A DNA stretch of 64,000 nucleotides from Candidatus Dichloromethanomonas elyunquensis (GTDB taxonomy: Bacteria; Bacillota; Desulfitobacteriia; Desulfitobacteriales; Syntrophobotulaceae): assembly GCA_001515265.1 (NCBI GenBank), contig LNDB01000013.1, positions 1 to 64,000 of the forward strand. Reading direction: 5' to 3'. A model generated the notes under the pieces. The model was not told the origin of the DNA, made no database searches, and saw only the letters and a list, made by a program, of their open reading frames with translations. Within the stretch, counting starts at the first letter, position 1, and every line of letters starts with the position of its first letter. A program made the position numbers and the translations under genes. Of this stretch, positions 1 through 64,000 are shown piece by piece.

Positions 1-412
1 GTCCCGGCGGTCTCATCTCGCCTGGCGGCCTTTGGGGTCGGGGCCCGCCTTCAGGAGGTCTCCTTAATTCCAGAGAGGGTCTCCGCCCATCTTCCAGAGT
101 CTTCTGGTTTTCTGGGGGTTTTCTATTCTCCTCTAAAGGTCTTCTACGGGTTTCACCCTCTGTTTGAACCTCTTTCGAAGACTTCTCTTCTGAAGTTTTA
201 CTTGCAATATCTACGGACGTTTCTTGATCATGAGCTTTATTTTGCGTGGCACTGGTTGTGACCAATGCCTGTTTCACTTTGCCGGCTTCTTCAGCTGCAA
301 CTGAGCTAAGGTGATTCTTTACTCCTACACCCATCCTATTTAACAGTTCAATGAGATCCTTGTTCGATATATTTAATTCTTTAGCCAATTCGTGAACCCG
401 AATTGTGGTCAC
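1..412 (-). CDS. infB: Translation initiation factor IF-2, N-terminal part (runs off the left edge)
   Basis: IF-2 is the GTPase that brings initiator tRNA to the 30S subunit. Only the first 137 codons are in the window. The start is a GTG at 412 preceded by a GGGGG run, giving VTTIRVHELAKEL, the typical IF2_N helical domain (LAKELNISNKDLIELLNRMG). A low-complexity linker follows, rich in Pro, Arg, Glu and Gly, as is usual before the G domain of Firmicute IF-2. The gene sits last in the rimP-nusA-rnpM-ylxQ-infB order, which supports the call. The G domain lies outside the window, so integrity of the whole gene cannot be judged. Confidence 0.93.
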   Translation of the reverse strand, partial: MTTIRVHELAKELNISNKDLIELLNRMGVGVKNHLSSVAAEEAGKVKQALVTTSATQNKAHDQETSVDIASKTSEEKSSKEVQTEGETRRRPLEENRKPPENQKTLEDGRRPSLELRRPPEGGPRPQRPPGEMRPPG

Positions 413-498
413 AGTGTCACCCCCAAAAAACGAGAATAAAAATATAATCTTTCAACTCCTTTAATTTTGGAGACGTTCTCTCTCCCAGAGTACTACTA

Positions 499-807
499 TC
501 AGCAGCCTGTGTGTCCCCTTTCCTTCAGTATCGCATCTGCAAAACCCCTGTCCATGATAAGCACAATTGCCCTTGGTGATAATCCGAGGGACAGACCTAG
601 TTCTTCTTTAGTCCCTTCCACTAAAACGGGAATATTGATATTTTTTGCCCACTGACAATATTTGGAGTTAGCTCCGGGCGAATCCTCGGCAATTACTAAT
701 AGATTTCCTTTTTGCTTTTTAAGGAAAACTTCTACCTGTGATTCACCTGAGCAGACTTTACCAGCTCGTCTGGCAATACCCAGTAATGATCTTACTTTGG
801 GATTCAA
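499..807 (-). CDS. ylxQ: L7Ae/L30e-family RNA-binding protein YlxQ
   Basis: A 102-residue protein of the ribosomal L7Ae/L30e/Gadd45 fold that binds kink-turn RNA. The opening LLGIARRAGKVCSGE and the central LLVIAEDSPGANSKY segment are characteristic of the YlxQ subgroup. It lies between rnpM and infB, its usual place in Firmicutes, and its start overlaps the end of rnpM by 4 bp, so translation is probably coupled. The length matches the family. Its exact RNA partner is not known from sequence. Confidence 0.9.
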   Translation of the reverse strand: MNPKVRSLLGIARRAGKVCSGESQVEVFLKKQKGNLLVIAEDSPGANSKYCQWAKNINIPVLVEGTKEELGLSLGLSPRAIVLIMDRGFADAILKERGHTGC

Positions 808-1070
808 GAAGAATTCAACTGCCTTTCCAGTCCACTCAACATTTCCTGCGATGGATTAATTCCGAATGTTTTTTCAAACTTGTGATATTTTATGGCATTG
901 GACAAACATTCCTTATTCAAACATAAGTAAGCACCCCGCCCGTTTTTTTTGGAAGTAGGATCATATTCCAAAACTCCCTCTGATGTTTTGACAATTCTAA
1001 GTAATTCTTTTTTAGGTTTCATCTCCTGACATCCAAGACACATTCGTAACGGGATCTTACGGTTTTTCAT
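804..1070 (-). CDS. rnpM: RNase P modulator RnpM (YlxR, DUF448)
   Basis: An 88-residue protein of the DUF448/YlxR family, later named RnpM because it binds RNase P RNA in B. subtilis. The hallmark PLRMCLGCQEMKPKKELLRIV near residues 7-27, the GRGAYLC motif and the C-terminal helix are visible. Cysteines of the CxxC pair and a downstream C-x5-C form the conserved nucleic-acid-binding site. It stands between nusA (11 bp gap) and ylxQ (4 bp overlap) in the nusA operon. Length and context are standard. Confidence 0.93.
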   Translation of the reverse strand: MKNRKIPLRMCLGCQEMKPKKELLRIVKTSEGVLEYDPTSKKNGRGAYLCLNKECLSNAIKYHKFEKTFGINPSQEMLSGLERQLNSS

Positions 1071-1081
1071 TTTCTCACCTT

Positions 1082-2557
1082 TCAGGTTTTTGAGCCTTTA
1101 TTATTTTCTTTTTTTGAAGGCCTTTTCGTTTTGATAGGATTTTCTTCCTCAAGTTGATCATTATCTACCTCTTCTCCATGTCCAAGGTAATCTCCTCCTT
1201 GCAAGGAAGAATCTGACTCATTGTAATCTATATATTCATTGCCTTCTTCTGATGTTAAGTCCGTATTTTCTCCATTTTCGGAATAATCTTCATATTCTCC
1301 ATCATAATCTTGATATTCATCCTCATTATATTCATCATACTCGTCCTCAGAGTATTCCTCATATCCTTCTTCGTAATCTTCATATTCCCCTTCCTCGTAT
1401 TCATCATAAGTTTCATCACCATAATCTGTGTATTCGCTATCTTCGTAATTGTTATACTCCGGGTCATAGTATTCATCATATTCCCCTTCGGGACGATTTG
1501 GTTCCGGGGGAATAAGATTATTGGCAATAGCTTGGGTCTCATTTTTAATATCAATCTTCCATCCGGTTAATTTGGCGGCGAGTCTGGCGTTCTGTCCTTC
1601 TTTTCCAATGGCCAGGGATAATTGATAGTCCGGAACAACGACCAAGGTTACTTTATCTTCATATCGGGGATAAACACCAATGACTTTAGCAGGGGAAAGG
1701 GCATTGGAAACGAACTCTACAGGGTCGGAAGACCAGTTAATAATATCCATCTTCTCACCTTTCAGTTCATTGACAATGGTTTGAACCCTGTTTCCTTTGT
1801 GACCCACGCATGCACCGACAGGATCTACATTATGGTCTCTGGAATACACAGCTATTTTAGATCTGGCTCCAGCCTCTCTGGCCACGGCCTTGATCTCCAC
1901 GATTCCGTCATGAATTTCCGGTACTTCCAGTTCAAAAAGTCTTTTGATAAGACCCGGATGCGTGCGTGATAATAGAATCTGCGGACCTTTCGTTGTCTTT
2001 TTGACTTCTACAACATAGGTTTTAATTCTTTCAAACGGTTGATAGCTTTCACCGGGGATTTGTTCTGTTGTAGGCAGTACCGCTTCAACTTTTCCCAAAT
2101 CCACAATAACGTTTCTTTGTTCATAACGCTGAACGACACCGGTGACAATATCTCCTTCCCGGTTGATGTATTCATCATAGACCAGACCGCGCTCGGCTTC
2201 GCGAATCCGTTGAACAACCACTTGCTTGGCAGTCTGTGCTGCAATTCGTCCAAATTCTCTTGGTGTAACTTCAAATTCAACGACATCTTCCGAAGTGTAG
2301 TTGGGATTAATCTTTATAGCCTCTTCTAAGGAAATTTGGACTCGTGAATCTTCCACGACTTCGGAAACATTCTTCCGGGCATATACTTTTATTTCACCGG
2401 TAAAACGGTCTATGTGAATTCTCACATTCTGCAAAGAAGCAAAATTCTTTTTGTAAGCCGAAATTAAGGCTGCTTCAATAGCTTCAAACAGTATCTCCGC
2501 GGAAATACCTTTCTCTTTTTCCAATTCGTGAATTGCTTCAATGAACTCCATGTTCAT
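1082..2557 (-). CDS. nusA: Transcription termination/antitermination protein NusA with a long acidic Tyr-rich tail
   Basis: NusA binds RNA polymerase and nascent RNA and tunes pausing, termination and antitermination. Residues 1-125 form the polymerase-binding domain, about 130-200 the S1 domain (EGDIVTGVVQRYEQRNVIVDLG), and about 225-345 the two KH domains (VGACVGHKGNRVQ and LSLAIGKEGQNARLAAKLTGW). The protein is 491 residues, while the Bacillus protein is near 370. The surplus is a low-complexity tail from about residue 350, made of repeated DEY, EEGEY and EDY units with over twenty tyrosines and ending in a short Lys-rich stretch. The first ATG follows a GGAGG at 11 nt. It is cotranscribed with rimP, rnpM, ylxQ and infB. 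Confidence 0.96.
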   Translation of the reverse strand: MNMEFIEAIHELEKEKGISAEILFEAIEAALISAYKKNFASLQNVRIHIDRFTGEIKVYARKNVSEVVEDSRVQISLEEAIKINPNYTSEDVVEFEVTPREFGRIAAQTAKQVVVQRIREAERGLVYDEYINREGDIVTGVVQRYEQRNVIVDLGKVEAVLPTTEQIPGESYQPFERIKTYVVEVKKTTKGPQILLSRTHPGLIKRLFELEVPEIHDGIVEIKAVAREAGARSKIAVYSRDHNVDPVGACVGHKGNRVQTIVNELKGEKMDIINWSSDPVEFVSNALSPAKVIGVYPRYEDKVTLVVVPDYQLSLAIGKEGQNARLAAKLTGWKIDIKNETQAIANNLIPPEPNRPEGEYDEYYDPEYNNYEDSEYTDYGDETYDEYEEGEYEDYEEGYEEYSEDEYDEYNEDEYQDYDGEYEDYSENGENTDLTSEEGNEYIDYNESDSSLQGGDYLGHGEEVDNDQLEEENPIKTKRPSKKENNKGSKT

Positions 2558-2590
2558 CTGACCGAATTCCTCCTTATATCTAAAAATTTG

Positions 2591-3049
2591 TTAAAACTCA
2601 AAGGTTAAATGTGCTCTTTCTATCCGCTCAAAAGGAATAGCAATTTCTTGTTTTTCATGTTCTAGGATCACATGATCTTCGACAAGTCCCACGAGGTTTC
2701 CGGTAAAACATATAAACCCCTGATACGGCTCGCTTGAATAGATGCTTACAAGCTCTCCTTTATATTTTTCATAATCTTCTTTTTTACGAAGTGGCCTTTC
2801 AATTCCCGGAGAAGACACTTCCAGCATGTAAGCCTGCGGAATTAGATTCTCCCGGTCCAGAATCTCACTCATTCTGTGACTGACAACGGCGCAGTCGTCA
2901 ATATCCACGCCGCCTTCCTTATCTATGTAAATCCGCAAATACCAGTGAACACCCTCCTTGACGTATTCGACATCCACCAGTTCCAGTCCAAGCCCATTTA
3001 TCTCAGGCTCAGCTAATTCCCTGACCCTACTAAGAACAGATTTACTCAT
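2591..3049 (-). CDS. rimP: Ribosome maturation factor RimP
   Basis: RimP assists late maturation of the 30S subunit. The 152-residue protein shows the two-domain layout of the family: an N-terminal alpha/beta domain with ELVDVEYVKEG and the very typical DIDDCAVVSHRMSEILD, then YMLEVSSPGIERPLRKKEDYEKYKG, and a C-terminal SH3-like barrel ending AHLTFEF. It is the first gene after polC on this strand and opens the nusA-infB operon. A set of hairpins lies between polC and this gene and may form its leader. Confidence 0.95.
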   Translation of the reverse strand: MSKSVLSRVRELAEPEINGLGLELVDVEYVKEGVHWYLRIYIDKEGGVDIDDCAVVSHRMSEILDRENLIPQAYMLEVSSPGIERPLRKKEDYEKYKGELVSIYSSEPYQGFICFTGNLVGLVEDHVILEHEKQEIAIPFERIERAHLTFEF

Positions 3050-3084
3050 ATTCTTACCTCTTTTGCCAGTTATAAGATCTGCTT

Positions 3085-3109
3085 AAAAGAAAACTTGGCT
3101 TTTGCCAAG
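3085..3109 (-). terminator. Hairpin with T-rich tail between polC and rimP
   Basis: On the minus strand a 6-bp stem CTTGGC/GCCAAG with an AAAA loop is followed by TTTTCTTTT, the form of an intrinsic terminator. It lies downstream of polC and upstream of rimP, so it could end polC transcripts or act as an attenuator in front of the rimP-infB operon. Confidence 0.55.
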
Positions 3110-3152
3110 ATGCTACCGGAAAAACAAAGGACTTTCCGATAGACCAAATGAA

Positions 3153-3173
3153 AGAGTGGGTAATCCCCACTCT
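3153..3173. other. Perfect 8-bp inverted repeat in the polC-rimP gap
   Basis: AGAGTGGG and CCCACTCT are separated by 5 nt. The stem lacks a clear T-run on either strand. Together with the terminator-like hairpin 44 nt further downstream it makes a structured leader before rimP. Confidence 0.5.
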
Positions 3174-3251
3174 AAACCATAACTCGTGCTTCAAAAAAAT
3201 TCCTACTTTAATATATCATATACTTTTATAGTCTGCAATATTCGCCTTGAT

Positions 3252-6200
3252 TTAAAACAAACTCAATTGATTTTTATCAGGCAATCCTTCAAAGCAGCCA
3301 TGACGCTCCAAGACTTCTACAACGGTCTTACTCAGTTTGCCGCGGGTTTGGAGATCCTCGACACATTTGATTTGCCGTTTGTCTCTTATTTTGGTCAGTG
3401 TTGCCGCCGCACTCTGGCCTAGGCCTTGCAAAGAGGAGAACGGAGGCAATAGCCCTTCAGGTGTGACCAAAAAGCGGGTTGCATCGGATTCCCAGAGATT
3501 AACTTTGCGTAATGCAATCTTTCGGCAGTACATCTCCACTGCCAGCTCCAAAATAGTTTGAAGGTTTTTATCTTTTGCCGTTGCGGCATTTCCTTTTGCC
3601 GCAATTTCCTTAATCGCCTTACGGCATTTTTCCAACCCGGAGGTGATGAGTTCCGCATCAAATTCATCAGCTCTTACAGTAAAAAAAGTAGCATAGAAAG
3701 CTTCTGGGTAATTGATCTTAAACCAAGCAATACGAAAGGCCATGGTTACATACGCGGCAGCATGAGCTTTGGGAAACATATAACTGATCTTTTGGCAGGA
3801 TTCAATATACCAGTCCGGAACATTGTGTTCCTTCATAATAGGAATATCCTGAGGCTTTAATCCTTTCCCTTTACGGACCTGTTCCATAATATTAAAGGCA
3901 TGGCTGGAATCCAGTCCTTTATGAATCAAATAAATCATGATATCGTCCCTGCAGGCAATAATCCGGGAAATATCTGCTGTCCCATTCAAAACCAAATCCT
4001 GGGCATTTCCAACCCAGACATTGGTTCCGTGAGAAAGGCCGGAAATCCGAACTAAATGAGAAAATGTAGTAGGCTTTGTTTCCTCCAGCATTTGCCGAAC
4101 AAATTTGGTACCGAATTCCGGAATCCCCAGTGTGCCGGTATTTGTTCCAATCTCTTCGGCACTAACTCCCAATGCTTCCGATCCGGAAAAAAGGGAAAGC
4201 GTTTTGCGGTCATCCAGCCGGATTTTCTTGGCATCGACTCCTGTGAGATCCTCCAGCATTTTAATAGAGGTCGGGTCATCGTGACCCAGAATATCCAGTT
4301 TGACCAAACGACCGGAAATAGAATGGTAGTCAAAGTGAGTTGTCGTAATATCGGAATCCGTATCGTTCGCCGGCCTTTGCAGCGGAGTAAAATCAAAAAC
4401 GTCACATTCCTTGGGAATTACCATGAGACCCCCAGGATGCTGCCCTGTCGTTCTTTTGACACCGGCACATCCTTGGACAAGCCTGTTCAATTCCGTTTGG
4501 TTATATTTAATTTTTCTCTCTTCAAGATAATTCTTCACAAAACCAAAGGCTGTTTTTTCAGCAACCGTAGAGATTGTTCCCGCCCGAAATACATTCTCTT
4601 TCCCGAAAATCTCTTCTGTATATTTATGGGCTCTGGGTTGATATTCTCCGGAGAAATTCAGATCAATGTCGGGAACTTTATCGCCCTTGAACCCTAGGAA
4701 GGTCTCAAATGGAATATCATGACCGTCTTTATAGAGCTCCCTGCCGCAGCGGGGGCAAATCTTATCCGGGAGATCCACCCCGGAACCTACGCTCCCGTCC
4801 ATGATAAACTCAGAATATAGGCACGCTTCGTTTACACAGCGGTAATGGGGGGAGAGCGGGTTCACCTCAGTGATTCCGGTAAAGGTTGCAACGAGAGATG
4901 AACCGACCGAGCCCCTGGACCCTACAAGATATCCGTCCTCATTTGATTTTTTGACCAGAAGATGGGCGATGTAATACAAAACGGAAAATCCGTTTCCAAT
5001 AATCGAATCTAATTCTTTTTGCAGAGTCTTCCGCACTTCTTCCGGAAGGGTCTTACCATAAAGTTCATGCGCACGGGCCCATGCCATGTTCATAATTTTT
5101 TGCGGGGCGCCTTCGATTTTGGGTTCAAAAAAGTCATCAGGAAATGGCTTCAATTCTTCTATTTGTCCGGCAATCATTTTCGGATTGGTGACCACAACCT
5201 CAAAACATTTGTCATCTCCCAGGTAGGCGAACTCAGACAGCATTTCTTCCGTTGTCCTGAAAAATAACGGGGCTTGCTGGTCGGCATCCGTATAACCTTT
5301 TCCGGCCATCAGTATTCTTCTGTAAACTTCATCTTCCTGATCCAGAAAATGCACATCGCAGGCAGCCGCAACAGGAATACCCAACTGCTGGCCCACCCTG
5401 ACAATCTGACGGTTCATATCTCTTAATTGATCCTCATTGGAAACTTCCCCACGGCTGACCAAAAATAGGTTATTGGAGATGGGTTGAATCTCCAGGTAAT
5501 CGTAGAAAGAAGCAATTTTCTGCACCTCTTCCTCGCTTGCCCCTTTCAAGATCGCATGTATCAATTCACCCGCTTCACAGGCAGAACCGAGGATCAAACC
5601 TTCCCGGTGGGTTTCGAGTAAAGAACGTTTAATTCTGGGCCTGCGGTGAAAATTCTCCAGGTGAGAATGGGTAACCAGCTTATAAAGATTTTTTAATCCG
5701 TCCTGATTTTTCGCCAGTAAAATAATATGGTGAGAGCGCGCCTTAGAAGGTTCGATTTTTCCTTCTTTCCTGTCGTTGACCAAATAACCTTCCATTCCAA
5801 AAATAACTTTAATCCCATATTTTTTCCCCGCTTCGGCTGCATCCGGGAAGGCCTGGACAACACCGTGATCCGTTATGGCAATTGCCGGATGTCCCCATTC
5901 GCCGGCTCTCTTCACCAGGTTTTGGACCGATGAGACTCCGTCCATCTCCGACATCTTGGTATGAAGATGAAGCTCAACTCTTTTTTCCGGGGCAAGATCC
6001 ATCCTGCTGACCGGGGAAACCGGCAGGATATCTCTCGGCATCAAAGTGAGTTCGGTGGTATAACGGTCAAACTGGACTGCTCCGCGTACTTTCAGCCAGT
6101 CCCCCTTGTTAATCTGCAGCGGGGTTTGTCCTTCATCAAAAAACACTTTACAGCCGATAGAATTGGTTTTATCCGTAAGACCGAAAGAGAGGAGCTGCCG

Positions 6201-6968
6201 GCCGCTTTTCAACTGCCGTATCTCTGTTTCACAGACTTCTCCTTCTAGGATCACCTGCTTTTCTTCATCGTTTATGTCCTTAATGGCACAAACCGTTCCT
6301 TTAAATTCTCTGCCCAGTAAAACCGCAGGCTGAAGCTTTGATTCTTTTTTCTCCGCAGGATTTAAAGACAAAATCTCTTCCACATATTTTTGTTCTTCCT
6401 TCTCGGGATCAAAACAGGATTCTTCCTCAATAATTTCATCCACTTCCCAGACTGTTTTGATCTTTATACCGTATTTTTCCAGAAAGTAGTCTTCAATGTT
6501 TTTTTGTTTAAGCTTACAGTATTCCATTGCCATCATGTTGGGTACAAATATCGTAAGCCTGTCCTCTTCTACTTCATATTTCCCGGAAGTGTTCAGCCAC
6601 CCTTTGAGAGAAGGTATTCTTTCGATAAGTTCATGGTGGATATCCGGCCAATATTCGCTGCATATTTGTTCCAGGGTCAACGCAGCTTCTGATTTCGTTC
6701 GGATTTCAATTTTAATCCCATTATCCAGCTTCTTTTCCAGAGACGCTCCCAGTGACCACAAAACATTTTCCTCAATAGGACATAACAAGGCAAGGTGGAG
6801 TATCCATCTCCTTTCCTCTGGGAGAACCTCCACCCTGTTTAATAAAATGTTACGCAAATACGGTCTGACTTTCTCACTTACCTCTTCGGGAAGCTGTCCA
6901 AAAAACGGGGCTTCTTCTATCCTTAAAGCGGTATTGGACACAATTTTCCCCCCAAATAATTCAAACAA
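3252..6968 (-). CDS. polC: DNA polymerase III alpha subunit, PolC type, lacking the inserted exonuclease domain
   Basis: PolC is the replicative polymerase of Firmicutes. Visible in order are an N-terminal domain, an OB fold (about 215-310), a PHP domain from about 325 (VELHLHTKMSEMDG, IAITDHG), a zinc motif (CVNEACLYSEF...CPRCGREL, about 735-760), and the polymerase core with PDIDLNFSGEYQPRAH near 766 and FDYHSISGRLVKLDILGHDDPT near 885, which carry the catalytic aspartates. The protein is 1238 residues; typical PolC exceeds 1400. The usual DEDD exonuclease inserted in the PHP domain is missing: GMEGYLVND runs directly into ARSHHIILLAKNQDGLKNLYKLV. A TTG at 6968 (AGGA, 5 nt) or a GTG at 6941 (GGGGGG, 6 nt) could start it. 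It lies 7 bp after proS. Confidence 0.95.
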   Translation of the reverse strand: MFELFGGKIVSNTALRIEEAPFFGQLPEEVSEKVRPYLRNILLNRVEVLPEERRWILHLALLCPIEENVLWSLGASLEKKLDNGIKIEIRTKSEAALTLEQICSEYWPDIHHELIERIPSLKGWLNTSGKYEVEEDRLTIFVPNMMAMEYCKLKQKNIEDYFLEKYGIKIKTVWEVDEIIEEESCFDPEKEEQKYVEEILSLNPAEKKESKLQPAVLLGREFKGTVCAIKDINDEEKQVILEGEVCETEIRQLKSGRQLLSFGLTDKTNSIGCKVFFDEGQTPLQINKGDWLKVRGAVQFDRYTTELTLMPRDILPVSPVSRMDLAPEKRVELHLHTKMSEMDGVSSVQNLVKRAGEWGHPAIAITDHGVVQAFPDAAEAGKKYGIKVIFGMEGYLVNDRKEGKIEPSKARSHHIILLAKNQDGLKNLYKLVTHSHLENFHRRPRIKRSLLETHREGLILGSACEAGELIHAILKGASEEEVQKIASFYDYLEIQPISNNLFLVSRGEVSNEDQLRDMNRQIVRVGQQLGIPVAAACDVHFLDQEDEVYRRILMAGKGYTDADQQAPLFFRTTEEMLSEFAYLGDDKCFEVVVTNPKMIAGQIEELKPFPDDFFEPKIEGAPQKIMNMAWARAHELYGKTLPEEVRKTLQKELDSIIGNGFSVLYYIAHLLVKKSNEDGYLVGSRGSVGSSLVATFTGITEVNPLSPHYRCVNEACLYSEFIMDGSVGSGVDLPDKICPRCGRELYKDGHDIPFETFLGFKGDKVPDIDLNFSGEYQPRAHKYTEEIFGKENVFRAGTISTVAEKTAFGFVKNYLEERKIKYNQTELNRLVQGCAGVKRTTGQHPGGLMVIPKECDVFDFTPLQRPANDTDSDITTTHFDYHSISGRLVKLDILGHDDPTSIKMLEDLTGVDAKKIRLDDRKTLSLFSGSEALGVSAEEIGTNTGTLGIPEFGTKFVRQMLEETKPTTFSHLVRISGLSHGTNVWVGNAQDLVLNGTADISRIIACRDDIMIYLIHKGLDSSHAFNIMEQVRKGKGLKPQDIPIMKEHNVPDWYIESCQKISYMFPKAHAAAYVTMAFRIAWFKINYPEAFYATFFTVRADEFDAELITSGLEKCRKAIKEIAAKGNAATAKDKNLQTILELAVEMYCRKIALRKVNLWESDATRFLVTPEGLLPPFSSLQGLGQSAAATLTKIRDKRQIKCVEDLQTRGKLSKTVVEVLERHGCFEGLPDKNQLSLF

Positions 6969-6975
6969 TTAATTC

Positions 6976-8709
6976 CTAAAAGCAATTTGAAGACAACGCA
7001 TCCTGAACAATCTTTTGAATGGTTTCACAAACTGCTTCGACCTTCATTAATTCCGTATGTTTTGTCTTCCGATAAACCAATTCCACTTTACCTTCTGCCA
7101 GGGCCTTTGGCCCAATGGTAATCCTGAGCGGATAACCAACCAGGTCAGCATCCTTAAATTTTACTCCCGGACGCTCATCCCTGTCATCCATCACGGTTTC
7201 CACTCCAAGTTCTTGCAGTTTTGTATAGATTTTCTCTGCCGTAGATACCACTTCGTTATCTTTTAATGTAACCGGTACCACAATACAATGATATGGCGCA
7301 ATCTGCATCGGCCAAATCATCCCGTTCTCATCATTGTTCTGCTCAATAGCTGCCGCCATTGTCCTGCTGACACCGACTCCGTAGCAGCCCATATAAATTA
7401 ATTGTTCCTTGCCTTTGTCGTCCAGATAGGCAGCATCTAACTTTTCACTGTATTTTGTTCCCAAATTAAAGACCTGCCCGACCTCAATTCCCCTGGCGTC
7501 TTTCAAGTTCCCCCCGCACTTGGGACAAGGTTCTCCGGGGGTAACCATTCTCAGGTCAGCGATCTGTGCAGGCGCAAAATCCTTGCCGCAGATCACGTTT
7601 AATAAGTGGTAATCCTTTTTATTGGCACCGCAGACGGCACTTTTCATTTCTGCCACTTCCAGATCCGCAGCGATGAAGACTTCTCCGGAAACACCTACCG
7701 GACCCACGAAACCCGGTTCACAGTCCAAATAAGACCGGATTTCTTCCGGTTCTGCCAGGCGCAAATCAACGAATGGCCCCAGAACATTATTCACTTTGAT
7801 CTCGTTAATCTCCCGGTCTCCCCTGACCAAGACCAGAAAGAACTTATCATCACCTTGATAGGCCAGTGTCTTAATCAGAGATGTTTTAGGGATACCAAGG
7901 AAATCTGAAACTTGGTCAATCGTTTTTATTGCCGGTGTATGGATTTCACCGGTTTTCCCCTGCAAGTGATCTCCAGATACCGTCCGGGGCGAACATTCAG
8001 CCTTTTCCACATTGGCCGCATAACTGCAGTCTGAACAAAAAATAACTGCAGCCTCTCCCGATTCAGCCAGAACCATAAATTCATGGGAGCCGCCGGTTCC
8101 CCCAATGGCTCCGGCATCCGCTTCTACGGCACGGTAAGTAAGTCCGCAGCGGGAATAGATCCTTTCATAAGCGTCATACATTTTTCGGTAACTTTCTTTG
8201 GAACTTTCGGGATCACGGTCAAAAGAGTAGAGATCTTTCATGATAAACTCTCTGCCTCGCATCAAGCCAAAACGGGGGCGTCTTTCATCTCTGTATTTAT
8301 TTTGAATCTGATACAGCAGCAAAGGAAGCTGTTTATAGGAACGCACTTCACCTCGTACCAGATCGGTGATTATCTCTTCATGGGTCGGACCCAAACAGAA
8401 TTCCCGGTCATGTCTGTCTTTAAGCCGGAACATCTCAGGACCGTAGACATCCCAGCGTCCGGTTTCCTTCCATAATTCTGCTGGCTGGACAATTGGAAGC
8501 ATTACCTCCTGGCCGCCTTTGGCATCCATTTCTTCCCGAACGATCTGTTCGATTTTTCGTATAACCCTCCAGCCCAGAGGGAGATATGTATATATTCCTG
8601 CCGCTGCTTTACGGATAAATCCTGCCCTCATCATAAGCTGGTGGCTGACAACTTCAGCCTCCGCAGGAACTTCCCGTAAGGTCGGATTCAGTAGCTGGCT
8701 TACTCTCAT
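6976..8709 (-). CDS. proS: Prolyl-tRNA synthetase, bacterial type
   Basis: It charges tRNA-Pro with proline. The 577-residue class II enzyme has motif 1 in the N-terminal third, motif 2 ([19 protein letters not shown], near residues 140-160) and motif 3 ([17 protein letters not shown], about 440). Between motifs 2 and 3 lies the YbaK-like INS editing domain (about 220-400) that removes mischarged alanine, which marks the bacterial form. The C-terminal anticodon-binding domain carries VPVTLKDNE and [23 protein letters not shown]. It lies between ispG and polC, as in B. subtilis where proS precedes polC. Confidence 0.97.
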
Positions 8710-8776
8710 GAGTTACTTTCATCCTTTCTTTGAGCTTGTCCGAGTGTTATCTAATTAAAAATATCATATAATAGCA

Positions 8777-9862
8777 CTATGATTTTTTGCAAGTCTTGGC
8801 AATATAATTTTCAATCTGCTTCATCAAAGCAGGCAATAATTCTTCCTCGGGTAATCTGGCAATGATTTCTCCCTTCCGAAAAAGCAATCCGCTTTCTTTG
8901 CCGCCTGCGATGCCAAAATCCGCTTCCTTTGCTTCTCCCGGTCCGTTGACGACACAACCCATCACGGCAATCGACAACCCCTCATCGGGACAGACCAGTT
9001 TTTCCAACCTCTTTTCCACTTCTTCGGCCATCCGGACCAAATTCACCTGGGTTCGTCCGCATGTAGGACAGCTGATTAACTCAAAGCCGCCCTTCTTAAG
9101 TCCCAAAACACGTAAAATGTGAAGTGCTGCCGGTATTTCTTCTGCCGGGTCACCGGTCAGGGAAATACGGATGGTATCCCCGATTCCCTCTGCCAGAAGG
9201 GTGCCGATCCCGATAGCGGATTTTACAACACCGGATTTAACCGTCCCCGCTTCTGTAACCCCAAGGTGAAGCGGGTAGTCCACCAGATCAGCAATTTTCC
9301 TGTAAGCATCGATCATTAAAGGAACCCTCGAAGCTTTCAGTGATAGTTTGATCTTTTCATACCCTTCTTCTTCAAGTATCCGGACATGGCGCAGCGCGCT
9401 TTCAACCATTCCTTCTGCAGAAGGACCCTGGTATTTCTCTAAAAGATCCTTTTCCAGCGAACCTGCATTCACTCCGATCCGGATAGGGACCCCTCTTTCC
9501 TTTACGGCTTTAACAATCTCTTGAACCTTCCACCTCTCCCCAATATTGCCCGGGTTGACCCTTAATCCCTGCACACCGTTTTCAATCGCCTTAAGGGCCA
9601 ATCTATAGTCAAAATGGATATCGGCTATTACCGGCAAAGGACTTTGTTTGCATACTTCCTGTAAAGCTTGGACTGCATCTTGATTTAACACTGCCACTCT
9701 GACGATTTCACAGCCTGCTTTTGCTAAACGATTAATCTGCCCAAGAGTTGCCTGAACATCTCTCGTGTCCGTATTGGTCATGGACTGAATCACGATAGGA
9801 TGAGAACCTCCGACAATGACCGGCCCATAATGAACTTCTCTGGTCATCCTTCGCTGCAACAT
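8777..9862 (-). CDS. ispG: 4-hydroxy-3-methylbut-2-en-1-yl diphosphate synthase (IspG/GcpE)
   Basis: This is the penultimate enzyme of the MEP isoprenoid pathway, a 4Fe-4S protein that converts MEcPP to HMBPP. The TIM-barrel half has IVIQSMTNTDTRDV and GLRVNPGNIG. The C-terminal half has the cluster cysteines in ELISCPTCGRTQVNL and AVMGCVVNGPGEAKEADFGIAGG. The length of 361 residues is normal for the short bacterial form. It lies next to rseP and dxr, so two MEP enzymes sit in one gene string with cdsA and uppS. Confidence 0.97.
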   Translation of the reverse strand: MLQRRMTREVHYGPVIVGGSHPIVIQSMTNTDTRDVQATLGQINRLAKAGCEIVRVAVLNQDAVQALQEVCKQSPLPVIADIHFDYRLALKAIENGVQGLRVNPGNIGERWKVQEIVKAVKERGVPIRIGVNAGSLEKDLLEKYQGPSAEGMVESALRHVRILEEEGYEKIKLSLKASRVPLMIDAYRKIADLVDYPLHLGVTEAGTVKSGVVKSAIGIGTLLAEGIGDTIRISLTGDPAEEIPAALHILRVLGLKKGGFELISCPTCGRTQVNLVRMAEEVEKRLEKLVCPDEGLSIAVMGCVVNGPGEAKEADFGIAGGKESGLLFRKGEIIARLPEEELLPALMKQIENYIAKTCKKS

Positions 9863-9874
9863 ATAACCCCCAGA

Positions 9875-10948
9875 CTACTTGGTCAAAAGATTGACAATAT
9901 CCTTATAGGTCACCGCAATCATCAACGCCATCAGTAAAACAAAACCTGTGAGCTGGATCCATCCTTTTTTCTCGGCATTGATCGGTTTCCTCCGAATGCC
10001 TTCGTAAGAGAGTACGGCGAGCTGCCCTCCGTCCAATGCCGGGATCGGGAGGAGATTCAAGATACCAAATTGAATACTGAGTATGCCCGTCAGACTCAGA
10101 AGATTGGAAAGACCTTGTCTGGCCCCTTCTCCAATGACTTGGGCAACCGCTACAGGTCCGGATAATTCCACAGGTATTTTGCCGGTAATCATCTGAACAA
10201 TGTAGGTAACAATCATTTGGGTAAACTGGACCGTTTGCTGGAGTCCATATTGAGCAGATTTCAAGACAGAAACCTTCTGATTGACCACATTCGGTGTAAT
10301 TCCTATTAAACCTCTTCCGGACTGCGGATCGTACTCCGGGGTAATATCCATTGTCACAACTTGTTTAGTTTGGGCTTTTTCTATTTTAAAGGATACTTTT
10401 TCTCCCGGACGGGAATGAATTTGCTCGGTTACTGCAGTCCAGTCGGGTGTGGTTATACCGTTTACGGCTAAAATCCTGTCTCCCGCCGCCAAACCTGCAA
10501 GGGAAGCCGGCTTGTTTTCCATTGTACTTCCTATAATATTATCGCTGCTGGCTACCGGAACGCCAAACCAGGCAAAGACCATAATGAAAAGGACCGCTCC
10601 CAGAATGAAATTCATTAAAGGCCCAGCAACTATCACAGACATTTTCTTCCAGATGGATTTGCTCTCGAAACTCCTGCTCAGTAATTCCTGACGGCTAATG
10701 ACATCATCATCATCATCTTCTATTTCTTCCGCACTCAGAAAGCGGACAAACCCCCCCAGTGGAAAGATTCGAATTGAATAAAGTGTTTCTTTACCCTTGA
10801 TTCCAAACACTTTTGGACCTATCCCAAAGGCAAATTCCAATATTTTAATCCCCGACCTTTTCGCTACAAGAAAATGTCCGAGTTCGTGAACCATAACCAT
10901 CAGACCGAAAACAAGAATAATGGAAAGGGTAGTTATCAAACCTGTCAC
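9875..10948 (-). CDS. rseP: Site-2 protease RseP/RasP family zinc metalloprotease
   Basis: An intramembrane protease that cleaves anti-sigma factors and remnant signal peptides in the membrane. The zinc motif HELGH occurs in the first membrane segment (MVMVHELGHFLVAKRSG), a PDZ domain follows at about residues 115-200 (AGLAAGDRILAVNGI), and the third ligand is in NLLPIPALDGGQL near residue 300. At least four membrane segments are visible. The length of 357 fits the single-PDZ Firmicute form. It lies between dxr and ispG. Confidence 0.95.
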   Translation of the reverse strand: MTGLITTLSIILVFGLMVMVHELGHFLVAKRSGIKILEFAFGIGPKVFGIKGKETLYSIRIFPLGGFVRFLSAEEIEDDDDDVISRQELLSRSFESKSIWKKMSVIVAGPLMNFILGAVLFIMVFAWFGVPVASSDNIIGSTMENKPASLAGLAAGDRILAVNGITTPDWTAVTEQIHSRPGEKVSFKIEKAQTKQVVTMDITPEYDPQSGRGLIGITPNVVNQKVSVLKSAQYGLQQTVQFTQMIVTYIVQMITGKIPVELSGPVAVAQVIGEGARQGLSNLLSLTGILSIQFGILNLLPIPALDGGQLAVLSYEGIRRKPINAEKKGWIQLTGFVLLMALMIAVTYKDIVNLLTK

Positions 10949-11008
10949 CTCGCAATTTTATTTTGCCAGCTATGATGAGAATAAAGAACATTCATTCCTC
11001 AGTTTTTG

Positions 11009-12169
11009 TTAAGGATCTTGTTCTTTTCGTAAAATAAGTTCTTCTGCGAACTGTCTGGCCCAATTGTCTGCAGCTAAAATCCTGTCTAAACTTCCTGAGT
11101 CCAGGACTTTATGTTCTTGGCAGGTCCGCTCTACCAATTCAAACATCTCAAGGTATTGTATGCGTCCAGCCAGAAAAGCATGTACGCAAATTTCGTTGGC
11201 AGCGTTCATGACAGCAGGAAGAGTACCTCCCCTTCCTCCGCAGTGATACCCTAATCCAATAGACGGGAAAACTTCATGGTCGGGTTCATGAAAAGTAAGC
11301 GTCTTTCCTGCCAGCGAAAGTGTTTCAAAACAGGATTCCCATCTTTCGGGATAACTTAACGCATATTGGATAGGCAAACGCATATCCGGCATCCCCAACT
11401 GGGCGATCACAGAACCGTCCGTTAGTTCTAGCATTGAATGAATGATGCTTTGGGGATGAACCAGTACTTCTATCTTTTTGTAATCTGTCTGAAAAAGAAA
11501 TTTTGCTTCTATTATCTCTAAGGCTTTATTCATCATGGTAGCCGAATCAATGCTGATTTTGGCGCCCATACTCCACTTTGGATGTTTCAAAGCCATCGCC
11601 GGTGTTACACAAGAAAGTTTTTCTTTATTCCATCCAAAAAAAGGCCCTCCCGAAGCAGTTAAAATTATTTTTTTTACTTTATCCCTGTTGCCCCCGATAC
11701 ATTGAAAGATAGCCGAGTGTTCGCTGTCCACCGGGATAACGGAACAGCCCCTATCTCCGGCTGTCTTCATCACAAGTTCACCGGCCGCAACAAGCGTCTC
11801 CTTATTCGCTAAAGCAATGTCCTTCCCTGCTTGGAGTGCGGCCAAAGTAGGCTGCAGTCCAATACTGCCGCTAACCGCTGTAACTACCATCTGAACTTCT
11901 TCCGCTGCAGAGGCTTCTATCAACCCTTCCATACCGGAAAGAATCTTTACTGTCTGATCTTTAAGCCGGTTCTTTAATTCAACAGCCGCTTCTTCCTCCA
12001 TTAATACAGCCATCTTCGGTCTTACATTACGGATTTGTTCTTCAATCAAATCCACATTGGAATAAGCAGCTAAGGCGTAAATTTTCAACTTCCCTCGCGA
12101 AGCCTGAACCACCTCTAAGGTTTGTTTGCCGATGGAACCGGTTGAACCCAAAACTGAAATCGTCTTCAC
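11009..12169 (-). CDS. dxr: 1-deoxy-D-xylulose-5-phosphate reductoisomerase
   Basis: Dxr commits DXP to the MEP isoprenoid pathway using NADPH. The N-terminal Rossmann motif is SVLGSTGSIGKQTLEVV. The metal and substrate residues lie in VIPVDSEHSAIFQ and LTASGGPFFGW, and MALKHPKWSMGAKISIDSATMMNKALEIIEAKFLF is diagnostic. The length of 386 is standard. The gene sits between cdsA and rseP in the conserved uppS-cdsA-dxr-rseP string. Confidence 0.97.
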   Translation of the reverse strand: MKTISVLGSTGSIGKQTLEVVQASRGKLKIYALAAYSNVDLIEEQIRNVRPKMAVLMEEEAAVELKNRLKDQTVKILSGMEGLIEASAAEEVQMVVTAVSGSIGLQPTLAALQAGKDIALANKETLVAAGELVMKTAGDRGCSVIPVDSEHSAIFQCIGGNRDKVKKIILTASGGPFFGWNKEKLSCVTPAMALKHPKWSMGAKISIDSATMMNKALEIIEAKFLFQTDYKKIEVLVHPQSIIHSMLELTDGSVIAQLGMPDMRLPIQYALSYPERWESCFETLSLAGKTLTFHEPDHEVFPSIGLGYHCGGRGGTLPAVMNAANEICVHAFLAGRIQYLEMFELVERTCQEHKVLDSGSLDRILAADNWARQFAEELILRKEQDP

Positions 12170-12234
12170 CCAAAGTCTCCTTATCTATTCACAAACTCAA
12201 TGGCTGTTAATCACTTTACTCCAAAAGTTTTAAC

Positions 12235-13023
12235 TCATCCCACCAGACCCAGAACTAGTGCGAAATAAACAACAGGAAGGACAAATAAGAATCCGTCAAA
12301 CCGGTCCAGGACCCCCCCGTGTCCCGGTATGACGCTGCCGGAATCTTTTATATCGGCAGATCTTTTTAACGCAGATTCAAAGAGATCGCCAATTTGAGAA
12401 ACCACACTCGTTACAATAGATAACACCAAAACAGCCGCTAAATTTCCTTGTTTGGCAACCGCCCAAAAAATAAAACCAAGAATCACAGCAGTAAGTAATC
12501 CTCCCATTGCACCTTCTACTGACTTTTTAGGACTGACTCTTGGCACAAGTCTCCTTTTCCCGAAAACAGTTCCGAGAAAAAACGCGCCGGTATCTGTTGC
12601 CCATACGATGGTAAACACATAAAAGCACCATGTTTGTCCCTGTGGCAGCTCTCTAAGGAAATACAAATACATAAAAAGTGCGACAGGATAGACGAAGGCC
12701 AGAAAACCATAAGAAGCCTGTGCAAACGGTATATCCGGGTAATTCAGGGCAAAGACCCCGAAGATAAGAACAAACCAGATTAAACCCAAAGGCAAAAGCC
12801 ACGTGTGATATCCCAATAAAAACATTCCCAGCCATAGAATACAAAAAATAACGATAAGCTTGGAGCGCGAGATCAAATTTGCTTTACGTCCTATTTCCAG
12901 AAATTCTCTGAGCCCCAGTAGAGCTAAAACCGTGACCGTCAAAGCCAGGTACATGCCGCCAAGCCATGTTAAGAACAGCAAGAGAGGAGCTCCAATCAAG
13001 GCACTGAGGATTCTTTTTGTCAT
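12235..13023 (-). CDS. cdsA: Phosphatidate cytidylyltransferase
   Basis: CdsA makes CDP-diacylglycerol from phosphatidate and CTP in the membrane, the branch point for phospholipids. The 262-residue protein is almost entirely hydrophobic with seven to eight predicted helices. The C-terminal CDS signature is present in the form SADIKDSGSVIPGHGGVLDRFDGFLF. It begins 3 bp after the uppS stop and is followed by dxr, matching the Firmicute order. Confidence 0.96.
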   Translation of the reverse strand: MTKRILSALIGAPLLLFLTWLGGMYLALTVTVLALLGLREFLEIGRKANLISRSKLIVIFCILWLGMFLLGYHTWLLPLGLIWFVLIFGVFALNYPDIPFAQASYGFLAFVYPVALFMYLYFLRELPQGQTWCFYVFTIVWATDTGAFFLGTVFGKRRLVPRVSPKKSVEGAMGGLLTAVILGFIFWAVAKQGNLAAVLVLSIVTSVVSQIGDLFESALKRSADIKDSGSVIPGHGGVLDRFDGFLFVLPVVYFALVLGLVG

Positions 13024-13025
13024 AA

Positions 13026-13793
13026 TTATTCCTCTTCCTTTTTAATTCCGCCAAATCTGCGATCCCTATTCTGGAAAATTCGGACAATTTCAATCAAGGA
13101 TTTTTCATTAAAATCAGGCCAGCATTCATTAACAACGACTAACTCAGAATATGCCGCCTGCCATAACAAAAAATTACTGATTCTCATTTCTCCGGAAGTT
13201 CTAATCAGCAATTCCGGTTCAGGACAGCCATTTGTGTAAAGATAATTTTCAAAAGTATCTTCGTTAATTGTATCTGCATCAATTTTACCGGTTTGAACAT
13301 CTTTTACAATAGACTTCACGGCTTGAATGATTTCAGCTCTTCCTCCGTAATTTACAGCCAGATTAAAGATAAGACCCGAATTTTCCTTGGTTCTTTCACA
13401 GGCCAAAAGCACGGCCTCCCGTACATCCTGCGGCAATTGTTCAACATTTCCCAGAACCCTGACTTGAACATCATTAGCATGTAATTCATCTAGTTCTTTG
13501 CGGACATATTCCTTTAGTAATGACATAAGTATCCCGATCTCGGACTGGGGTCTCTTCCAGTTTTCTGTTGAAAAAGCATATACAGTGAGGTATTTAACCC
13601 CTAAAGCATCACAAGTTTTGACAGCTTCTCTCAGGGCCTCAACCCCGGCTCTATGCCCGACAGCCCTTGGCATGCCGCGCAGACCTGCCCATCTCCCATT
13701 TCCATCCATAATAATAGCGATATGAACGGGAATTCTATTCATATCAATTTCTGAAGAAAGCCTCTTTTTGTTCCTCCAGATTCTCACAATCAA
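13026..13793 (-). CDS. uppS: Undecaprenyl diphosphate synthase (cis-prenyltransferase)
   Basis: UppS builds the C55 lipid carrier for cell-wall synthesis. Signature motifs are HIAIIMDGNGRWAGLRG near residue 25, GHRAGVEALREAVKTCDALG, YLTVYAFSTENWKRP and the C-terminal ELLIRTSGEMRISNFLLWQAAYSELV. The annotated TTG at 13793 lies directly on a GGTGGG; the in-frame GTG at 13787 has better spacing from it, and an ATG at 13742 (MNRIPVHIAI) is a third option. The gene is followed by cdsA after 2 bp. Confidence 0.96.
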   Translation of the reverse strand: MIVRIWRNKKRLSSEIDMNRIPVHIAIIMDGNGRWAGLRGMPRAVGHRAGVEALREAVKTCDALGVKYLTVYAFSTENWKRPQSEIGILMSLLKEYVRKELDELHANDVQVRVLGNVEQLPQDVREAVLLACERTKENSGLIFNLAVNYGGRAEIIQAVKSIVKDVQTGKIDADTINEDTFENYLYTNGCPEPELLIRTSGEMRISNFLLWQAAYSELVVVNECWPDFNEKSLIEIVRIFQNRDRRFGGIKKEEE

Positions 13794-13829
13794 CCCACCT
13801 TAACAGCCCTTTTCCCCTCACTGCGGAAA

Positions 13830-13852
13830 GACCCCCTGCCTAGAAGGGGGTC
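13830..13852. terminator. GC-rich hairpin between frr and uppS
   Basis: GACCCCC and GGGGGTC form a perfect 7-bp stem around a 9-nt loop. On the minus strand it is followed by TTTCC, a short T-run. It may partly terminate transcripts coming from frr and the small gene after it, or sit in the uppS leader. Confidence 0.5.
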
Positions 13853-13863
13853 AATATTTTTGA

Positions 13864-14052
13864 TTACCTATTAAATCTATCATGTAATAGAATAAATTTC
13901 AATTTTCCTCCAACCCTGCTAACCCTTGCAATGCGCAAATCACCGCAAGGAGCAGCTTTGCCGGCAGGATAGGTCGTATCACACAAAAAATCGATGTTGC
14001 GGATTGTTAGTTCTTTATAAACATCTTCCCACTTTTTCCCTAACCAAGTCAA
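13864..14052 (-). CDS. Small conserved-looking protein between frr and uppS, TTG start
   Basis: A 62-residue reading frame starts at a TTG 4 nt after the frr stop, with GGAAGTG as a ribosome-binding site 7 nt upstream, so it would be translationally coupled to frr. The product begins LTWLGKKWEDVYKELTIRN, contains TTYPAGKAAPCGDLRIARV, and ends GGKLKFILLHDRFNR, which looks like a folded alpha/beta domain and not random coding. No membrane segment is seen. I do not recognise the family. The reading frame also extends upstream inside frr, but that part is only a shadow of frr. A hairpin follows 12 bp after its end. Confidence 0.55.
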   Translation of the reverse strand: MTWLGKKWEDVYKELTIRNIDFLCDTTYPAGKAAPCGDLRIARVSRVGGKLKFILLHDRFNR

Positions 14053-14056
14053 CTGA

Positions 14057-14614
14057 TTACACTTCCATGATTTCTTTCTCTTTTTTCTCTGAAACTTCAT
14101 CAATGTCTTTAATGTATTTATCCGTAAGTTTCTGGGCTTTCTCCTGACCTTTTTTAGAGTCGTCTTCTGAAGCGACCTTTTCCTTTTCCAATTGTTTGAT
14201 ATCATCAATCAACTCGCGCCGGATGTTCCTAACTGCAACCCTGGCCTCTTCTGTCTTCTTCTTAACCGTCTTGACAATCTCAGCGCGCCGTTCTGCAGTT
14301 AGCTGAGGAATATTCAACCTGATCACAGCACCGTCATTCGATGGGGTAAGGCCCAGATCTGATTTCAATATGGCTTTTTCGATGTCTTTAATAGAAGATT
14401 TATCCCAAGGTTGAATGATCAGTATCCGGGGTTCCGGAACAGATAAATTAGCTAACTGATTTACCGGAGTTGGCGTTCCGTAATAATCTACGGAGATCTT
14501 TTCCAGCATAGCCGGATTGGCCCTGCCGGCCCTTACTGCAGCCAAGTCTTTACGCAGTACTTCCACGGTTTTTTTCATTTTGTCTTCAGATTCGTTTAAG
14601 ACATCATTAATCAC
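14057..14614 (-). CDS. frr: Ribosome recycling factor
   Basis: RRF splits post-termination ribosomes together with EF-G. The 185-residue protein begins [40 protein letters not shown], where [11 protein letters not shown] is the family signature, and continues with [12 protein letters not shown] and a long C-terminal helical bundle rich in Lys and Glu. It starts 1 bp after pyrH ends. Length and operon position (rpsB-tsf-pyrH-frr) are canonical. Confidence 0.98.
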
Positions 14615-14615
14615 T

Positions 14616-15335
14616 TTAGTCCCTCCCTACATAGGTTCCAATAGCCTCTCCCTTTAGCGCTTTAATAATATTGCCATTTTGATTCAGGTCAAAAACAATA
14701 AGCGGAATATCGTTATCCATGCACAGGGAAGTTGCAGTCGAATCCATAACCCCTAACCCTTTGCTCAGAACATCTAAATAAGTCAGGCGGTCAAATTTTC
14801 TGGCATTAGGATTCTTGAGTGGGTCTGAATCATATACGCCATCAACCCGTTTTGCCATCAATATTACCTCTGCTTCGATTTCAGCAGCCCGGAGAGCTGC
14901 TGTCGTATCTGTTGAAAAATAAGGGTTGCCCGTACCTGCGGCAAAAATTACAATACGCCCTTTTTCCATATGGCGGATAGCTCTTCTTCGTATGTAGGGC
15001 TCTGCTACCTGCCTCATCTCAATTGCCGACAGGACTCTCGTACTAATATGAAATTGTTCCAGGGCATCCTGCAAAGCGAGGGCATTCATTACCGTAGCCA
15101 GCATTCCCATGTAATCTGCAGTAGTACGGTCCATTCCCTGCGAGCTTCCTGCAATTCCCCGCCAAATGTTTCCTCCTCCGACAACGAGGGCCATTTCCAC
15201 TCCGAGTTCCTGCACTTCACTGACCTGCTTGGCAACAGATGTCAGCATGCTATGTGCGATCCCAAAGCCCTGCTTGCCGGCAAGGGCCTCCCCACTGAGT
15301 TTAAGGACAACGCGGCGGTAGCGTGAAGTAGTCAT
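14616..15335 (-). CDS. pyrH: Uridylate kinase
   Basis: PyrH phosphorylates UMP to UDP and belongs to the amino-acid-kinase fold, not the P-loop NMP kinases. The phosphate-binding start [13 protein letters not shown], the glycine motif [10 protein letters not shown] and the nucleotide region [23 protein letters not shown] are all visible. The 239-residue length is standard. It is cotranscribed with frr and probably with tsf, from which a 165-bp gap with a hairpin separates it. Confidence 0.98.
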
Positions 15336-15474
15336 GGAAGAACCTCCGTATTATCTTTATTTCTTCATTGAAGATCAAAATCCTTTTTCAATCATTAAGA
15401 ACCTCTTATCATCATGGTTCTAAAACATCTACCATATCAATTATTTCCGGCCAAAGATTATTTCCATATTGAAG

Positions 15475-15498
15475 GAAAGAGAACACCGAAGTGTTCCC
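15475..15498 (-). terminator. Hairpin just after tsf
   Basis: On the minus strand GAACAC-TTCG-GTGTTC, a 6-bp stem with a stable UUCG tetraloop, follows the tsf stop by a few bases and is followed by TCTTTCCTT. The T-run is broken, so termination is probably partial. Confidence 0.6.
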
Positions 15499-15500
15499 AT

Positions 15501-16157
15501 TTAAGAACGATTCATTTCTTTCATGACTTCATCGGCAAAATTATCTTGACGCTTTTCAATTCCTTCACCCAGTTCATAGCGGGCAAACCTGCGAATAGCA
15601 ATCTTTTCTCCGATTTTAGAAATCTTTTCCATAAGCAAATCTCTGATCACAATGTCGGGATCTTTGATAAAAGGCTGTTCTAAGAGGCAAACTTCTTTGT
15701 AGAATTTTTCTACGCGTCCTTCAACCATTTTATCAACGATTTTTTCCGGTTTCCCTTCATTTAGGGCTTGAGCTCTTAAGATTTGTTTTTCATGTTCCAA
15801 AACATCGGTGGGGACATCCTCTTTAGTGACATATAGCGGCTTTGCAGCTGCGATTTGCATCGCAATATCTTTCGCAAATTGCCTGAATGCATCGCCCCGG
15901 GCCACAAAGTCGGTTTCACAGTTGACTTCAACCAACACTCCAATACGACCGCCGCCATGGATATAGGATTCAACCATACCTTCAGCAGCAATACGCCCTT
16001 CTTTCTTAGCAGCTGCAGCCAACCCTTTTTCTCTTAAAAAATCGATGGCCTTATCCATATCACCGTTGCATTCAGCCAAAGCCTTTTTGCAATCCATCAT
16101 TCCCGCCCCGGTTCTTTCCCTTAGTTCCTTCACCAGAGCAGCAGAGATATCTGCCAT
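15501..16157 (-). CDS. tsf: Elongation factor Ts
   Basis: EF-Ts recycles EF-Tu by nucleotide exchange. The N-terminal UBA-like domain carries [33 protein letters not shown], and the core has [18 protein letters not shown], the EF-Tu-contacting TDFVA motif. At 218 residues it is the short form with one core repeat, shorter than the roughly 290-residue Bacillus or E. coli protein but common in clostridia. It follows rpsB after a gap with a terminator-like hairpin. Confidence 0.97.
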
Positions 16158-16186
16158 TGACGAAAACCTCCTTGTCTAAAAAAGCT

Positions 16187-16245
16187 AAATAAACAAAAGA
16201 ACAGGGTAAGTCAAGCAATATGAACATACCCTAATCTCACCCTGT
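16187..16245 (-). terminator. Long-stem hairpin between rpsB and tsf
   Basis: ACAGGGTGAG pairs with CTTACCCTGT (10 bp, one G-U) around a 25-nt loop, followed on the minus strand by TCTTTTGTTTATTT. This is a plausible intrinsic terminator that would reduce tsf expression relative to rpsB. Confidence 0.6.
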
Positions 16246-16251
16246 TTAAAT

Positions 16252-16980
16252 CTATTCTTCAACTGCCTCTTCCGCATTTTCCTCAACATCATCAATACTT
16301 CCTTGTTGGCCTTCAATGATGGCATCGGCTATTTTTGCCGTAAGCAGCTTAACTGCTCTTATCGCATCATCGTTAGCGGGAATGACGACATCAATTTCAT
16401 CAGGATCACAGTTGGTGTCAACGATGCCGACAATTGGAATATTAAGTCTTCTCGCTTCGGCAACTGCGATTCTTTCTTTGCGTGGGTCTACAACAAATAA
16501 AGCATCGGGTAATTTCTTCATATTCTTGATTCCGCCAAGGAATCTTTCTAATTTACCCATCTCATGGCGAAGGGCCGCTACTTCTTTCTTGGGAAGGAGC
16601 TCAAATACGCCTTCTGTTTCCATCCTTTCAAGCTCATGCAATCTCTTCACTCTCTTTTGAATGGTTTGAAAGTTAGTAAGCATACCGCCCAGCCAGCGTT
16701 CGTTGACGTAATACATTCCACAGCGTTCAGCTTCTTCTTTTACAGATTCCTGAGCCTGCTTCTTTGTACCTACGAACAACATTGTACCGCCGTTGACGGC
16801 CAAATCCCTTACGAAGTAATAAGCTTCATCTACTTTCTTGACAGTTTTCTGTAAGTCAATAATATAGATGCCATTTCTCTCTGTAAAAATGTAGCGCGCC
16901 ATTTTTGGGTTCCAGCGACGAGTCTGATGCCCGAAGTGAACACCGGCTTCTAACAGTTGTTTCATGGAAATTACAGCCAT
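16252..16980 (-). CDS. rpsB: 30S ribosomal protein S2
   Basis: S2 binds late to the 30S body with S1 in translation initiation. [27 protein letters not shown] is the family start, and [34 protein letters not shown] and the [12 protein letters not shown] region follow. I start it at 16980 because AGAGGAGGTG lies 7 nt upstream and homologous S2 begins here; a longer in-frame start at 17058 adds 26 residues with no family support. The protein is 242 residues with an acidic C-terminus. It heads the rpsB-tsf-pyrH-frr string. Confidence 0.97.
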
Positions 16981-17152
16981 TGTGTTACACCTCCTCTCTT
17001 TGCTTGTTTTTTCCTCCGCAGGTTCATTCCCCGTACCCCTTGTCTTAACAAGGAACAATATACGTCAGGTCCCGCTGCGTGTGTACTGTCAAATCACACT
17101 GCGAATAGGATATCATACCCCTGAATTGAATGCAACTAAATCTTAAGCCGCT

Positions 17153-17611
17153 CTATTCGTTCATGCCATAGTAACTGGAAAGATTATTTCGGATATTATT
17201 ATTGAGAATAAAATCTTCTATATCAGTCATTAGTTCATTAAAAGGAAAGTAAAAATTGGAAAGATAAAAGGTTTTTTTTCCGGCTTTCAGCTGCACGATT
17301 TCTTCATTCCGTTTCGTCCAAAAAAACGAAGCTCTTCGTATATCCTTCGGTTCGATAACCTGTTTCCCCGCCAAAGAACGAAATACAATCATATGATCGT
17401 CTACAATGATTCTTTTACTTTTTGCGGTTAACCAGATTCCGAGGATAAAGGCCGCAGAAACCAAATAAATCCCGCTGAAAATCCTGGTATAAATTAGCGG
17501 CAGCAAGAAAACATAACCGATTATTCCAAGGAGTACAGGGTATAGTATAAGATACCCTAACCCAGGAATAATCAAAGGTTTCATCCGGTATACATATTCA
17601 TGTCCATCCAT
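17153..17611 (-). CDS. Hypothetical membrane protein, possibly PH-like
   Basis: A 152-residue protein with two or three hydrophobic segments in the first half (about residues 13-35 and 40-62) and a soluble second half rich in beta-strand pattern (KRIIVDDHMIVFRSLAGKQVIEPKDIRR). This layout, two helices followed by a strand-rich domain with IxxxDIR, resembles bacterial PH-domain membrane proteins, but I cannot assign it firmly. It stands 17 bp downstream of codY, in the position where the flagellar operon begins in B. subtilis. No catalytic motif is seen. Confidence 0.75.
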   Translation of the reverse strand: MDGHEYVYRMKPLIIPGLGYLILYPVLLGIIGYVFLLPLIYTRIFSGIYLVSAAFILGIWLTAKSKRIIVDDHMIVFRSLAGKQVIEPKDIRRASFFWTKRNEEIVQLKAGKKTFYLSNFYFPFNELMTDIEDFILNNNIRNNLSSYYGMNE

Positions 17612-17627
17612 CTTCCGGTCCCACCTT

Positions 17628-18422
17628 TTAGTGGTGATGTTTCATGTATTTACTCAGTTCGCCTAAGAGGTAATCGTTCAATACCCGGATATAGGTGCCC
17701 TTCATTCCCAACGATTTGGATTCGATCACACCGGCGGATTCAAATTTGCGGAGGGCATTGACGATAACAGAACGGGTAATCCCTACACGGTCAGCAATTT
17801 TACTGGCAACCAGCAACCCCTCGCCTCCCTCGAGTTCGGCAAAGATGTGTTCAACGGCCTCAAGTTCAGAGTATGAAAGTGTACCGACAGCAATCTGCAC
17901 AGCAGCCTTTTTACGGGCTTCTTCTTCAGCTTGTTCAACCTTGCCTCTTAATATCTCCATCCCAACTACAGTTGCGCCATATTCTGCTAAAATCAAATCT
18001 GCAGCCGTGAATTGCTCATCAAACTTGGCCAGTACCAACGTACCGACTCTTTCGCCGCCGCCAAGGATCGGAACAATGGTCGTAATTTTATTATTAAAAA
18101 CACACTTTTCATGTTTATTAAACACACATGCATTTTTAACTTGCGTTGAATTAGCCTTTGTATCCGTTATTTTAAGCAATCCTTCATTATAGCTCTCCGG
18201 AAAACGTTCTGTATGGACAACGATCTCTTCCATCTCACCACAGTAAAAATCTGCAATAAAACTATATCCAAGAATTTTCCCCCTGCGGCCCACAATATAA
18301 CAATTACATTCAATTTTATCGCTTAAAACTTCAGCCATCTCCTCGAAGTCCACAGGTTTGCCTGCCGCCCGTTGAATCAATTTACTAATCGCCCGAGTTT
18401 TATCAAGTAAATTTTCCACCAT
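17628..18422 (-). CDS. codY: GTP- and branched-chain-amino-acid-sensing repressor CodY
   Basis: CodY is the global nutrient-status repressor of Firmicutes. The N-terminal GAF domain is recognisable from [29 protein letters not shown], and the C-terminal winged helix from [45 protein letters not shown], a near-invariant CodY segment. The length of 264 residues is typical. It follows hslU as in B. subtilis (codV-clpQ-clpY-codY). A near-consensus CodY box and a possible promoter lie just upstream, and a 10-bp hairpin sits directly before its AAGGAGG ribosome-binding site. Confidence 0.97.
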
Positions 18423-18436
18423 ATAACCTCCTTATA

Positions 18437-18461
18437 AAGGCAATAACCATTTTATTGCCTT
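18437..18461. other. Perfect 10-bp inverted repeat in the codY leader
   Basis: AAGGCAATAA and TTATTGCCTT are separated by 5 nt. On the minus strand the stem ends just before the TATAAGGAGG ribosome-binding region of codY, and TTATAAGG occurs on both sides of it. There is no T-run, so it is more likely a translation or stability element than a terminator. Confidence 0.6.
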
Positions 18462-18482
18462 ATAAAATTGTCTGTTTTTTCA

Positions 18483-18511
18483 ATTATATAAGAATTTTTT
18501 GAAAATTTAAA
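18483..18511 (-). promoter_or_regulatory. Putative codY promoter overlapping a CodY box
   Basis: The 15 bases at 18493-18507 match the CodY consensus AATTTTCWGAAAATT at 14 of 15 positions, on either strand. On the minus strand a TATAAT at 18488-18483 follows after the box, with a weak TTTAAA 17 nt further upstream. The box therefore covers the promoter spacer and overlaps the hslU stop. Autoregulation of codY is inferred. Confidence 0.6.
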
Positions 18512-19889
18512 GGATATACTTCGAGAGGTCTTGATTTTTTGCGACATTTCCGACTCTTTTCTGAATATATTCTTTGTTGATGACGATTGAATAGTCTTCA
18601 GGAAGCTCTGAAGCTTCAAAAGACAACTCTTCCAAGACTTTCTCCACAATGGTATGAAGTCTGCGAGCCCCGATATTTTCCGTAAAAGAATTGACACTGT
18701 AGGCAATTTGCGCTATTTCTTCAATCGCATTTTCAGAAAAAGTAACATCTATCCCTTCAGTAGAGAGCAATGCACCATACTGTTTGATAAGCGAAGCCTG
18801 CGGTTCTGTCAAAATCCTTTTAAAATCCGCAACACTTAACGACTCCAGTTCTACCCGTATAGGAAATCTTCCCTGAAGTTCTGGGATTAAGTCGGAGGGT
18901 TTGGCAACATGGAAAGCGCCGGCAGCAATGAATAAGATATGATCTGTACGGACAGGACCGTATTTGGTCATCACCGTTGAGCCTTCTACAAGAGGCAATA
19001 TGTCTCTTTGAACCCCACCCCGTGATACATCGGGTCCTCCGCCTGACTCTTTTCCGGCAATCTTATCGATTTCATCAATAAAGACAATCCCTTCCTGTTC
19101 CGTTCTGCGTATTGCTTCTTGAACAGCTTCATCGTGATCAATCAAGTTTTGCGCCTCTTCCTGAACCAGGATTCTGCGTGCTTCTCTCACCGTAGCTTTG
19201 CGTTTCTTGCGCTTTTTGGGAAACATTCCTGCCATCATATCCTGAAGATTGACCCCCAGCTCAATACCGGAAGCACCAAGCATATCTGAATAAGGGGGAT
19301 TCTCCTCAACCTCAATCTCCACACCATGCTCCTCGAGCTCGCCATTCCGGAGTTTCCTAAGTAAAAACTCCCGGTCTTTTTCCACTTCCTGCGGTACAGG
19401 ACTTTCTTTTTCTTGTTCTCCTTCTTGCCCGAATAAATACTGAAAAGGGTTTAGAGTATTGGATTCTTTTTTCTTCCCCGGGACAAGGATAGCTAACAGT
19501 CTTTTTTCTGCATTCACTTCGGCCTGACTTTCAACCACTTTCATTTTTTCTGTTTTCACCATGCGTATCGCAATTTCTGTTAAGTCCCTGACGATCGATT
19601 CGACGTCCCTGCCGACATAACCGACTTCAGTAAATTTTGTTGCTTCAACTTTAGTAAAAGGTGCCTTTACTAATTTTGCTAACCGCCGCGCAATCTCCGT
19701 CTTACCGACACCGGTAGGTCCAATCATTAGAATATTTTTAGGCAAAACATCTTCCTGAAGAGCGGCAGGTAAAAGAGAACGGCGGTAACGATTGCGGAGG
19801 GCGATAGCGACTGCTCTTTTGGCTTCCTTCTGGCCGACAATGTATTTATCCAGTTCAGCAACAATTTCTTTTGGCGTCAGCTGTTCCAT
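18507..19889 (-). CDS. hslU: HslU (ClpY) ATPase subunit of the HslVU protease
   Basis: HslU is the AAA+ unfoldase that feeds substrates to HslV. Walker A is [17 protein letters not shown] near residue 55, preceded by the pore loop region [16 protein letters not shown] further on; Walker B is [15 protein letters not shown]. Between them lies the I domain (about 110-240), here with a charged segment. Sensor and arginine-finger region and the C-terminal tail contacting HslV are present. The 460-residue length is normal. It starts 1 bp upstream of the hslV end, so the two genes are tightly coupled. Confidence 0.97.
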
Positions 19890-20432
19890 TTAGTCAACCT
19901 CCTCAAGCTCCTCAACTGAAATATTGTCGTTGGTATAGACACAAATCGAAGCAGCAATTTTCATTGCTTCCCTGACAAGTTCTCCGGCACTTAAATTCGT
20001 GTGTCCTGCTAGGGCCCTGGCTGCAGCCAAAGCATAATTTCCCCCGGAACCGATAGCAGCAATTCCGTCGTCCGGCTCAATAACCTCACCGGAACCCGAT
20101 ATGAGAAGAATTGTTTCTTTATCCGCAACAACTAATAAGGCCTCAAGATTTCGAAGCATTCTATCCGTTCTCCAGGCTTTGGCTAGCTCCACTGCGGCTC
20201 TTTGAAGATTACCGTGAAATTCTTCAAGCTTTCCTTCAAATTTCTCGAACAGTGTAAAGGCATCGGCTACTGATCCGGCAAATCCTGCCAGAACCTTCCC
20301 CTGGAATAGCCTGCGTATTTTTTTTGCTCCGTGTTTCATCACGGTAGACTGCCCCAAAGTAACCTGCCCATCACCGGCAATAGCGACTTGTTTTCCCTTT
20401 TTTATGGCAATAATCGTTGTTGCATGAAACAT
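19890..20432 (-). CDS. hslV: HslV (ClpQ) peptidase subunit of the HslVU protease
   Basis: A 180-residue proteasome-beta-like peptidase. [42 protein letters not shown] is the family N-terminus; the threonine pair at residues 5-6 aligns with the catalytic N-terminal threonine of E. coli HslV, so a four-residue MFHA propeptide would need removal. The ATG follows AAGGAGG at 8 nt, so this start is well supported. The B. subtilis protein carries MSSFHATT and has been reported to use an N-terminal serine, which is missing here. It lies between xerC and hslU. Confidence 0.96.
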
Positions 20433-20453
20433 AAACGCTTCCTCCTTATTCGC

Positions 20454-20519
20454 AGTTTACTAAGTATTGAAACCTCAGTCAAGCAAATTTTCACAATTGC
20501 ACTGTATTTGTGAAAATTT
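20454..20519 (-). promoter_or_regulatory. Putative hslV promoter with an upstream 12-bp palindrome
   Basis: AAATTTTCACAA at 20485-20496 and TTGTGAAAATTT at 20508-20519 form a perfect inverted repeat with an 11-nt spacer. Directly downstream on the minus strand TTGACT (20482-20477), a 17-nt spacer and TAAACT (20459-20454) form a possible promoter for hslV-hslU-codY. The palindrome arms resemble the AATTTTC half of a CodY site. Confidence 0.5.
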
Positions 20520-20529
20520 AACACGGTAT

Positions 20530-21423
20530 TTAAGATTTGGCTCTGGGATGGGCAGACATATAGACATTCCGTAATTTTTCCCTTGTGAGATGCGTGTATA
20601 TTTGGGTGGAGGATAATTTCTTATGGCCCAAAAGCTCCTGCACACTCCTCAAATCAGCTCCTCCATCCAGCAAATGTGTTGCAAAGGTATGCCTGAGCAT
20701 ATGGGGATGAATATGCTGGTTTAAGTTGGCCTTCCTTTCCAGTTTATCCAATATCCTTCTGACGGAACGGGAGGTAAGGCGGGTATCCTTATAATTTAAG
20801 AGCAACGCCTGTTCTTTATCGTTTCGTTTCTCCAAATATCGAATGATGGCTTCCTTAGCAGGATCAGTAAGAGGTACGATCCTCTCCTTTTTCCCTTTTC
20901 CACTGACTCGGATAAGACTGCTTGCTAAATCGATATCTGTTACGTTTAAACCGACAAGCTCACTTACCCTTAACCCGGACCCATATAGCATCTCGATAAT
21001 CACCTGATCGCGTCTTCCATTTTTAGAAATGGAGTCGGAAACTTCCAATAATTTTTCCATATGTTCATAGAAAAGAAACCTGGGGAGATTCTTGGTTATT
21101 TTGGGAGTTGATATTTTTTGTACGGGACTTTGCGCCATAACCCCCTCTCTGCATAAAAATTTAAAAAAAGACCGTATGGCCGCTGCTTTACGGGCAATGC
21201 TTTTTCTGCTGAGGCTTCTCTCCGTCATGATTCCTATATAACTTCTGATAATATACTTATCTATTTTTTCTACCTCTAATTCCTGGCTTTCGACCCCCAG
21301 CTCGTGAGCCGAGAATTCCAAGAACTGAATGAGATCCGTCTGATAGGCCGCGATTGTTAACTCTGACGAATTCTTATTCCTCAAGTAAGCAGTAAAAGCA
21401 TCTAATGCTTTGTCAACCAGCAT
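20530..21423 (-). CDS. xerC: Tyrosine recombinase XerC (CodV)
   Basis: With XerD it resolves chromosome dimers at dif. The N-terminal SAM-like core-binding domain covers about residues 1-90 (LTIAAYQTDLIQFLEF). All catalytic residues are in place: Arg in MLYGSGLRVSELVGL, Lys in VSGKGKKERIVPL, HMLRHTFATHLLDGGADLRSVQELLGHKKLSSTQIYTH with the H-x-x-R, His and nucleophilic Tyr. I start at 21423 (MLVDKALDAF), where GGAGGTG lies 6 nt upstream; an in-frame start at 21444 adds seven residues without support. Neighbours trmFO and hslV match the B. subtilis codV locus. Confidence 0.94.
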   Translation of the reverse strand: MLVDKALDAFTAYLRNKNSSELTIAAYQTDLIQFLEFSAHELGVESQELEVEKIDKYIIRSYIGIMTERSLSRKSIARKAAAIRSFFKFLCREGVMAQSPVQKISTPKITKNLPRFLFYEHMEKLLEVSDSISKNGRRDQVIIEMLYGSGLRVSELVGLNVTDIDLASSLIRVSGKGKKERIVPLTDPAKEAIIRYLEKRNDKEQALLLNYKDTRLTSRSVRRILDKLERKANLNQHIHPHMLRHTFATHLLDGGADLRSVQELLGHKKLSSTQIYTHLTREKLRNVYMSAHPRAKS

Positions 21424-21488
21424 ACTTTCACCTCCAAAGAACACTTTCTTAACCGCCAGGTCCAGTTAACGCTGCGCTATTTGCATTT

Positions 21489-22811
21489 TCAATCTGTTTT
21501 CCCAATGAAATTGTTTTCTATAAAATCATTTAATACCGTCAACGCCCGCAGGGAAATCTTCTGATTTTTCTCTTTTTTACTTTTTATTTTTTGCCCAAGA
21601 GGTAAAATTAAACCAAAATTAATATTCATAGGCTGAAAATTTACACTAGGAGAGCCTTCCAGATGCCGGGCAAGCCCGCCTAAGGCCGTCTCCGGCGGAA
21701 AAACAAGCGTATCCTGTCCCTGCAAATGACGAAAAACATTGATACCTGCCATAAGACCGCTTGCAGCCGATTCCAGATAACCCTCCACGCCGGTAACCTG
21801 ACCGGCAAAGAAGATATTCGGCTTTTCCCGCAAGCGAAAATCAGCCCGAAGAACTCTGGGTGCATTTAAAAATGAATTCCGGTGCATGACTCCGTAGCGT
21901 GCAAATTCTGCATGCTCCAACCCAGGAATCAATCTGAATACCCTTTTTTGTTCACCCCGCTTCAAGTGGGTTTGAAAACCGACAAGATTGAGGAGTGTGC
22001 CTTGAATATTCTCTTTACGCAATTGGACTACAGCAAAAGGTGTCTTTCCGGTTCGCGGGTCGGTAATACCAACCGGTTTTAAGGGTCCGAAAGCCATGGT
22101 CATCAATCCGCGGGCTGCCATCACTTCAATAGGCATACATCCCTCAAAAACAAGATTTTTTTCAAATCCTTTGACATCTGCTGTTTCAGCTTGAATAAGG
22201 GCCTCGTAGAAAATCTCATATTCTTCCCTGGTCATAGGACAGTTGAGATAATCAGCTTCTCCTTTGCTGTAGCGCGAAGCCCAAAAAGTTTTGGAAAGAT
22301 CCACAGTCTCCAAATCAACAATGGGAGCTGCGGCATCAAAAAAAGAAAGGGCTTCTTCTCCGGTCATTTTGAGGATATCCTCTGCTAACTGATCGGAAGT
22401 GAGCGGCCCCGAAGCAACGACAATTCCTTTGCCTTCTGGTATCTCAGTAACTTCTTCAAGAATGATATTTACATTGGGATGAGCCGATATTTTCTCGGTA
22501 ATCACTTCGGAAAAAAATTTCCTGTCAACAGCCAATGCCCCTCCCGCAGGGACAGCAGCTGCATCAGCCGCTTCCATGATAAGTGAGTTTAGCTGCCGCA
22601 TTTCTTCTTTTAACAGCCCCACCGCGTTTTCCAGGCCTGCAGCCCTCAAGGAATTACTACAGACCAATTCGGCAAATAGCCCGGTTTGATGGGCAGGAGT
22701 TAATTTCTTCGGCCTCATTTCAAAAAGTTCAACCTGAATTCCGCGCTGTGCAAGCTGCCATGTTGCTTCACATCCTGCCAAGCCCGCTCCGATAACCGTC
22801 ACTTTTTCCAT
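21489..22811 (-). CDS. trmFO: Folate-dependent tRNA (uracil-54-C5)-methyltransferase TrmFO
   Basis: TrmFO makes ribothymidine at U54 of tRNA using methylene-THF and FAD. The Rossmann motif [20 protein letters not shown] opens the protein, and [19 protein letters not shown] and the C-terminal [26 protein letters not shown] are family markers. The likely start is the ATG at 22811, which has AGGTGG 5 nt upstream; a GTG three codons earlier overlaps that site. The 440-residue length is standard. It lies between topA and xerC as in B. subtilis (gid). Confidence 0.97.
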
Positions 22812-22832
22812 AGAAACCACCTATATCAATGA

Positions 22833-24938
22833 TTAGCCTTTTTGTCCGGCTTCTTCTTTTACTTCCTGAGTAAAATGACAATTTTTATTGGTACAGACGT
22901 TTTTTTTCTGGCCCTTAAAGAGCTTTTCCGTCATTAAATTGCCGCATTTAGGACACGGATTTGGTGCAGGTTTATCCCAGGCTATAAAATCGCACTCCGG
23001 ATATTTGCTGCAGCCATAAAACTTACGCCCTTTTTTGGATCGTCTGACAACAAGCTTTTCTCCGCATTTTGGACAATTGACACCGACTTCTTCCAATAAG
23101 GGACGGGCATTCCGGCAATCCGGAAAACCGGGACATGCCAAAAATTTACCAAACCGGCCCATCTTGATGACCATGTTTCTTCCGCAAAGTTCACACACTT
23201 CTTCCGAAACTTCGTCTTCTACTTTGATCTTTCCGATTTTTTGTTCGGCGATATTCAGCGTTTGCTCAAAGGGTTCATAAAAATTGCGGATAATCGTCCT
23301 CCAGGATGCTTGACCTTCCTCCACATCATCCAGCTTTTCTTCCATATTTGCGGTAAATTCCAAGTCAACAATATCCGGAAAATGTTCTTTTAAGAGAGCT
23401 ACCACGATTTCTCCCAATTCAGTAGGAACTAATTTCTTTTCTTCTTTTACAACATATCCTCTTGTTTGAATGGTATCGATCGTTGGGGCGTACGTACTGG
23501 GTCTGCCGATTCCTTCTTCTTCCATCTTTCTTACCAAGGATGCTTCGGTATAGCGCGGAGGAGGTTCGGTAAAATGCTGTTTTTCCCGCAAGTGATCCAA
23601 TTTAAGTTTTTGCTGAGGCCGGAGATTTCCATTTAGGCATCCCTCCTCATTCTCTTGTTTTTCAAGATCGTCATAACTTTCTTCATACACTGTCAGGTAA
23701 CCGGGAAAAATGACCCTTGAGGCGTTCGCTCTGAATAGGTAATCCCGTGTTTCGACATCAACCGTCACAGTATCGAAAACTGCCGCACTCATTTGGCTGG
23801 CAATAAATCTCTCCCATATTAAGCGATATAAACGAAGCTGGTCCCTGCCTAAGAATTCTTTAACAGAATCAGGCGTCCTTAAAACCGAGGTCGGTCTGAC
23901 GGCTTCATGCGCTTCCTGGGTTCTGCCTTTACTTGCAAACTTTCTAGGCTCCTCAGGGTAATATTTTTCACCATATTGATTCAAAATAAAATCTTTTGTT
24001 TCCATTTGAGCCGTATCTGCGATGCGGACAGAGTCCGTTCTCATATACGTAATTAAACCAAGGGTACCCGCTTTACCAAGATCAAGTCCCTCGTAAAGCT
24101 GTTGGGCAAGCATCATGGTTCTTTTTGGGGTAAAATTCAGTTTGCGGTAAGCTTCTTGCTGAAGACTGCTGGTCGTAAATGGCGGGGCAGGCTGTTTTTT
24201 CTTTTCCTTATTTCTGATATCACTGACCTGATAGGTTGCCGATTTCAATTCTTTAAGGATAACGTCCATCTGCTCACGGGAAGAGATGTTCACCTTCTTC
24301 CCTTTATGATGAAGCAGTTTGGCGGTAAAGCTCCCGCCTTCACAGAGAAACTGGGCATCTAAAGTCCAATACTCTTCCGGCTGAAAGAAACGAATTTCTT
24401 CTTCCCTGTCACAAATCAGGCGGACAGCCACAGATTGAACACGTCCCGCACTTAAGCCTTTTTTTACCTTCCGCCAAAGAAGAGGACTGAGTTTATACCC
24501 CACTAAGCGGTCTAATACCCTGCGCGCCTGCTGGGCATCAACACGATTCATATCAATTTTTCTGGGAGTCTTTACGGCATTTTGAATGGTCGGTTTTGTA
24601 ATTTCATGAAACTCAATTCTGCTTTGCTCTTCGGGATTAAGTCCCAGCAGATGAATGAGATGCCACGCGATGGCCTCCCCTTCCCGGTCCGGGTCAGAAG
24701 CCAAAAGCACTTTATCAGCAGCTTTGGCGGCATTCTTAAGTTCTTTAACCAGATCACCGCGTCCTCTGATAGCAATATATTTGGGTTCAAAGTTGTTCTC
24801 AATATCTACCCCAATCTGACTTTTAGGCAAATCGCGTAAATGTCCCATTGAAGCTTTCACTAAATAGTTTTTTGACAAAAATTTGCTGATCGATTTGGCC
24901 TTAGCCGGAGATTCTACAATTACCAGGGTTTTAGCCAT
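22833..24938 (-). CDS. topA: DNA topoisomerase I (type IA) with three C-terminal zinc ribbons
   Basis: TopA relaxes negative supercoils. The Toprim domain has TLVIVESPAKAKSI and LLASDPDREGEAIAWHLIHLLG; the active-site tyrosine lies in GLITYMRTDSVRIADTA near residue 300. The C-terminal part (about 585-700) has three four-cysteine zinc ribbons: CELCGRNM...CPGFPDC, CPKCGEKL...CSKYPEC and CPKCGNLM...CTNKNC. The length of 701 matches Firmicute enzymes. It lies between dprA and trmFO. An AT-rich 254-bp gap separates it from dprA on the downstream side of dprA. Confidence 0.98.
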   Translation of the reverse strand: MAKTLVIVESPAKAKSISKFLSKNYLVKASMGHLRDLPKSQIGVDIENNFEPKYIAIRGRGDLVKELKNAAKAADKVLLASDPDREGEAIAWHLIHLLGLNPEEQSRIEFHEITKPTIQNAVKTPRKIDMNRVDAQQARRVLDRLVGYKLSPLLWRKVKKGLSAGRVQSVAVRLICDREEEIRFFQPEEYWTLDAQFLCEGGSFTAKLLHHKGKKVNISSREQMDVILKELKSATYQVSDIRNKEKKKQPAPPFTTSSLQQEAYRKLNFTPKRTMMLAQQLYEGLDLGKAGTLGLITYMRTDSVRIADTAQMETKDFILNQYGEKYYPEEPRKFASKGRTQEAHEAVRPTSVLRTPDSVKEFLGRDQLRLYRLIWERFIASQMSAAVFDTVTVDVETRDYLFRANASRVIFPGYLTVYEESYDDLEKQENEEGCLNGNLRPQQKLKLDHLREKQHFTEPPPRYTEASLVRKMEEEGIGRPSTYAPTIDTIQTRGYVVKEEKKLVPTELGEIVVALLKEHFPDIVDLEFTANMEEKLDDVEEGQASWRTIIRNFYEPFEQTLNIAEQKIGKIKVEDEVSEEVCELCGRNMVIKMGRFGKFLACPGFPDCRNARPLLEEVGVNCPKCGEKLVVRRSKKGRKFYGCSKYPECDFIAWDKPAPNPCPKCGNLMTEKLFKGQKKNVCTNKNCHFTQEVKEEAGQKG

Positions 24939-25192
24939 AATTCACCTCAAAACATTACTAACCTTATTTGAAAAAATTCTATATATCTAAAACACAAAAT
25001 CTTTACTGTTTAAAGGAATAATAAAATAACTGTATCAGACTTTCTAAAAAACTACAATTATAAAAAAAATCCTTTTCTATTTGTGTTTACAACTCAATAT
25101 CTAATAATTTATTAAAATGACTTATTAATTAGTATACTTAACAAATGAATTTATTATATTATAAATATATTTTGGCCTTCTTAAACTTTCCT
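24939..25192. other. Strongly AT-rich gap between dprA and topA
   Basis: This 254-bp stretch is far richer in A and T than its surroundings and has no reading frame of note. A TATAAT on the minus strand at 25062-25057 could serve topA, but no good -35 element accompanies it. I see no repeat or RNA gene here. Confidence 0.4.
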
Positions 25193-26305
25193 CTATCCTT
25201 TTCGCTGTAAAACATAGTTTTTTCCTGGAAGCTGCACAATCTCCCCCGATAGCTCCAATTCCAATAATCCTAAAGCAATTTCCTGGGGGGGAAGCGAACT
25301 TAGCGCAGTTAATCTGTCAATGTGAAGTGGAACATCTGATAAAATTTCAAGAATTTTATTTTTGTCGTCTGGCATTTTAACGGTATTGCTACATTTCCTG
25401 TTCGTTATCCCTTTTCCCTTTGCCGGCGGGAACGGCGGGAACAATAATTCCGAAAAAATATCTTCCTTTTCGCTTACCAGTTTTGCTCCCATTTTTAATA
25501 AGTGATGCGTTCCCTTACTCTGCTTGCTAAAAATCGGACCAGGCACTGCAAAAACTTCTCTGCCTTGCTCCAAAGCAAAGTCGACTGTGATCAGGGAACC
25601 GCTTTGTTCTGCTGCTTCCACTACGATTACTCCCCTGGAACAACCGCTGATCAGCCGGTTGCGTGCAGGGAACAGCCCTGCTTCAGGGGGTACTCCCGGA
25701 GGATATTCGCTGATGAGTGCACCTTTTTTCATAATAAGACGAGCGAGACCAACATGTTCAGAAGGATAGATACAATCCACCCCCCCGGCCAGAAAAGCCC
25801 ATGTCACTCCATCGGCCTCAAGCGCGCCTTTGTGACTTGAGGCATCAATTCCTCTTGCCAGTCCGCTGACAACAACATAATCTGTTTCCGCTATGGAACG
25901 TGCAAGATAGGATGCTGCTGCCTTTCCGTAAGGTGTGGCCCGTCTTGAGCCAACGATTGCCAGGCCCTCTTTGTCCGCCTGCAGCACCCCTTTATAAAAC
26001 AATAGCGGGGGTGCATCTGAACATTCGGCTAATAAAGACGGATAATTTTCCTCTCCCAACATAACAAGAGAAATTTCTTCTTTTTGGAGATGTAATTGTA
26101 TGGTAAAAGGATCAATTCTTTTTCTCATTTTGAAGAAATTCTTGATCCAAGAAAGCCGGTTTGAGCAGGCAAAGCTGTCGGGTTCTGCCTTCCATGCCTG
26201 GCACGCGCTTCCGCAAATAGAGATCAACTGCCGCAGTCTTTGGCTGCCGATCCCGGGAATAGACAGAATGGCTGCCCTGTAAATTTTTTCTGTTTGTCGG
26301 TCCAT
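25193..26305 (-). CDS. dprA: DNA processing protein DprA (Smf)
   Basis: DprA loads RecA on incoming single-stranded DNA during transformation. The Rossmann-like DNA_processg_A domain is clear: LAIVGSRRATPYGKAAASYLARSIAETDYVVVSGLARGIDASSHKGALEADGVTWAFLAGGVDCIYPSEH, then ISEYPPGVPPEAGLFPARNRLISG, VVEAAEQSGSLIT and EVFAVPG. An N-terminal helix-hairpin-helix (ILSIPGIGSQRLRQL) and a C-terminal winged-helix-like domain flank it. The start at 26305 has GGGAGGGGG 7-10 nt upstream; the longer frame to 26377 is unlikely. It is followed by topA as in Bacillus. Confidence 0.95.
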   Translation of the reverse strand: MDRQTEKIYRAAILSIPGIGSQRLRQLISICGSACQAWKAEPDSFACSNRLSWIKNFFKMRKRIDPFTIQLHLQKEEISLVMLGEENYPSLLAECSDAPPLLFYKGVLQADKEGLAIVGSRRATPYGKAAASYLARSIAETDYVVVSGLARGIDASSHKGALEADGVTWAFLAGGVDCIYPSEHVGLARLIMKKGALISEYPPGVPPEAGLFPARNRLISGCSRGVIVVEAAEQSGSLITVDFALEQGREVFAVPGPIFSKQSKGTHHLLKMGAKLVSEKEDIFSELLFPPFPPAKGKGITNRKCSNTVKMPDDKNKILEILSDVPLHIDRLTALSSLPPQEIALGLLELELSGEIVQLPGKNYVLQRKG

Positions 26306-26385
26306 CCTCCCACCCCCTCCCTTACTTTTCTGTACGGAAGGGATTAATCCTTCTCCAAAATTGTAATATTCTAACAAAAAGCTCC

Positions 26386-27261
26386 CTAATGAGAGAACTC
26401 TTTGGTGAAAGCGAAATCCTTCTTTGTCTGCGTTATTAACTCATTGTATTGTTTCTGAAGGATCATGGTATCCCCTTCCAGATTAGGGCTTTCGCAGATA
26501 ACCGTCCCGGTTAGTCCAAAACTGATTAAAGCTTTTAACAACTGCTCAACCATCAGATCGGATTCCTGTAAAACAAGATGCTTTTTTTCTCCTTTAGGAC
26601 CATACGCGATTCCCGAAACGTGAAAGTGGACATTTCTCACCCAGGCTTCACCAAGCTCTTCAGCCGTTTTGTCCAATATTGAGCAAAATTCGTCATACGT
26701 ATTAAATAGCCCGTTTGACCTTGCATGAAGGTGACCAAAATCGATGCACGGTAAAACCCCCGGAATCTCTTTAGCAATTTGGATGGTTTCCGTTAAATCC
26801 CCCAATTGCGTAGGTTTACCGGTTGTTTCCGGCCTTAAGATAATTGTATTTCCGTTTTGGTTAAGTTCTTGTCTCACCTCGGAAAGTTCCTTGATAACTT
26901 TCTTTAAAACTTTATCGCAACTGTCCTCAGCATAAAACGCCGGGTGAAAAACCACGCTGGCAGCTCCCAGGCATTGTGCAATATTTGCAGTTTGAACAAT
27001 GCGGTGTTTGCTGGCAGTGACTTTTTCTTCTTCCCTGGAATTTAAATTAATATAGTAAGGTGCGTGACAGGAAAGGGCAACGTTTAGATCCTGAGCTGTT
27101 TTACCGACTTGGAATGCTTTTTCTTCTTTCATTCTAACTCCATGAACAAACTCGACTTCCATAGCATCAAGTCCCAGTTCCTTGACCCTGCGAATCCCAG
27201 CTTCGGTAGATCCTTCCTTCGTTGATAATGGTACTCCTGCCGTTCCGAATTTCAGTGCCAC
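26386..27261 (-). CDS. AP endonuclease family 2-like TIM-barrel protein
   Basis: A 291-residue TIM barrel of the endonuclease IV/xylose-isomerase-like superfamily. Metal-ligand positions can be seen in order: SCHAPYYINL (His), VVFHPAFY (His), ILRPETTGKPTQLG (Glu), LPCIDFGHLHAR (Asp, His), VHFHVSG (His) and TVICESPNLEGD (Glu). A role in repair of abasic sites is likely but a sugar-isomerase role cannot be excluded. It starts 11 bp after serA and ends about 80 bp before dprA, so it may be cotranscribed with serA. Confidence 0.8.
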   Translation of the reverse strand: MALKFGTAGVPLSTKEGSTEAGIRRVKELGLDAMEVEFVHGVRMKEEKAFQVGKTAQDLNVALSCHAPYYINLNSREEEKVTASKHRIVQTANIAQCLGAASVVFHPAFYAEDSCDKVLKKVIKELSEVRQELNQNGNTIILRPETTGKPTQLGDLTETIQIAKEIPGVLPCIDFGHLHARSNGLFNTYDEFCSILDKTAEELGEAWVRNVHFHVSGIAYGPKGEKKHLVLQESDLMVEQLLKALISFGLTGTVICESPNLEGDTMILQKQYNELITQTKKDFAFTKEFSH

Positions 27262-27272
27262 CCGAACCTCTC

Positions 27273-28859
27273 CTATTCCATATCAAAATGAACTTTCTTA
27301 ACACTTTGGATTCCAATCTGTTCTTTCAGTTTACCCGTTACAAAAGAGCCGATTTCTGTTTGGACCCCTACGATCATAATGCTGGTACCCATTGCTTCTG
27401 TCTTGCCAACTTGCATACTTGTTATGTTAATTTGGTTTTCACCCAAAATCGTACCGACTTTACCAACCATTCCAGGATAATCTTCATGGGGAATCAGCAA
27501 AAGCCAATCCACCGGATCGATATCAACTCTGAAATTATCAATTTCAACAATTCTTCCTTCGGTTTTGCCGAATAGGGTTCCCGCAACCCGATGCTCACTT
27601 TTGTCAGAAATTACTGTTATAGTAATCAGGTCCAGAAAATTCTTAGCTTCCTTACTTTTCACTTCTTTAACAAGAATACCTCTGGCCTTTGCGACTTCGG
27701 GCGCATTGACAAAGTTTACAGCCTCCTGCAGGATCGGATTCAACACTCCCTTAATGGCGGCCAATGTCAGCATTTTAGTGTCTACCATACTGATCTCGCC
27801 ATTATACCTAACCTCGACATGCTTTATTCTTCCTTCCGTAAGATGTACGGCTAATACGCCCATTTTTTCCATGAGGTTTAAATAAGGCTTTATCGTATCC
27901 ATTACATCCTTAGATACCGGCGGAATATTCAACGAAGTAGCTACCGGTTCCGAACGTAAAGCGGACAATACACCTTTTGCTACTCCCATGGCAACTTCAT
28001 TCTCTGCCTCCCTGGTTCTGGAAGCAATACGCGGAGTACAGATTACATGATCCAGGGTTAGTAAAGGATTTTTAAGATCAACGGGCTCGTCTCCAAAACC
28101 GTCCAGAGCAGCCTCGCATACAATTCCCTCTTGCAATGCCCAGATCAGTGCTTCTTCGTCAATAATCCCGCTCCTGGCGCAATTGATCATCCTTACTCCT
28201 TTTTTCATCATAGAAAATGCTTCTTTGTTCAATAAATTCCGGGTATCAACCGTAGTAGGAAGATGCAATGTAATATAATCCGCCTTTTGCAGAACCATTT
28301 CAAAATCTACCAGGTCTATCCCCATTTCCATTGCTTTTTCCTCACTGATAAACGGATCGTAAGCCATCACCCGCATATCAAACGCTTGAACCCTGCGGGC
28401 TACTCCCGCACCCACCCGTCCTAAGCCAATAACACCCAATACTTTTCCCTTTAACTCTACCCCAATAAACTTCTGTCTTTCCCATCTTCCGTTTTTCAGC
28501 GAAGAATAAGCCTGCGGGATTTTTCGGCTTAAAGCCAGAATCATACCCAGCGTATATTCAATGGCAGAAGCACTGTTTCCCTGAGGGGCATTTAAAACGA
28601 TAATCCCCTTTTTAGTCGCTGCTTGAATATCAATATGTTCAACTTCCAATCCTGCTCTTCCAATGACTTTTAAATTTATGCCGGCTTCAATAACCTCGCT
28701 GCTGACTCTGGTATCTCCCCTGACGATCAGGGCATCGTATTCGGGGATGATCTTTATCAATTCTGCCAAGGACAAGGAGCAAAATGTATCCACTTCGTGT
28801 TCTTGCCGCAGCAATTGTATACCCGTATCCGCAATTTTTTCGCTAACTAAAATTTTCAT
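27273..28859 (-). CDS. serA: D-3-phosphoglycerate dehydrogenase, long form with ACT domain
   Basis: SerA starts serine synthesis by oxidising 3-phosphoglycerate with NAD. The dinucleotide motif is VLGVIGLGRVGAGVARRVQAFDM near residues 140-160. Catalytic Arg, Glu and His lie in MINCARSGIIDEEAL, the DGFGDEP region and LDHVICTPRIASRTREAE; the residue after the histidine region reads ICTPRIASRT where many enzymes have TPHxGASTxEA, so the catalytic histidine is replaced by Arg in the usual TPH position. The 330-450 region is the allosteric substrate-binding domain and the C-terminus is an ACT domain (DYPGMVGKVGTILGENQINITSMQVG). A serine T-box precedes it. Confidence 0.92.
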   Translation of the reverse strand: MKILVSEKIADTGIQLLRQEHEVDTFCSLSLAELIKIIPEYDALIVRGDTRVSSEVIEAGINLKVIGRAGLEVEHIDIQAATKKGIIVLNAPQGNSASAIEYTLGMILALSRKIPQAYSSLKNGRWERQKFIGVELKGKVLGVIGLGRVGAGVARRVQAFDMRVMAYDPFISEEKAMEMGIDLVDFEMVLQKADYITLHLPTTVDTRNLLNKEAFSMMKKGVRMINCARSGIIDEEALIWALQEGIVCEAALDGFGDEPVDLKNPLLTLDHVICTPRIASRTREAENEVAMGVAKGVLSALRSEPVATSLNIPPVSKDVMDTIKPYLNLMEKMGVLAVHLTEGRIKHVEVRYNGEISMVDTKMLTLAAIKGVLNPILQEAVNFVNAPEVAKARGILVKEVKSKEAKNFLDLITITVISDKSEHRVAGTLFGKTEGRIVEIDNFRVDIDPVDWLLLIPHEDYPGMVGKVGTILGENQINITSMQVGKTEAMGTSIMIVGVQTEIGSFVTGKLKEQIGIQSVKKVHFDME

Positions 28860-28879
28860 TTATTTATCTCCCATCAAAA

Positions 28880-29112
28880 TATACATAAACCCCTCATCCC
28901 TGCCAGGGACGAGAGGTTCTCCCGCGTTGCCACCCTTATTACCTGCAAATACAAGCCATCTTTCGTCTGCTATATCGGGCAGATCCGCCATAATTCATCA
29001 TTAGGAACTCCGGGGCGGAATAATTTGGTCATGGTTCGGACTCACACCAACCGCCGACTCTCTTAACCTCTGAGACTATTACTTCCCCATCAAAGTGCAG
29101 TATTAATTTTTT
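28880..29112 (-). ncRNA. T-box leader of serA, probably serine-specific
   Basis: A tRNA-sensing leader lies between the promoter and serA. The T-box sequence AAGGGTGGCAACGCGGG at 28937-28921 is textbook. It is followed by a terminator stem made of CCTCTCGTCCCTG and GCAGGGATGAGGGG near 28915-28889. In stem I an AGTA on the 5' side, just above a GGGG/CCCC helix, and a TCC at 29019-29017 followed by G on the 3' side fit a specifier loop, so UCC (serine) is the likely codon. Uncharged tRNA-Ser would then switch serA on. The T-box call is firm; the specifier is inferred. Confidence 0.9.
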
Positions 29113-29116
29113 TTCG

Positions 29117-29145
29117 ATTATAACGATTTTTTAGGCTTCTGTCAA
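29117..29145 (-). promoter_or_regulatory. Consensus sigma-A promoter for the serA T-box
   Basis: TTGACA at 29145-29140, a spacer of exactly 17 nt and TATAAT at 29122-29117 match both hexamers perfectly. Transcription would start near 29110, at the beginning of the T-box. Confidence 0.85.
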
Positions 29146-29161
29146 GAATCAAGGCATCTTC

Positions 29162-29800
29162 CTAAAGAACTCTTCTGCTTCCCCGATAGGTGCCGGCCCA
29201 ATAGGGATTGTCCAAAGACTGTTTTTGGACACAATTTCTTGTGGCAGAAATGAACTCGCCATTCCCCAAATAGATTCCGACATGACTGGCTCCTGCGCCA
29301 TTGGTGTTAAAAAACACTAAGTCGCCCGGTTCCAGTTTTGCTTTCGGAATACCTACCCCTGCTCTGAATTGCTCGTAAGATGTCCTGGGAAGGATAATTC
29401 CCTGATCCCTAAAGACACGTTCAACGAGTCCCGAACAATCCACTCCTCCTTTTGTCCTTCCTCCCCACTTGTATTGGATCCCTTCCCAGGATAATACACT
29501 TGATATAATACTGTCTCTTATTAATTCCATTTCTTTTTCCGCTTCGATTACTTTTAAATTGCTTAAACTAATGTAGGTATAATTATCAGCTTTTTCATTC
29601 ATTCCTGAGTTCTGAGACGGTTTTGAAGAAGAACCGATGGAAACCGATGTTCTCTCATCTAATCTGTTCATTCCTTCAACTGCTTGCATATTCATTGGGG
29701 TTATAGCAGTCCCTGCCAACAAGGCTGCGGCTAAACCGACGACATGTTTTGGAACCGATGTTCTTTGTTTTGAGTCTTCAAATGTAAGGGCAACCTGCAT
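29162..29800 (-). CDS. NlpC/P60 family cell-wall hydrolase
   Basis: A secreted or membrane-anchored cysteine peptidase of the gamma-D-Glu-diamino-acid endopeptidase type. The N-terminal part has a hydrophobic stretch (HVVGLAAALLAGTAITPMNMQA, about residues 20-40) that could be a signal sequence. The catalytic domain covers the last 120 residues: GIQYKWGGRTKGGVDCSGLVERVF (Cys), ASHVGIYLGNGEFISA (His) and the third polar residue after it. The start at 29800 has AAAGGAG 9 nt upstream; a longer frame from 29839 is less likely. It lies upstream of the serA promoter on the same strand. The target, spore cortex or vegetative wall, is unknown. Confidence 0.85.
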   Translation of the reverse strand: MQVALTFEDSKQRTSVPKHVVGLAAALLAGTAITPMNMQAVEGMNRLDERTSVSIGSSSKPSQNSGMNEKADNYTYISLSNLKVIEAEKEMELIRDSIISSVLSWEGIQYKWGGRTKGGVDCSGLVERVFRDQGIILPRTSYEQFRAGVGIPKAKLEPGDLVFFNTNGAGASHVGIYLGNGEFISATRNCVQKQSLDNPYWAGTYRGSRRVL

Positions 29801-30015
29801 TATTCTGTACTCCTTTCCATTGTTCCAAAAACAACCCAATACTTTTTTATGCTTTTTAGGAAGGGATTATGCTTTATTGTAAGAGTCTTCCAAATGTACG
29901 CCTGATATATTTTATTAGAAACAGTTCTTTTTGGTGAAAACAAGCTTAAAATCCTCGTCAAGATCCAAACAAGTATGGCTAAATACTGGAAAATTGTTCG
30001 CATTTTACTTATTTA

Positions 30016-30402
30016 CTAGACACCCTCAGAAATAAGTTTTTCGACAAAAGGAATATCCGCAGATGCAAAGTCATAAAAATGCAGCTCCTTGATTTCTACC
30101 CATTTTCCCTCATCATGAACGTTTAACGAGATATCCTCACATAGCATTCTAGCTAAATATGCCAAAAGTTCCATTGTTTGTCCTTGATGTTGGAAAATAT
30201 TATTGGCGTAATAGCGCTGCACACGGATAGGAACGCCGAATTCCTCCATAATCTCTCGATGAAGACATTGCTCTGGTGTCTCATTCGGTTCTAGTTTGCC
30301 GCCCGGAAATTCCCATTTCCCCGATAAAGAATCATTTTTCCCCCGCCTGGCTATAAATACCTTGTTTCCCTTGTAAAATATCGCAGCGGCTACTTGTTTC
30401 AT
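30016..30402 (-). CDS. MutT-type Nudix hydrolase
   Basis: A 128-residue Nudix hydrolase similar to 8-oxo-dGTP diphosphatase and CTP pyrophosphohydrolase. The Nudix box is complete: GGKLEPNETPEQCLHREIMEEFGV fits G-x5-E-x7-R-E-U-x-E-E-x-G. The start MKQVAAAIFYKGNKVFIARRG and the WEFPGGKLEP segment are typical of MutT. A perfect 25-bp palindrome lies about 40 bp upstream of its start. It stands between the NHEJ genes and the NlpC/P60 gene, so a nucleotide-pool-cleaning role linked to repair is plausible but not shown. Confidence 0.88.
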   Translation of the reverse strand: MKQVAAAIFYKGNKVFIARRGKNDSLSGKWEFPGGKLEPNETPEQCLHREIMEEFGVPIRVQRYYANNIFQHQGQTMELLAYLARMLCEDISLNVHDEGKWVEIKELHFYDFASADIPFVEKLISEGV

Positions 30403-30441
30403 TATTGCTTACGACCCCGATTTCTATAGAAAGTTATAATT

Positions 30442-30466
30442 AGTAATAGTTTACCAAACTATTACT
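30442..30466. promoter_or_regulatory. Perfect 25-bp palindrome upstream of the MutT gene
   Basis: AGTAATAGTTT and AAACTATTACT flank a 3-nt centre. It lies between the polymerase gene and the Nudix gene. No T-run follows, and the form suits a dimeric repressor operator better than a terminator. The regulator is not known. Confidence 0.5.
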
Positions 30467-30511
30467 TCATCTTCTAATTCTTTCTCTGGAATTATGGGAT
30501 ATTTCTTTGTT

Positions 30512-31381
30512 TTATATCTTTTTTTTGCTTACAAAATCCACAATAAAACTAAGGTCTTGAAACTCTCGGGGGTTGAGCAATGGGGAAAACAGATCTTTTT
30601 TAGCCTTAAGCCTTTCCATAATATTCAACAGGTTAAAATTTTTCGGTTCAATCCCTTTTTCCAATTCGTCCCATTCCATGGGGGCAGCTACCGAGGCGTA
30701 TTCAGTTGCCCTTGGAGAATAAGGAGAAATGATGGTTTTACCTTGCCACATTTGGAGATAGTCAAAGTAAAGTCTTTTGCCCCTTTTGCCGACATTCCGT
30801 TCAGTGGTTATTTTTTGAGGATATTTTTGACTGAAATAGGCTGCAAAAAATTTATTTATCTCCCGGGCCTCCTGATAACTGTATTTGCCCCCCACCGGTA
30901 TATATATCTGAAGCCCGCTGGCTCCCGAAGTTTTGACGTAACTTTTAATCTGTAAAGCGTTTAGTTCTTTATAGACAAGCAGCGCAGCTTCCGCAACCTC
31001 TTCAAAAATTTGTCCCTCCGAAGGATCCAGATCAAATACCAGATCGGAAGGACAGCTTTCCTGATCATAGGTGTTAAACGGGATATGCAGTTCGAGAGCG
31101 GTTTGGTTTCCCAACCAGGTTAATACGGCTTCATCCCCGAGAATGATATAACGGTTATGATGCCATTCACGCGTTGGTATCCAATCCGGTGAATGTTCGG
31201 GGATATTTTTTTGAAAAAAAGATTTCCCTTCTACGCCATCGGGGTAGCGGATAGTTGTCAATAAACGTTTTTCTGTATAGGGCAAGAGATAGGAGGACAA
31301 TTCCAGGAGTTTTTGAATGTAATCAATTTTCCTGATGCCCAATTCCGGCCAAAGTACCTTCTCTGGATTTGTTATTTTCAT
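30512..31381 (-). CDS. ligD: LigD-type polymerase (primase-like) of NHEJ
   Basis: A stand-alone polymerase domain of bacterial LigD (AEP/primase fold), which fills gaps and adds ribonucleotides at broken ends. It starts MKITNPEKVLWPELGIRKIDYIQ, has the catalytic DxD in CPSDLVFDLDPSEG, the SGASGLQIYIPV histidine-type strand and TERNVGKRGKRLYFDYLQMWQGKTIISPYSPRA. The 289-residue length covers one polymerase domain only. Its start overlaps the ligase stop by 4 bp, so translation is coupled. In B. subtilis the two activities are one protein in the same order, ligase then polymerase. Confidence 0.93.
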   Translation of the reverse strand: MKITNPEKVLWPELGIRKIDYIQKLLELSSYLLPYTEKRLLTTIRYPDGVEGKSFFQKNIPEHSPDWIPTREWHHNRYIILGDEAVLTWLGNQTALELHIPFNTYDQESCPSDLVFDLDPSEGQIFEEVAEAALLVYKELNALQIKSYVKTSGASGLQIYIPVGGKYSYQEAREINKFFAAYFSQKYPQKITTERNVGKRGKRLYFDYLQMWQGKTIISPYSPRATEYASVAAPMEWDELEKGIEPKNFNLLNIMERLKAKKDLFSPLLNPREFQDLSFIVDFVSKKKI

Positions 31382-32319
31382 TCCACAAGATATTCCTTTC
31401 CGTTGGCCAATATTGCTTTTTCGGTGCTGAAACCCAGAATTTTAGGATGACGCAGATTGCTGTTTTCTGTCCATTCCAAAAAGCTGACCCAACAAGTAAG
31501 TAACGGGTCAAGCCAAGTAACATTCTTAGCTTGATTGAGATTGCAAAAAGAGCTGTCCCTTTGCTGCAAGGAAGAGGAATAGTCTTTTAAGACCGCAAAG
31601 TCCTTCTGCGTAAGCCCTAAACTGGCATTGCCGATATAAACCAATTTTTCATCCACATAGACACCTAAGAGAAGAGAATTAGGGTAGCCTGACTTCGAGG
31701 AGAGACCTCCGATAACTGCTAAAATTTTTTTGATGATTTTGGTTTTGAACCAAAACTGATGTTTTTTTCCTGGCACATAAATGCTTGATTTATTCTTGGA
31801 GACGATTCCTTCATAATTTCGTTCTTTCATGAGATTAAAAAGTGCCGGACCGTTAGTAAAATCTTGAGTAATGCCTATATGGGAATTTTGGGTTATACTA
31901 CGGCTTAAAATCAATTTTCGCTCTTCCAAGGACAAATTGCGCAGATCTTTTCCATTTAAGAAAAGGATATCAAAAATAATGTAATGCACCGGATGCTTTT
32001 TCAAGTAGATAGGGAGATTCCCTGTTTTTTTGAGTCTGTCCCGGGTAAGCACCAAGCGGAAAGAAGGCTTGGCATTTTCGTCAAATACCACCATTTCTCC
32101 GTCCATTACGGTTTGGTTCCCCCGGAAAAGTTTGAGGACATCCCCTATTTCAGGGTAAAACCCGGTACGTTCCTGACCGTTTTTAGTGAAAATCCGAAAC
32201 ATCCCATTTTCAATGGATATAATTCCCCTTATCCCGTCCCATTTAATTTGATGAATCCATTGATCACCTTCAATGATCTGTCCGGAAAGAACCGGTTCCA
32301 TAACCTGAAGAAGTTCCAT
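31378..32319 (-). CDS. ATP-dependent DNA ligase of NHEJ (LigD ligase domain)
   Basis: It seals breaks in concert with Ku. Motif I with the adenylated lysine is HQIKWDGIRGIISIENG near residue 27; VMDGEMVVFDE (motif III), EGIVSKNKSSIYVPGKKHQFWFKTKI (motifs IV-V) and an OB-fold with WLDPLLTCWVSFLEWT follow. The 313-residue length is the minimal ligase without phosphoesterase or polymerase. It lies 21 bp after ku and overlaps the polymerase gene by 4 bp. The reading frames are separate and both intact, so this looks like a natural split and not a broken fusion. Confidence 0.93.
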   Translation of the reverse strand: MELLQVMEPVLSGQIIEGDQWIHQIKWDGIRGIISIENGMFRIFTKNGQERTGFYPEIGDVLKLFRGNQTVMDGEMVVFDENAKPSFRLVLTRDRLKKTGNLPIYLKKHPVHYIIFDILFLNGKDLRNLSLEERKLILSRSITQNSHIGITQDFTNGPALFNLMKERNYEGIVSKNKSSIYVPGKKHQFWFKTKIIKKILAVIGGLSSKSGYPNSLLLGVYVDEKLVYIGNASLGLTQKDFAVLKDYSSSLQQRDSSFCNLNQAKNVTWLDPLLTCWVSFLEWTENSNLRHPKILGFSTEKAILANGKEYLVE

Positions 32320-32340
32320 AAAATTTACTCCGATATTTTT

Positions 32341-33171
32341 CTAGCTTACGGTTGTCTGTTTATTCTTTTCTGCCGTTTTTGCTCTCTTCTTACCTGTTTC
32401 TTTCTTGCTTTCTCTTAAACTTGCCTGGAGAGCTTCCATCAAGTCAATGACATTTTTATGAGGAGCTTCCGGGGCAATTTCGATTTCCTTTCCTTCAATT
32501 TTCTTTTGGATGAGTTCCTGCAAAGCTTGCCGGTATTCATCGTTGTATTTTTCAGGTTCAAAGGGAGCTGAGAGGTTTTCAATTAATCTGACTGCCATAT
32601 CCAGTTCTTTTTCATTGACATTTTCCTGCTCGGGAAGTCCCGGCACTTGGGTTACCGGTCGTACCTCATCCGGATAAAAGATCGTTTCCAGTAAAAGAAC
32701 ATTGTGATAGACTCTTAACGCAGCAAGCGTCTGTTTCGTTCGGACCGTCATCTTGGCAATAGCAATTTTCCCAGCGTCACTCATGGCTTTTCGCAGCAAT
32801 GTATAAGCTTTATTTCCTGTATCCTGGGGAGAAAGATAATAGGATTTAACAAAATAAACGGGATCGATTTCAGAAAGATCCACAAAATCAAGAATTTCAA
32901 TGGATTTATCATCTATTTCTGACCTTAAGGCCAGAAAATCTTCTTCATTGACAATAATAAAATGGCCTATTTCATATTCATAACCGCGAACAATTTCTTT
33001 ATCACCCACTTCTTTGCTACAGGTGGGGCAGACTTTTCTATAACGAAGCGGCGTATTACAGTCTTTATGCAAATACCGGAATTGAATATCCTTCTCTTCT
33101 GTAGCGGTAAACATTTTTATGGGGATGTTTACTAAACCGAAACTGATCGAACCTTTCCACAGGGTATGCAT
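32341..33171 (-). CDS. ku: NHEJ end-binding protein Ku
   Basis: Bacterial Ku forms a homodimeric ring on double-strand ends and recruits LigD. MHTLWKGSISFGLVNIPIKMF at the start is diagnostic; a CNTPLRYRKVCPTCSKEV zinc-like cysteine set, YYLSPQDTGNKAYTLLRKAM and EVRPVTQVPGLPEQENVNEKELDMAVRLIENL follow. The 276-residue protein ends in a lysine-rich tail as in other bacterial Ku proteins. It heads the ku-ligase-polymerase operon and is divergent from the nitronate monooxygenase gene across a 184-bp gap. In spore formers this system protects spores with one chromosome copy. Confidence 0.96.
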   Translation of the reverse strand: MHTLWKGSISFGLVNIPIKMFTATEEKDIQFRYLHKDCNTPLRYRKVCPTCSKEVGDKEIVRGYEYEIGHFIIVNEEDFLALRSEIDDKSIEILDFVDLSEIDPVYFVKSYYLSPQDTGNKAYTLLRKAMSDAGKIAIAKMTVRTKQTLAALRVYHNVLLLETIFYPDEVRPVTQVPGLPEQENVNEKELDMAVRLIENLSAPFEPEKYNDEYRQALQELIQKKIEGKEIEIAPEAPHKNVIDLMEALQASLRESKKETGKKRAKTAEKNKQTTVS

Positions 33172-33355
33172 AATGGAACCCTCCTTTAGGCAATTCTAGG
33201 AATATTGTTTGTAAAATGATTCTTCTTAATGCATAGTTCAAGCGCTAAAAGGTAATATTGCTACTTGAAGCAAAACTCAAAAAAGAGTAGAATTTAAACA
33301 TTACATATTTTGCAATCTTTAAGATTTTTCTTGGGTCTATTGGAGGGTTATTAAT

Positions 33356-34300
33356 TTGAATTTTCCTGAACTAAAAATTGGCAATCTAATACCGAAGTAT
33401 CCCATCATCCAAGGCGGCATGGCTATACGAATTTCTACATTCCGTTTGGCTGCTGCCGTTGCGAATGCAGGGGGAATTGGACTAATCGCTGCATCCGGAA
33501 TGGAACTGAATGAATTAAAGGAAGAAATCAGGAAGGCCAGAGAAAAGTCCAAGGGAATCATCGGAATCAACATTATGTTTGCCGTCAGCCGTTTTAAAGA
33601 ACTGGTCCTTACCGCTTTAGATGAGGGGATTGACCTTATTGTTCAGGGGGCAGGTTTTTCCAGGGATATTTTCGGCTGGTGTCATGAAGTGAAAACACCG
33701 CTCGTCCCCATTGTATCTACTCCAAAACTGGCGAAGATTGCCGAACATCTAGGTGCTTCCGCAGTCGTTGTCGAGGGAAAGGAAGCAGGCGGCCATTTAG
33801 GAACAGATCAATCCATGCGGACAATTGTACCCCAAATCAAAGAAGCGGTTTCCCTTCCTGTAATTGCTGCGGGCGGCATCGTTGATGTGTATGATCTGAA
33901 GGAAGCTTTTAGTTTAGGTGCGGACGGTGTCCAAATGGGAATCCGATTTGCGGCAAGTGAAGAAGCTAATGGCGCACAATCCCTTAAAGAATGCTACTTA
34001 AAAGCAGGAACAGAAGATATTGTTTTGATACAAAGTCCTGTTGGATTACCGGGGAGGGCAATCCGGAATGAATTCGCAGAGCGAATCCTTGCCGGAAAAG
34101 CAGAACCCCCACAAAAGTGTGAGGGTTGTCTTAAAAAATGCAAGCACAATTTTTGTATTATGGAAGCCTTGAATAATGCACAGCAAGGAAAACTAGAACG
34201 GGGTTTAATTTTTTCCGGTGAATATATTGACAAGATAAAGAATATCTTACCGGCAGGTAAAATTATATCGGATCTGGTGGAATCTTACGAAGCGCTTTAA
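33356..34300 (+). CDS. Nitronate monooxygenase / FabK-like flavoprotein
   Basis: An FMN-dependent TIM-barrel of the 2-nitropropane dioxygenase family, which also contains the enoyl-ACP reductase FabK. Markers are [46 protein letters not shown] and [31 protein letters not shown]. The C-terminal part has a cysteine cluster, [19 protein letters not shown], known from some clostridial members. The start is TTG at 33356 with GGAGGG 8 nt upstream. No fatty-acid genes are adjacent, so nitronate oxidation or an uncharacterised reductase role are both possible. It converges on cysE with a 4-bp overlap. Confidence 0.88.
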
Positions 34301-34953
34301 TTATTCTTCGGAGATTCACTGGACAAATTGGAGTTGTTCTCAAGCTTGCTGATTCTGTCTTGCAGTTCGGTTATGATTTCAGCCACAGGGTCCGAAAGCT
34401 TATTGTGTTCTAAATCGATACCTTTAGCCGGTTCTTTTTTCACTTTCACTCTGCCGGGAATCCCTACTACGGTACAATTAGGAGGAACATCCTGCAGAAC
34501 GACAGACCCTGCCCCAACTTTAGAATTATCGCCAATCACAATGGCTCCTAGGACTTGGGCACCAGCACTGATGACGACATTATTTCCGATAGTGGGGTGT
34601 CGTTTTCCTTTTTGTTTACCTGTGCCTCCAAGTGTAACACCCTGATAAATAGTAACATCATCGCCTATTTCTGCGGTTTCCCCAATGACAGTTCCATGAC
34701 CATGATCTATGAATACTCTATTGCCAATTTTGGCCCCGGGATGAATCTCAATACCGGTAAAAAACCGGCTAAAGTGTGATACGAGACGTGCTGCTAAGAA
34801 CCACTTTCTTCGATAGAGACCATGTGCGATTCGGTGCATCATCACAGCATGTAATCCCGGATAACATAACATGACTTCAATTGTGCTTTTGGCAGCAGGA
34901 TCCCGTTCAAAAACCGTATAAATATCTTCTTTTAACCTTTTCATATGTCCCAT
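34297..34953 (-). CDS. cysE: Serine O-acetyltransferase
   Basis: CysE acetylates serine as the first step of cysteine synthesis. An N-terminal helical part ([32 protein letters not shown]) precedes the left-handed beta helix with hexapeptide repeats ([69 protein letters not shown]), including the catalytic His of IDHGHG. At 218 residues it is the short Firmicute form. A promoter TTGTCA-17-TATAAT lies just upstream in the gap shared with fdhD. Confidence 0.95.
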
Positions 34954-35013
34954 AGGGTTCTCTCCAATCTCCCTCTCGTTTTCCGATCAAAATAGTAGGA
35001 ATTAGCTTACTGT

Positions 35014-35045
35014 ATCATTATAATGATCAATAATTTTTTTGACAA
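35014..35045. promoter_or_regulatory. 14-bp palindrome carrying the cysE -10 element
   Basis: ATCATTATAATGAT at 35014-35027 is a perfect palindrome in the divergent cysE-fdhD gap. On the minus strand its TATAAT (35022-35017) pairs with TTGTCA (35045-35040) at 17 nt to give a good cysE promoter. A TATAAT also occurs on the plus strand but lacks a good -35. Confidence 0.55.
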
Positions 35046-35082
35046 GTAAAAGCTTCGCTTTTTTACTGGGGAGGAAAAATCA

Positions 35083-35862
35083 TTGAAAGAATATGTAAAA
35101 AAACTAATTATTAGATATTCCGGCCAGAAAAAAAATGAAATGATGGATGACATCGTTATTGAATTTCCGTTAACTTTATTCGTAAACGGAGAGGAAATAG
35201 TCACGCTGGTCTGTACTCCCAATAATCTCAGAGAATTAGGAATAGGTTTTTTAACCAGTGAAGGGTTCATTTCCAGCTTCTCGGAAATTGCTTCGTTTGA
35301 ATTAGAGGAAGAAGGCCTTTTAAACATTCAATTGAATAAAGAATTGACCAATACCGATACCTTTTTACGGAGAAAAATCACCAGTTGCTGCGGAAAAGGG
35401 CGAGCAGGCTTATATTTTATTAATGATGCGAGACAGGTAAAAACTGTACAGTCCGAAGTAAAAGTGAAGCTTTCCGAATGCTTAAATAATATGACAATAA
35501 TGGAAAAACGCTCAAAATTATTTCGTCTGACGGGCGGAGTCCATAGTTCAGCACTTTCTCAAGGGGAAACAGTTTTATTTATTTACGATGATATCGGAAG
35601 ACATAACGCTGTGGATAAAGTAATTGGCTCTGCCATGATCCGTGAGATTGACACCTCAGACAAATGCTTGATTCTTAGCGGAAGGATTTCATCTGAAATC
35701 GTAGTAAAAGCGGCCAGGGCAAATATTCCGGTTATTCTATCCAAGGCAGCGCCTACCAATTTAGCAGTTGATCTTGCAGATGAGTTAAATATTTTATTGC
35801 TTGGATTTGCAAGGGAGAGTAGGCTTAATGTGTATTCCTGTCCCGAAAGAATTTTATTATAA
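35083..35862 (+). CDS. fdhD: Formate dehydrogenase accessory sulfurtransferase FdhD
   Basis: FdhD passes sulfur to the molybdenum cofactor of formate dehydrogenases. FPLTLFVNGEEIVTLVCTPNNLRELGIGFLTSEGFI, FRLTGGVHSSAL, YDDIGRHNAVDKVIG and LILSGRISSEIVVKAARANIPVILSKAAPT are the family markers. The cysteine site reads ITSCCGKGRAG, so the CxxC of the E. coli protein is replaced by CC. The start is TTG at 35083 with GGGGAGG 8-9 nt upstream. No formate dehydrogenase is in this window, so its client lies elsewhere in the genome. A bidirectional terminator follows. Confidence 0.93.
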   Translation: MKEYVKKLIIRYSGQKKNEMMDDIVIEFPLTLFVNGEEIVTLVCTPNNLRELGIGFLTSEGFISSFSEIASFELEEEGLLNIQLNKELTNTDTFLRRKITSCCGKGRAGLYFINDARQVKTVQSEVKVKLSECLNNMTIMEKRSKLFRLTGGVHSSALSQGETVLFIYDDIGRHNAVDKVIGSAMIREIDTSDKCLILSGRISSEIVVKAARANIPVILSKAAPTNLAVDLADELNILLLGFARESRLNVYSCPERILL

Positions 35863-35876
35863 CAAATCACCTTAAA

Positions 35877-35899
35877 AAAAAGGACCCGAAGGTCCTTTT
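35877..35899. terminator. Bidirectional terminator between fdhD and the spore protein gene
   Basis: AAAAAGGACC-CGAA-GGTCCTTTT is a symmetric hairpin with an A-run on one side and a T-run on the other, so it can end transcription from both directions. It overlaps the stop codon of the spore protein gene. Confidence 0.85.
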
Positions 35900-36254
35900 A
35901 TAATTTTCCCGTATTTTGCATATGGTTTTCCGCATATTCAATCATTTTTCGAACCATGTTCCCTCCAATTTTTCCTCCGATACGACCCCCGATTCTCCCG
36001 GCGTCCCTGGATGTAATGTCGCCGTTATATCCTTTATTGAACTGAATTCCTAATTCATTTGCTACTTCATATTTTGCATTGTTTAAAAACTGGGAGTACT
36101 TATCCTGGACAGCTTTATTGTATCCTGAACCTGACTGGATTCCCAATTCTCCTGAAACTTCATATTTTGTATCCTTAGGGTCTGCATTAATATAGCCTAA
36201 TTCGCTTGATACCTCATATTTTAATTGGTCTAACGCAGAATTTCCTTTCCCCAT
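35898..36254 (-). CDS. Alpha/beta-type small acid-soluble spore protein with three protease-site repeats
   Basis: These proteins coat spore DNA and are degraded by the GPR protease at germination. The C-terminal DNA-binding signature is present in stretched form: DITSRDAGRIGG followed by RIGGKIGGNMVRKMIEYAE. The cleavage-type motif KYE(V/I)-x-x-E-L-G occurs three times, at residues 12-20 (KYEVSSELG), 30-38 (KYEVSGELG) and 61-69 (KYEVANELG). Typical members have one and are 60-90 residues long; this one has 118. The gene has its own terminator and an AGAGGTG ribosome-binding site. Expression in the forespore is expected but I cannot fix a sigma-G promoter. Confidence 0.92.
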   Translation of the reverse strand: MGKGNSALDQLKYEVSSELGYINADPKDTKYEVSGELGIQSGSGYNKAVQDKYSQFLNNAKYEVANELGIQFNKGYNGDITSRDAGRIGGRIGGKIGGNMVRKMIEYAENHMQNTGKL

Positions 36255-36382
36255 CTTTTTTCACCTCTTTTTTTAGATTTCAAATATAGTTTTAAACATT
36301 TAAAGGATGAAAATACGATGAAATATTTTGGTCTGAATTTATTAATTAGAAAACTTAACATAACTTTGCAAGAAATAAATTT

Positions 36383-38224
36383 TTAAAAATTAAAATTTTT
36401 ATAAACCCTCATTGCATTTAAAATTGCAAGCAAGGCAACGCCCACATCGGCGAAGACTGCTTCCCACATCGTTGCAATTCCTATAGCTCCTAAAATCAAA
36501 ACAACTGCTTTAATACCCAAAGCGAAAATAATGTTTTGCCATACAATGGTACGGGTCCGTTTGGCTATTTTGACTGCACATAAAATCTTGGAAGGTTCAT
36601 CGGTCATCAAAACAATATCAGCTGCTTCAATGGCCGCATCGGAACCCAATCCCCCCATCGCAATTCCAACATCTGCCCTGGCCAGTACCGCTGCGTCGTT
36701 GATTCCGTCCCCGACAAAAGCAAGTTTGGTTCCGGGAGCTTGTTTTTTTTCAAGCTCCTCTAAAATCCGTACTTTCTGGTCTGGGAGCAATTCTGCATAA
36801 ATTTGATCAAATCCTAATTCTTTTCCAATTTCCTCGCCTACTGCTTTTTTATCCCCTGTAAGCATGACAAGCTTTTCGACTCCTGCTGCTCTTAATTCAC
36901 GGAGTGCCTGGGGCGCATCTTTTCTGATTCGATCTGAGATGCGGATTAACCCGATAGCTTTTTTATCTGCTGCAATATAAACCACAGTTCCGGTTTCCTG
37001 ACTTTCCGGAATTGCAATCCTTTCTTCGTTCATCATTCTTGCATTCCCGGCCCATATTTCTTTTCCCTTGATCATTGCTTTTATGCCGTTTCCGGGAATT
37101 TCCCGGTAATCGCTGATATTGCTTTGGTCTGGTTGTCTGCCGTAACTTTTTAAAATCGAAACGGCGATGGGATGACTTGAGTAGCTTTCTGCCATGGATG
37201 CATATTCCAATACCGTCTCTTTACTTTCTTCGGCAAAAGAACGTACTTCTATGACTTCAAAAACTCCTTCCGTAAGCGTACCGGTTTTATCAAAAACCAT
37301 GGTCTGTACCTGATACAACGCTTCCAAAAAATTGCTCCCCTTAATTAAAATTCCCTTTTTCGAGGCACCACCGATACCGCCAAAAAAACTTAAAGGAATG
37401 GAAATAACCAAGCTACAAGGACAAGATATAACCAAAAATACAAGTGCCCGGTTTATCCATTCACTAAAACCTGCTCCAGATATGAAAAAAGGCGGCAAAA
37501 AGGCCAAAAGCGCAGCCCCCGCAACTACACCCGGTGTATAGTACCTGGAAAACCACGTAATAAAATTTTCGGTCGGAGCTTTAAGGGCTGCGGCATTTTC
37601 CACCCTGTCCAGAATTCTGGAAACAGCAGATTGTTTGTATTTTCTCGTAACCTGAACAGTTAACAAACCCGTCTTATTGATAAAACCGGCCAAAATATCG
37701 CTGCCTGCATCAACTTCTTTGGGTAAGAACTCCCCGGTAAGCGCAGAAGTATCCAAGACAGATCTTCCCGTAATTACAGTCCCATCCAGTGGAACTTTTT
37801 CGCCGGGTTTAATCAGAATGACCTGTCCTTCCTGCACTTCCTCCGGGGATACTCTTCTGGTAAATTCTCCTTCTTTCAGGTTGGCATAGTCCGGACGAAT
37901 ATCCATGAGTGCGTTGATTGATTTTCGGGAATGGTTTACTGCCATATCCTGAAAGAATTCCCCAATCTGGTAAAAAAACATAACCGCTACCGCTTCCGAG
38001 AACTCCTGAATGGCGAAAGCTCCTACAGTAGCTAAAAACATCAAAAAATTCTCATCAAAAACCTGCCCTCTTTTGATATTCCGAATAGCCCTGTAAACCA
38101 CTTCCCCGCCGATCAAAAGATAGCTTCCAAGAAAAAGCACCAGTTCAATCCAAAATACAAACTTGAAAAACAAGGCCAAACAGAATAAGACTGCTCCAAT
38201 AAAAAAATATGCAATCTTTCGAAT
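36383..38224 (-). CDS. P1B-type heavy-metal ATPase (Zn/Cd/Pb exporter class), apparent ATT start
   Basis: An ATP-driven exporter in the cell membrane. Eight membrane segments, the metal site VISCPCSLVISIPLSFFGG (CPC-x4-SxP), the phosphorylation site VFDKTGTLTEG, GDGINDAAVLARADVGIAMG and the last-helix motif FADVGVALLAILNAMR indicate the Zn/Cd/Pb class. The usual N-terminal metal-binding domain is absent. Coding clearly extends past the TTG at 38179: the upstream residues RKIAYFFIGAVLFCLALFF complete the first helix. No ATG, GTG or TTG exists there; the AAGGAGG at 38239-38233 points with 8-nt spacing to ATT at 38224, which I take as start. A palindrome and direct repeats lie upstream. Confidence 0.9.
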   Translation of the reverse strand: MRKIAYFFIGAVLFCLALFFKFVFWIELVLFLGSYLLIGGEVVYRAIRNIKRGQVFDENFLMFLATVGAFAIQEFSEAVAVMFFYQIGEFFQDMAVNHSRKSINALMDIRPDYANLKEGEFTRRVSPEEVQEGQVILIKPGEKVPLDGTVITGRSVLDTSALTGEFLPKEVDAGSDILAGFINKTGLLTVQVTRKYKQSAVSRILDRVENAAALKAPTENFITWFSRYYTPGVVAGAALLAFLPPFFISGAGFSEWINRALVFLVISCPCSLVISIPLSFFGGIGGASKKGILIKGSNFLEALYQVQTMVFDKTGTLTEGVFEVIEVRSFAEESKETVLEYASMAESYSSHPIAVSILKSYGRQPDQSNISDYREIPGNGIKAMIKGKEIWAGNARMMNEERIAIPESQETGTVVYIAADKKAIGLIRISDRIRKDAPQALRELRAAGVEKLVMLTGDKKAVGEEIGKELGFDQIYAELLPDQKVRILEELEKKQAPGTKLAFVGDGINDAAVLARADVGIAMGGLGSDAAIEAADIVLMTDEPSKILCAVKIAKRTRTIVWQNIIFALGIKAVVLILGAIGIATMWEAVFADVGVALLAILNAMRVYKNFNF

Positions 38225-38282
38225 TACGGATCCCTCCTTAGTTATCCTTCTTTTGTCATATTAGCTGATAAAGCTCGTTACA

Positions 38283-38323
38283 ATTGAACAATTGAACAAT
38301 TGAATAATCATTCATATATGATT
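38283..38323. promoter_or_regulatory. Operator-like repeats upstream of the metal ATPase gene
   Basis: ATTGAACA, ATTGAACA and ATTGAATA are three tandem 8-bp units (38283-38306), followed by AATCAT-TCATAT-ATGATT, an inverted repeat with 6-bp arms (38306-38323). The palindrome has the shape of an ArsR/SmtB-family metal-sensor operator. No such regulator is encoded next to it. The region is shared with the divergent gerA promoter region. Confidence 0.5.
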
Positions 38324-38417
38324 AAATATTACCCCGCATGGTACTTGTTTGTAAATACCTATTTATGCCCGGAATAAATATTCTCTGATTAACAAATAAT
38401 TTCAATGGTGATAGATA

Positions 38418-39926
38418 TTGTTAAAATATTTGGCGAAAATCTTGTCTAACCCCCCAAAATTAAATAGTTCGGAAAACTCTGCTCATGCTACTCCCCTAGG
38501 GAAAGATCTTGGAGCGAATATTTCCCAATTAAAAAGCAAGTTAAAGGGAAGCAGCGATATTATTTTTTATGAGTTTACGGACCCATCTCATAATAAAGGT
38601 CTCCTAACCTATATCAGCGGGTTTGTGGAAACTGATTTATTAGACCGTGATATCCTTACTCCCCTTTTGACAAAAACCGGTCCGGATAAGAAGAATTTTC
38701 TGTATACCTCCGCAGTCAGAACTATTTCTTCATTTGAAGAGGCTATTGGCGGCATTCTGGACGGAAATGTCCTCCTCCTGATGAATGGCGATGAAACTGC
38801 TTTTCTCCTCAGTATCCCAAAACAGGTTCAGCGATCCGTTGATGAACCTGACAGTGAATCGGTTGTGCGGGGGCCTAAAGAGGGTTTCGTTGAATCGATA
38901 AAGACCAATCTTCTCCTGTTAAGAAGAAAAATTAAAAGCCCTAATCTGAAAATCGAAACACGAAAAATCGGCCGCATTACGCAGACAGAAATAGCCCTCG
39001 TTTATATTGAAGGTATCGTTGATCCCGAAGTCCTTAAAGAAGTCAGAAAACGTTTAAGCAAGATCAAGATAGATTCCGTTCTGGAAACCGGTTATATTGA
39101 ACAATATATTCAAGATCATAAATATTCCCCCTACGCCACTGTCGGCAACACCCAGAAACCGGACGTGGTGGCAGGCAAGATCCTGGAAGGCAGGGTTGCC
39201 ATCTTTTGCGACGGCACCCCCCACGTCCTGACGGTTCCTTATCTTTATATAGAAAATTTGCAGACCAGTGAAGATTACTATGTGAGGACATTAAATGCTT
39301 CCTTGCTGCGTCTGCTCAGAATAACAGGGTTATTTGTCAGCACTTTACTTCCCGGTATTTATGTCGCGCTGTCTACATATCACCAGGAAATGCTCCCTAC
39401 TGTCCTACTGGTTACGATCGCCGGGGCGAGAGAAGGGATTCCGCTCCCGGCTTTTGCTGAAGCGCTGGTGATGGGTGTGATGTTTGAACTGCTTAAAGAA
39501 TCAGGAACACGGCTGCCCAGAGCCATTGGTTCGGCAATCAGCATCGTCGGGGCATTGGTGATAGGCGATGCTGCAGTCAATGCCGGCCTGGTCAGCGCCC
39601 CTCTTGTCATTGTTACAGCTATCACCGCCGTTTCCAGTTTCATCCTTCCCTCTTTTACGGAATCCATGACAATATTCAGATTAATCTTCTTTATTTTGGG
39701 CGGAGTCGCGGGACTGATCGGCATAACCTGCGGTATATTTTTCATTATGATTTATACCGTTTCGATCCGGTCTTTCGGCATCCCCTACACTGCTCCGTTA
39801 TCTTCGGCCAGCGAGAACAATCTGAAGGACACTTTTCTAAGATTCCCGCTCCGTTCTATGAAAAACAAACCGGCTTTTACGGCTGGAAACAATACAAAAA
39901 GACGGGGAGGAACCAATCCAAAATGA
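38418..39926 (+). CDS. gerA: Germinant receptor subunit A (GerA/GerKA family)
   Basis: The A subunit of a Ger-type receptor that sits in the spore inner membrane and responds to nutrients. A soluble N-terminal domain of about 270 residues (SDIIFYEFTDPSHNKGLLTYISGFVETDLL, LLMNGDETAFLL) precedes about five membrane helices with the family stretch REGIPLPAFAEALVMGVMFELLKESGTRLPRAIGSAISIVGALVIGDAAVNAGLVS. The length of 502 is typical. It starts at TTG 38418 with a modest GGTGA site. The gerC stop-start overlap of 4 bp follows. Confidence 0.95.
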   Translation: MLKYLAKILSNPPKLNSSENSAHATPLGKDLGANISQLKSKLKGSSDIIFYEFTDPSHNKGLLTYISGFVETDLLDRDILTPLLTKTGPDKKNFLYTSAVRTISSFEEAIGGILDGNVLLLMNGDETAFLLSIPKQVQRSVDEPDSESVVRGPKEGFVESIKTNLLLLRRKIKSPNLKIETRKIGRITQTEIALVYIEGIVDPEVLKEVRKRLSKIKIDSVLETGYIEQYIQDHKYSPYATVGNTQKPDVVAGKILEGRVAIFCDGTPHVLTVPYLYIENLQTSEDYYVRTLNASLLRLLRITGLFVSTLLPGIYVALSTYHQEMLPTVLLVTIAGAREGIPLPAFAEALVMGVMFELLKESGTRLPRAIGSAISIVGALVIGDAAVNAGLVSAPLVIVTAITAVSSFILPSFTESMTIFRLIFFILGGVAGLIGITCGIFFIMIYTVSIRSFGIPYTAPLSSASENNLKDTFLRFPLRSMKNKPAFTAGNNTKRRGGTNPK

Positions 39927-41110
39927 AAATATTTTATTCGCCGGCTCGCAGAATCATTTTTGCTGTCGTATTATTACTGTTGGTGAACACTTCGGGATGT
40001 ATAAACCGTAAGGAAATCGACAAACTGGGCTTATTGGGTGCAATCGGTGTTGACCATAAAGATCATACAAGCATATTAACGATGGAGATAACAAAGCCCA
40101 AACCAATTATCGGCGGCGGAGCAAAGACGGAAAAACCTTACGTAATTGTTCAGACCAGCGGTAATAGCTTTTTTGATGCCCTCCGTAATACTACAAATAA
40201 GTTCGACCGCAAGATATTCCTGGCAACTTCCAAAGTATTTATTATCAGCGGTGATGCCGCAAAAGAAGGTATCGCCGATATCCTGGATTGCTGGTCCCGG
40301 GACCACGATGCCAGAGAAACCGATTATTTGCTGATCACAAAAGATTGTGAGGCGGCAGATATTATCGGCGTTGTAGGAGGAGTGGATGATACTTCTTCCC
40401 TGTATCTCAGCGACCTCATCAAAGCCAATAACGCAAGTTCGAAATCCATCGTCAAAAGAACCTTTGAATTTCTAAAGGACTATTACAGCGATGGTATCCG
40501 GCCTACTCTCGGGGTTGTACAACTAGAAAAAAAAGCAAAGCCTGTCAGCGAAAACAGCAAGGAAATTCTCCTGGAGGGTGCAGCGGTCTTTAAAGAGGAC
40601 AAATTGGCTGGTTATCTGGACGGCCTCGAAGCCAGGGCCTTAAATTTCGCAAAAGGAAAAGTTAAGAGCTGTATCATTGTTACTCCGAGCACAGAAGAAA
40701 ACAAAATGGACTCCATCGAGGTCAATCATGTCAAGAGTGAATTGGATGTCGCGTTACCAGACAAATCTCCGAGTTTGAAAGTAACCATTACGATTGACGG
40801 GATGTTGGGAGAAGACCAATCGTCTGAAGATTTTAGCAATTCCCAGGTTATGAAACAACTCGAAGATTCCTCCGCCAAAGTTGTAAAAGATGAGGTCGAT
40901 AAGGTAATCAAAAAAGCTCAAAAGGAATATGGATTGGATATCTTTGGCTTTGGCCAGATTGTGCACAATAAATATCCGGAAAAATGGAAAAAAATAAAAG
41001 ACAACTGGGATGACGCTTTTTCCAGGTCTGAGTACCAGGTTGAAGTGAAAGTTAATATTTCACGGTCAGGTTTACTTCGGTTACCCAATAAAACAAAGAT
41101 AGGAAAATGA
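39923..41110 (+). CDS. gerC: Germinant receptor lipoprotein subunit C (GerC/GerKC family)
   Basis: The lipoprotein component of the Ger receptor. The signal peptide RIIFAVVLLLLVNTSGC ends in a lipobox with the lipidated cysteine near residue 26, followed by INRKEIDKLGLLGAIGVD, the hallmark of the family. FDALRNTTNKFDRKIFLATSKVFIIS and the C-terminal repeat domain (KVIKKAQKEYGLDIFGFGQIVHNKYPEKWKKIKDNW) are typical. It overlaps gerA and gerB by 4 bp at each end. The gene order here is A-C-B. Confidence 0.95.
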   Translation: MKIFYSPARRIIFAVVLLLLVNTSGCINRKEIDKLGLLGAIGVDHKDHTSILTMEITKPKPIIGGGAKTEKPYVIVQTSGNSFFDALRNTTNKFDRKIFLATSKVFIISGDAAKEGIADILDCWSRDHDARETDYLLITKDCEAADIIGVVGGVDDTSSLYLSDLIKANNASSKSIVKRTFEFLKDYYSDGIRPTLGVVQLEKKAKPVSENSKEILLEGAAVFKEDKLAGYLDGLEARALNFAKGKVKSCIIVTPSTEENKMDSIEVNHVKSELDVALPDKSPSLKVTITIDGMLGEDQSSEDFSNSQVMKQLEDSSAKVVKDEVDKVIKKAQKEYGLDIFGFGQIVHNKYPEKWKKIKDNWDDAFSRSEYQVEVKVNISRSGLLRLPNKTKIGK

Positions 41111-42216
41111 AAATGCAGCCGGAAAAAATTACGAATACGCAAGCAATATTATTAATCCTGGGTTTAAGGTTTACTTTCTTTTTCCTTACCATTTCCGTCA
41201 ATGCCCCCCCTGCCGACCAGGATATCTGGATTGCCCAGCTGGTCTCCATTCTTTATATCTTTGTTCTTTTCCTTCCTTTTCTTTATCTCAGCAGTAAGTT
41301 CCCTAACTATACCCTATGGGAGTATTTCGAACAGATTACCGGAAAATTTATAGGTAAATTTTTCATCCTGCTATATTTAGGTTTTATCCTTTTTCTCTCT
41401 GTATTGATTGCCGTTAATCTCACTTTATTTATTGCCTCCAGTACTATACCTGAAACCCCTGCTTATGTGAACTTAATTTTTTTGCTTATTCCTGCAGTAT
41501 TTGCAGCCTATCATGGAATTGTAAACGCTGCCAAAACCGCGCAAATTGTTATTCCGGTTGTTTTGGGCTTTTTTCTCCTTACCCTGGCTTTGGGAATCCA
41601 AAATTTTCACCTTAAAGAACTCCTTCCTGTGTTAAAGGATTCGACCTTGTTACAAATACACCAGGGAAGTTTGACTTTTGCTCTTAACTTTCATGACGCG
41701 ATCTTCCTTTTTCTCATGACTCCTAACATGAAAGAAAAAAAAGTAAAGAAAGCTTTTTTTCTATCCGTTGTCTTAAGTACCCTATTTTTTGCCGCCATCA
41801 GTATTGTCCCCATCCTGGTATTTGGTACGGAACTGGCTAAACATAGCAATTACCCTTTCTATCTTTATGTAAGACAGATTACAGTCTTTGATTTTATTGA
41901 ACGAATGGAAGCTTTGATTCTGGCAGCATGGATAATGGCGGCTTTATTCAAATTCTCTGTTTATTTTTATTGGGCGGCAAAAGGTTTTCAACAGGTTTTC
42001 CAAACCAAATCACACCGGAAATTTATTATACCCTTTGCACTTTCCGTTTTCGTCATCGCTTTATCACCCAAAATATTTGCTATTGATATGGCAAATAAAC
42101 TCAGTTCAATTCAGGTTTTTCCCAAAATAAGCTTTGTTTTTATTTTTGCTATTCCTTTCCTTTTATTAACAATATATTTCATCAGAAGACTCATTTCATC
42201 TGCCCGTAATTTTTAA
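41107..42216 (+). CDS. gerB: Germinant receptor permease-like subunit B (GerB/GerKB family)
   Basis: An integral membrane protein of the spore-permease branch of the APC transporter superfamily, thought to bind the germinant. About ten hydrophobic helices span the 369 residues; the opening KITNTQAILLILGLR and the QDIWIAQLVSILYIF segment are typical. It begins within the end of gerC (ATGA overlap) and closes the operon; a strong terminator follows 30 bp downstream. Confidence 0.94.
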   Translation: MKMQPEKITNTQAILLILGLRFTFFFLTISVNAPPADQDIWIAQLVSILYIFVLFLPFLYLSSKFPNYTLWEYFEQITGKFIGKFFILLYLGFILFLSVLIAVNLTLFIASSTIPETPAYVNLIFLLIPAVFAAYHGIVNAAKTAQIVIPVVLGFFLLTLALGIQNFHLKELLPVLKDSTLLQIHQGSLTFALNFHDAIFLFLMTPNMKEKKVKKAFFLSVVLSTLFFAAISIVPILVFGTELAKHSNYPFYLYVRQITVFDFIERMEALILAAWIMAALFKFSVYFYWAAKGFQQVFQTKSHRKFIIPFALSVFVIALSPKIFAIDMANKLSSIQVFPKISFVFIFAIPFLLLTIYFIRRLISSARNF

Positions 42217-42245
42217 TCAGATATAACATGTGAAAATGTAAGTTT

Positions 42246-42272
42246 CCTGGGATTTGAACCCCAGGTTTTTTT
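42246..42272 (+). terminator. Intrinsic terminator of the ger operon
   Basis: CCTGGG and CCCAGG form a 6-bp stem with an 8-nt loop and are followed by seven T residues on the plus strand. Confidence 0.85.
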
Positions 42273-42378
42273 AGGGTAAGAGCATTCACCGAAGTTTTTT
42301 TTCATATCATTTAATATTATGAGTCGGCTGACTACATGCTTTTTTCATTCAAGTAATCCGGAAGGAATGAAATGAAGA

Positions 42379-43344
42379 GTGAAAATAAAGAGAATAGTCT
42401 TATTGCTCGGGATAGCGGTTCTCGTCCTGGGAGGAGGTATCCGGGCCTGGAATCTAATTATCGGCACCTATGGCCAGGCGGTTTTTTCAGATCAAGACCC
42501 TGTATACCAGGCGGTAATGAAAAGAGATCTTCTCTGCTTGATGCTTGCTTATCCGGGGTATATCAAGAACGTTGAAAAAAGTGCCGATGGGAAAGTATCT
42601 GTTATCATGCAATCGGGCAAGAAAATACTATATGATGACAAAAAAGAAAAAAACTCTTGGCAAAAATCCGGAAATCCGGATTTGCAGGACATGATGGATC
42701 AGATTTACCCCATTGCGGACATCAAGGAATTACTTCCCAATAACTTTAATCCGGGTTGTGCCAGAGTTTACCCGCTTTTAAATGAAGTGTACGGAAAGAA
42801 TAAAGGCCAAATCCTTTCGAATTTGGCCAAAGTAAGTATCGGTTATAAATTTGTAGAGTTTAACAGCAACAACAGGGCTTCCGAAGCACTCAGGTCTGTC
42901 ATGAAAGAACTTCTCCCCTTAGCCCGGCAAAACTATAAGATTTACAACGCGGCTTTCCCCAGCAGCGGCACCTTCAATTACCGGATCATCGGCGGAACCA
43001 ACCGTTTAAGTTCTCACGCTTACGGAATTTCCATAGACCTCCATGATAACAAGTATGATTACTGGAGATGGTCAACGCGGGAGCAAGGACAAAAACGGCT
43101 TAACGCCTACCCAAGAGAGATCGTTCGTATTTTTGAGAAGTACGGTTTTATCTGGGGCGGAAAGTGGGGAAATTTTGATATCATGCATTTCGAATACCGA
43201 CCGGAACTGATTCTTAAAGCCCGCTGCTTTTCCAAAGAACCTGTTTCAGGTCTGCCCTGGTATGACGGTCTGCAGGATAATAAAGAGGCTTGGAAATATA
43301 TCTGGTTGATCGAGGAAAGTCTTTCCAAAACACCTGTTTCTTAA
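42379..43344 (+). CDS. M15-family D,D-carboxypeptidase-like cell-wall enzyme
   Basis: A zinc peptidase of the VanY/CwlK type. An N-terminal hydrophobic helix (RIVLLLGIAVLVLGGGIRA) should anchor or export it. The metal site is complete in the last third: RLSSHAYGISIDLHD (His, Asp) and GNFDIMHFEYRPEL (His), with YPREIVRIFEKYGFIWGGKWG between them. The start is GTG at 42379, preceded by a GAAG about 2 nt and a GGAAGGA about 12 nt upstream, so the start is not certain. It follows the ger operon; a role in cortex or wall turnover during the spore cycle is an inference from location. Confidence 0.87.
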   Translation: MKIKRIVLLLGIAVLVLGGGIRAWNLIIGTYGQAVFSDQDPVYQAVMKRDLLCLMLAYPGYIKNVEKSADGKVSVIMQSGKKILYDDKKEKNSWQKSGNPDLQDMMDQIYPIADIKELLPNNFNPGCARVYPLLNEVYGKNKGQILSNLAKVSIGYKFVEFNSNNRASEALRSVMKELLPLARQNYKIYNAAFPSSGTFNYRIIGGTNRLSSHAYGISIDLHDNKYDYWRWSTREQGQKRLNAYPREIVRIFEKYGFIWGGKWGNFDIMHFEYRPELILKARCFSKEPVSGLPWYDGLQDNKEAWKYIWLIEESLSKTPVS

Positions 43345-43410
43345 AACCTCTTCATTCTTTTTTCACAGAAGTCTCAGTTTAGAAATATGATAAGAAAAGG
43401 AGGAATGCAT

Positions 43411-43614
43411 ATGATCATAAAAAGAGATTCCTTTTCAAAAGAAGATTTATGTTTACTTCTTAGTGAAACCACTGTGAAGATCATTCAAAACATTGAAGAC
43501 CGCAACGGGAAACTCAAATCTTTTGACCTAAATTTCAACTTTGAAAGATCCCGTTATACCCTTACCGAAAGAGACATAGGTTCCCTTCGTTTCAGAATCA
43601 GCGAGGAGCAATGA
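43411..43614 (+). CDS. Small hypothetical protein
   Basis: A 67-residue soluble protein beginning MIIKRDSFSKEDLCLLLSET and ending SLRFRISEEQ. I start it at 43411 because GGAGG lies 7 nt upstream; an in-frame ATG at 43387 has no ribosome-binding site. It has its own terminator directly after the stop, so it is probably a real, separately transcribed gene. I do not recognise the family and see no membrane segment or catalytic motif. Confidence 0.65.
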   Translation: MIIKRDSFSKEDLCLLLSETTVKIIQNIEDRNGKLKSFDLNFNFERSRYTLTERDIGSLRFRISEEQ

Positions 43615-43619
43615 GTGAG

Positions 43620-43648
43620 AAAGCCTACACTTTTTGTTGTAGGCTTTT
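43620..43648 (+). terminator. Intrinsic terminator after the small gene
   Basis: AAAGCCTACA and TGTAGGCTTTT form a strong stem of 8-10 bp around an 8-nt loop, with a short T-run on the plus strand and an A-run on the other side. Confidence 0.8.
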
Positions 43649-43763
43649 ACCATATTAAATAAATTGGAACAAATTACCATACTATAAAACAAGGAAAATC
43701 CTTGAAATCCCTGATATAATAATACAAACAATTGTAAAACCGCTTAAATTTAGGGGGACCAAA

Positions 43764-44318
43764 ATGGAAAAAATTTTCAAAGCCATAGACCTTGCAGCGA
43801 AGACCCATAAAAATCAGTTTCGGAAAGGTAGCAATACCCCATATGTCGCACATCCCTATGCAGTCGGAATGATTCTCCTAAAAGAAGGCTGTTCAGAAGA
43901 TGTTGTTGCTGCGGGTATCTTGCATGATACGATTGAGGATACTATCATCAATCTTGATTATTTGAGAAATAAATTTGGTTTCAAGGTTGCCGATATCGTA
44001 GAAGAATGCTCTGAACCGGATAAATCCCTTCCCTGGGAAGATCGAAAAATACAGACTATTGAATCTCTGAAAATTGCCACTCCCATTGTTAAAGCCGTCG
44101 CCTGCGCAGACAAGTTACATGATATTTTCTGTATGTTAGAGGATTATGAGGTTTGTGGTGAAAAACTCTGGGAAAGGTTTACCCGCGGCCGGGAAAAACA
44201 GGAATGGTACCATAAAGGCCTTGTCCAAAGTTTTCTGCAGCCACCTATTCATGAAGATTTTAAAAAGTTATTTCTAACTTATGCCAAAGCGGTGAGCGAC
44301 CTCTTTGACAAAAAATAG
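43764..44318 (+). CDS. HD-domain hydrolase, stand-alone SpoT/MESH1-like
   Basis: A 184-residue metal-dependent phosphohydrolase related to the hydrolase half of RelA/SpoT. The HD motifs are THKNQFRKGSNTPYVAHPYAVGMILL, AGILHDTIEDT and AVACADKLHDIFCM; the FRKG and H...HD...D pattern matches ppGpp hydrolases and MESH1-like proteins. No synthetase, TGS or ACT domain is present. The actual substrate cannot be told from sequence. It starts with AGGGGG 7-8 nt upstream and ends before a repeat-rich region. Confidence 0.85.
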   Translation: MEKIFKAIDLAAKTHKNQFRKGSNTPYVAHPYAVGMILLKEGCSEDVVAAGILHDTIEDTIINLDYLRNKFGFKVADIVEECSEPDKSLPWEDRKIQTIESLKIATPIVKAVACADKLHDIFCMLEDYEVCGEKLWERFTRGREKQEWYHKGLVQSFLQPPIHEDFKKLFLTYAKAVSDLFDKK

Positions 44319-44335
44319 CTGTTCTGTTTTTTATC

Positions 44336-44363
44336 CTTGTTATTTGTTAAAGCAAATAACAAG
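44336..44363. repeat. Perfect 11-bp inverted repeat after the HD hydrolase gene
   Basis: CTTGTTATTTG and CAAATAACAAG flank a 6-nt centre just downstream of the HD gene. No T-run follows on either strand. It stands 14 bp before the next terminator hairpin. Confidence 0.6.
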
Positions 44364-44376
44364 TTATACACTATAA

Positions 44377-44416
44377 GAAAAAACCGGTTTTCCGTTAAGG
44401 ATTAACCGGTTTCTTC
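44377..44416. terminator. Terminator of peptide module 2, also serving the HD gene
   Basis: On the minus strand GAAGAAACCGGTT and AACCGGTTTTTTC form a 13-bp stem (one G-U) followed by TTATAG; the second arm contains a TTTTTT run. It begins 10 nt after the stop of the 34-residue peptide. From the plus side it lies after the HD gene and may stop that transcript too. Confidence 0.8.
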
Positions 44417-44426
44417 TTGTTTGGGA

Positions 44427-44531
44427 TCACTTCAGCAAAACATTTATACCAAAAGTTATGAGAATGATCAGTAATAATATACCTAGCTTAATCATGGAAA
44501 TTCGCAGTTGATGTTTTAGTTCATTGATCAA
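44427..44531 (-). CDS. Short membrane peptide, copy 2 (34 residues, TTG start)
   Basis: A 34-residue peptide: basic start INELKHQLRISMIK, then a hydrophobic helix LGILLLIILITFGINVLL and a terminal Lys. AAGGGGG lies 8 nt upstream of the TTG. It aligns without gaps from its first residue with the peptide at 44707-44796: L5, K6, L9, R10, K15, L20, I22, L24 and T26 are identical and most others are conservative. Its leader and terminator are also related to those of copy 1. The size and layout resemble type I toxin or small regulatory membrane peptides. Function is unknown. Confidence 0.6.
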   Translation of the reverse strand: MINELKHQLRISMIKLGILLLIILITFGINVLLK

Positions 44532-44621
44532 GACCCCAACCCCCTTGGAATTTCTTTTATAAACAGAAAAATGTATAAAATGAGATTTTCACGGGGTCAG
44601 GATTTTTCATGGGTTAATTTC

Positions 44622-44627
44622 AGTATA
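44622..44627 (-). promoter_or_regulatory. Possible -10 element of peptide module 2
   Basis: TATACT on the minus strand lies 4 nt before the shared leader block AAATTAACCC. No convincing -35 is found at 16-18 nt. Confidence 0.35.
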
Positions 44628-44659
44628 TCTTCTGCTGAAAACATCAAGATTGTCCTCAT

Positions 44660-44693
44660 GAAGAAACTCGCTGGAGGTTTTGCGAGTTTCTTC
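44660..44693 (-). terminator. Terminator of peptide module 1
   Basis: GAAGAAACTCGC and GCGAGTTTCTTC form a perfect 12-bp stem around a 10-nt loop, beginning 13 nt after the stop of the 29-residue peptide. The outer GAAGAAAC...GTTTCTTC part is shared with the terminator of module 2. Confidence 0.75.
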
Positions 44694-44706
44694 TATTTAC
44701 CGCTAA

Positions 44707-44796
44707 TTATTGGTCCATGGTTAAGAGTAAAATAATCAAAATTAATATCGCTTTGAGAATGGCAACGCGCAATAAGCGTTTTAACGTTTTCAACAT
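44707..44796 (-). CDS. Short membrane peptide, copy 1 (29 residues)
   Basis: A 29-residue peptide starting at ATG 44796: a basic amphipathic start MLKTLKRLLRVAILK followed by a hydrophobic run AILILIILLLT and ending MDQ. The ribosome-binding site is AAAGGGG 7 nt upstream. An upstream CCCTTACCCC can pair with GGGGTTAAGGG, which covers this site. The peptide aligns end to end with copy 2. It is flanked by a possible promoter and a dedicated terminator, so it forms its own transcription unit of roughly 220 nt. Function is unknown; a membrane-acting peptide is the likely class. Confidence 0.65.
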   Translation of the reverse strand: MLKTLKRLLRVAILKAILILIILLLTMDQ

Positions 44797-44875
44797 CCCT
44801 TAACCCCTTTCAAATGTATGATTTAACGTCATAAAAGAGGATCCTGAAGTTTTTTCTCGGGGTAAGGGTTAATTT

Positions 44876-44905
44876 ATTGTATGCCTTGGAGCTGCGGATT
44901 GTCCA
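44876..44905 (-). promoter_or_regulatory. Possible promoter of peptide module 1
   Basis: TGGACA at 44905-44900, an 18-nt spacer and TACAAT at 44881-44876 each differ from consensus by one base. The shared leader block AAATTAACCC begins a few nt downstream. Confidence 0.5.
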
Positions 44906-44933
44906 TATACCGATCTTTATTTAATGATAAACT

Positions 44934-46475
44934 TCAATAACTGTCAACTTCCCTGTCCAGTGCCCTGTACTGCAGGGATTCGGCAAGATGTTCCACTTTT
45001 ATTTCCCTGGAATCGGCCATATCCGCTACTGTTCTGGCAACTCGCAATATCCGGTCATGGGCCCTGGCGCTGAAAAAATTTTTCTCGAATATCTTTTTTA
45101 GGAGGGACTCGCCAGTCCTGTCCAAGGCGCAGACCTCCTTGGTCTCTCGACCTGTCATCTCGGCGTTAGTCCTGCTGGATTCAAATCTTTCCCATTGCTT
45201 TTCTCTGGCCTTCTGTATACGTACTTTGACAGACTCTGAATTTTCCCTCTTCGGGTCTTTTCTTTGTTTTAATTCCTCGAAACTGATCCTAGGAACTTCC
45301 ACCTGAAGGTCAAAACGATCGAGCAGGGGCCCCGATACCTTGCGCCGGTAGTTATTGATCTGGAGCGGGGTACAGGTACATTGTCTCCCATTATCCCCCA
45401 GAAATCCGCACGGACAGGGGTTCATAGAACCGATTACACTCACCCTGGCGGGAAACTCCAACCTGCCTCTTAGACGTATTAACGTCAATTTCCTGTCTTC
45501 CAGCGGCTGGCGGAGGGATTCCAGCACTTCCCTTGAAAATTCGGGCAGCTCGTCAAGAAAGAGTATCCCATGGTTGGCCAGAGATAGCTCTCCCGGGCGG
45601 AGTTTCTGCCCGCCGCCGATAATCCCTGCTACTGTGGCTGTATGGTGGGGACTGCGAAAAGGCCTTGCAGTCATCAGCCTGCCCTCTTCCTGAAAAATCC
45701 CTGCCAAACTGTATAATTGGGTAACTTCTAAACTTTCTTCAGCCGTCAAGGGAGGAAGGATTCCTGAAAAAGCTCTTGCCAACAGCGTTTTTCCCGAGCC
45801 AGGGGGACCAACCATAATAAGATTGTGTCCTCCCGAAGCTGCGATTTCCAAAGCCCTTTTAGCCTGAAATTGTCCATGGACATCCGACCAGTCCACCCTC
45901 TGTTTTTCAGGGGTTGTTGCCTTTTCAGCAGACGGCACTGCTGTAAATTCCAGTTCCCCGTTAAGAATCCGGACAAGCTCCTGCAACACCGCTGTCCCAT
46001 CACTTTTTATCTCAGAAACAAGACGGGCTTCAGCAAGGTTGGGTTGGGGGACTACTAACGCATAATCTTCGTCAAGTCTCTTCAAGCTCAACGCCATTGT
46101 TAATACCCCCGGGACCGGCCTCAAAACTCCTTCCAGCGAAAGTTCCCCGGTAAATACCAACCTGTCGGTTGACTCTCCATTTACCTCCTTCATGGCTGCA
46201 AGTATGCCGATAGCGATTGGCAGATCAAAACCCGTACCTTCTTTACGCAAATCGGCAGGAGCAAGATTGACGGTAATTCTTTGTAAAGGAAATTGAAATC
46301 CTGAATTTTTAAGTGCAGACCTAACCCTGTCTTTCGCTTCTTTTACCGCAGTGTTGGCAAGTCCCACAATTTCGAAAGCGGGAAGTCCGTTGGAAATATC
46401 TACCTCAACCCTTACAAGCTGAGCATCCAATCCCCCAACGGCCATCCCGCAAACCGATGCAAACATTCTCTTCAC
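44934..46475 (-). CDS. comM: ComM / YifB family Mg-chelatase-like AAA+ ATPase
   Basis: In transformable bacteria ComM is a helicase that extends recombination joints. The N-terminal Lon-like domain (about 1-170: LVRVEVDISNGLPAFEIVGLANTAVKEAKDRVRSAL) is followed by the AAA+ core with Walker A MVGPPGSGKTLLARAF near 220, Walker B GILFLDELPEFSREVLESLRQPLED and a C-terminal cysteine-rich loop GSMNPCPCGFLGDNGRQCTC. The length of 513 is standard. dprA, its usual neighbour, is about 18 kb away here, beyond the accessory block. Confidence 0.95.
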   Translation of the reverse strand: MKRMFASVCGMAVGGLDAQLVRVEVDISNGLPAFEIVGLANTAVKEAKDRVRSALKNSGFQFPLQRITVNLAPADLRKEGTGFDLPIAIGILAAMKEVNGESTDRLVFTGELSLEGVLRPVPGVLTMALSLKRLDEDYALVVPQPNLAEARLVSEIKSDGTAVLQELVRILNGELEFTAVPSAEKATTPEKQRVDWSDVHGQFQAKRALEIAASGGHNLIMVGPPGSGKTLLARAFSGILPPLTAEESLEVTQLYSLAGIFQEEGRLMTARPFRSPHHTATVAGIIGGGQKLRPGELSLANHGILFLDELPEFSREVLESLRQPLEDRKLTLIRLRGRLEFPARVSVIGSMNPCPCGFLGDNGRQCTCTPLQINNYRRKVSGPLLDRFDLQVEVPRISFEELKQRKDPKRENSESVKVRIQKAREKQWERFESSRTNAEMTGRETKEVCALDRTGESLLKKIFEKNFFSARAHDRILRVARTVADMADSREIKVEHLAESLQYRALDREVDSY

Positions 46476-46541
46476 CTCAGGGAAAAGAATTCGACTTTTT
46501 TCCGGCTTTACCTCCTATTTATTACCATATTTTATATTTTT

Positions 46542-46910
46542 TCACACAATGCCTTTGAGCCAATTTATGGTATATTTGTTCGTTTTATAATATATAGCCA
46601 GTAAATCAATCCTTAAGGAAGGCCACTTAGGGTAACCCTGTTCCAGGATATAATAAGCAACCGAACCTCGGATTTTTTTTAGTTTTTTTTGGTCTATGCT
46701 TTCTTCAGCATAACCCATGGCGCCGCTCGTTTTCATCCTGACCTCTGCGAAAACAAGACAATCCCCGTCCCGTGCTATGATATCAATTTCCCCTTTGGGA
46801 CATCGATAGTTGCGCACAAGGATTTGAAGACCGGCTTTTTCCAGATAATCAGCAGCCAGATTTTCCCCAATATTGCCTAATTCTTTTTTGGTGAATTCCC
46901 TATGGTCCAT
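46542..46910 (-). CDS. yraN: YraN family (UPF0102) nuclease-fold protein
   Basis: A 122-residue protein of the restriction-endonuclease-like fold often found next to comM/dprA and rnhB. The family start GNIGENLAADYLEKAGLQILVRNYRCPKGEIDIIARDGDCLVFAEV is clear. The catalytic E-x-K usually reads VEVK; here it reads AEVRMK, so the lysine is one or two residues displaced or replaced by Arg. Function in the family is unsettled; a structure-specific nuclease role is often supposed. It lies between the LysM/GH18 gene and comM. Confidence 0.92.
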   Translation of the reverse strand: MDHREFTKKELGNIGENLAADYLEKAGLQILVRNYRCPKGEIDIIARDGDCLVFAEVRMKTSGAMGYAEESIDQKKLKKIRGSVAYYILEQGYPKWPSLRIDLLAIYYKTNKYTINWLKGIV

Positions 46911-46958
46911 GCCGGCTCCTATATTGCTGGTTAAATGGGTTTTATATTTTTCAATGTC

Positions 46959-48239
46959 CTATAGTCTTTTACGGACTGCAAAATTATCTTCCAAGAGCAG
47001 CCAGTTTTGTGGGAATCCCCCCCGCAGGACCCAGAAGAAGAATCCCCTGATCCCCAGTTCTTTGACCAAGTTAAACTTAGCTTGAATACTTCTGGCGTCC
47101 TCAAACCATACAGTATGATTACGGCCTTGCTCATCGGCATAAGTAAAAAAAGGGGCCTGAGAGGTGGGATCATATTGAATACTTACATTATATTTTATTG
47201 CCAGTTGAACCGCTTGCTGCGGTGTAATGGATCTCGCCCAGGTTCCGCCCCTTACATAGGGAAGTGTCCAATCATAACCATATTGCGGAATCCCCATCAT
47301 TATTTTGTTTTTTGGAACGGCCGAAATTGCGTATTCCATCACTCTCCCAACCTGGTTAATCGGGGATACGGCCATCGGAGGCCCTCCTGACCAACCCCAC
47401 TCGTAAGTCATGAAGAAAATAAAATCAACAATCTGTCCCACTGCCGGATAATCATGACCTTCATATAGAACCCCAACTTGATCGGCATTTAATTTGGGCG
47501 CCAAGGCTGCGGAGATATTATAGCCTGCAGCTCTTACCCGCTGGGACGCTTTACGCAGGAAATTGTTATACCTCTCCCTATTTTCACGTCCAAGATATTC
47601 AAAGTCAAAATCGAGAACCCGATACCCTTTGGCTGCCATGACGTTTAATGCTTCAGTAATAATTCTATCTTGGATTGAATCATTGGACAAAATAGTGGCA
47701 GCCAGTTCTGTGCTAAAAGTTCCCGCTTCAAAATTACCGATTACCAGAATGGGTACAACCTTATGATTGCTGGCAGCATTGAGCGGGGCCTGATCTTCTA
47801 CCGGCGTCAGAGTGCCGTCCCGGTTTACCGCATATATAAAGACAGCAAGGTAGGTAAGATGTTCTCCCGCCTCATCAACCACTTCACCTGTCCGGGTACC
47901 CGTCATTCTGGGGTCAATATAGGCATTGGTTTCAATCGTCAGCCTTGGTTTAGGGATATAAAGGCGGAGCCCGACAGGGATACTGTCAGGATTTTGAATA
48001 TGATTCCTTTGCACAATGTCATTAACCGATACGCCATAATTTCTGCTGATGGACCATAAGCTTTCTCCCGGATGTACAGTATGTACCGTACCGATAGTTG
48101 GAATTACTAACACCTGACCGACCACTATTCTGCCCGGATCAGTCAGCTTATTGGCATCAATGATTTGTTGCGAAGAAACGCCATAAATCTGGGCTATTTT
48201 CCATATACTGTCATCTAATTTGACAACATGAATTTGCAT
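46959..48239 (-). CDS. LysM-GH18 spore cortex hydrolase-like protein (SleL/YaaH type)
   Basis: Two N-terminal LysM repeats (MQIHVVKLDDSIWKIAQIYGVSSQQIIDANKL and TVHPGESLWSISRNYGVSVNDIVQRN) bind peptidoglycan; a GH18 chitinase-like TIM barrel follows from about residue 105. The catalytic strand is VLDFDFEYLGRENRERY with the acid Glu, and MTYEWGWSGGPPMAVSPI and the C-terminal GFFFWVLRGGFPQNW match SleL/YaaH enzymes that cut cortex fragments in germination. There is no signal peptide, as in SleL. The length of 426 fits. It lies between rnhB and yraN. Confidence 0.93.
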   Translation of the reverse strand: MQIHVVKLDDSIWKIAQIYGVSSQQIIDANKLTDPGRIVVGQVLVIPTIGTVHTVHPGESLWSISRNYGVSVNDIVQRNHIQNPDSIPVGLRLYIPKPRLTIETNAYIDPRMTGTRTGEVVDEAGEHLTYLAVFIYAVNRDGTLTPVEDQAPLNAASNHKVVPILVIGNFEAGTFSTELAATILSNDSIQDRIITEALNVMAAKGYRVLDFDFEYLGRENRERYNNFLRKASQRVRAAGYNISAALAPKLNADQVGVLYEGHDYPAVGQIVDFIFFMTYEWGWSGGPPMAVSPINQVGRVMEYAISAVPKNKIMMGIPQYGYDWTLPYVRGGTWARSITPQQAVQLAIKYNVSIQYDPTSQAPFFTYADEQGRNHTVWFEDARSIQAKFNLVKELGIRGFFFWVLRGGFPQNWLLLEDNFAVRKRL

Positions 48240-48326
48240 GAAATCCCTCCCTTCAACAATCCATAATAGTTTATGAACCTCTAACAGGAATGGAAGCTAA
48301 TCCACTATGGAAACAATTTAACCATA

Positions 48327-48968
48327 TTACCCTATCCGGTTTTGAGAAACGATTTCCTTGATAGGTGAAAAACTCTGTCTATGGATGGGACAAGGACCAA
48401 ATTGATAGATAGTATCCAGATGTAGTCTGGTACCGTATCCTTTATGCCGGTCAAAGCAATATTCCGGATAAATTTCATTCATCTCGCACATTAACTCATC
48501 CCTGGCGACTTTGGCAAGGATTGAAGCGGCGGCGATGCAGGCACACAGTCCATCCCCTCCGACCATCGTCTTATGCAGTATGGGCGTATTTAAATTATCC
48601 CTGCCGTCAATTAAGATATAATCCGGAGTAGGTTGTAAGTTTTCTAAGGCCCGCTTCATTGCAAGCAGGGTTGCTTTAAGAATATTTAATAGGTCAATTT
48701 CCTTGGAAGTTGCGCTGCCTAAAGAAAATGCAACCGCCTGCTCCTTAATCCGGTAAGCCAGATCCTCTCTTTTCTTCTCAGTTAATTTTTTGGAATCATT
48801 AAGTCCTGGAAGATTAAATTTCTCAGGCAGAATACAAGCCGAAGCAATTACCGGACCGGCAAGCGGCCCCCGGCCAGCTTCATCAATCCCTGCGACCAAC
48901 CGGTACCCTTGCCGGCGCAATTCATTTTCTATTTTCGTCAATGTTATCATTCTTTGGACTTCGTCCAT
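48327..48968 (-). CDS. rnhB: Ribonuclease HII
   Basis: RNase HII cuts at ribonucleotides in DNA and in RNA-DNA hybrids. LVAGIDEAGRGPLAGPVIASACIL carries the first two acidic residues; LIDGRDNL, VGGDGLCACIAAASILAKVARDELM and YPEYCFDRHKGYGTRLHLDTIYQFGPCPIHR complete the active site. The 213-residue length is normal. The ATG at 48968 has AGGGGG 8-9 nt upstream. It follows rbgA, a common Firmicute neighbour. Confidence 0.97.
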   Translation of the reverse strand: MDEVQRMITLTKIENELRRQGYRLVAGIDEAGRGPLAGPVIASACILPEKFNLPGLNDSKKLTEKKREDLAYRIKEQAVAFSLGSATSKEIDLLNILKATLLAMKRALENLQPTPDYILIDGRDNLNTPILHKTMVGGDGLCACIAAASILAKVARDELMCEMNEIYPEYCFDRHKGYGTRLHLDTIYQFGPCPIHRQSFSPIKEIVSQNRIG

Positions 48969-49053
48969 GAAAAAATCCCCCTGGGCAAAGCCCTAATCTC
49001 TTTCTTAAAACCAATCTTAGTATAGTATTAATTTCCTGAGGATCAAAGAGGAA

Positions 49054-49890
49054 TTAATCAGTTAAGATTTCATCCATTGTGACTTTGGCAATCCTCCCGC
49101 TGCGAAATTCCCTTAGAAAGATCTGAGAGGTTTTCACGATATCTATCTTGCCTCCACTGACCAGACAACCTCGTTTTCTTCCAATACCCTCCAAGTTGAG
49201 CTCATGAACATGAAGTTGATAGAAGTCTTCCGTCTCTTTCGGGTAATAGACCTTAAGCCATTCTAATAACCAGCCGGCAAGCTCTTCCTGATCAAATACT
49301 TCGTCCCGGATAGCCCCGGTAGCAGCCAGCTTTTTCCCAATTAAAGGATCATCAAATTTGGGCCAAAGCATCCCCGGCGTATCCAATAGTTCTACTTTTT
49401 GATGAATTCGAATCCATTGGTTGCCACGGGTTACTCCCGGCTTGTTGCCGGTTTTAGCCTGGGAACCGCCTGTAAGGTGATTAATGAGCGAGGACTTCCC
49501 AATATTCGGTATGCCTACGACCATTGCCCTGATAGACCTTCCTTTAACACCTTTAGCCATCAGCAGATCCATTTTTTCCGACATCATAGTCTCCATTAAT
49601 GGGACGATTTTCCTGGTTCCTTTACTGGTCATTGCACTAATGGCCAGTACCGGACAATCCTTTTTTAATTTGGCAAGCCATAAATCCGTTTTGGGAGAAT
49701 CCGCCAAATCGGATTTATTTAGCAGCAAAATATGCAGTTTATTTCCCAGTAACTTTCGCAGAAGCGGATTACGGCTGCTTAAAGGCAAACGGGCATCCCC
49801 TAATTCCAAAACGACATCAACCCAGCGAAGCTGCTCTTCCAGTTTTCTTTTGGCTTTGGTCATATGACCCGGGAACCATTGGATACTCAT
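49054..49890 (-). CDS. rbgA: Ribosome biogenesis GTPase RbgA (YlqF)
   Basis: RbgA is needed for late 50S assembly. The G motifs are circularly permuted: LLNKSDLAD (G4) and SAMTSKGT (G5) precede VVGIPNIGKSSLINHL (G1) and LLDTPGMLWPKF (G3), the hallmark of YlqF. The N-terminus MSIQWFPGHMTKAKRKLEEQL is diagnostic and fixes the start at 49890 with AAGGAG 6 nt upstream; the frame extends 10 codons further upstream. A C-terminal helical domain completes 278 residues. It lies between rplS and rnhB, as in Bacillus. Confidence 0.97.
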   Translation of the reverse strand: MSIQWFPGHMTKAKRKLEEQLRWVDVVLELGDARLPLSSRNPLLRKLLGNKLHILLLNKSDLADSPKTDLWLAKLKKDCPVLAISAMTSKGTRKIVPLMETMMSEKMDLLMAKGVKGRSIRAMVVGIPNIGKSSLINHLTGGSQAKTGNKPGVTRGNQWIRIHQKVELLDTPGMLWPKFDDPLIGKKLAATGAIRDEVFDQEELAGWLLEWLKVYYPKETEDFYQLHVHELNLEGIGRKRGCLVSGGKIDIVKTSQIFLREFRSGRIAKVTMDEILTD

Positions 49891-49956
49891 GAAAAACTCC
49901 TTTTCATCCGCTCCTTGCATCCATGGCGCCGCGGCATTAGTCCCCCCATGGATGTC

Positions 49957-49990
49957 AAAAAAAGAGCAGGAATTTCTCCCGCTCTTTTTT
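49957..49990 (-). terminator. Intrinsic terminator after rplS
   Basis: On the minus strand AAAAAAGAGC and GCTCTTTTTT frame a hairpin whose inner part GGGA/TTCC adds to the stem, ending in a run of seven T residues. It lies 10 bp after the rplS stop. Confidence 0.8.
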
Positions 49991-50000
49991 ACCTCTTTTC

Positions 50001-50342
50001 TTAGCGGCGTTCCCTGATACGGGCCGCCTTTCCATAGCGATCACGCAAGTAGTAGAGTTTTGCCCTGCGAACAATACCTTTACGTACTGCTTCAATCTTA
50101 TCAATACGCGGAGAATGAAGCGGGAACGTTCTCTCGACACCAACACCGTTGGAAACACGGCGGACGGTAAAGGTTTCCCTTAATCCATCGCCTTTTCTCT
50201 TAATCACCAGGCCTTCGAAAACCTGAATACGTTCACGGGTTCCTTCAATAATTTTGACGTGAACCTTGACAGTGTCTCCGGGTCGGAATGAAGGAATATT
50301 ACTTTTAATTTGTTCCTCTTCAATGATGCGAATATAATCCAT
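50001..50342 (-). CDS. rplS: 50S ribosomal protein L19
   Basis: L19 sits at the 30S-50S interface. [65 protein letters not shown] is almost the full family signature, and the C-terminus ends in Arg-rich RIRERR. The 113-residue length is normal. It is preceded by a 209-bp gap that probably holds its promoter and leader and followed by a terminator, so it can be made as a single-gene transcript. Confidence 0.98.
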
Positions 50343-50551
50343 TTAAAATTCCCCCCTTCCTTGCCTAGATGTTCGTAACTCCTGACCGTCCTTCTTATCC
50401 TTAAGAAATATCATCATTCGTATTCATGGACAGCTTATTCGAGCCAGAGGACCATCCGTCTTTCACACTGTACTATATTATCATAGCCGGCAAAAATGCG
50501 CAATATTCTTCATCATTTGAATACTGCTAAGATAACAGCATGGTTTAAAAG

Positions 50552-51112
50552 TTAATTTCCTCTCAGCCTGTCCAGGATAATGGCTGCAGCGGACCTAACC
50601 GAGAGATGGTTGTATTCTCCCTGCCCATAGACAGGCTGAAGGATGAAGTCAGCCTTCTCCATTTCGCTTTTAAGAAGTCCCCAACCGGTTCCTAAAAGCA
50701 AAAGAAAGACATCTTCAGTTTCCTCAATCTTCTTACGGAGTTCCGGATAATCAATGGTATTCGGATATAGCCTTGCATCTGTCGCTACAGTATATACTCT
50801 TTTGTCCGGTTGTTCTTTACGAATATCCGCTAGTGCTTCTTCCAGGATTAATACCAGCCGTACTTTGGAAAAAGCTTCGCAACGGTTAGGATTGTATTCC
50901 GCACCGAACCCTTCCTGCCAGAAACCCATAATCCTTTGCGCTAAATGCTGCTGAGCCGGGGCCGGATGAACAACATAATAGGCAGCGACCCCAAAAGTAG
51001 CCGAACTGCGGGCTATATCATGCAAATCGAGATTGGTGATGGATGTCGCTACTTGTTCCATATTTTTGTTATATACCGGTGCATGGATTAAGGCCAGATA
51101 AAGCGCCCCCAT
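50552..51112 (-). CDS. SPOUT-like RNA methyltransferase
   Basis: A 186-residue protein of the SpoU/TrmD-like knot family that is regularly encoded between trmD and rplS in clostridia. LYLALIHAPVYNKN opens it; TNLDLHDIARSSATFGVAAYYVVHP resembles a SpoU-type motif, and LLLLGTGWGLLKSEMEKADFILQPVYGQGEYNHLSVRSAAAIILDRL holds the knot with glycine loop and the NHLSVRSA signature typical of this group. The RNA target is not known. It starts 20 bp after trmD ends. Confidence 0.85.
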   Translation of the reverse strand: MGALYLALIHAPVYNKNMEQVATSITNLDLHDIARSSATFGVAAYYVVHPAPAQQHLAQRIMGFWQEGFGAEYNPNRCEAFSKVRLVLILEEALADIRKEQPDKRVYTVATDARLYPNTIDYPELRKKIEETEDVFLLLLGTGWGLLKSEMEKADFILQPVYGQGEYNHLSVRSAAAIILDRLRGN

Positions 51113-51132
51113 GTTTTACCCCCATTTATCTT

Positions 51133-51936
51133 CTATGAATCTTTCTTCTTCCTGATTTTCGCGGATCGAGGTTTCAGGTGTTCCCATTTTGATCTATATG
51201 AAGCAAGCTCCGGATACTCTAATACCAGTTCTTCAAATAATTCCCAATCTCCAGTCTGAAGCTGGGCTTCATCCAGCAGTTCAGGCCTGCGCAAAAAAGT
51301 TCTTCTTAAAGATTCCTTCCGCCGCCATTCTTGAATTTTCTTATGATGTCCGGAAAGCAGAACTTCAGGTACTTTCATCCCTTCAAAGTCAGGCGGCCGT
51401 GTGTATTGCGGATATTCCAGCAATCCTCCGCTGTGGGAATCTTCTTCCGAAGAGCTTTCTTTCCCTAATACGCCCGGAATTAACCTGGATACCGCATCGA
51501 CAATAGCCATAGCAGCTATTTCACCCCCGGTTAGGACAAAGTCACCGATCGAAACTTCTTCATCAGCCAAAACCCGGATCCTTTCGTCAAACCCTTCGTA
51601 ATGACCGCAGATGAAAACCAATTCCTCATAAGCTGCCAACCGGGAAGCAGTCCTTTGATCAAATACTCTCCCTTGGGGCGATAAGAGAATGATCCTTTGT
51701 CTTTGATCTTCCCTTTGTGAATCTCTGACGGCACGATGTATCGGTTCGGGTTTTAATACCATGCCCATTCCGCCCCCGTAAGGGATATCATCAACATTTT
51801 TATGTTTGCTCTCTGCATAGTCGCGAAAATTTACCAGCTTTATTTGTATGAGATTTGCATCCTGAGCACGCTTTAAAATACTTTCTTGAAGCGGAGCAAA
51901 CATTTCTGGAAAGATGGTCAGTATGGTAAATTTCAT
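51133..51936 (-). CDS. trmD: tRNA (guanine-37-N1)-methyltransferase
   Basis: TrmD methylates G37 next to the anticodon to prevent frameshifting. FTILTIFPEMFAPL, LVNFRDYAESKHKNVDDIPYGGGMGMVLKPEPI, LSPQGRVFDQRTA, FICGHYEGFDERI and EVSIGDFVLTGGEIAAMAIVDAVSRLIPGVLG are all canonical and include the trefoil knot. The C-terminus is slightly longer than in B. subtilis with a Lys/Arg-rich end (267 residues). It follows rimM and precedes the SPOUT methyltransferase and rplS. Confidence 0.98.
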   Translation of the reverse strand: MKFTILTIFPEMFAPLQESILKRAQDANLIQIKLVNFRDYAESKHKNVDDIPYGGGMGMVLKPEPIHRAVRDSQREDQRQRIILLSPQGRVFDQRTASRLAAYEELVFICGHYEGFDERIRVLADEEVSIGDFVLTGGEIAAMAIVDAVSRLIPGVLGKESSSEEDSHSGGLLEYPQYTRPPDFEGMKVPEVLLSGHHKKIQEWRRKESLRRTFLRRPELLDEAQLQTGDWELFEELVLEYPELASYRSKWEHLKPRSAKIRKKKDS

Positions 51937-51997
51937 CCGAAATCGGCCCTCTCTTAAGGTTCAATTCTGTTTTTGCTATGATATTTAAGCCCAAATC

Positions 51998-52501
51998 TCA
52001 TTCATCCAGAAGTCCCGGCGGCAGCAGTACATCCATTCTTTTACCCGGAACATCCACATTTGTCACCACAGATTTTAAGGCAGGAATACAAATCTCGCCT
52101 TTTTCACCCTGAACAAGGTAGATATCGTTTGCACCTGTTTCCAACACTTTGGTGAGTGTTCCAAGCAAACTCCCCTTCTCATATACCTTCATGCCTTCTA
52201 ATTCAAAATAATACCAACGATTGTTGAGCGGCGGAACATCTTTCCGCTCTATTTTAATTTGAAAACCGCGGAATTTTCCTGCTTCTTCCGGGGTTTCTAT
52301 CCCGGTGAGCCTCAGAAAAACCATTTTTTTGGCATCAATCCTTACTTCTTGGACATCGAAACACCGTTCAGTCTTTCCGTCTGAAAGGTATATTTTCTTT
52401 AGCTTTTTGAACCTTGCTGCGTCATCGGTGATTGGATAAACTTTCAGTTCTCCCTTAATACCCTGTGGTTTGAGAACTTCTCCAATGATTACGGTATCCA
52501 C
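51998..52501 (-). CDS. rimM: 16S rRNA processing protein RimM
   Basis: RimM assists 30S head assembly together with S19. The N-terminal domain begins VIIGEVLKPQGIKGELKVYPITDDAARFKKL; the PRC-barrel C-terminal domain contains YYFELEGMKVYEKGSLLGTLTKVLETGANDIYLVQGEKGEICIPAL and ends MDVLLPPGLLDE. The length of 167 is normal. It lies between khpA and trmD in the ffh-rpsP-khpA-rimM-trmD-rplS block. Confidence 0.97.
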   Translation of the reverse strand: MDTVIIGEVLKPQGIKGELKVYPITDDAARFKKLKKIYLSDGKTERCFDVQEVRIDAKKMVFLRLTGIETPEEAGKFRGFQIKIERKDVPPLNNRWYYFELEGMKVYEKGSLLGTLTKVLETGANDIYLVQGEKGEICIPALKSVVTNVDVPGKRMDVLLPPGLLDE

Positions 52502-52603
52502 GGAGTAACGCCCTTTCGTTTACATTTTATTGATAGCCTAGCCGGTTGCGGGATCCCCAAAAACCCAGAGAAAGTCAAAAAGGGCCTAAGCCCTTTCCAA
52601 CCC

Positions 52604-52849
52604 TTACTGGTCAATGTCAACAATAACCCTGCGGCCATCTTTGACAGCAGCGGCTTTAACAATGGACCGAATCGCGTTGGCAATTTTGCCCTGTTTGCCG
52701 ATCACTTTACCCATATCCTCAGGAGCTACCGATAGTTGAATGTGTACAGTTTTCTCTGTGGTATGCTGGGCAACGATCACTTGGTCAGGCTGATCAACTA
52801 AAGCTTTTGCTAATACCTCTACAACTTCCTTCACAGGAGCCACCCCCAT
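52604..52849 (-). CDS. khpA: KH-domain RNA-binding protein KhpA (YlqC)
   Basis: An 81-residue single-KH protein that, with KhpB, binds RNA and affects cell division in Gram-positive bacteria. VKEVVEVLAKALVDQPDQVIV and the KH loop VAPEDMGKVIGKQGKIANAIRSIVKAAAVKDGRRVIVDI are typical, with GKQGKI as the GxxG motif. It lies 2 bp after rpsP and before rimM, its usual place. Confidence 0.97.
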   Translation of the reverse strand: MGVAPVKEVVEVLAKALVDQPDQVIVAQHTTEKTVHIQLSVAPEDMGKVIGKQGKIANAIRSIVKAAAVKDGRRVIVDIDQ

Positions 52850-52851
52850 GA

Positions 52852-53115
52852 TTACTTGGATTTATGGAATTTCTCCATAATTCCAGCTTGACTGAGCAGG
52901 GATTTTGCGGTATCTGAAGGCAGTGCGCCTTTTGTAAGCCAATCCAAAGCTCTGATCTCATCAACTTTAATTTCATGAGGATTTTTGGTAGGATCGTAAT
53001 AACCGATTTCCTCGATAGCCCTTCCGTCACGGCGTGATGCTGAATCGCAAACCACTAGACGGTAGAAGGGATTCTTTTTAGCGCCCATACGACGCAAACG
53101 AATTGTTGTTGCCAT
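52852..53115 (-). CDS. rpsP: 30S ribosomal protein S16
   Basis: S16 stabilises the 30S body. [46 protein letters not shown] is the family start, and the protein ends [13 protein letters not shown] after 87 residues. GAGGAGGTG lies 6 nt before the ATG at 53115, which I prefer to a frame start 20 codons upstream. It follows ffh and is coupled to khpA. Confidence 0.98.
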
Positions 53116-53199
53116 GATTTTCACCTCCTCAGCAAGTACTCTCGTAATTAGATGTTTGACGGAATAGTCCAGCATCTATAGGCTTGCCGCCTCTCCTTG

Positions 53200-54597
53200 T
53201 CAGAACGGGAAAGGCAATTTAAATAAAGATTTCTTAGCAGGTCCGCTTTTTTTACCTTTCTTCCCTTTCTTGGTCCCGCCCTTATTTCCTGACCCCCCCA
53301 CCCCGGGAAATCCGGAAAGTTGTTTCATCAGCTTCTTGGTCTGCTCATATTGTTTAAGGAGCCTGCCTACATCCTGAATGGTGGTTCCGCTTCCCTTGGC
53401 TATCCGCTTTTTGCGGGAATCCTTAATGATCAGGGGTTTTCTTCTTTCTTCCGGTGTCATAGAATAGATAATCGCTTCGGCCCTGTTAAATTCATTCTCA
53501 TCAATCTGCACATCTTTAAGTTGTTTTCCCATGCCGGGCATCATCTCTAGAACGGAAGAAAGCGGTCCCATACTTCTCAATTGTTTAATCTGATCAAGAA
53601 AATCTTCCAGAGTCAACTCTTGTTTACGAATTTTTTCTTCCAGTTCCCGGGCTTTTTTTTCATCAAAATTCTGCTGGGCTTTCTCAATAAGGGTCAGTAC
53701 ATCCCCCATCCCCAAGATCCTCGAAGCCATCCGGTCGGGGTGAAATACTTCAAGAGCATCGATTTTTTCTCCCACGCCGGAAAACTTGATCGGACAACCG
53801 GTAACGGCTTTAACAGAGAGCGCTGCCCCGCCTCGGGTGTCTCCGTCGAGTTTGGATAAAATAACCCCGTCCAGCCCCAATTGATTATGAAAAGCCTCCG
53901 CGACATTTACGGCATCCTGGCCCGTCATCGCATCTACAACGAGCAAAATCTCATTGGGTTGAACCTTTTCCCGGATACTTACAAGTTCTTCCATAAGTTC
54001 TTCGTTAATATGCAAACGTCCGGCAGTATCAATAATCAAGATATCATTACCGTTCTTTCTGGCATGTTCCAGACTGTCAGCAGCTATCTTAACAGGAGAA
54101 ATCTGTCCTAAAGAAAAAACCGGAACCTTAATCTGTTCCCCGAGGACTTCCAGTTGTTTAATAGCGGCGGGGCGGTAAATATCACAAGCTGCCAACAGAG
54201 GGCGTTTACCCTGTTTTTTAAGCAGATTGGCCAGTTTGGCTCCATGTGTTGTTTTTCCTGCCCCCTGCAAACCTACAAGCATAATGACTGTCGGCGGTTT
54301 GGAAGCGATTTGAATCTTGCTTTCTAACCCGCCCATCAGATTGATCATCTCTTCATGAACGATTTTAACGACCTGCTGTCCAGGAGTAAGAGATTCTAAA
54401 ACTTGCTGTCCGACCGCTCTTTCTTTGATTCGGGAAATCAGGTCTTTAACAACTTTAAAGTTCACATCCGCTTCCAGGAGCGCGACCCTGACTTCACGCA
54501 TCGCTTCATTAACATCTGCTTCCGTCAGCTTCCCTTTTCCTCTCAGCCTTTTGAAAGTAGCCTGGAGCTTTTCACTTAAGCCTTCAAACATTGCCAT
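53200..54597 (-). CDS. ffh: Signal recognition particle protein Ffh
   Basis: Ffh binds signal sequences and 4.5S/6S RNA and docks on FtsY. The N domain is followed by the G domain: MLVGLQGAGKTTHGAKLANLLKKQGKRPLLAACDIYRPAAI, LIIDTAGRLHINEELM, LVVDAMTGQDAVNVAEAF, GVILSKLDGDTRGGAALSV. The M domain (about 310-440) is Met- and Gly-rich with RRKPLIIKDSRKKRIAKGSGTTIQDVGRLLKQY. The start at 54597 gives MAMFEGLSEKL with an AGAAGGA site; a TTG at 54627 is possible. The protein ends in a Lys-rich KKGKKGKKSG tail. It is preceded by ylxM. Confidence 0.98.
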   Translation of the reverse strand: MAMFEGLSEKLQATFKRLRGKGKLTEADVNEAMREVRVALLEADVNFKVVKDLISRIKERAVGQQVLESLTPGQQVVKIVHEEMINLMGGLESKIQIASKPPTVIMLVGLQGAGKTTHGAKLANLLKKQGKRPLLAACDIYRPAAIKQLEVLGEQIKVPVFSLGQISPVKIAADSLEHARKNGNDILIIDTAGRLHINEELMEELVSIREKVQPNEILLVVDAMTGQDAVNVAEAFHNQLGLDGVILSKLDGDTRGGAALSVKAVTGCPIKFSGVGEKIDALEVFHPDRMASRILGMGDVLTLIEKAQQNFDEKKARELEEKIRKQELTLEDFLDQIKQLRSMGPLSSVLEMMPGMGKQLKDVQIDENEFNRAEAIIYSMTPEERRKPLIIKDSRKKRIAKGSGTTIQDVGRLLKQYEQTKKLMKQLSGFPGVGGSGNKGGTKKGKKGKKSGPAKKSLFKLPFPF

Positions 54598-54623
54598 CCG
54601 GGCGTTCCTTCTTTCCGCGTTTA

Positions 54624-54995
54624 TCAAGCATCTTCCAGTGCAACAAGGATAATTTCCTTAATCCGGCTGTTAATTTCCTGCTGTCTCTTCCAGGCAGCCT
54701 CATTGGTAAAATCTTCTTCCGATATGTTATCAAGCAGGGCCTGGATATCAATCAATTTTTCCTTTTCTTTTAAAAAGCGCGCAATCAAGCCAAGTTTTTG
54801 TTCGTAACTTTCCAGAATTTTTTCAGTCCTCTTCAGTAAATCATGTACAGCCTGTCGACTGATCCCTTCCAGCTCTGCAATCTCAGCAAGCGTATAATCC
54901 TGCTGATAATATAGATCCCATATTTTGCTTTGTTTTACCGTAAGTAAAGGACCATAAAAATCATATGCCAAAGCTTTTTCGGCAATTTCTTTCAT
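54624..54995 (-). CDS. ylxM: YlxM family (UPF0122) SRP-associated helix-turn-helix protein
   Basis: YlxM is a small protein with a sigma-70 region-4-like HTH encoded next to ffh and able to act on SRP GTPases in some streptococci. The N-terminal YDFYGPLLTVKQSKIWDLYYQQDYTLAEIAELEGISRQAVHDLLKRTEKILESYEQKLGL is nearly the full family signature. The C-terminal half is longer and helical (123 residues). It opens the ffh operon behind a strong promoter. ftsY, its neighbour in Bacillus, is displaced by mtnA-mtnP and the accessory patch. Confidence 0.95.
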   Translation of the reverse strand: MKEIAEKALAYDFYGPLLTVKQSKIWDLYYQQDYTLAEIAELEGISRQAVHDLLKRTEKILESYEQKLGLIARFLKEKEKLIDIQALLDNISEEDFTNEAAWKRQQEINSRIKEIILVALEDA

Positions 54996-55012
54996 GTCAA
55001 TTCCTCAAAACT

Positions 55013-55034
55013 TGTAAAGTATTTTTGCTTTACA
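55013..55034. other. Inverted repeat in the ylxM leader
   Basis: TGTAAAG and CTTTACA flank an 8-nt loop between the promoter and the ylxM ribosome-binding site. It could be a small leader hairpin of the ylxM-ffh transcript. Confidence 0.45.
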
Positions 55035-55041
55035 CATTGGT

Positions 55042-55070
55042 ATTTTAACCCGGGTACTTTAATTTGTCAA
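55042..55070 (-). promoter_or_regulatory. Promoter of the ylxM-ffh operon
   Basis: TTGACA at 55070-55065, a spacer of exactly 17 nt and TAAAAT at 55047-55042 make a near-consensus sigma-A promoter 47 bp upstream of ylxM. Confidence 0.75.
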
Positions 55071-55123
55071 GGCAATAGGAATTTGAAAGCTCTAATACTG
55101 ATCTTGATAAGAAAATCCCAGCA

Positions 55124-55236
55124 GCTTTAAAGCCAATTTATAGGTCCTCTTCCGAAGTTGCAGCTTTAGAAGAGAGTTGGACCAAGTTTAAAACATATGT
55201 ATTCGGGGATAAAAGCACAAAATTATTGACAGACCC
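55124..55236 (+). repeat. Decayed repeat, left copy (inverted relative to 55719-55815)
   Basis: From GCTTTAAAGCCAATTTATAGG to ACAAAATTATTGACAGACCC this stretch matches, in opposite orientation, the stretch at 55719-55815 with a few substitutions and one gap of about 17 nt. In one frame it reads LKPIYRSSSEVAALEESW, which could be a fragment of a coding region such as a transposase, but I cannot place it. Confidence 0.7.
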
Positions 55237-55252
55237 ATATCGCTGTTTAACG

Positions 55253-55657
55253 TTAAATTTCTTGTCCGATATTTGGACCCGGTGTGCAGTTATATATTTT
55301 TTCAACCTTTAATATTATTGCTGCCTTCGGCTTTAGGGAAGGCATTTTCTCGGCAACCCAAGCCTTAGCTTCATCGAATATTTTACCAGAATCTACTATA
55401 GAGGTTTTCCCTTTAATTTGAAAGGCTTTTTTCCCATTCTCCATATCCCAAATACTAATTGCCATTACGGGATTACTTTCTAGATTCTTCCTGGTCTTAT
55501 TCATAAAATTGTCAACAATTAATATGTTATCCTCATCCAATACTTTTACAAAAGTCATAGGAACAACATTCGGTGTGCCGTCCAAGGCGGATGTAGTTAT
55601 AGGGAATACACCTTGTTTTTGAAAAATATCTTGAATTTCAGAATTAAGTTTTGACAT
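55253..55657 (-). CDS. Pyridoxamine 5'-phosphate oxidase-like flavin-binding protein
   Basis: A 134-residue split-barrel protein of the PNPOx-like family. The opening NSEIQDIFQKQGVFPITTSALDGTPNVVPMTFVKVLDEDNILIVDNFMNKTRKNLESNPVMAISIWD matches the family's FMN-binding half, with NKTRKNL typical of the phosphate-binding part. The C-terminus ends YNCTPGPNIGQEI. The substrate is unknown. It stands alone between two inverted copies of a decayed repeat, so it may have come in with a mobile element. The gene after it in the transcript direction is ylxM. Confidence 0.85.
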   Translation of the reverse strand: MSKLNSEIQDIFQKQGVFPITTSALDGTPNVVPMTFVKVLDEDNILIVDNFMNKTRKNLESNPVMAISIWDMENGKKAFQIKGKTSIVDSGKIFDEAKAWVAEKMPSLKPKAAIILKVEKIYNCTPGPNIGQEI

Positions 55658-55718
55658 CTGTCATTTCTCCTAACTATTATTCGTTTTCGTCCTGCAACAG
55701 TTCAACAAGTTTTGTTCA

Positions 55719-55815
55719 GGGTCTGCCAATAATTTTGTACTTTTACCCTTGAATACCTGTCTAACTCTTCCGAAGCTGCAACTTCGGAAGAGGACCTATA
55801 AATTGGCTTAAAAGC
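55719..55815 (-). repeat. Decayed repeat, right copy (inverted relative to 55124-55236)
   Basis: On the minus strand it runs from GCTTTTAAGCCAATTTATAGG to ACAAAATTATTGGCAGACCC, matching the left copy. It contains a perfect 11-bp inverted repeat of its own, CTCTTCCGAAG and CTTCGGAAGAG at 55765-55792, partly kept in the left copy. Confidence 0.7.
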
Positions 55816-55866
55816 CCCCGCAGCCTTCCCAGCGATAGGAATCAACAACGTATTTACCGTTATTAA

Positions 55867-56232
55867 TTAACCGCCTTTATGGTTAAAGTTCAAACCATGT
55901 CTGTTACAGCCTCTGTAGCAGCAAGTTTTTTCCAGACTCTCACAAAGCTCGTAATCTCCTCCTTCGATCCGCAGGACTTTTCCGTTTACAAGAGATTCCG
56001 CCAGTTTTTTTCGGGCATCATTATAAATACGCTGAACAGTTGTACGGGCAATATTCATTTGTTTCGCACATTCTTCCTGTGTGAAACCCTGTAAGTCTAT
56101 GAGCCGTACTGTTTCATACTCATCAACCAGCATTAAGATCAAATCCTCCTGATTAATGAGAGCATTAAGCGGCCCAAAGATATTGCTTTCGGGTAAGCAG
56201 CATACTTTTCTCCCTTTCCTTGGCCTGGACAC
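55867..56232 (-). CDS. UPF0251 (DUF134) family DNA-binding regulator
   Basis: A 121-residue helix-turn-helix protein of the DUF134 family. [23 protein letters not shown] is the family start; [60 protein letters not shown] is the HTH and following part. A C-terminal cysteine cluster ([10 protein letters not shown]) with the N-terminal CC suggests a metal-binding site. The family often sits near redox or metal genes. Its promoter lies within a 58-bp inverted-repeat region, which suggests autoregulation. Confidence 0.88.
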
Positions 56233-56259
56233 TTTTTTACCTCCCTTAGGTAAAACAAA

Positions 56260-56317
56260 TTATTGACATATGTTCTTTACATATTCATTATACTTAGTTT
56301 AGGGCATATGTCAATAA
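56260..56317 (-). promoter_or_regulatory. Promoter framed by a 13-bp inverted repeat, upstream of the UPF0251 gene
   Basis: TTATTGACATATG at 56260-56272 and CATATGTCAATAA at 56305-56317 are perfect inverted copies 32 nt apart. On the minus strand TTGACA (56314-56309), a 16-nt spacer and TATAAT (56292-56287) form a consensus promoter; the arms cover the -35 and the start region. This is the geometry of a two-site or looping operator. Confidence 0.65.
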
Positions 56318-56425
56318 CCAGCTTATTCTTACCCCTAATAAATATGAGTTTTGCTGATATCAGTTTCTTTATGAGCTTCCTTAAAAATAGTTATTGTATA
56401 CTCTCATTATTATTGAAAATTACAA

Positions 56426-56457
56426 AAAACAGAGCCGCTTGGTCTTGACTCTGTTTT
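56426..56457 (-). terminator. Intrinsic terminator after mtnA
   Basis: AAAACAGAG and CTCTGTTTT form a 9-bp stem around a 14-nt loop; on the minus strand it ends in TTTTTTG. It lies about 50 bp after the mtnA stop. Confidence 0.8.
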
Positions 56458-56509
56458 CTCGGGCGGACAACAGTTAGCTGGCGACTCATGTCAGCAGCTA
56501 TATTTCATT

Positions 56510-57541
56510 CTATTTGACCATCATTTTGACCAAATTTACGGGAAGCGGAGGTGAAATGATTCCTTTTTCAGTGATGATCCCAGATATATACTTAGCAGGG
56601 GTAATATCAAAGGCTGGATTATAAACCTGTACTTCTTCCGGAACGACTCTCACCCCCATGAACATTCTGACCTCTTTCCCTTCACGTTCCTCTACGGGAA
56701 TTTCATCTCCGCCGGAGAGTTTCAGATCTATGGTAGTAGTCGGCGCTGCAACATAGAAGGGAATTTCATGGGCGCAAGCCAAAACTGCTAAAGAGTAGGT
56801 CCCGATCTTATTGGCTGTATCCCCATTGGCAGCAATCCTGTCTGCCCCTATCATCACCATATCTATCTTGCCTTGCTGCATAAGATATCCTGCCATATTA
56901 TCGGTAATGAGGGTATGAGGAATTTTTTCCTGCAAAAGTTCCCAGGCGGTAAGTCTTGCTCCTTGGAGGAAAGGCCTTGTTTCTCCTACATAGACATGGA
57001 TTTTCTTTCCTGATTCATGTGCCGCCCGGATGATGCCAAGAGCAGTTCCATATTCTACGGTAGCAAGTGTTCCGGTATTGCAATGGGTTAGAATGTTGGC
57101 TTTTTCGGGAATAACCGTATTGCCGTATTCTGCAATCAGCCTGTTCATCCTGCGGTCCTCGTCTGCTATGGCGTTTGCCTCAGAGACCAACTCCTTCTTA
57201 ATGATATCCAGACTTTCATTTTGCAGCTCTCGTAACTTGTCTTCCATTTTCCTCAAGGCCCAAAAAAGATTAACCGCAGTGGGACGCGTACCCTCCAGAA
57301 TGGCGCGTACTTCATCCATGTGTTCCTGAAGCTCTTTCTCCTCGCCTTGATATTCCAAAGCTCCTAAAGCGAAACCATAGGCAGCGGCGGCCCCAATAGC
57401 CGGGGCTCCCCTGACCTCCATATTTTTGATAGCTACGGCTACATCCAAATAGGACCTAGCTTCACGGTATCTTTCCTCAAACGGTAGCTTAGTCTGATCA
57501 AGAATCAGCAGATAATCGCCCTGCCATTGAAGAGCATTCAC
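56510..57541 (-). CDS. mtnA: S-methyl-5-thioribose-1-phosphate isomerase
   Basis: MtnA converts methylthioribose-1-phosphate to methylthioribulose-1-phosphate in methionine salvage or related 5-deoxy-sugar shunts. It is an eIF2B-like protein: VRGAPAIGAAAAYGFALG, ANILTHCNTGTLATVEYGTALGIIRAAHESGKKIHVYVGETRPFLQGARLTAWEL and VMIGADRIAANGDTANKIGTYSLAVLA are diagnostic, with the catalytic Cys (HCNTG) and Asp (GADR). The length of 343 is normal. It follows mtnP by 15 bp. No downstream mtnB, mtnK or mtnW gene is nearby. Confidence 0.96.
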   Translation of the reverse strand: MNALQWQGDYLLILDQTKLPFEERYREARSYLDVAVAIKNMEVRGAPAIGAAAAYGFALGALEYQGEEKELQEHMDEVRAILEGTRPTAVNLFWALRKMEDKLRELQNESLDIIKKELVSEANAIADEDRRMNRLIAEYGNTVIPEKANILTHCNTGTLATVEYGTALGIIRAAHESGKKIHVYVGETRPFLQGARLTAWELLQEKIPHTLITDNMAGYLMQQGKIDMVMIGADRIAANGDTANKIGTYSLAVLACAHEIPFYVAAPTTTIDLKLSGGDEIPVEEREGKEVRMFMGVRVVPEEVQVYNPAFDITPAKYISGIITEKGIISPPLPVNLVKMMVK

Positions 57542-57556
57542 AGTATTTCCGCCTTT

Positions 57557-58339
57557 CTAAAACAAGCCTGCTTCCGTACCTCCGGTTAAGCAGTAACAAT
57601 ATTGTTCTTTAGTGAGATGTCTGCAGGTGCTATTAATGAGCTTTGCTGCAGTTATTCCCAACATGTTCATAGTAGCCGTTACTTCGGCATGTGTCAACGG
57701 CTGCTTGGAAATTCCTGCGGCTTCATTGGTGACAAGTGCCACGGCAGCATAGCATATACCCAATTCCCTGGCTAAAACAACTTCCGGAACCCCCGTCATC
57801 CCGACCAAATGACCGCCTAATATACTATACATCTTAATTTCGGCAGGAGTTTCAAAACGCGGACCCTCGGTACAAACATAAACTCCGGCGGTTTTTACCT
57901 CTACACCTATGCTTTGAGCCCCGAAGAGAATGGTTTTCCGCAAATCCGGACAATACGGTTCAGATACATCCACATGCAAAACTCCTCTCTCCCCGCCATC
58001 GAAAAATGTCTGCGGACGGTTCTTGGTAAAATCTAAGAATTGATCAACCAGAACGATATCCCCTATTCGATAATCAGGATATATGGAACCCACCGCCCCG
58101 GTAGCAAGAATTTTCCGAACACCTAATTTTTTTAAGGCCCAGATATTTCCCCTATAGTTTATTCGATGTGGCGGTACAGTGTGTCCCGATCCATGCCTTC
58201 TCAGGAAAACCATCTCTACACCGCTGATTTCACCAGTTTGCAGAGAAACAGCCCCGTAGGGAGTGTCTACCGTAATGTCTTTTTTACGATCCAAGGAAAG
58301 ATGGTCCATTCCGGTCCCGCCAATGAGTGCAAAATCCAA
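57557..58339 (-). CDS. mtnP: S-methyl-5'-thioadenosine phosphorylase
   Basis: MtnP splits methylthioadenosine into adenine and methylthioribose-1-phosphate, the substrate of MtnA. ALIGGTGMDHLS, LRRHGSGHTVPPHRINYRGNIWALKKLGV, LATGAVGSIYPDYRIGDIVLVDQFLDFT, EGPRFETPAEIKMYSILGGHLVGMTGVPEVVLARELGICYAAVALVTNEAAG match the PNP/MTAP family. The 260-residue length fits. It begins 2 bp after ftsY and 15 bp before mtnA, so the two salvage genes are cotranscribed with ftsY. Confidence 0.94.
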   Translation of the reverse strand: MDFALIGGTGMDHLSLDRKKDITVDTPYGAVSLQTGEISGVEMVFLRRHGSGHTVPPHRINYRGNIWALKKLGVRKILATGAVGSIYPDYRIGDIVLVDQFLDFTKNRPQTFFDGGERGVLHVDVSEPYCPDLRKTILFGAQSIGVEVKTAGVYVCTEGPRFETPAEIKMYSILGGHLVGMTGVPEVVLARELGICYAAVALVTNEAAGISKQPLTHAEVTATMNMLGITAAKLINSTCRHLTKEQYCYCLTGGTEAGLF

Positions 58340-58341
58340 GC

Positions 58342-59274
58342 TTATTCCTCCTCGGACTCAGCAAAAAGCGCATTAGCGAATTCTGCAGGATTAAAAGGTT
58401 TTAGATCATTAATTCCTTCCCCGATTCCGATTAACTTGACGGGAACACGGGCTTCACCTTGAATTCCAAGAATGACGCCACCTTTTGCGGTTCCATCCAG
58501 TTTGGTTAGGATTATTCCGGTAACATCGGCAGCTTCCTGAAAAAGTTTTACTTGTTGAATCGCATTCTGTCCTGTCGTGGCATCGAGAACCAGTAACACT
58601 TCATGGGGAGCCTCCGGAACCTCTCTTTGAATAACTTTTTTGATTTTGCTCAGTTCCTTCATCAGATTCACTTTGTTATGCAGTCTTCCGGCTGTATCAA
58701 CAATTAGGATATCCACTTTTCTGGATTTGGCAGCTCGCAGCGCATCATAAGCAACTGCGGCAGGATCAGCGCCTTCTGTTTGTTTGATAACTTCTACCCC
58801 CGCACGGTCTCCCCAAATCTCCAATTGTTCGATTGCTGCAGCCCTAAAAGTATCTCCCGCAGCCAAAAGAACGTTTTTCCCCTGTAATTGCAGATTTTTT
58901 GCCAGTTTGCCAATCGTTGTCGTTTTACCAACGCCATTTACACCTACAACCAAATATACACTTAGACTGTCCGGAGAGATATACAAAGGACTTTCTTCTC
59001 CGAGCAGAGCGTTGATATGCTCTTTCAAGACTTCCTGAAGCATAAGCGGATCGGATATTTTTCTTTCTTTAACGGATTTGCGCAACAAAGTAACGAGTTC
59101 AAAACTCGTTGTAACGCCGATATCAGACTGGATAAGGACCTCTTCCAATTCTTCATAGAGGTCTTCGTCAATACGATGGGCCCCGGTAAAAACAGATTCG
59201 ACTTTATCGACAAAACCCTGACGCGTTTTTTCCAGCTTTTCCTTAAGCTTATTAAAAATGCCTGCCACAGTCAT
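58342..59274 (-). CDS. ftsY: SRP receptor FtsY
   Basis: FtsY docks SRP-ribosome complexes at the membrane. The short N domain leads into the G domain: YLVVGVNGVGKTTTIGKLAKNLQLQGKNVLLAAGDTFRAAAIEQLEIWGDRAGVEVI, ILIVDTAGRLHNKVNLMKEL, LVLDATTGQNAI, GIILTKLDGTAKGG and VKLIGIGEGINDLKPFNPAEFANALF. There is almost no acidic A domain, as in many Firmicutes; 310 residues. It follows smc by 11 bp and is followed by mtnP after 2 bp. Confidence 0.98.
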   Translation of the reverse strand: MTVAGIFNKLKEKLEKTRQGFVDKVESVFTGAHRIDEDLYEELEEVLIQSDIGVTTSFELVTLLRKSVKERKISDPLMLQEVLKEHINALLGEESPLYISPDSLSVYLVVGVNGVGKTTTIGKLAKNLQLQGKNVLLAAGDTFRAAAIEQLEIWGDRAGVEVIKQTEGADPAAVAYDALRAAKSRKVDILIVDTAGRLHNKVNLMKELSKIKKVIQREVPEAPHEVLLVLDATTGQNAIQQVKLFQEAADVTGIILTKLDGTAKGGVILGIQGEARVPVKLIGIGEGINDLKPFNPAEFANALFAESEEE

Positions 59275-59285
59275 TTCTCCTTTAT

Positions 59286-62200
59286 TTACATCGCAGAAGG
59301 CAAGAGACTTCCTGTTTCCCCGTCTTCCAACTCGACCGTTAATAATTTAGATACACCGGACTCTTCCATGGTAATCCCATATAACCGGTCTGCAGATTCC
59401 ATTGTGCCCCTGCGGTGAGAAATTACAATAAATTGAGTATAATCCGAAAGGGTATGGAGATACTGCACAAAGCGCTTGACATTTGCCTCATCCAATGCCG
59501 CTTCAATTTCATCCAGAAGGCAAAATGGACTGGGCTTCACTTTTAGGAAAGCGAAAAGGAGAGCGATTGCTGTAAAGGAACGTTCTCCCCCGGAAAGCAG
59601 AGATAATAGCTGCGGCTTTTTCCCGGGCGGTTGTGCCACGATCCTGACTCCTGTTTCCAGGAGGTTATCCGGATCATCCATCTGAAGCTCTGCGTTACCC
59701 CCGGTAAACAGTTGCTTAAATACTTCTTTAAAAGCTTCGTTAACCGCTTTAAAACCCTCTTCAAATCTTTCTATCATGCTCTTATCCAGTTCCCCAATCA
59801 GCTGCATCAGGGAATTTCCCGCTTCAATCAAGTCATTTCTTTGGGAGGACATAAACTCAAAGCGTTGGAGGGTTTCAGGGTATTCCTCCAAAGCAGTATA
59901 ATTGACTGGCCCAAATTCTTCAATCTGTATTTTCAGGGAAAGAATCTTCTCCTGGAGGCAATCTTTCTTGTCCTGACTTACGTATTGGGCAGCCTGGTCC
60001 CAAGTAAGACGATATTCCTCCCCAAGTTTAACACAACCGGTTTCCCATTCCGTCTGCCAACGGGCGACACGCAGTTCGTATTGGTGAAGTTGCTGCTCCA
60101 TATCTTTGGCTTGTCTCCGTTTAATATGGATAACCTCTTCCTGTTGAATCGTCTGGGAGGAAAAAGTTTCTTTCTCTTTTCTCAATTGTACTAATTGCAA
60201 TTTTTTCTCGTTTAATTCTTGAGTTGCTTGCTGAATGCTTCTTCCTGCTTCGTCCTGTCCTTTGATTAATTCTCCCTCAAATTGTTGTATACCTGTCAGC
60301 TCTTGTTTTTTCTCTTCAATGAAGTTACTGTTTTTTTGCAAACGTTCCTTCTCATCTTGAATCAACAGCCGGGTTTGATCACGTTCCTGTTCCCAGCGAG
60401 CCGACTCTACTTTGGCCGAAGTAATCTCTTCTGCGAGCTCCTGAGCTTCAATATTGGTTTCTTTCACCAGCTTTTCAAGGCTAGCTTGTTCTTTTTGCAA
60501 TTGTTTAATTTTATCCATAGATTCATGAATAAGTGCTGCAATCGCATTGTCCTTTTCCAGAAATCCCCCGTGTTGATTTTTAATGTCCAAAAGCTCATAA
60601 TGAAGCAGGCGCAGCGTTTCTTCCAGACGCCGGATCCTATCTTCTCTATGCTTTCTCTCAACAGCTAAGATCCCCCTGGCTTCGCTTTGCTCCTTTAATT
60701 TTTGTTCTAAATCTTCCTTATCCAGAGCAAGGTTTTTCAACCTCTTCAAAAGAATAGCCCGGTTCTGTTTTTCTGCTTCTGACTCAGTTTGATATTCTTT
60801 GATTTTCTGCGTAATCTCTTCAATTTCCCGAACCCGGCTTAAGAGGCCGCTGCTTTGGTGTCTGGCACTCCCCCCGGTTAATGATCCTCCAATATTGACC
60901 TGATCGCCTTGGAGAGTTACCACCCTGATCCGGTATTGGTTAACCTTGGCAATTTCTATGGCGCTGTCCATATTATCAGTAATAAAGATTCTTCCTAATA
61001 AGGATTCCATAATATCCTGAAATTTTTTGTCATACCTGATTAAGTCTACTGCCAGTCCCTGGAAACCTTGATGCTGTGATGTCTTTTGGTCTAGAGAAGT
61101 CCTTCCCCCTCTTATCGCGTCCAGCGGTAAAAAAGTGGCTCTGCCGTTATTGGTCTTTTTTAGATAAGCGATACATTGTTTCCCGTCTTCTGTCGTTTCC
61201 ACAATAATATTTTGGAGCGAGTTTCCTAAGGCGGTCTCGACTGCAAGTTCATATTTTTTTTCAACATCAATGTTTTCAGCAACGGTTCCATAAATCGAGC
61301 TGCAGCGAATATCCCCTTTGCGAAAAGCGAAAAGCGTTTCTTTTACGCCTTTCTGATAACCTTCCAAATGATCTTCCAGGGTTTGCAAGGCGTTTCGCCT
61401 CGCACCGGCTTGGTCCATTCTCCGAATCACATTTGAAAGATTCTTTTCCAAAATCAATTGTTCTTTTGTACGTTCCTCGATACCCTGCTTGGTTATTTCC
61501 AGTCTCTTCTGCAGATCAGATTCTCTTTTTTCGATGTTGCCTTTTTCCGTTTCTTGCTCCTGAATCTCCAGCAGAAGAGTCTCTTTTTCCCCTTCCCGTG
61601 CCGAAAGGTCTTGTTTTATCTGGTTTTCTTGTTTTATCAAGGTTTCTTTTCTATGTTCAATTTCGGCTTGCTCATTTACCAGCTTACTTCTTTTTGACAT
61701 TTCTTCAAAGATTTCGGTTTTAAGCTCCTCCAATCGCATTCCGCCGCTGAGTTCCTTCAATCCTGCCAGACGTTTCTCCCTGGATTGCAATATTTTAGAG
61801 ACTTCCAACAAATTATTCTGCAGAACGGCTTCTTTTCCGGCCAAGCTTGTAATTTTTACATCTGATTGCACAATCTTTTCTTCAGCAGCACTCATTTCCT
61901 TTTCTAAGCGGGTGAGCTGGTCTTTAGCATATCCTTGTCTTTCAGACAACAGTGATAATTCATAGGATGTTTCTTTTACCGTGTTCTCCAACCCGTATAC
62001 TTCGTTCTGAAGCACCTGAACCCGTTCTTCCAATTGGTTCAGTTCATATTTACTTCGAATATTTTGGTTTTCATCTTCGATAATCCTTGTACTCAGAACC
62101 GTTAATTCTTGATTCAGGTCATCCATTCCTGTATGAGAAGTTTTTAATTTATAATTGATTTCGGACAATTCGTTAACGATCAGTTTTATTTCCGTCTTCT

Positions 62201-62891
62201 CGAGCTCCTCATTCATTTTTTTACAGGCTCTTGCTGCCTCGGCCTGCTTAGCCAGAGGCTCGATCCTTGATCCTATTTCTGCAATAATATCATTTAAACG
62301 GTTCAGATTTTGCTGGGTGTCTTCCAGCTTTTTTAATGCCTCTTTTTTGCGGAGACGGTATTTGCTGATACCGGCAACTTCTTCGATTAACAAACGGCGC
62401 TCTTCCGATTTCAGATTCAATATCTCTTCTACCCTGCCCTGCCCAATGATAGAAAAGCCTTCTTTACCCGAGCCGGTGTCCATGAAAAGTTCCTGTATAT
62501 CTTTAAGGCGGCAAGGGGTCTTATTGATAAAAAATTGTCCTTCCCCATCCCGGTATACCCTTCGGGTAATAACCACTTCTTCGTAATCTAAAGAAAAAAG
62601 CCCTGAAGAGTTATCAAAGATAAGAGATACCTCTGCCAATCCCACAGGGCGCCGGACAGAACTTCCAGCAAAGATGACATCTTCCATTTTGCTTCCTCTT
62701 AAGCTCTTAGCGCTCTGTTCTCCCAAAACCCAGCGAACGGCATCAGCAACGTTACTTTTTCCGCTTCCGTTAGGACCAACGATAACACTTAACCCCGGCT
62801 GCAAATCCAACCTGATTTTATCGGCAAATGATTTAAACCCTTGAATCTGGATAGCTTTCAGGAAAACCTCCATATTCTTCCTAGCTGTCAC
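59286..62891 (-). CDS. smc: Chromosome partition protein SMC
   Basis: SMC with ScpA and ScpB forms the bacterial condensin. The head has IQGFKSFADKIRLDLQPGLSVIVGPNGSGKSNVADAVRWVLGEQSAKSLRG (Walker A), a long coiled coil from about 170, a hinge near 520-680 with GTVAENIDVEKKYELAVETALGNSLQNIIVE and VTLQGDQVNIGGSLTGGS, a second coil and the C-terminal LLSGGERSFTAIALLFAFLKVKPSPFCLLDEIEAALDEANV (signature and Walker B). The length is 1201. A GTG at 62891 overlaps rnc by 4 bp with GGGAGGG upstream; an ATG at 62873 (MEVFLKAIQ) is the alternative. Confidence 0.98.
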   Translation of the reverse strand: MTARKNMEVFLKAIQIQGFKSFADKIRLDLQPGLSVIVGPNGSGKSNVADAVRWVLGEQSAKSLRGSKMEDVIFAGSSVRRPVGLAEVSLIFDNSSGLFSLDYEEVVITRRVYRDGEGQFFINKTPCRLKDIQELFMDTGSGKEGFSIIGQGRVEEILNLKSEERRLLIEEVAGISKYRLRKKEALKKLEDTQQNLNRLNDIIAEIGSRIEPLAKQAEAARACKKMNEELEKTEIKLIVNELSEINYKLKTSHTGMDDLNQELTVLSTRIIEDENQNIRSKYELNQLEERVQVLQNEVYGLENTVKETSYELSLLSERQGYAKDQLTRLEKEMSAAEEKIVQSDVKITSLAGKEAVLQNNLLEVSKILQSREKRLAGLKELSGGMRLEELKTEIFEEMSKRSKLVNEQAEIEHRKETLIKQENQIKQDLSAREGEKETLLLEIQEQETEKGNIEKRESDLQKRLEITKQGIEERTKEQLILEKNLSNVIRRMDQAGARRNALQTLEDHLEGYQKGVKETLFAFRKGDIRCSSIYGTVAENIDVEKKYELAVETALGNSLQNIIVETTEDGKQCIAYLKKTNNGRATFLPLDAIRGGRTSLDQKTSQHQGFQGLAVDLIRYDKKFQDIMESLLGRIFITDNMDSAIEIAKVNQYRIRVVTLQGDQVNIGGSLTGGSARHQSSGLLSRVREIEEITQKIKEYQTESEAEKQNRAILLKRLKNLALDKEDLEQKLKEQSEARGILAVERKHREDRIRRLEETLRLLHYELLDIKNQHGGFLEKDNAIAALIHESMDKIKQLQKEQASLEKLVKETNIEAQELAEEITSAKVESARWEQERDQTRLLIQDEKERLQKNSNFIEEKKQELTGIQQFEGELIKGQDEAGRSIQQATQELNEKKLQLVQLRKEKETFSSQTIQQEEVIHIKRRQAKDMEQQLHQYELRVARWQTEWETGCVKLGEEYRLTWDQAAQYVSQDKKDCLQEKILSLKIQIEEFGPVNYTALEEYPETLQRFEFMSSQRNDLIEAGNSLMQLIGELDKSMIERFEEGFKAVNEAFKEVFKQLFTGGNAELQMDDPDNLLETGVRIVAQPPGKKPQLLSLLSGGERSFTAIALLFAFLKVKPSPFCLLDEIEAALDEANVKRFVQYLHTLSDYTQFIVISHRRGTMESADRLYGITMEESGVSKLLTVELEDGETGSLLPSAM

Positions 62892-63643
62892 TCGTCATTT
62901 CCCTCCCATTTTCTCAGAGCCAACCGGGCTGCATTCTGTTCTGCTTCTTTTTTCGTTTTACCTGTTCCTCTTCCTTTGAGTTCACTATGGACGTAAACTC
63001 CGGCCGTAAAAAGCTTATTATGATCAGGTCCGGTTTCATCCAATATCCTGTACTGGACATCATACTCCTCACTTTGGGCCTTTTCTTGAAGCATGGTTTT
63101 AAAATCCCCGTAATTTCCTTCATCCAGTTCCATTATTTCAGGAACCAACATATCAAGTATGAACTTACGAACTTTTTCAAAGCCATACTGCAAGTAAATA
63201 GCTCCGATCACAGCCTCTAAAGCATCAGCCAGAATAGATGCCCTGTCTCTTCCGCCGGAGGATTGTTCTCCTTTACCCAAAAAAAGGACCTTCCCCAATT
63301 CAATACTCTTTGCTTTCCGAGCCAAGGTGGTTTCATTCACCACAGCAGCCCTCATTTTTGTGAGTTCTCCTTCCGGTCTTTCAGGATAATTTAAATACAG
63401 ATATTCGCCGACCACAAAATCTAAAACAGCATCCCCCAGGAACTCCATACGCTGATTATTTTCCACTCCGCTGAACGGATTTTCAAAAGTATAGGATGGA
63501 TGTGTAAGAGCTGTACAGATTCTCTCGCTTTTGGGGTCTTCAAATCCGAGTTTCTTTACAAACAGTTCGATTTGCTCCTGGTGGTATGCGGTTATTTTTT
63601 TAGGGCCTTTCCTAACATAATACCTGTTGTTTCTTTTCGGCAT
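62888..63643 (-). CDS. rnc: Ribonuclease III
   Basis: RNase III cuts double-stranded RNA in rRNA and mRNA maturation. The catalytic domain holds NQRMEFLGDAVLDFVVGEYLY (signature with Glu and Asp), GGRDRASILADALEAVIGAIYLQYG and the dsRNA-binding domain is at the end (NYGDFKTMLQEKAQ...GTGKTKKEAEQNAARLALRKW). I start at 63643 (MPKRNNRYYVRKG) because AAGGAA lies 9 nt upstream; the frame runs 22 codons further into a structured leader. The protein is 251 residues. It overlaps smc by 4 bp. A long nested hairpin lies in its leader. Confidence 0.96.
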   Translation of the reverse strand: MPKRNNRYYVRKGPKKITAYHQEQIELFVKKLGFEDPKSERICTALTHPSYTFENPFSGVENNQRMEFLGDAVLDFVVGEYLYLNYPERPEGELTKMRAAVVNETTLARKAKSIELGKVLFLGKGEQSSGGRDRASILADALEAVIGAIYLQYGFEKVRKFILDMLVPEIMELDEGNYGDFKTMLQEKAQSEEYDVQYRILDETGPDHNKLFTAGVYVHSELKGRGTGKTKKEAEQNAARLALRKWEGNDE

Positions 63644-63680
63644 AGAGATGATTTCCTTCCCCCTTTTTGATAATATAACC

Positions 63681-63773
63681 AAAAGCCCCTCAGCCCATTT
63701 GGGGGACATTCCTGAACACCGAGAACAATTTTCTCGTTACAGGCGTGTCCCCTTTTGGCATGACGGGGCTTTT
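63681..63773 (-). promoter_or_regulatory. Long nested hairpin between acpP and rnc
   Basis: Four stems nest: AAAAGCCCC (63681-63689) with GGGGCTTTT (63765-63773), GGGGACA (63702-63708) with TGTCCCC (63746-63752), CCTG with CAGG, and CGAGAA (63720-63725) with TTCTCG (63731-63736). On either strand the outer stem ends in a T-run, so it may terminate acpP transcripts, and it forms the rnc leader if read through. It could be a target of RNase III itself. Confidence 0.7.
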
Positions 63774-63779
63774 TAGGGC

Positions 63780-64000
63780 TTATTGATTCTCCTTAACATA
63801 TTTGACAACATCGGCAATGGTTTGGATATTCTCCACCTCTTCATCGGCAATATCGAGGTTAAACTCTTCTTCAAGTGCCATTACGAGTTCGACGATATCC
63901 AGAGAATCTGCATTCAGAGCTTGAAAAGACGTAGTAGGAGTGATTTCTTCTTCATCTACTCCTAGTTGATCAATGACAATAGCTTTTACCTTTTCATACA
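63780..64000 (-). CDS. acpP: Acyl carrier protein (runs off the right edge)
   Basis: ACP carries growing acyl chains on a phosphopantetheine arm. The visible 73 residues start [21 protein letters not shown] and contain the attachment site [44 protein letters not shown], where the serine of DSLDIVE is modified. Only the first few codons are missing beyond the window. acpP upstream of rnc-smc-ftsY is the standard Firmicute order. Confidence 0.95.

Follow-up and report, generated by a model that had tools for sequence, protein, structure and literature searches.

Two tandem units between an HD hydrolase gene and comM

The window, the whole 64,000-nucleotide stretch of DNA analysed here (contig LNDB01000013.1), comes from the one metagenome-assembled genome in which the units occur, that of the uncultured anaerobic bacterium Candidatus Dichloromethanomonas elyunquensis. 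A gap of 615 bp (44319-44933) separates the stop codon of a plus-strand gene for an HD-domain hydrolase (HD_4, SpoT-like; 43764-44318) from the stop codon of comM on the minus strand, and a 75-aa ORF (43387-43614) precedes the HD gene. The initial annotation placed two tandem minus-strand units in this gap, and the sequence confirms them: unit A spans 44905-44660 and unit B, adjoining the HD gene, 44627-44375. The parts it listed (a common leader start, an ACCCCG(A/T)GAAAA block, a G-rich Shine-Dalgarno (SD) sequence, a short peptide and a hairpin) are present in both.

Unit A carries a sigma-A-like promoter site, TGGACA-18-TACAAT (44876-44905, minus strand), with 10 of 12 consensus matches and a score of 10.58, a score that the window as a whole attains 0.28 times per kb per strand. 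Its leader (44797-44875), delimited by the sequence and the alignment with unit B, contains AAATTAACCC (44875-44866) and ACCCCGAGAAAA (44863-44852), and its SD, AAAGGGG (44810-44804), lies in a region reading AAAGGGGTTAAGGG. Peptide A, 29 aa with a net charge of +4, starts at the ATG at 44796 (44707-44796) and reads MLKTLKRLLRVAILKAILILIILLLTMDQ; it is assigned from the ORF and its codon-position signature. A terminator-like hairpin with a perfect 12-bp stem (44660-44693; inverted repeat I6 and fold) begins 13 nt past the stop codon.

In unit B a -10-like TATACT (44622-44627, minus strand) was found without a good -35, and the promoter scan gave no match there. The leader (44532-44620), again delimited by sequence and alignment, contains AAATTAACCC (44620-44611) and ACCCCGTGAAAA (44597-44586), and the SD, AAGGGGG (44546-44540), lies in a region reading AAGGGGGTTGGGGT. 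Peptide B, an ORF aligned with peptide A, has 34 aa and a net charge of +3, starts at a TTG at 44531 (44427-44531) and reads MINELKHQLRISMIKLGILLLIILITFGINVLLK. The terminator-like hairpin AAGAAGAAACCGGTT...AACCGGTTTTTTCTT (44375-44418; fold and inverted repeat I1), with a 15-bp stem, begins 8 nt past the stop codon. Thus, the hairpin spacing of 10-13 nt given in the initial annotation holds for unit A and is too long for unit B. The hairpins themselves have stems in both the fold and the inverted-repeat analyses; as terminators they lack a separate U-tract and received no score in a simple terminator scan. In both units it is the 3' arm that is rich in U. Because the unit A hairpin is symmetric and its 3' arm is rich in U whichever strand is transcribed, it could also end plus-strand transcripts coming from the unit B side.

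TACAAT of unit A ends directly before AAATTAACCC and TATACT of unit B one base before it. Because the -10-like element ends only 0-1 base upstream, AAATTAACCC probably straddles the transcription start. Farther upstream, both units carry GGACAATC (44904-44897 in A, 44655-44648 in B), at a distance from AAATTAACCC that differs between them (29 nt in A, 35 nt in B) and overlapping the -35 in A; it is either a regulator site or a chance occurrence. A 15-nt repeat, identical at 14 of 15 positions, is common to the peptide A frame (44760-44774) and the 3' part of comM (45035-45049). It encodes LRVA in frame in both and is probably due to chance.

Both peptides are small and hydrophobic (<60 aa) with a predicted transmembrane segment. 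Their second halves are strongly hydrophobic (mean Kyte-Doolittle 2.4-2.5) and most of their charged residues are N-terminal, in the first half. A tandem pair of related, cationic peptides with some 30 residues each could also represent leaderless bacteriocins or secreted modulin-like peptides. We consider this very unlikely, since no transporter or immunity gene lies beside the peptides, the flanks being the HD hydrolase gene and comM, and the two genes end in separate hairpins instead of forming one operon. Their second half is moreover continuously hydrophobic, like a transmembrane helix.

Duplication and protein-level constraint

Units A and B align locally with a score of 65, where shuffles average 25.7 (z 9.6); none of 1000 dinucleotide shuffles reached it. 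The semi-global alignment (z 11.4) was likewise matched by 0 of 1000. Taken separately, the leaders align with a z of about 4 and the coding sequences with a z of about 4.5. Ungapped, the peptides reach a BLOSUM62 score of 52, compared with an average of 2 after shuffling (P = 5e-5), and the gap-free identities from the start codon reported initially (L5, K6, L9, R10, K15, L20, I22, L24 and T26) are exact. The distance from ACCCCG to the start codon is 67 nt in A and 66 nt in B; the core of the unit has therefore been kept almost without indels.

Across the 28 codons compared, the two frames are identical at 11, 21 and 10 of the first, second and third codon positions. Codon shuffles expect 12 identities at position 2, and 21 was reached with P = 0.0002, while positions 1 and 3 are not significant. 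Synonymous sites are saturated (pS 0.77, against pN 0.42); these codon-position, pS and pN figures come from a comparison of two sequences. Because position 2 is kept far more than positions 1 and 3 and synonymous change is saturated, the pattern points to protein-level constraint on the peptides; the original view that both units are related is supported. The sequence comparisons give good support to reading A and B as true duplicates that go back to an old tandem duplication and have been constrained at the protein level.

The leader and hairpin have been kept as well as the ORF, as would be expected if the units were non-coding RNA repeats giving sRNA- or attenuator-type transcripts in which the small ORFs are incidental. 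The codon-position pattern and the gap-free amino-acid similarity from the start codon argue against this, as do the properly spaced SD in both units and the lack of an Rfam family at the gathering score. We therefore regard a purely non-coding role as unlikely.

Predicted SD masking and resemblance to type I toxins

In both units, folding predicts a helix of 9-11 bp between a conserved C-rich block of the leader and the SD region of the same unit. The predicted helix of unit A joins CCCUU.CCCC (44859-44868, minus strand; centroid fold) to GGGG..AAGGG (44797-44807), and this 3' strand covers the SD and continues as far as the start codon. In unit B, AUCCUGACCCC (44593-44603) would form an 11-bp helix with GGGGUUGGGGU (44533-44543). 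On the full transcript, most SD bases are paired with the first 40 nt, with a probability of ~0.8-0.87 in A and 0.84-1.0 in B. Compared with 32 other leaders of the window, unit A ranks third and unit B first for long-range masking, 2/32 and 0/32 of the control leaders reaching their respective values. The folds are also stable: none of 200 shuffles is as stable as unit B (z -3.5), and unit A is more stably folded than 198 of 200.

Shuffling the leaders at constant dinucleotide content weakened the duplexes only modestly (P 0.07 and 0.17), and the units' own leader-SD duplexes (-17.6 and -19.5 kcal/mol) are little better than the crossed ones (-18.8 and -16.4 kcal/mol). For these reasons the masking stands as a prediction and not as a covariation proof; since A and B differ by one base in pairing register, column-by-column covariation of the helix is not claimed. 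SD masking in both units is nonetheless a reasonable prediction from the folding models, and the predicted leader-SD pairing is new relative to what was first noticed at this locus. A masked SD on the toxin mRNA is frequent, though not universal, in type I toxin-antitoxin systems, and by prediction both units have this feature.

The closest known design is that of zorO/orzO and zorP/orzP of E. coli O157:H7, where toxins of 29 aa are encoded in tandem and the 5' UTR represses translation of its own mRNA by masking the RBS (PMC11264685, PMC8309996). Compared by design, the units share with zor/orz the tandem similar units, a membrane peptide of about 29 residues and the 5' UTR masking, here predicted. 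They differ in that no Orz-like antisense RNA was found for A and B, in that their leader is ~70-90 nt with the masking strand near the 5' end, and in that the charges of the peptides lie mostly in the N-terminal half. No sequence family in common with zor/orz was detected, the Pfam and NCBIfam models remaining unmatched.

In Gram-positive bacteria, type I toxins are usually small hydrophobic peptides (PMC6563280), and control of BsrG and Fst includes SD sequestration (PMC6563280, PMC8309996). Peptides A and B resemble BsrG, Fst and toxins of the C. difficile CD2517.1, CD2907.1 and CD0956.2 type as small hydrophobic Gram-positive peptides with one transmembrane helix. The C. difficile-type toxins are 30-56 aa long with a hydrophobic N-terminus and a lysine-rich C-terminus, whereas the charges of A and B are mostly N-terminal. 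In addition, the Gram-positive type I toxins have known antisense RNAs, and none was detected for the two units. The E. coli peptides of the ShoB, TisB and Ldr type have 26-35 aa and one hydrophobic helix; their antitoxin RNAs are known, and the ldr genes also occur in tandem. Peptides A and B would resemble them in size and single helix, with no significant match to a family model.

More broadly, searches of Pfam, NCBIfam, PHROGs, PADLOC and PDB sequences gave no match of the peptides above the curated or usual threshold, the best being Pfam Sigma_reg_N (E 0.078; 13.7 bits against a cut-off of 26.3), and Rfam gave no family for the units at the gathering score. "Undescribed", as the peptides were first called, thus holds for the protein-family libraries searched.

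Type I toxin-antitoxin systems by definition require an RNA antitoxin. The promoter scan found no plus-strand antisense promoter above background within the units, and no convincing complementary RNA gene was found in the genome, where complementary stretches sit inside coding genes. The leader complement at G000:C1:149305, considered as a trans antitoxin, was rejected because it lies inside a 612-codon ORF (E 0.27). The units share the anatomy of type I toxins, but since the class requires an RNA antitoxin and none was found, their membership in the type I class is not established. The likeness to type I modules proposed in the initial annotation is strengthened by the predicted SD masking; an antisense RNA or antitoxin was not identified.

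We give about even chances to the reading of A and B as a pair of type I-toxin-like membrane peptides, most similar in design to the E. coli zor tandem, for which we infer transcription, membrane insertion, toxicity and a trigger that lifts the masking. Each paralogue would give rise to a separate short mRNA of ~210-245 nt that ends in a hairpin, and would encode a peptide that is cationic in its N-terminal half and has one hydrophobic helix. By folding back on the SD region, the 5' leader would leave the full-length mRNA poorly translated, and the peptide would be made only once the leader had been processed, displaced or outrun during transcription. The peptide would then insert in the cytoplasmic membrane and, in excess, depolarise it. 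The duplication, the codon-position pattern, the predicted leader-SD pairing, the stable folds and the unit A promoter speak for this toxin-like reading, as do the size, charge and hydrophobic second half of the peptides and the zor/orz precedent for a tandem self-repressing design. Against it stand the failure to find an antisense promoter, a complementary RNA gene or a homologue in any relative searched, the missing -35 of unit B, and the small advantage of the units' own leader-SD duplexes over shuffled and crossed ones.

Distribution and meaning of the pair

Searches with tblastn, using peptide A in 61 relatives and peptide B in 41, returned only noise, and the matches inspected lay in unrelated contexts. 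Units A and B alone were recovered by the leader pattern, applied to 74 genomes from the order, and by covariance model R1, applied to 83 from the class and 398 from the phylum; the weak R1 matches (E 0.02-0.9) were dismissed as relatives, none having a unit-like arrangement of SD and peptide. For a two-sequence peptide profile run on the 398 phylum genomes, the short-frame and top-scoring matches were inspected and none was unit-like. Scans of a species-level genome collection with the peptide pattern and the leader-SD pattern gave no real relative, and 15 pattern matches there were all unrelated. No convincing relative was found among the viral contigs, plasmids and phages searched. A 561-bp blastn search in the class gave four short matches only, all within larger ORFs. 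Most weak matches were rejected after being read in their DNA context; this reading covered all but the lower-scoring profile matches, the long-frame tblastn matches and a 38-nt plasmid match. Two-sequence queries of 29-34 aa have a limited reach, and distant relatives may escape them.

The initial annotation had named a lack of homologues in close relatives as a result that would refute it, and this is what the searches gave: none of the other genomes searched, the same-genus one included, yielded a recognisable copy. As the searches turned up no other copy, "family" does not stand for a conserved group and here means two paralogues in one genome.

In the only same-genus genome, whose comM is 82% identical, comM lies directly beside the 75-aa ORF without the units there. 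Relative to that genome, the extra block here consists of the HD hydrolase gene and both units (window 43615-44933), which were therefore gained here or lost there. No direct repeats flank the block as marks of insertion. Relatives of the HD hydrolase at ~75% identity were found in a single further genus of the family, with other genes as neighbours; the remaining genera searched gave no match that close. The protein is a patchily distributed small alarmone-type hydrolase. A link of the units to it was rejected, as its homologues have no units adjoining.

Occurrence in a single genome and absence from the site in the same-genus genome would also fit relics, or a duplication confined to the lineage that serves no function today. 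Such a reading is highly improbable, because the two frames remain open, each with its SD and start codon, despite saturated synonymous sites.

The next most likely reading, a tentative one, is that the peptides are non-toxic small membrane regulators, single-helix peptides that bind and tune a membrane protein or sensor and are kept scarce by SD masking until the leader unfolds, for example through temperature, ribosome stalling or a trans sRNA. Protein-level constraint and masking fit this equally well, and so does the failure to find an antitoxin. However, there is no conserved partner gene, the HD hydrolase relatives of the other genus occur without such peptides, and a regulator acting on a core membrane protein would not usually be missing from all relatives. 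Unlikely, in our judgement, is a lineage-specific membrane-peptide pair controlled by its own leader alone, acting as a cis riboregulator that hides and exposes the SD, an antitoxin-free counterpart of type I toxins, which would have arisen or been acquired within the lineage.

Together, our results identify units A and B as paralogous genes for membrane peptides, an orphan pair whose SDs are predicted to be masked and a candidate that is ordinary in kind. Genes so small often escape annotation, and no relevant paper on type I toxins with Dehalobacter was found among the open-access papers searched. If functional, the units would add an orphan SD-masked membrane-peptide pair in an anaerobic Firmicutes lineage that is probably Dehalobacter-like. 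The combination of duplication, protein-level constraint and leader masking could guide searches for type I-like modules without sequence relatives, and the units could be used to test whether such peptides are controllable by the leader alone.
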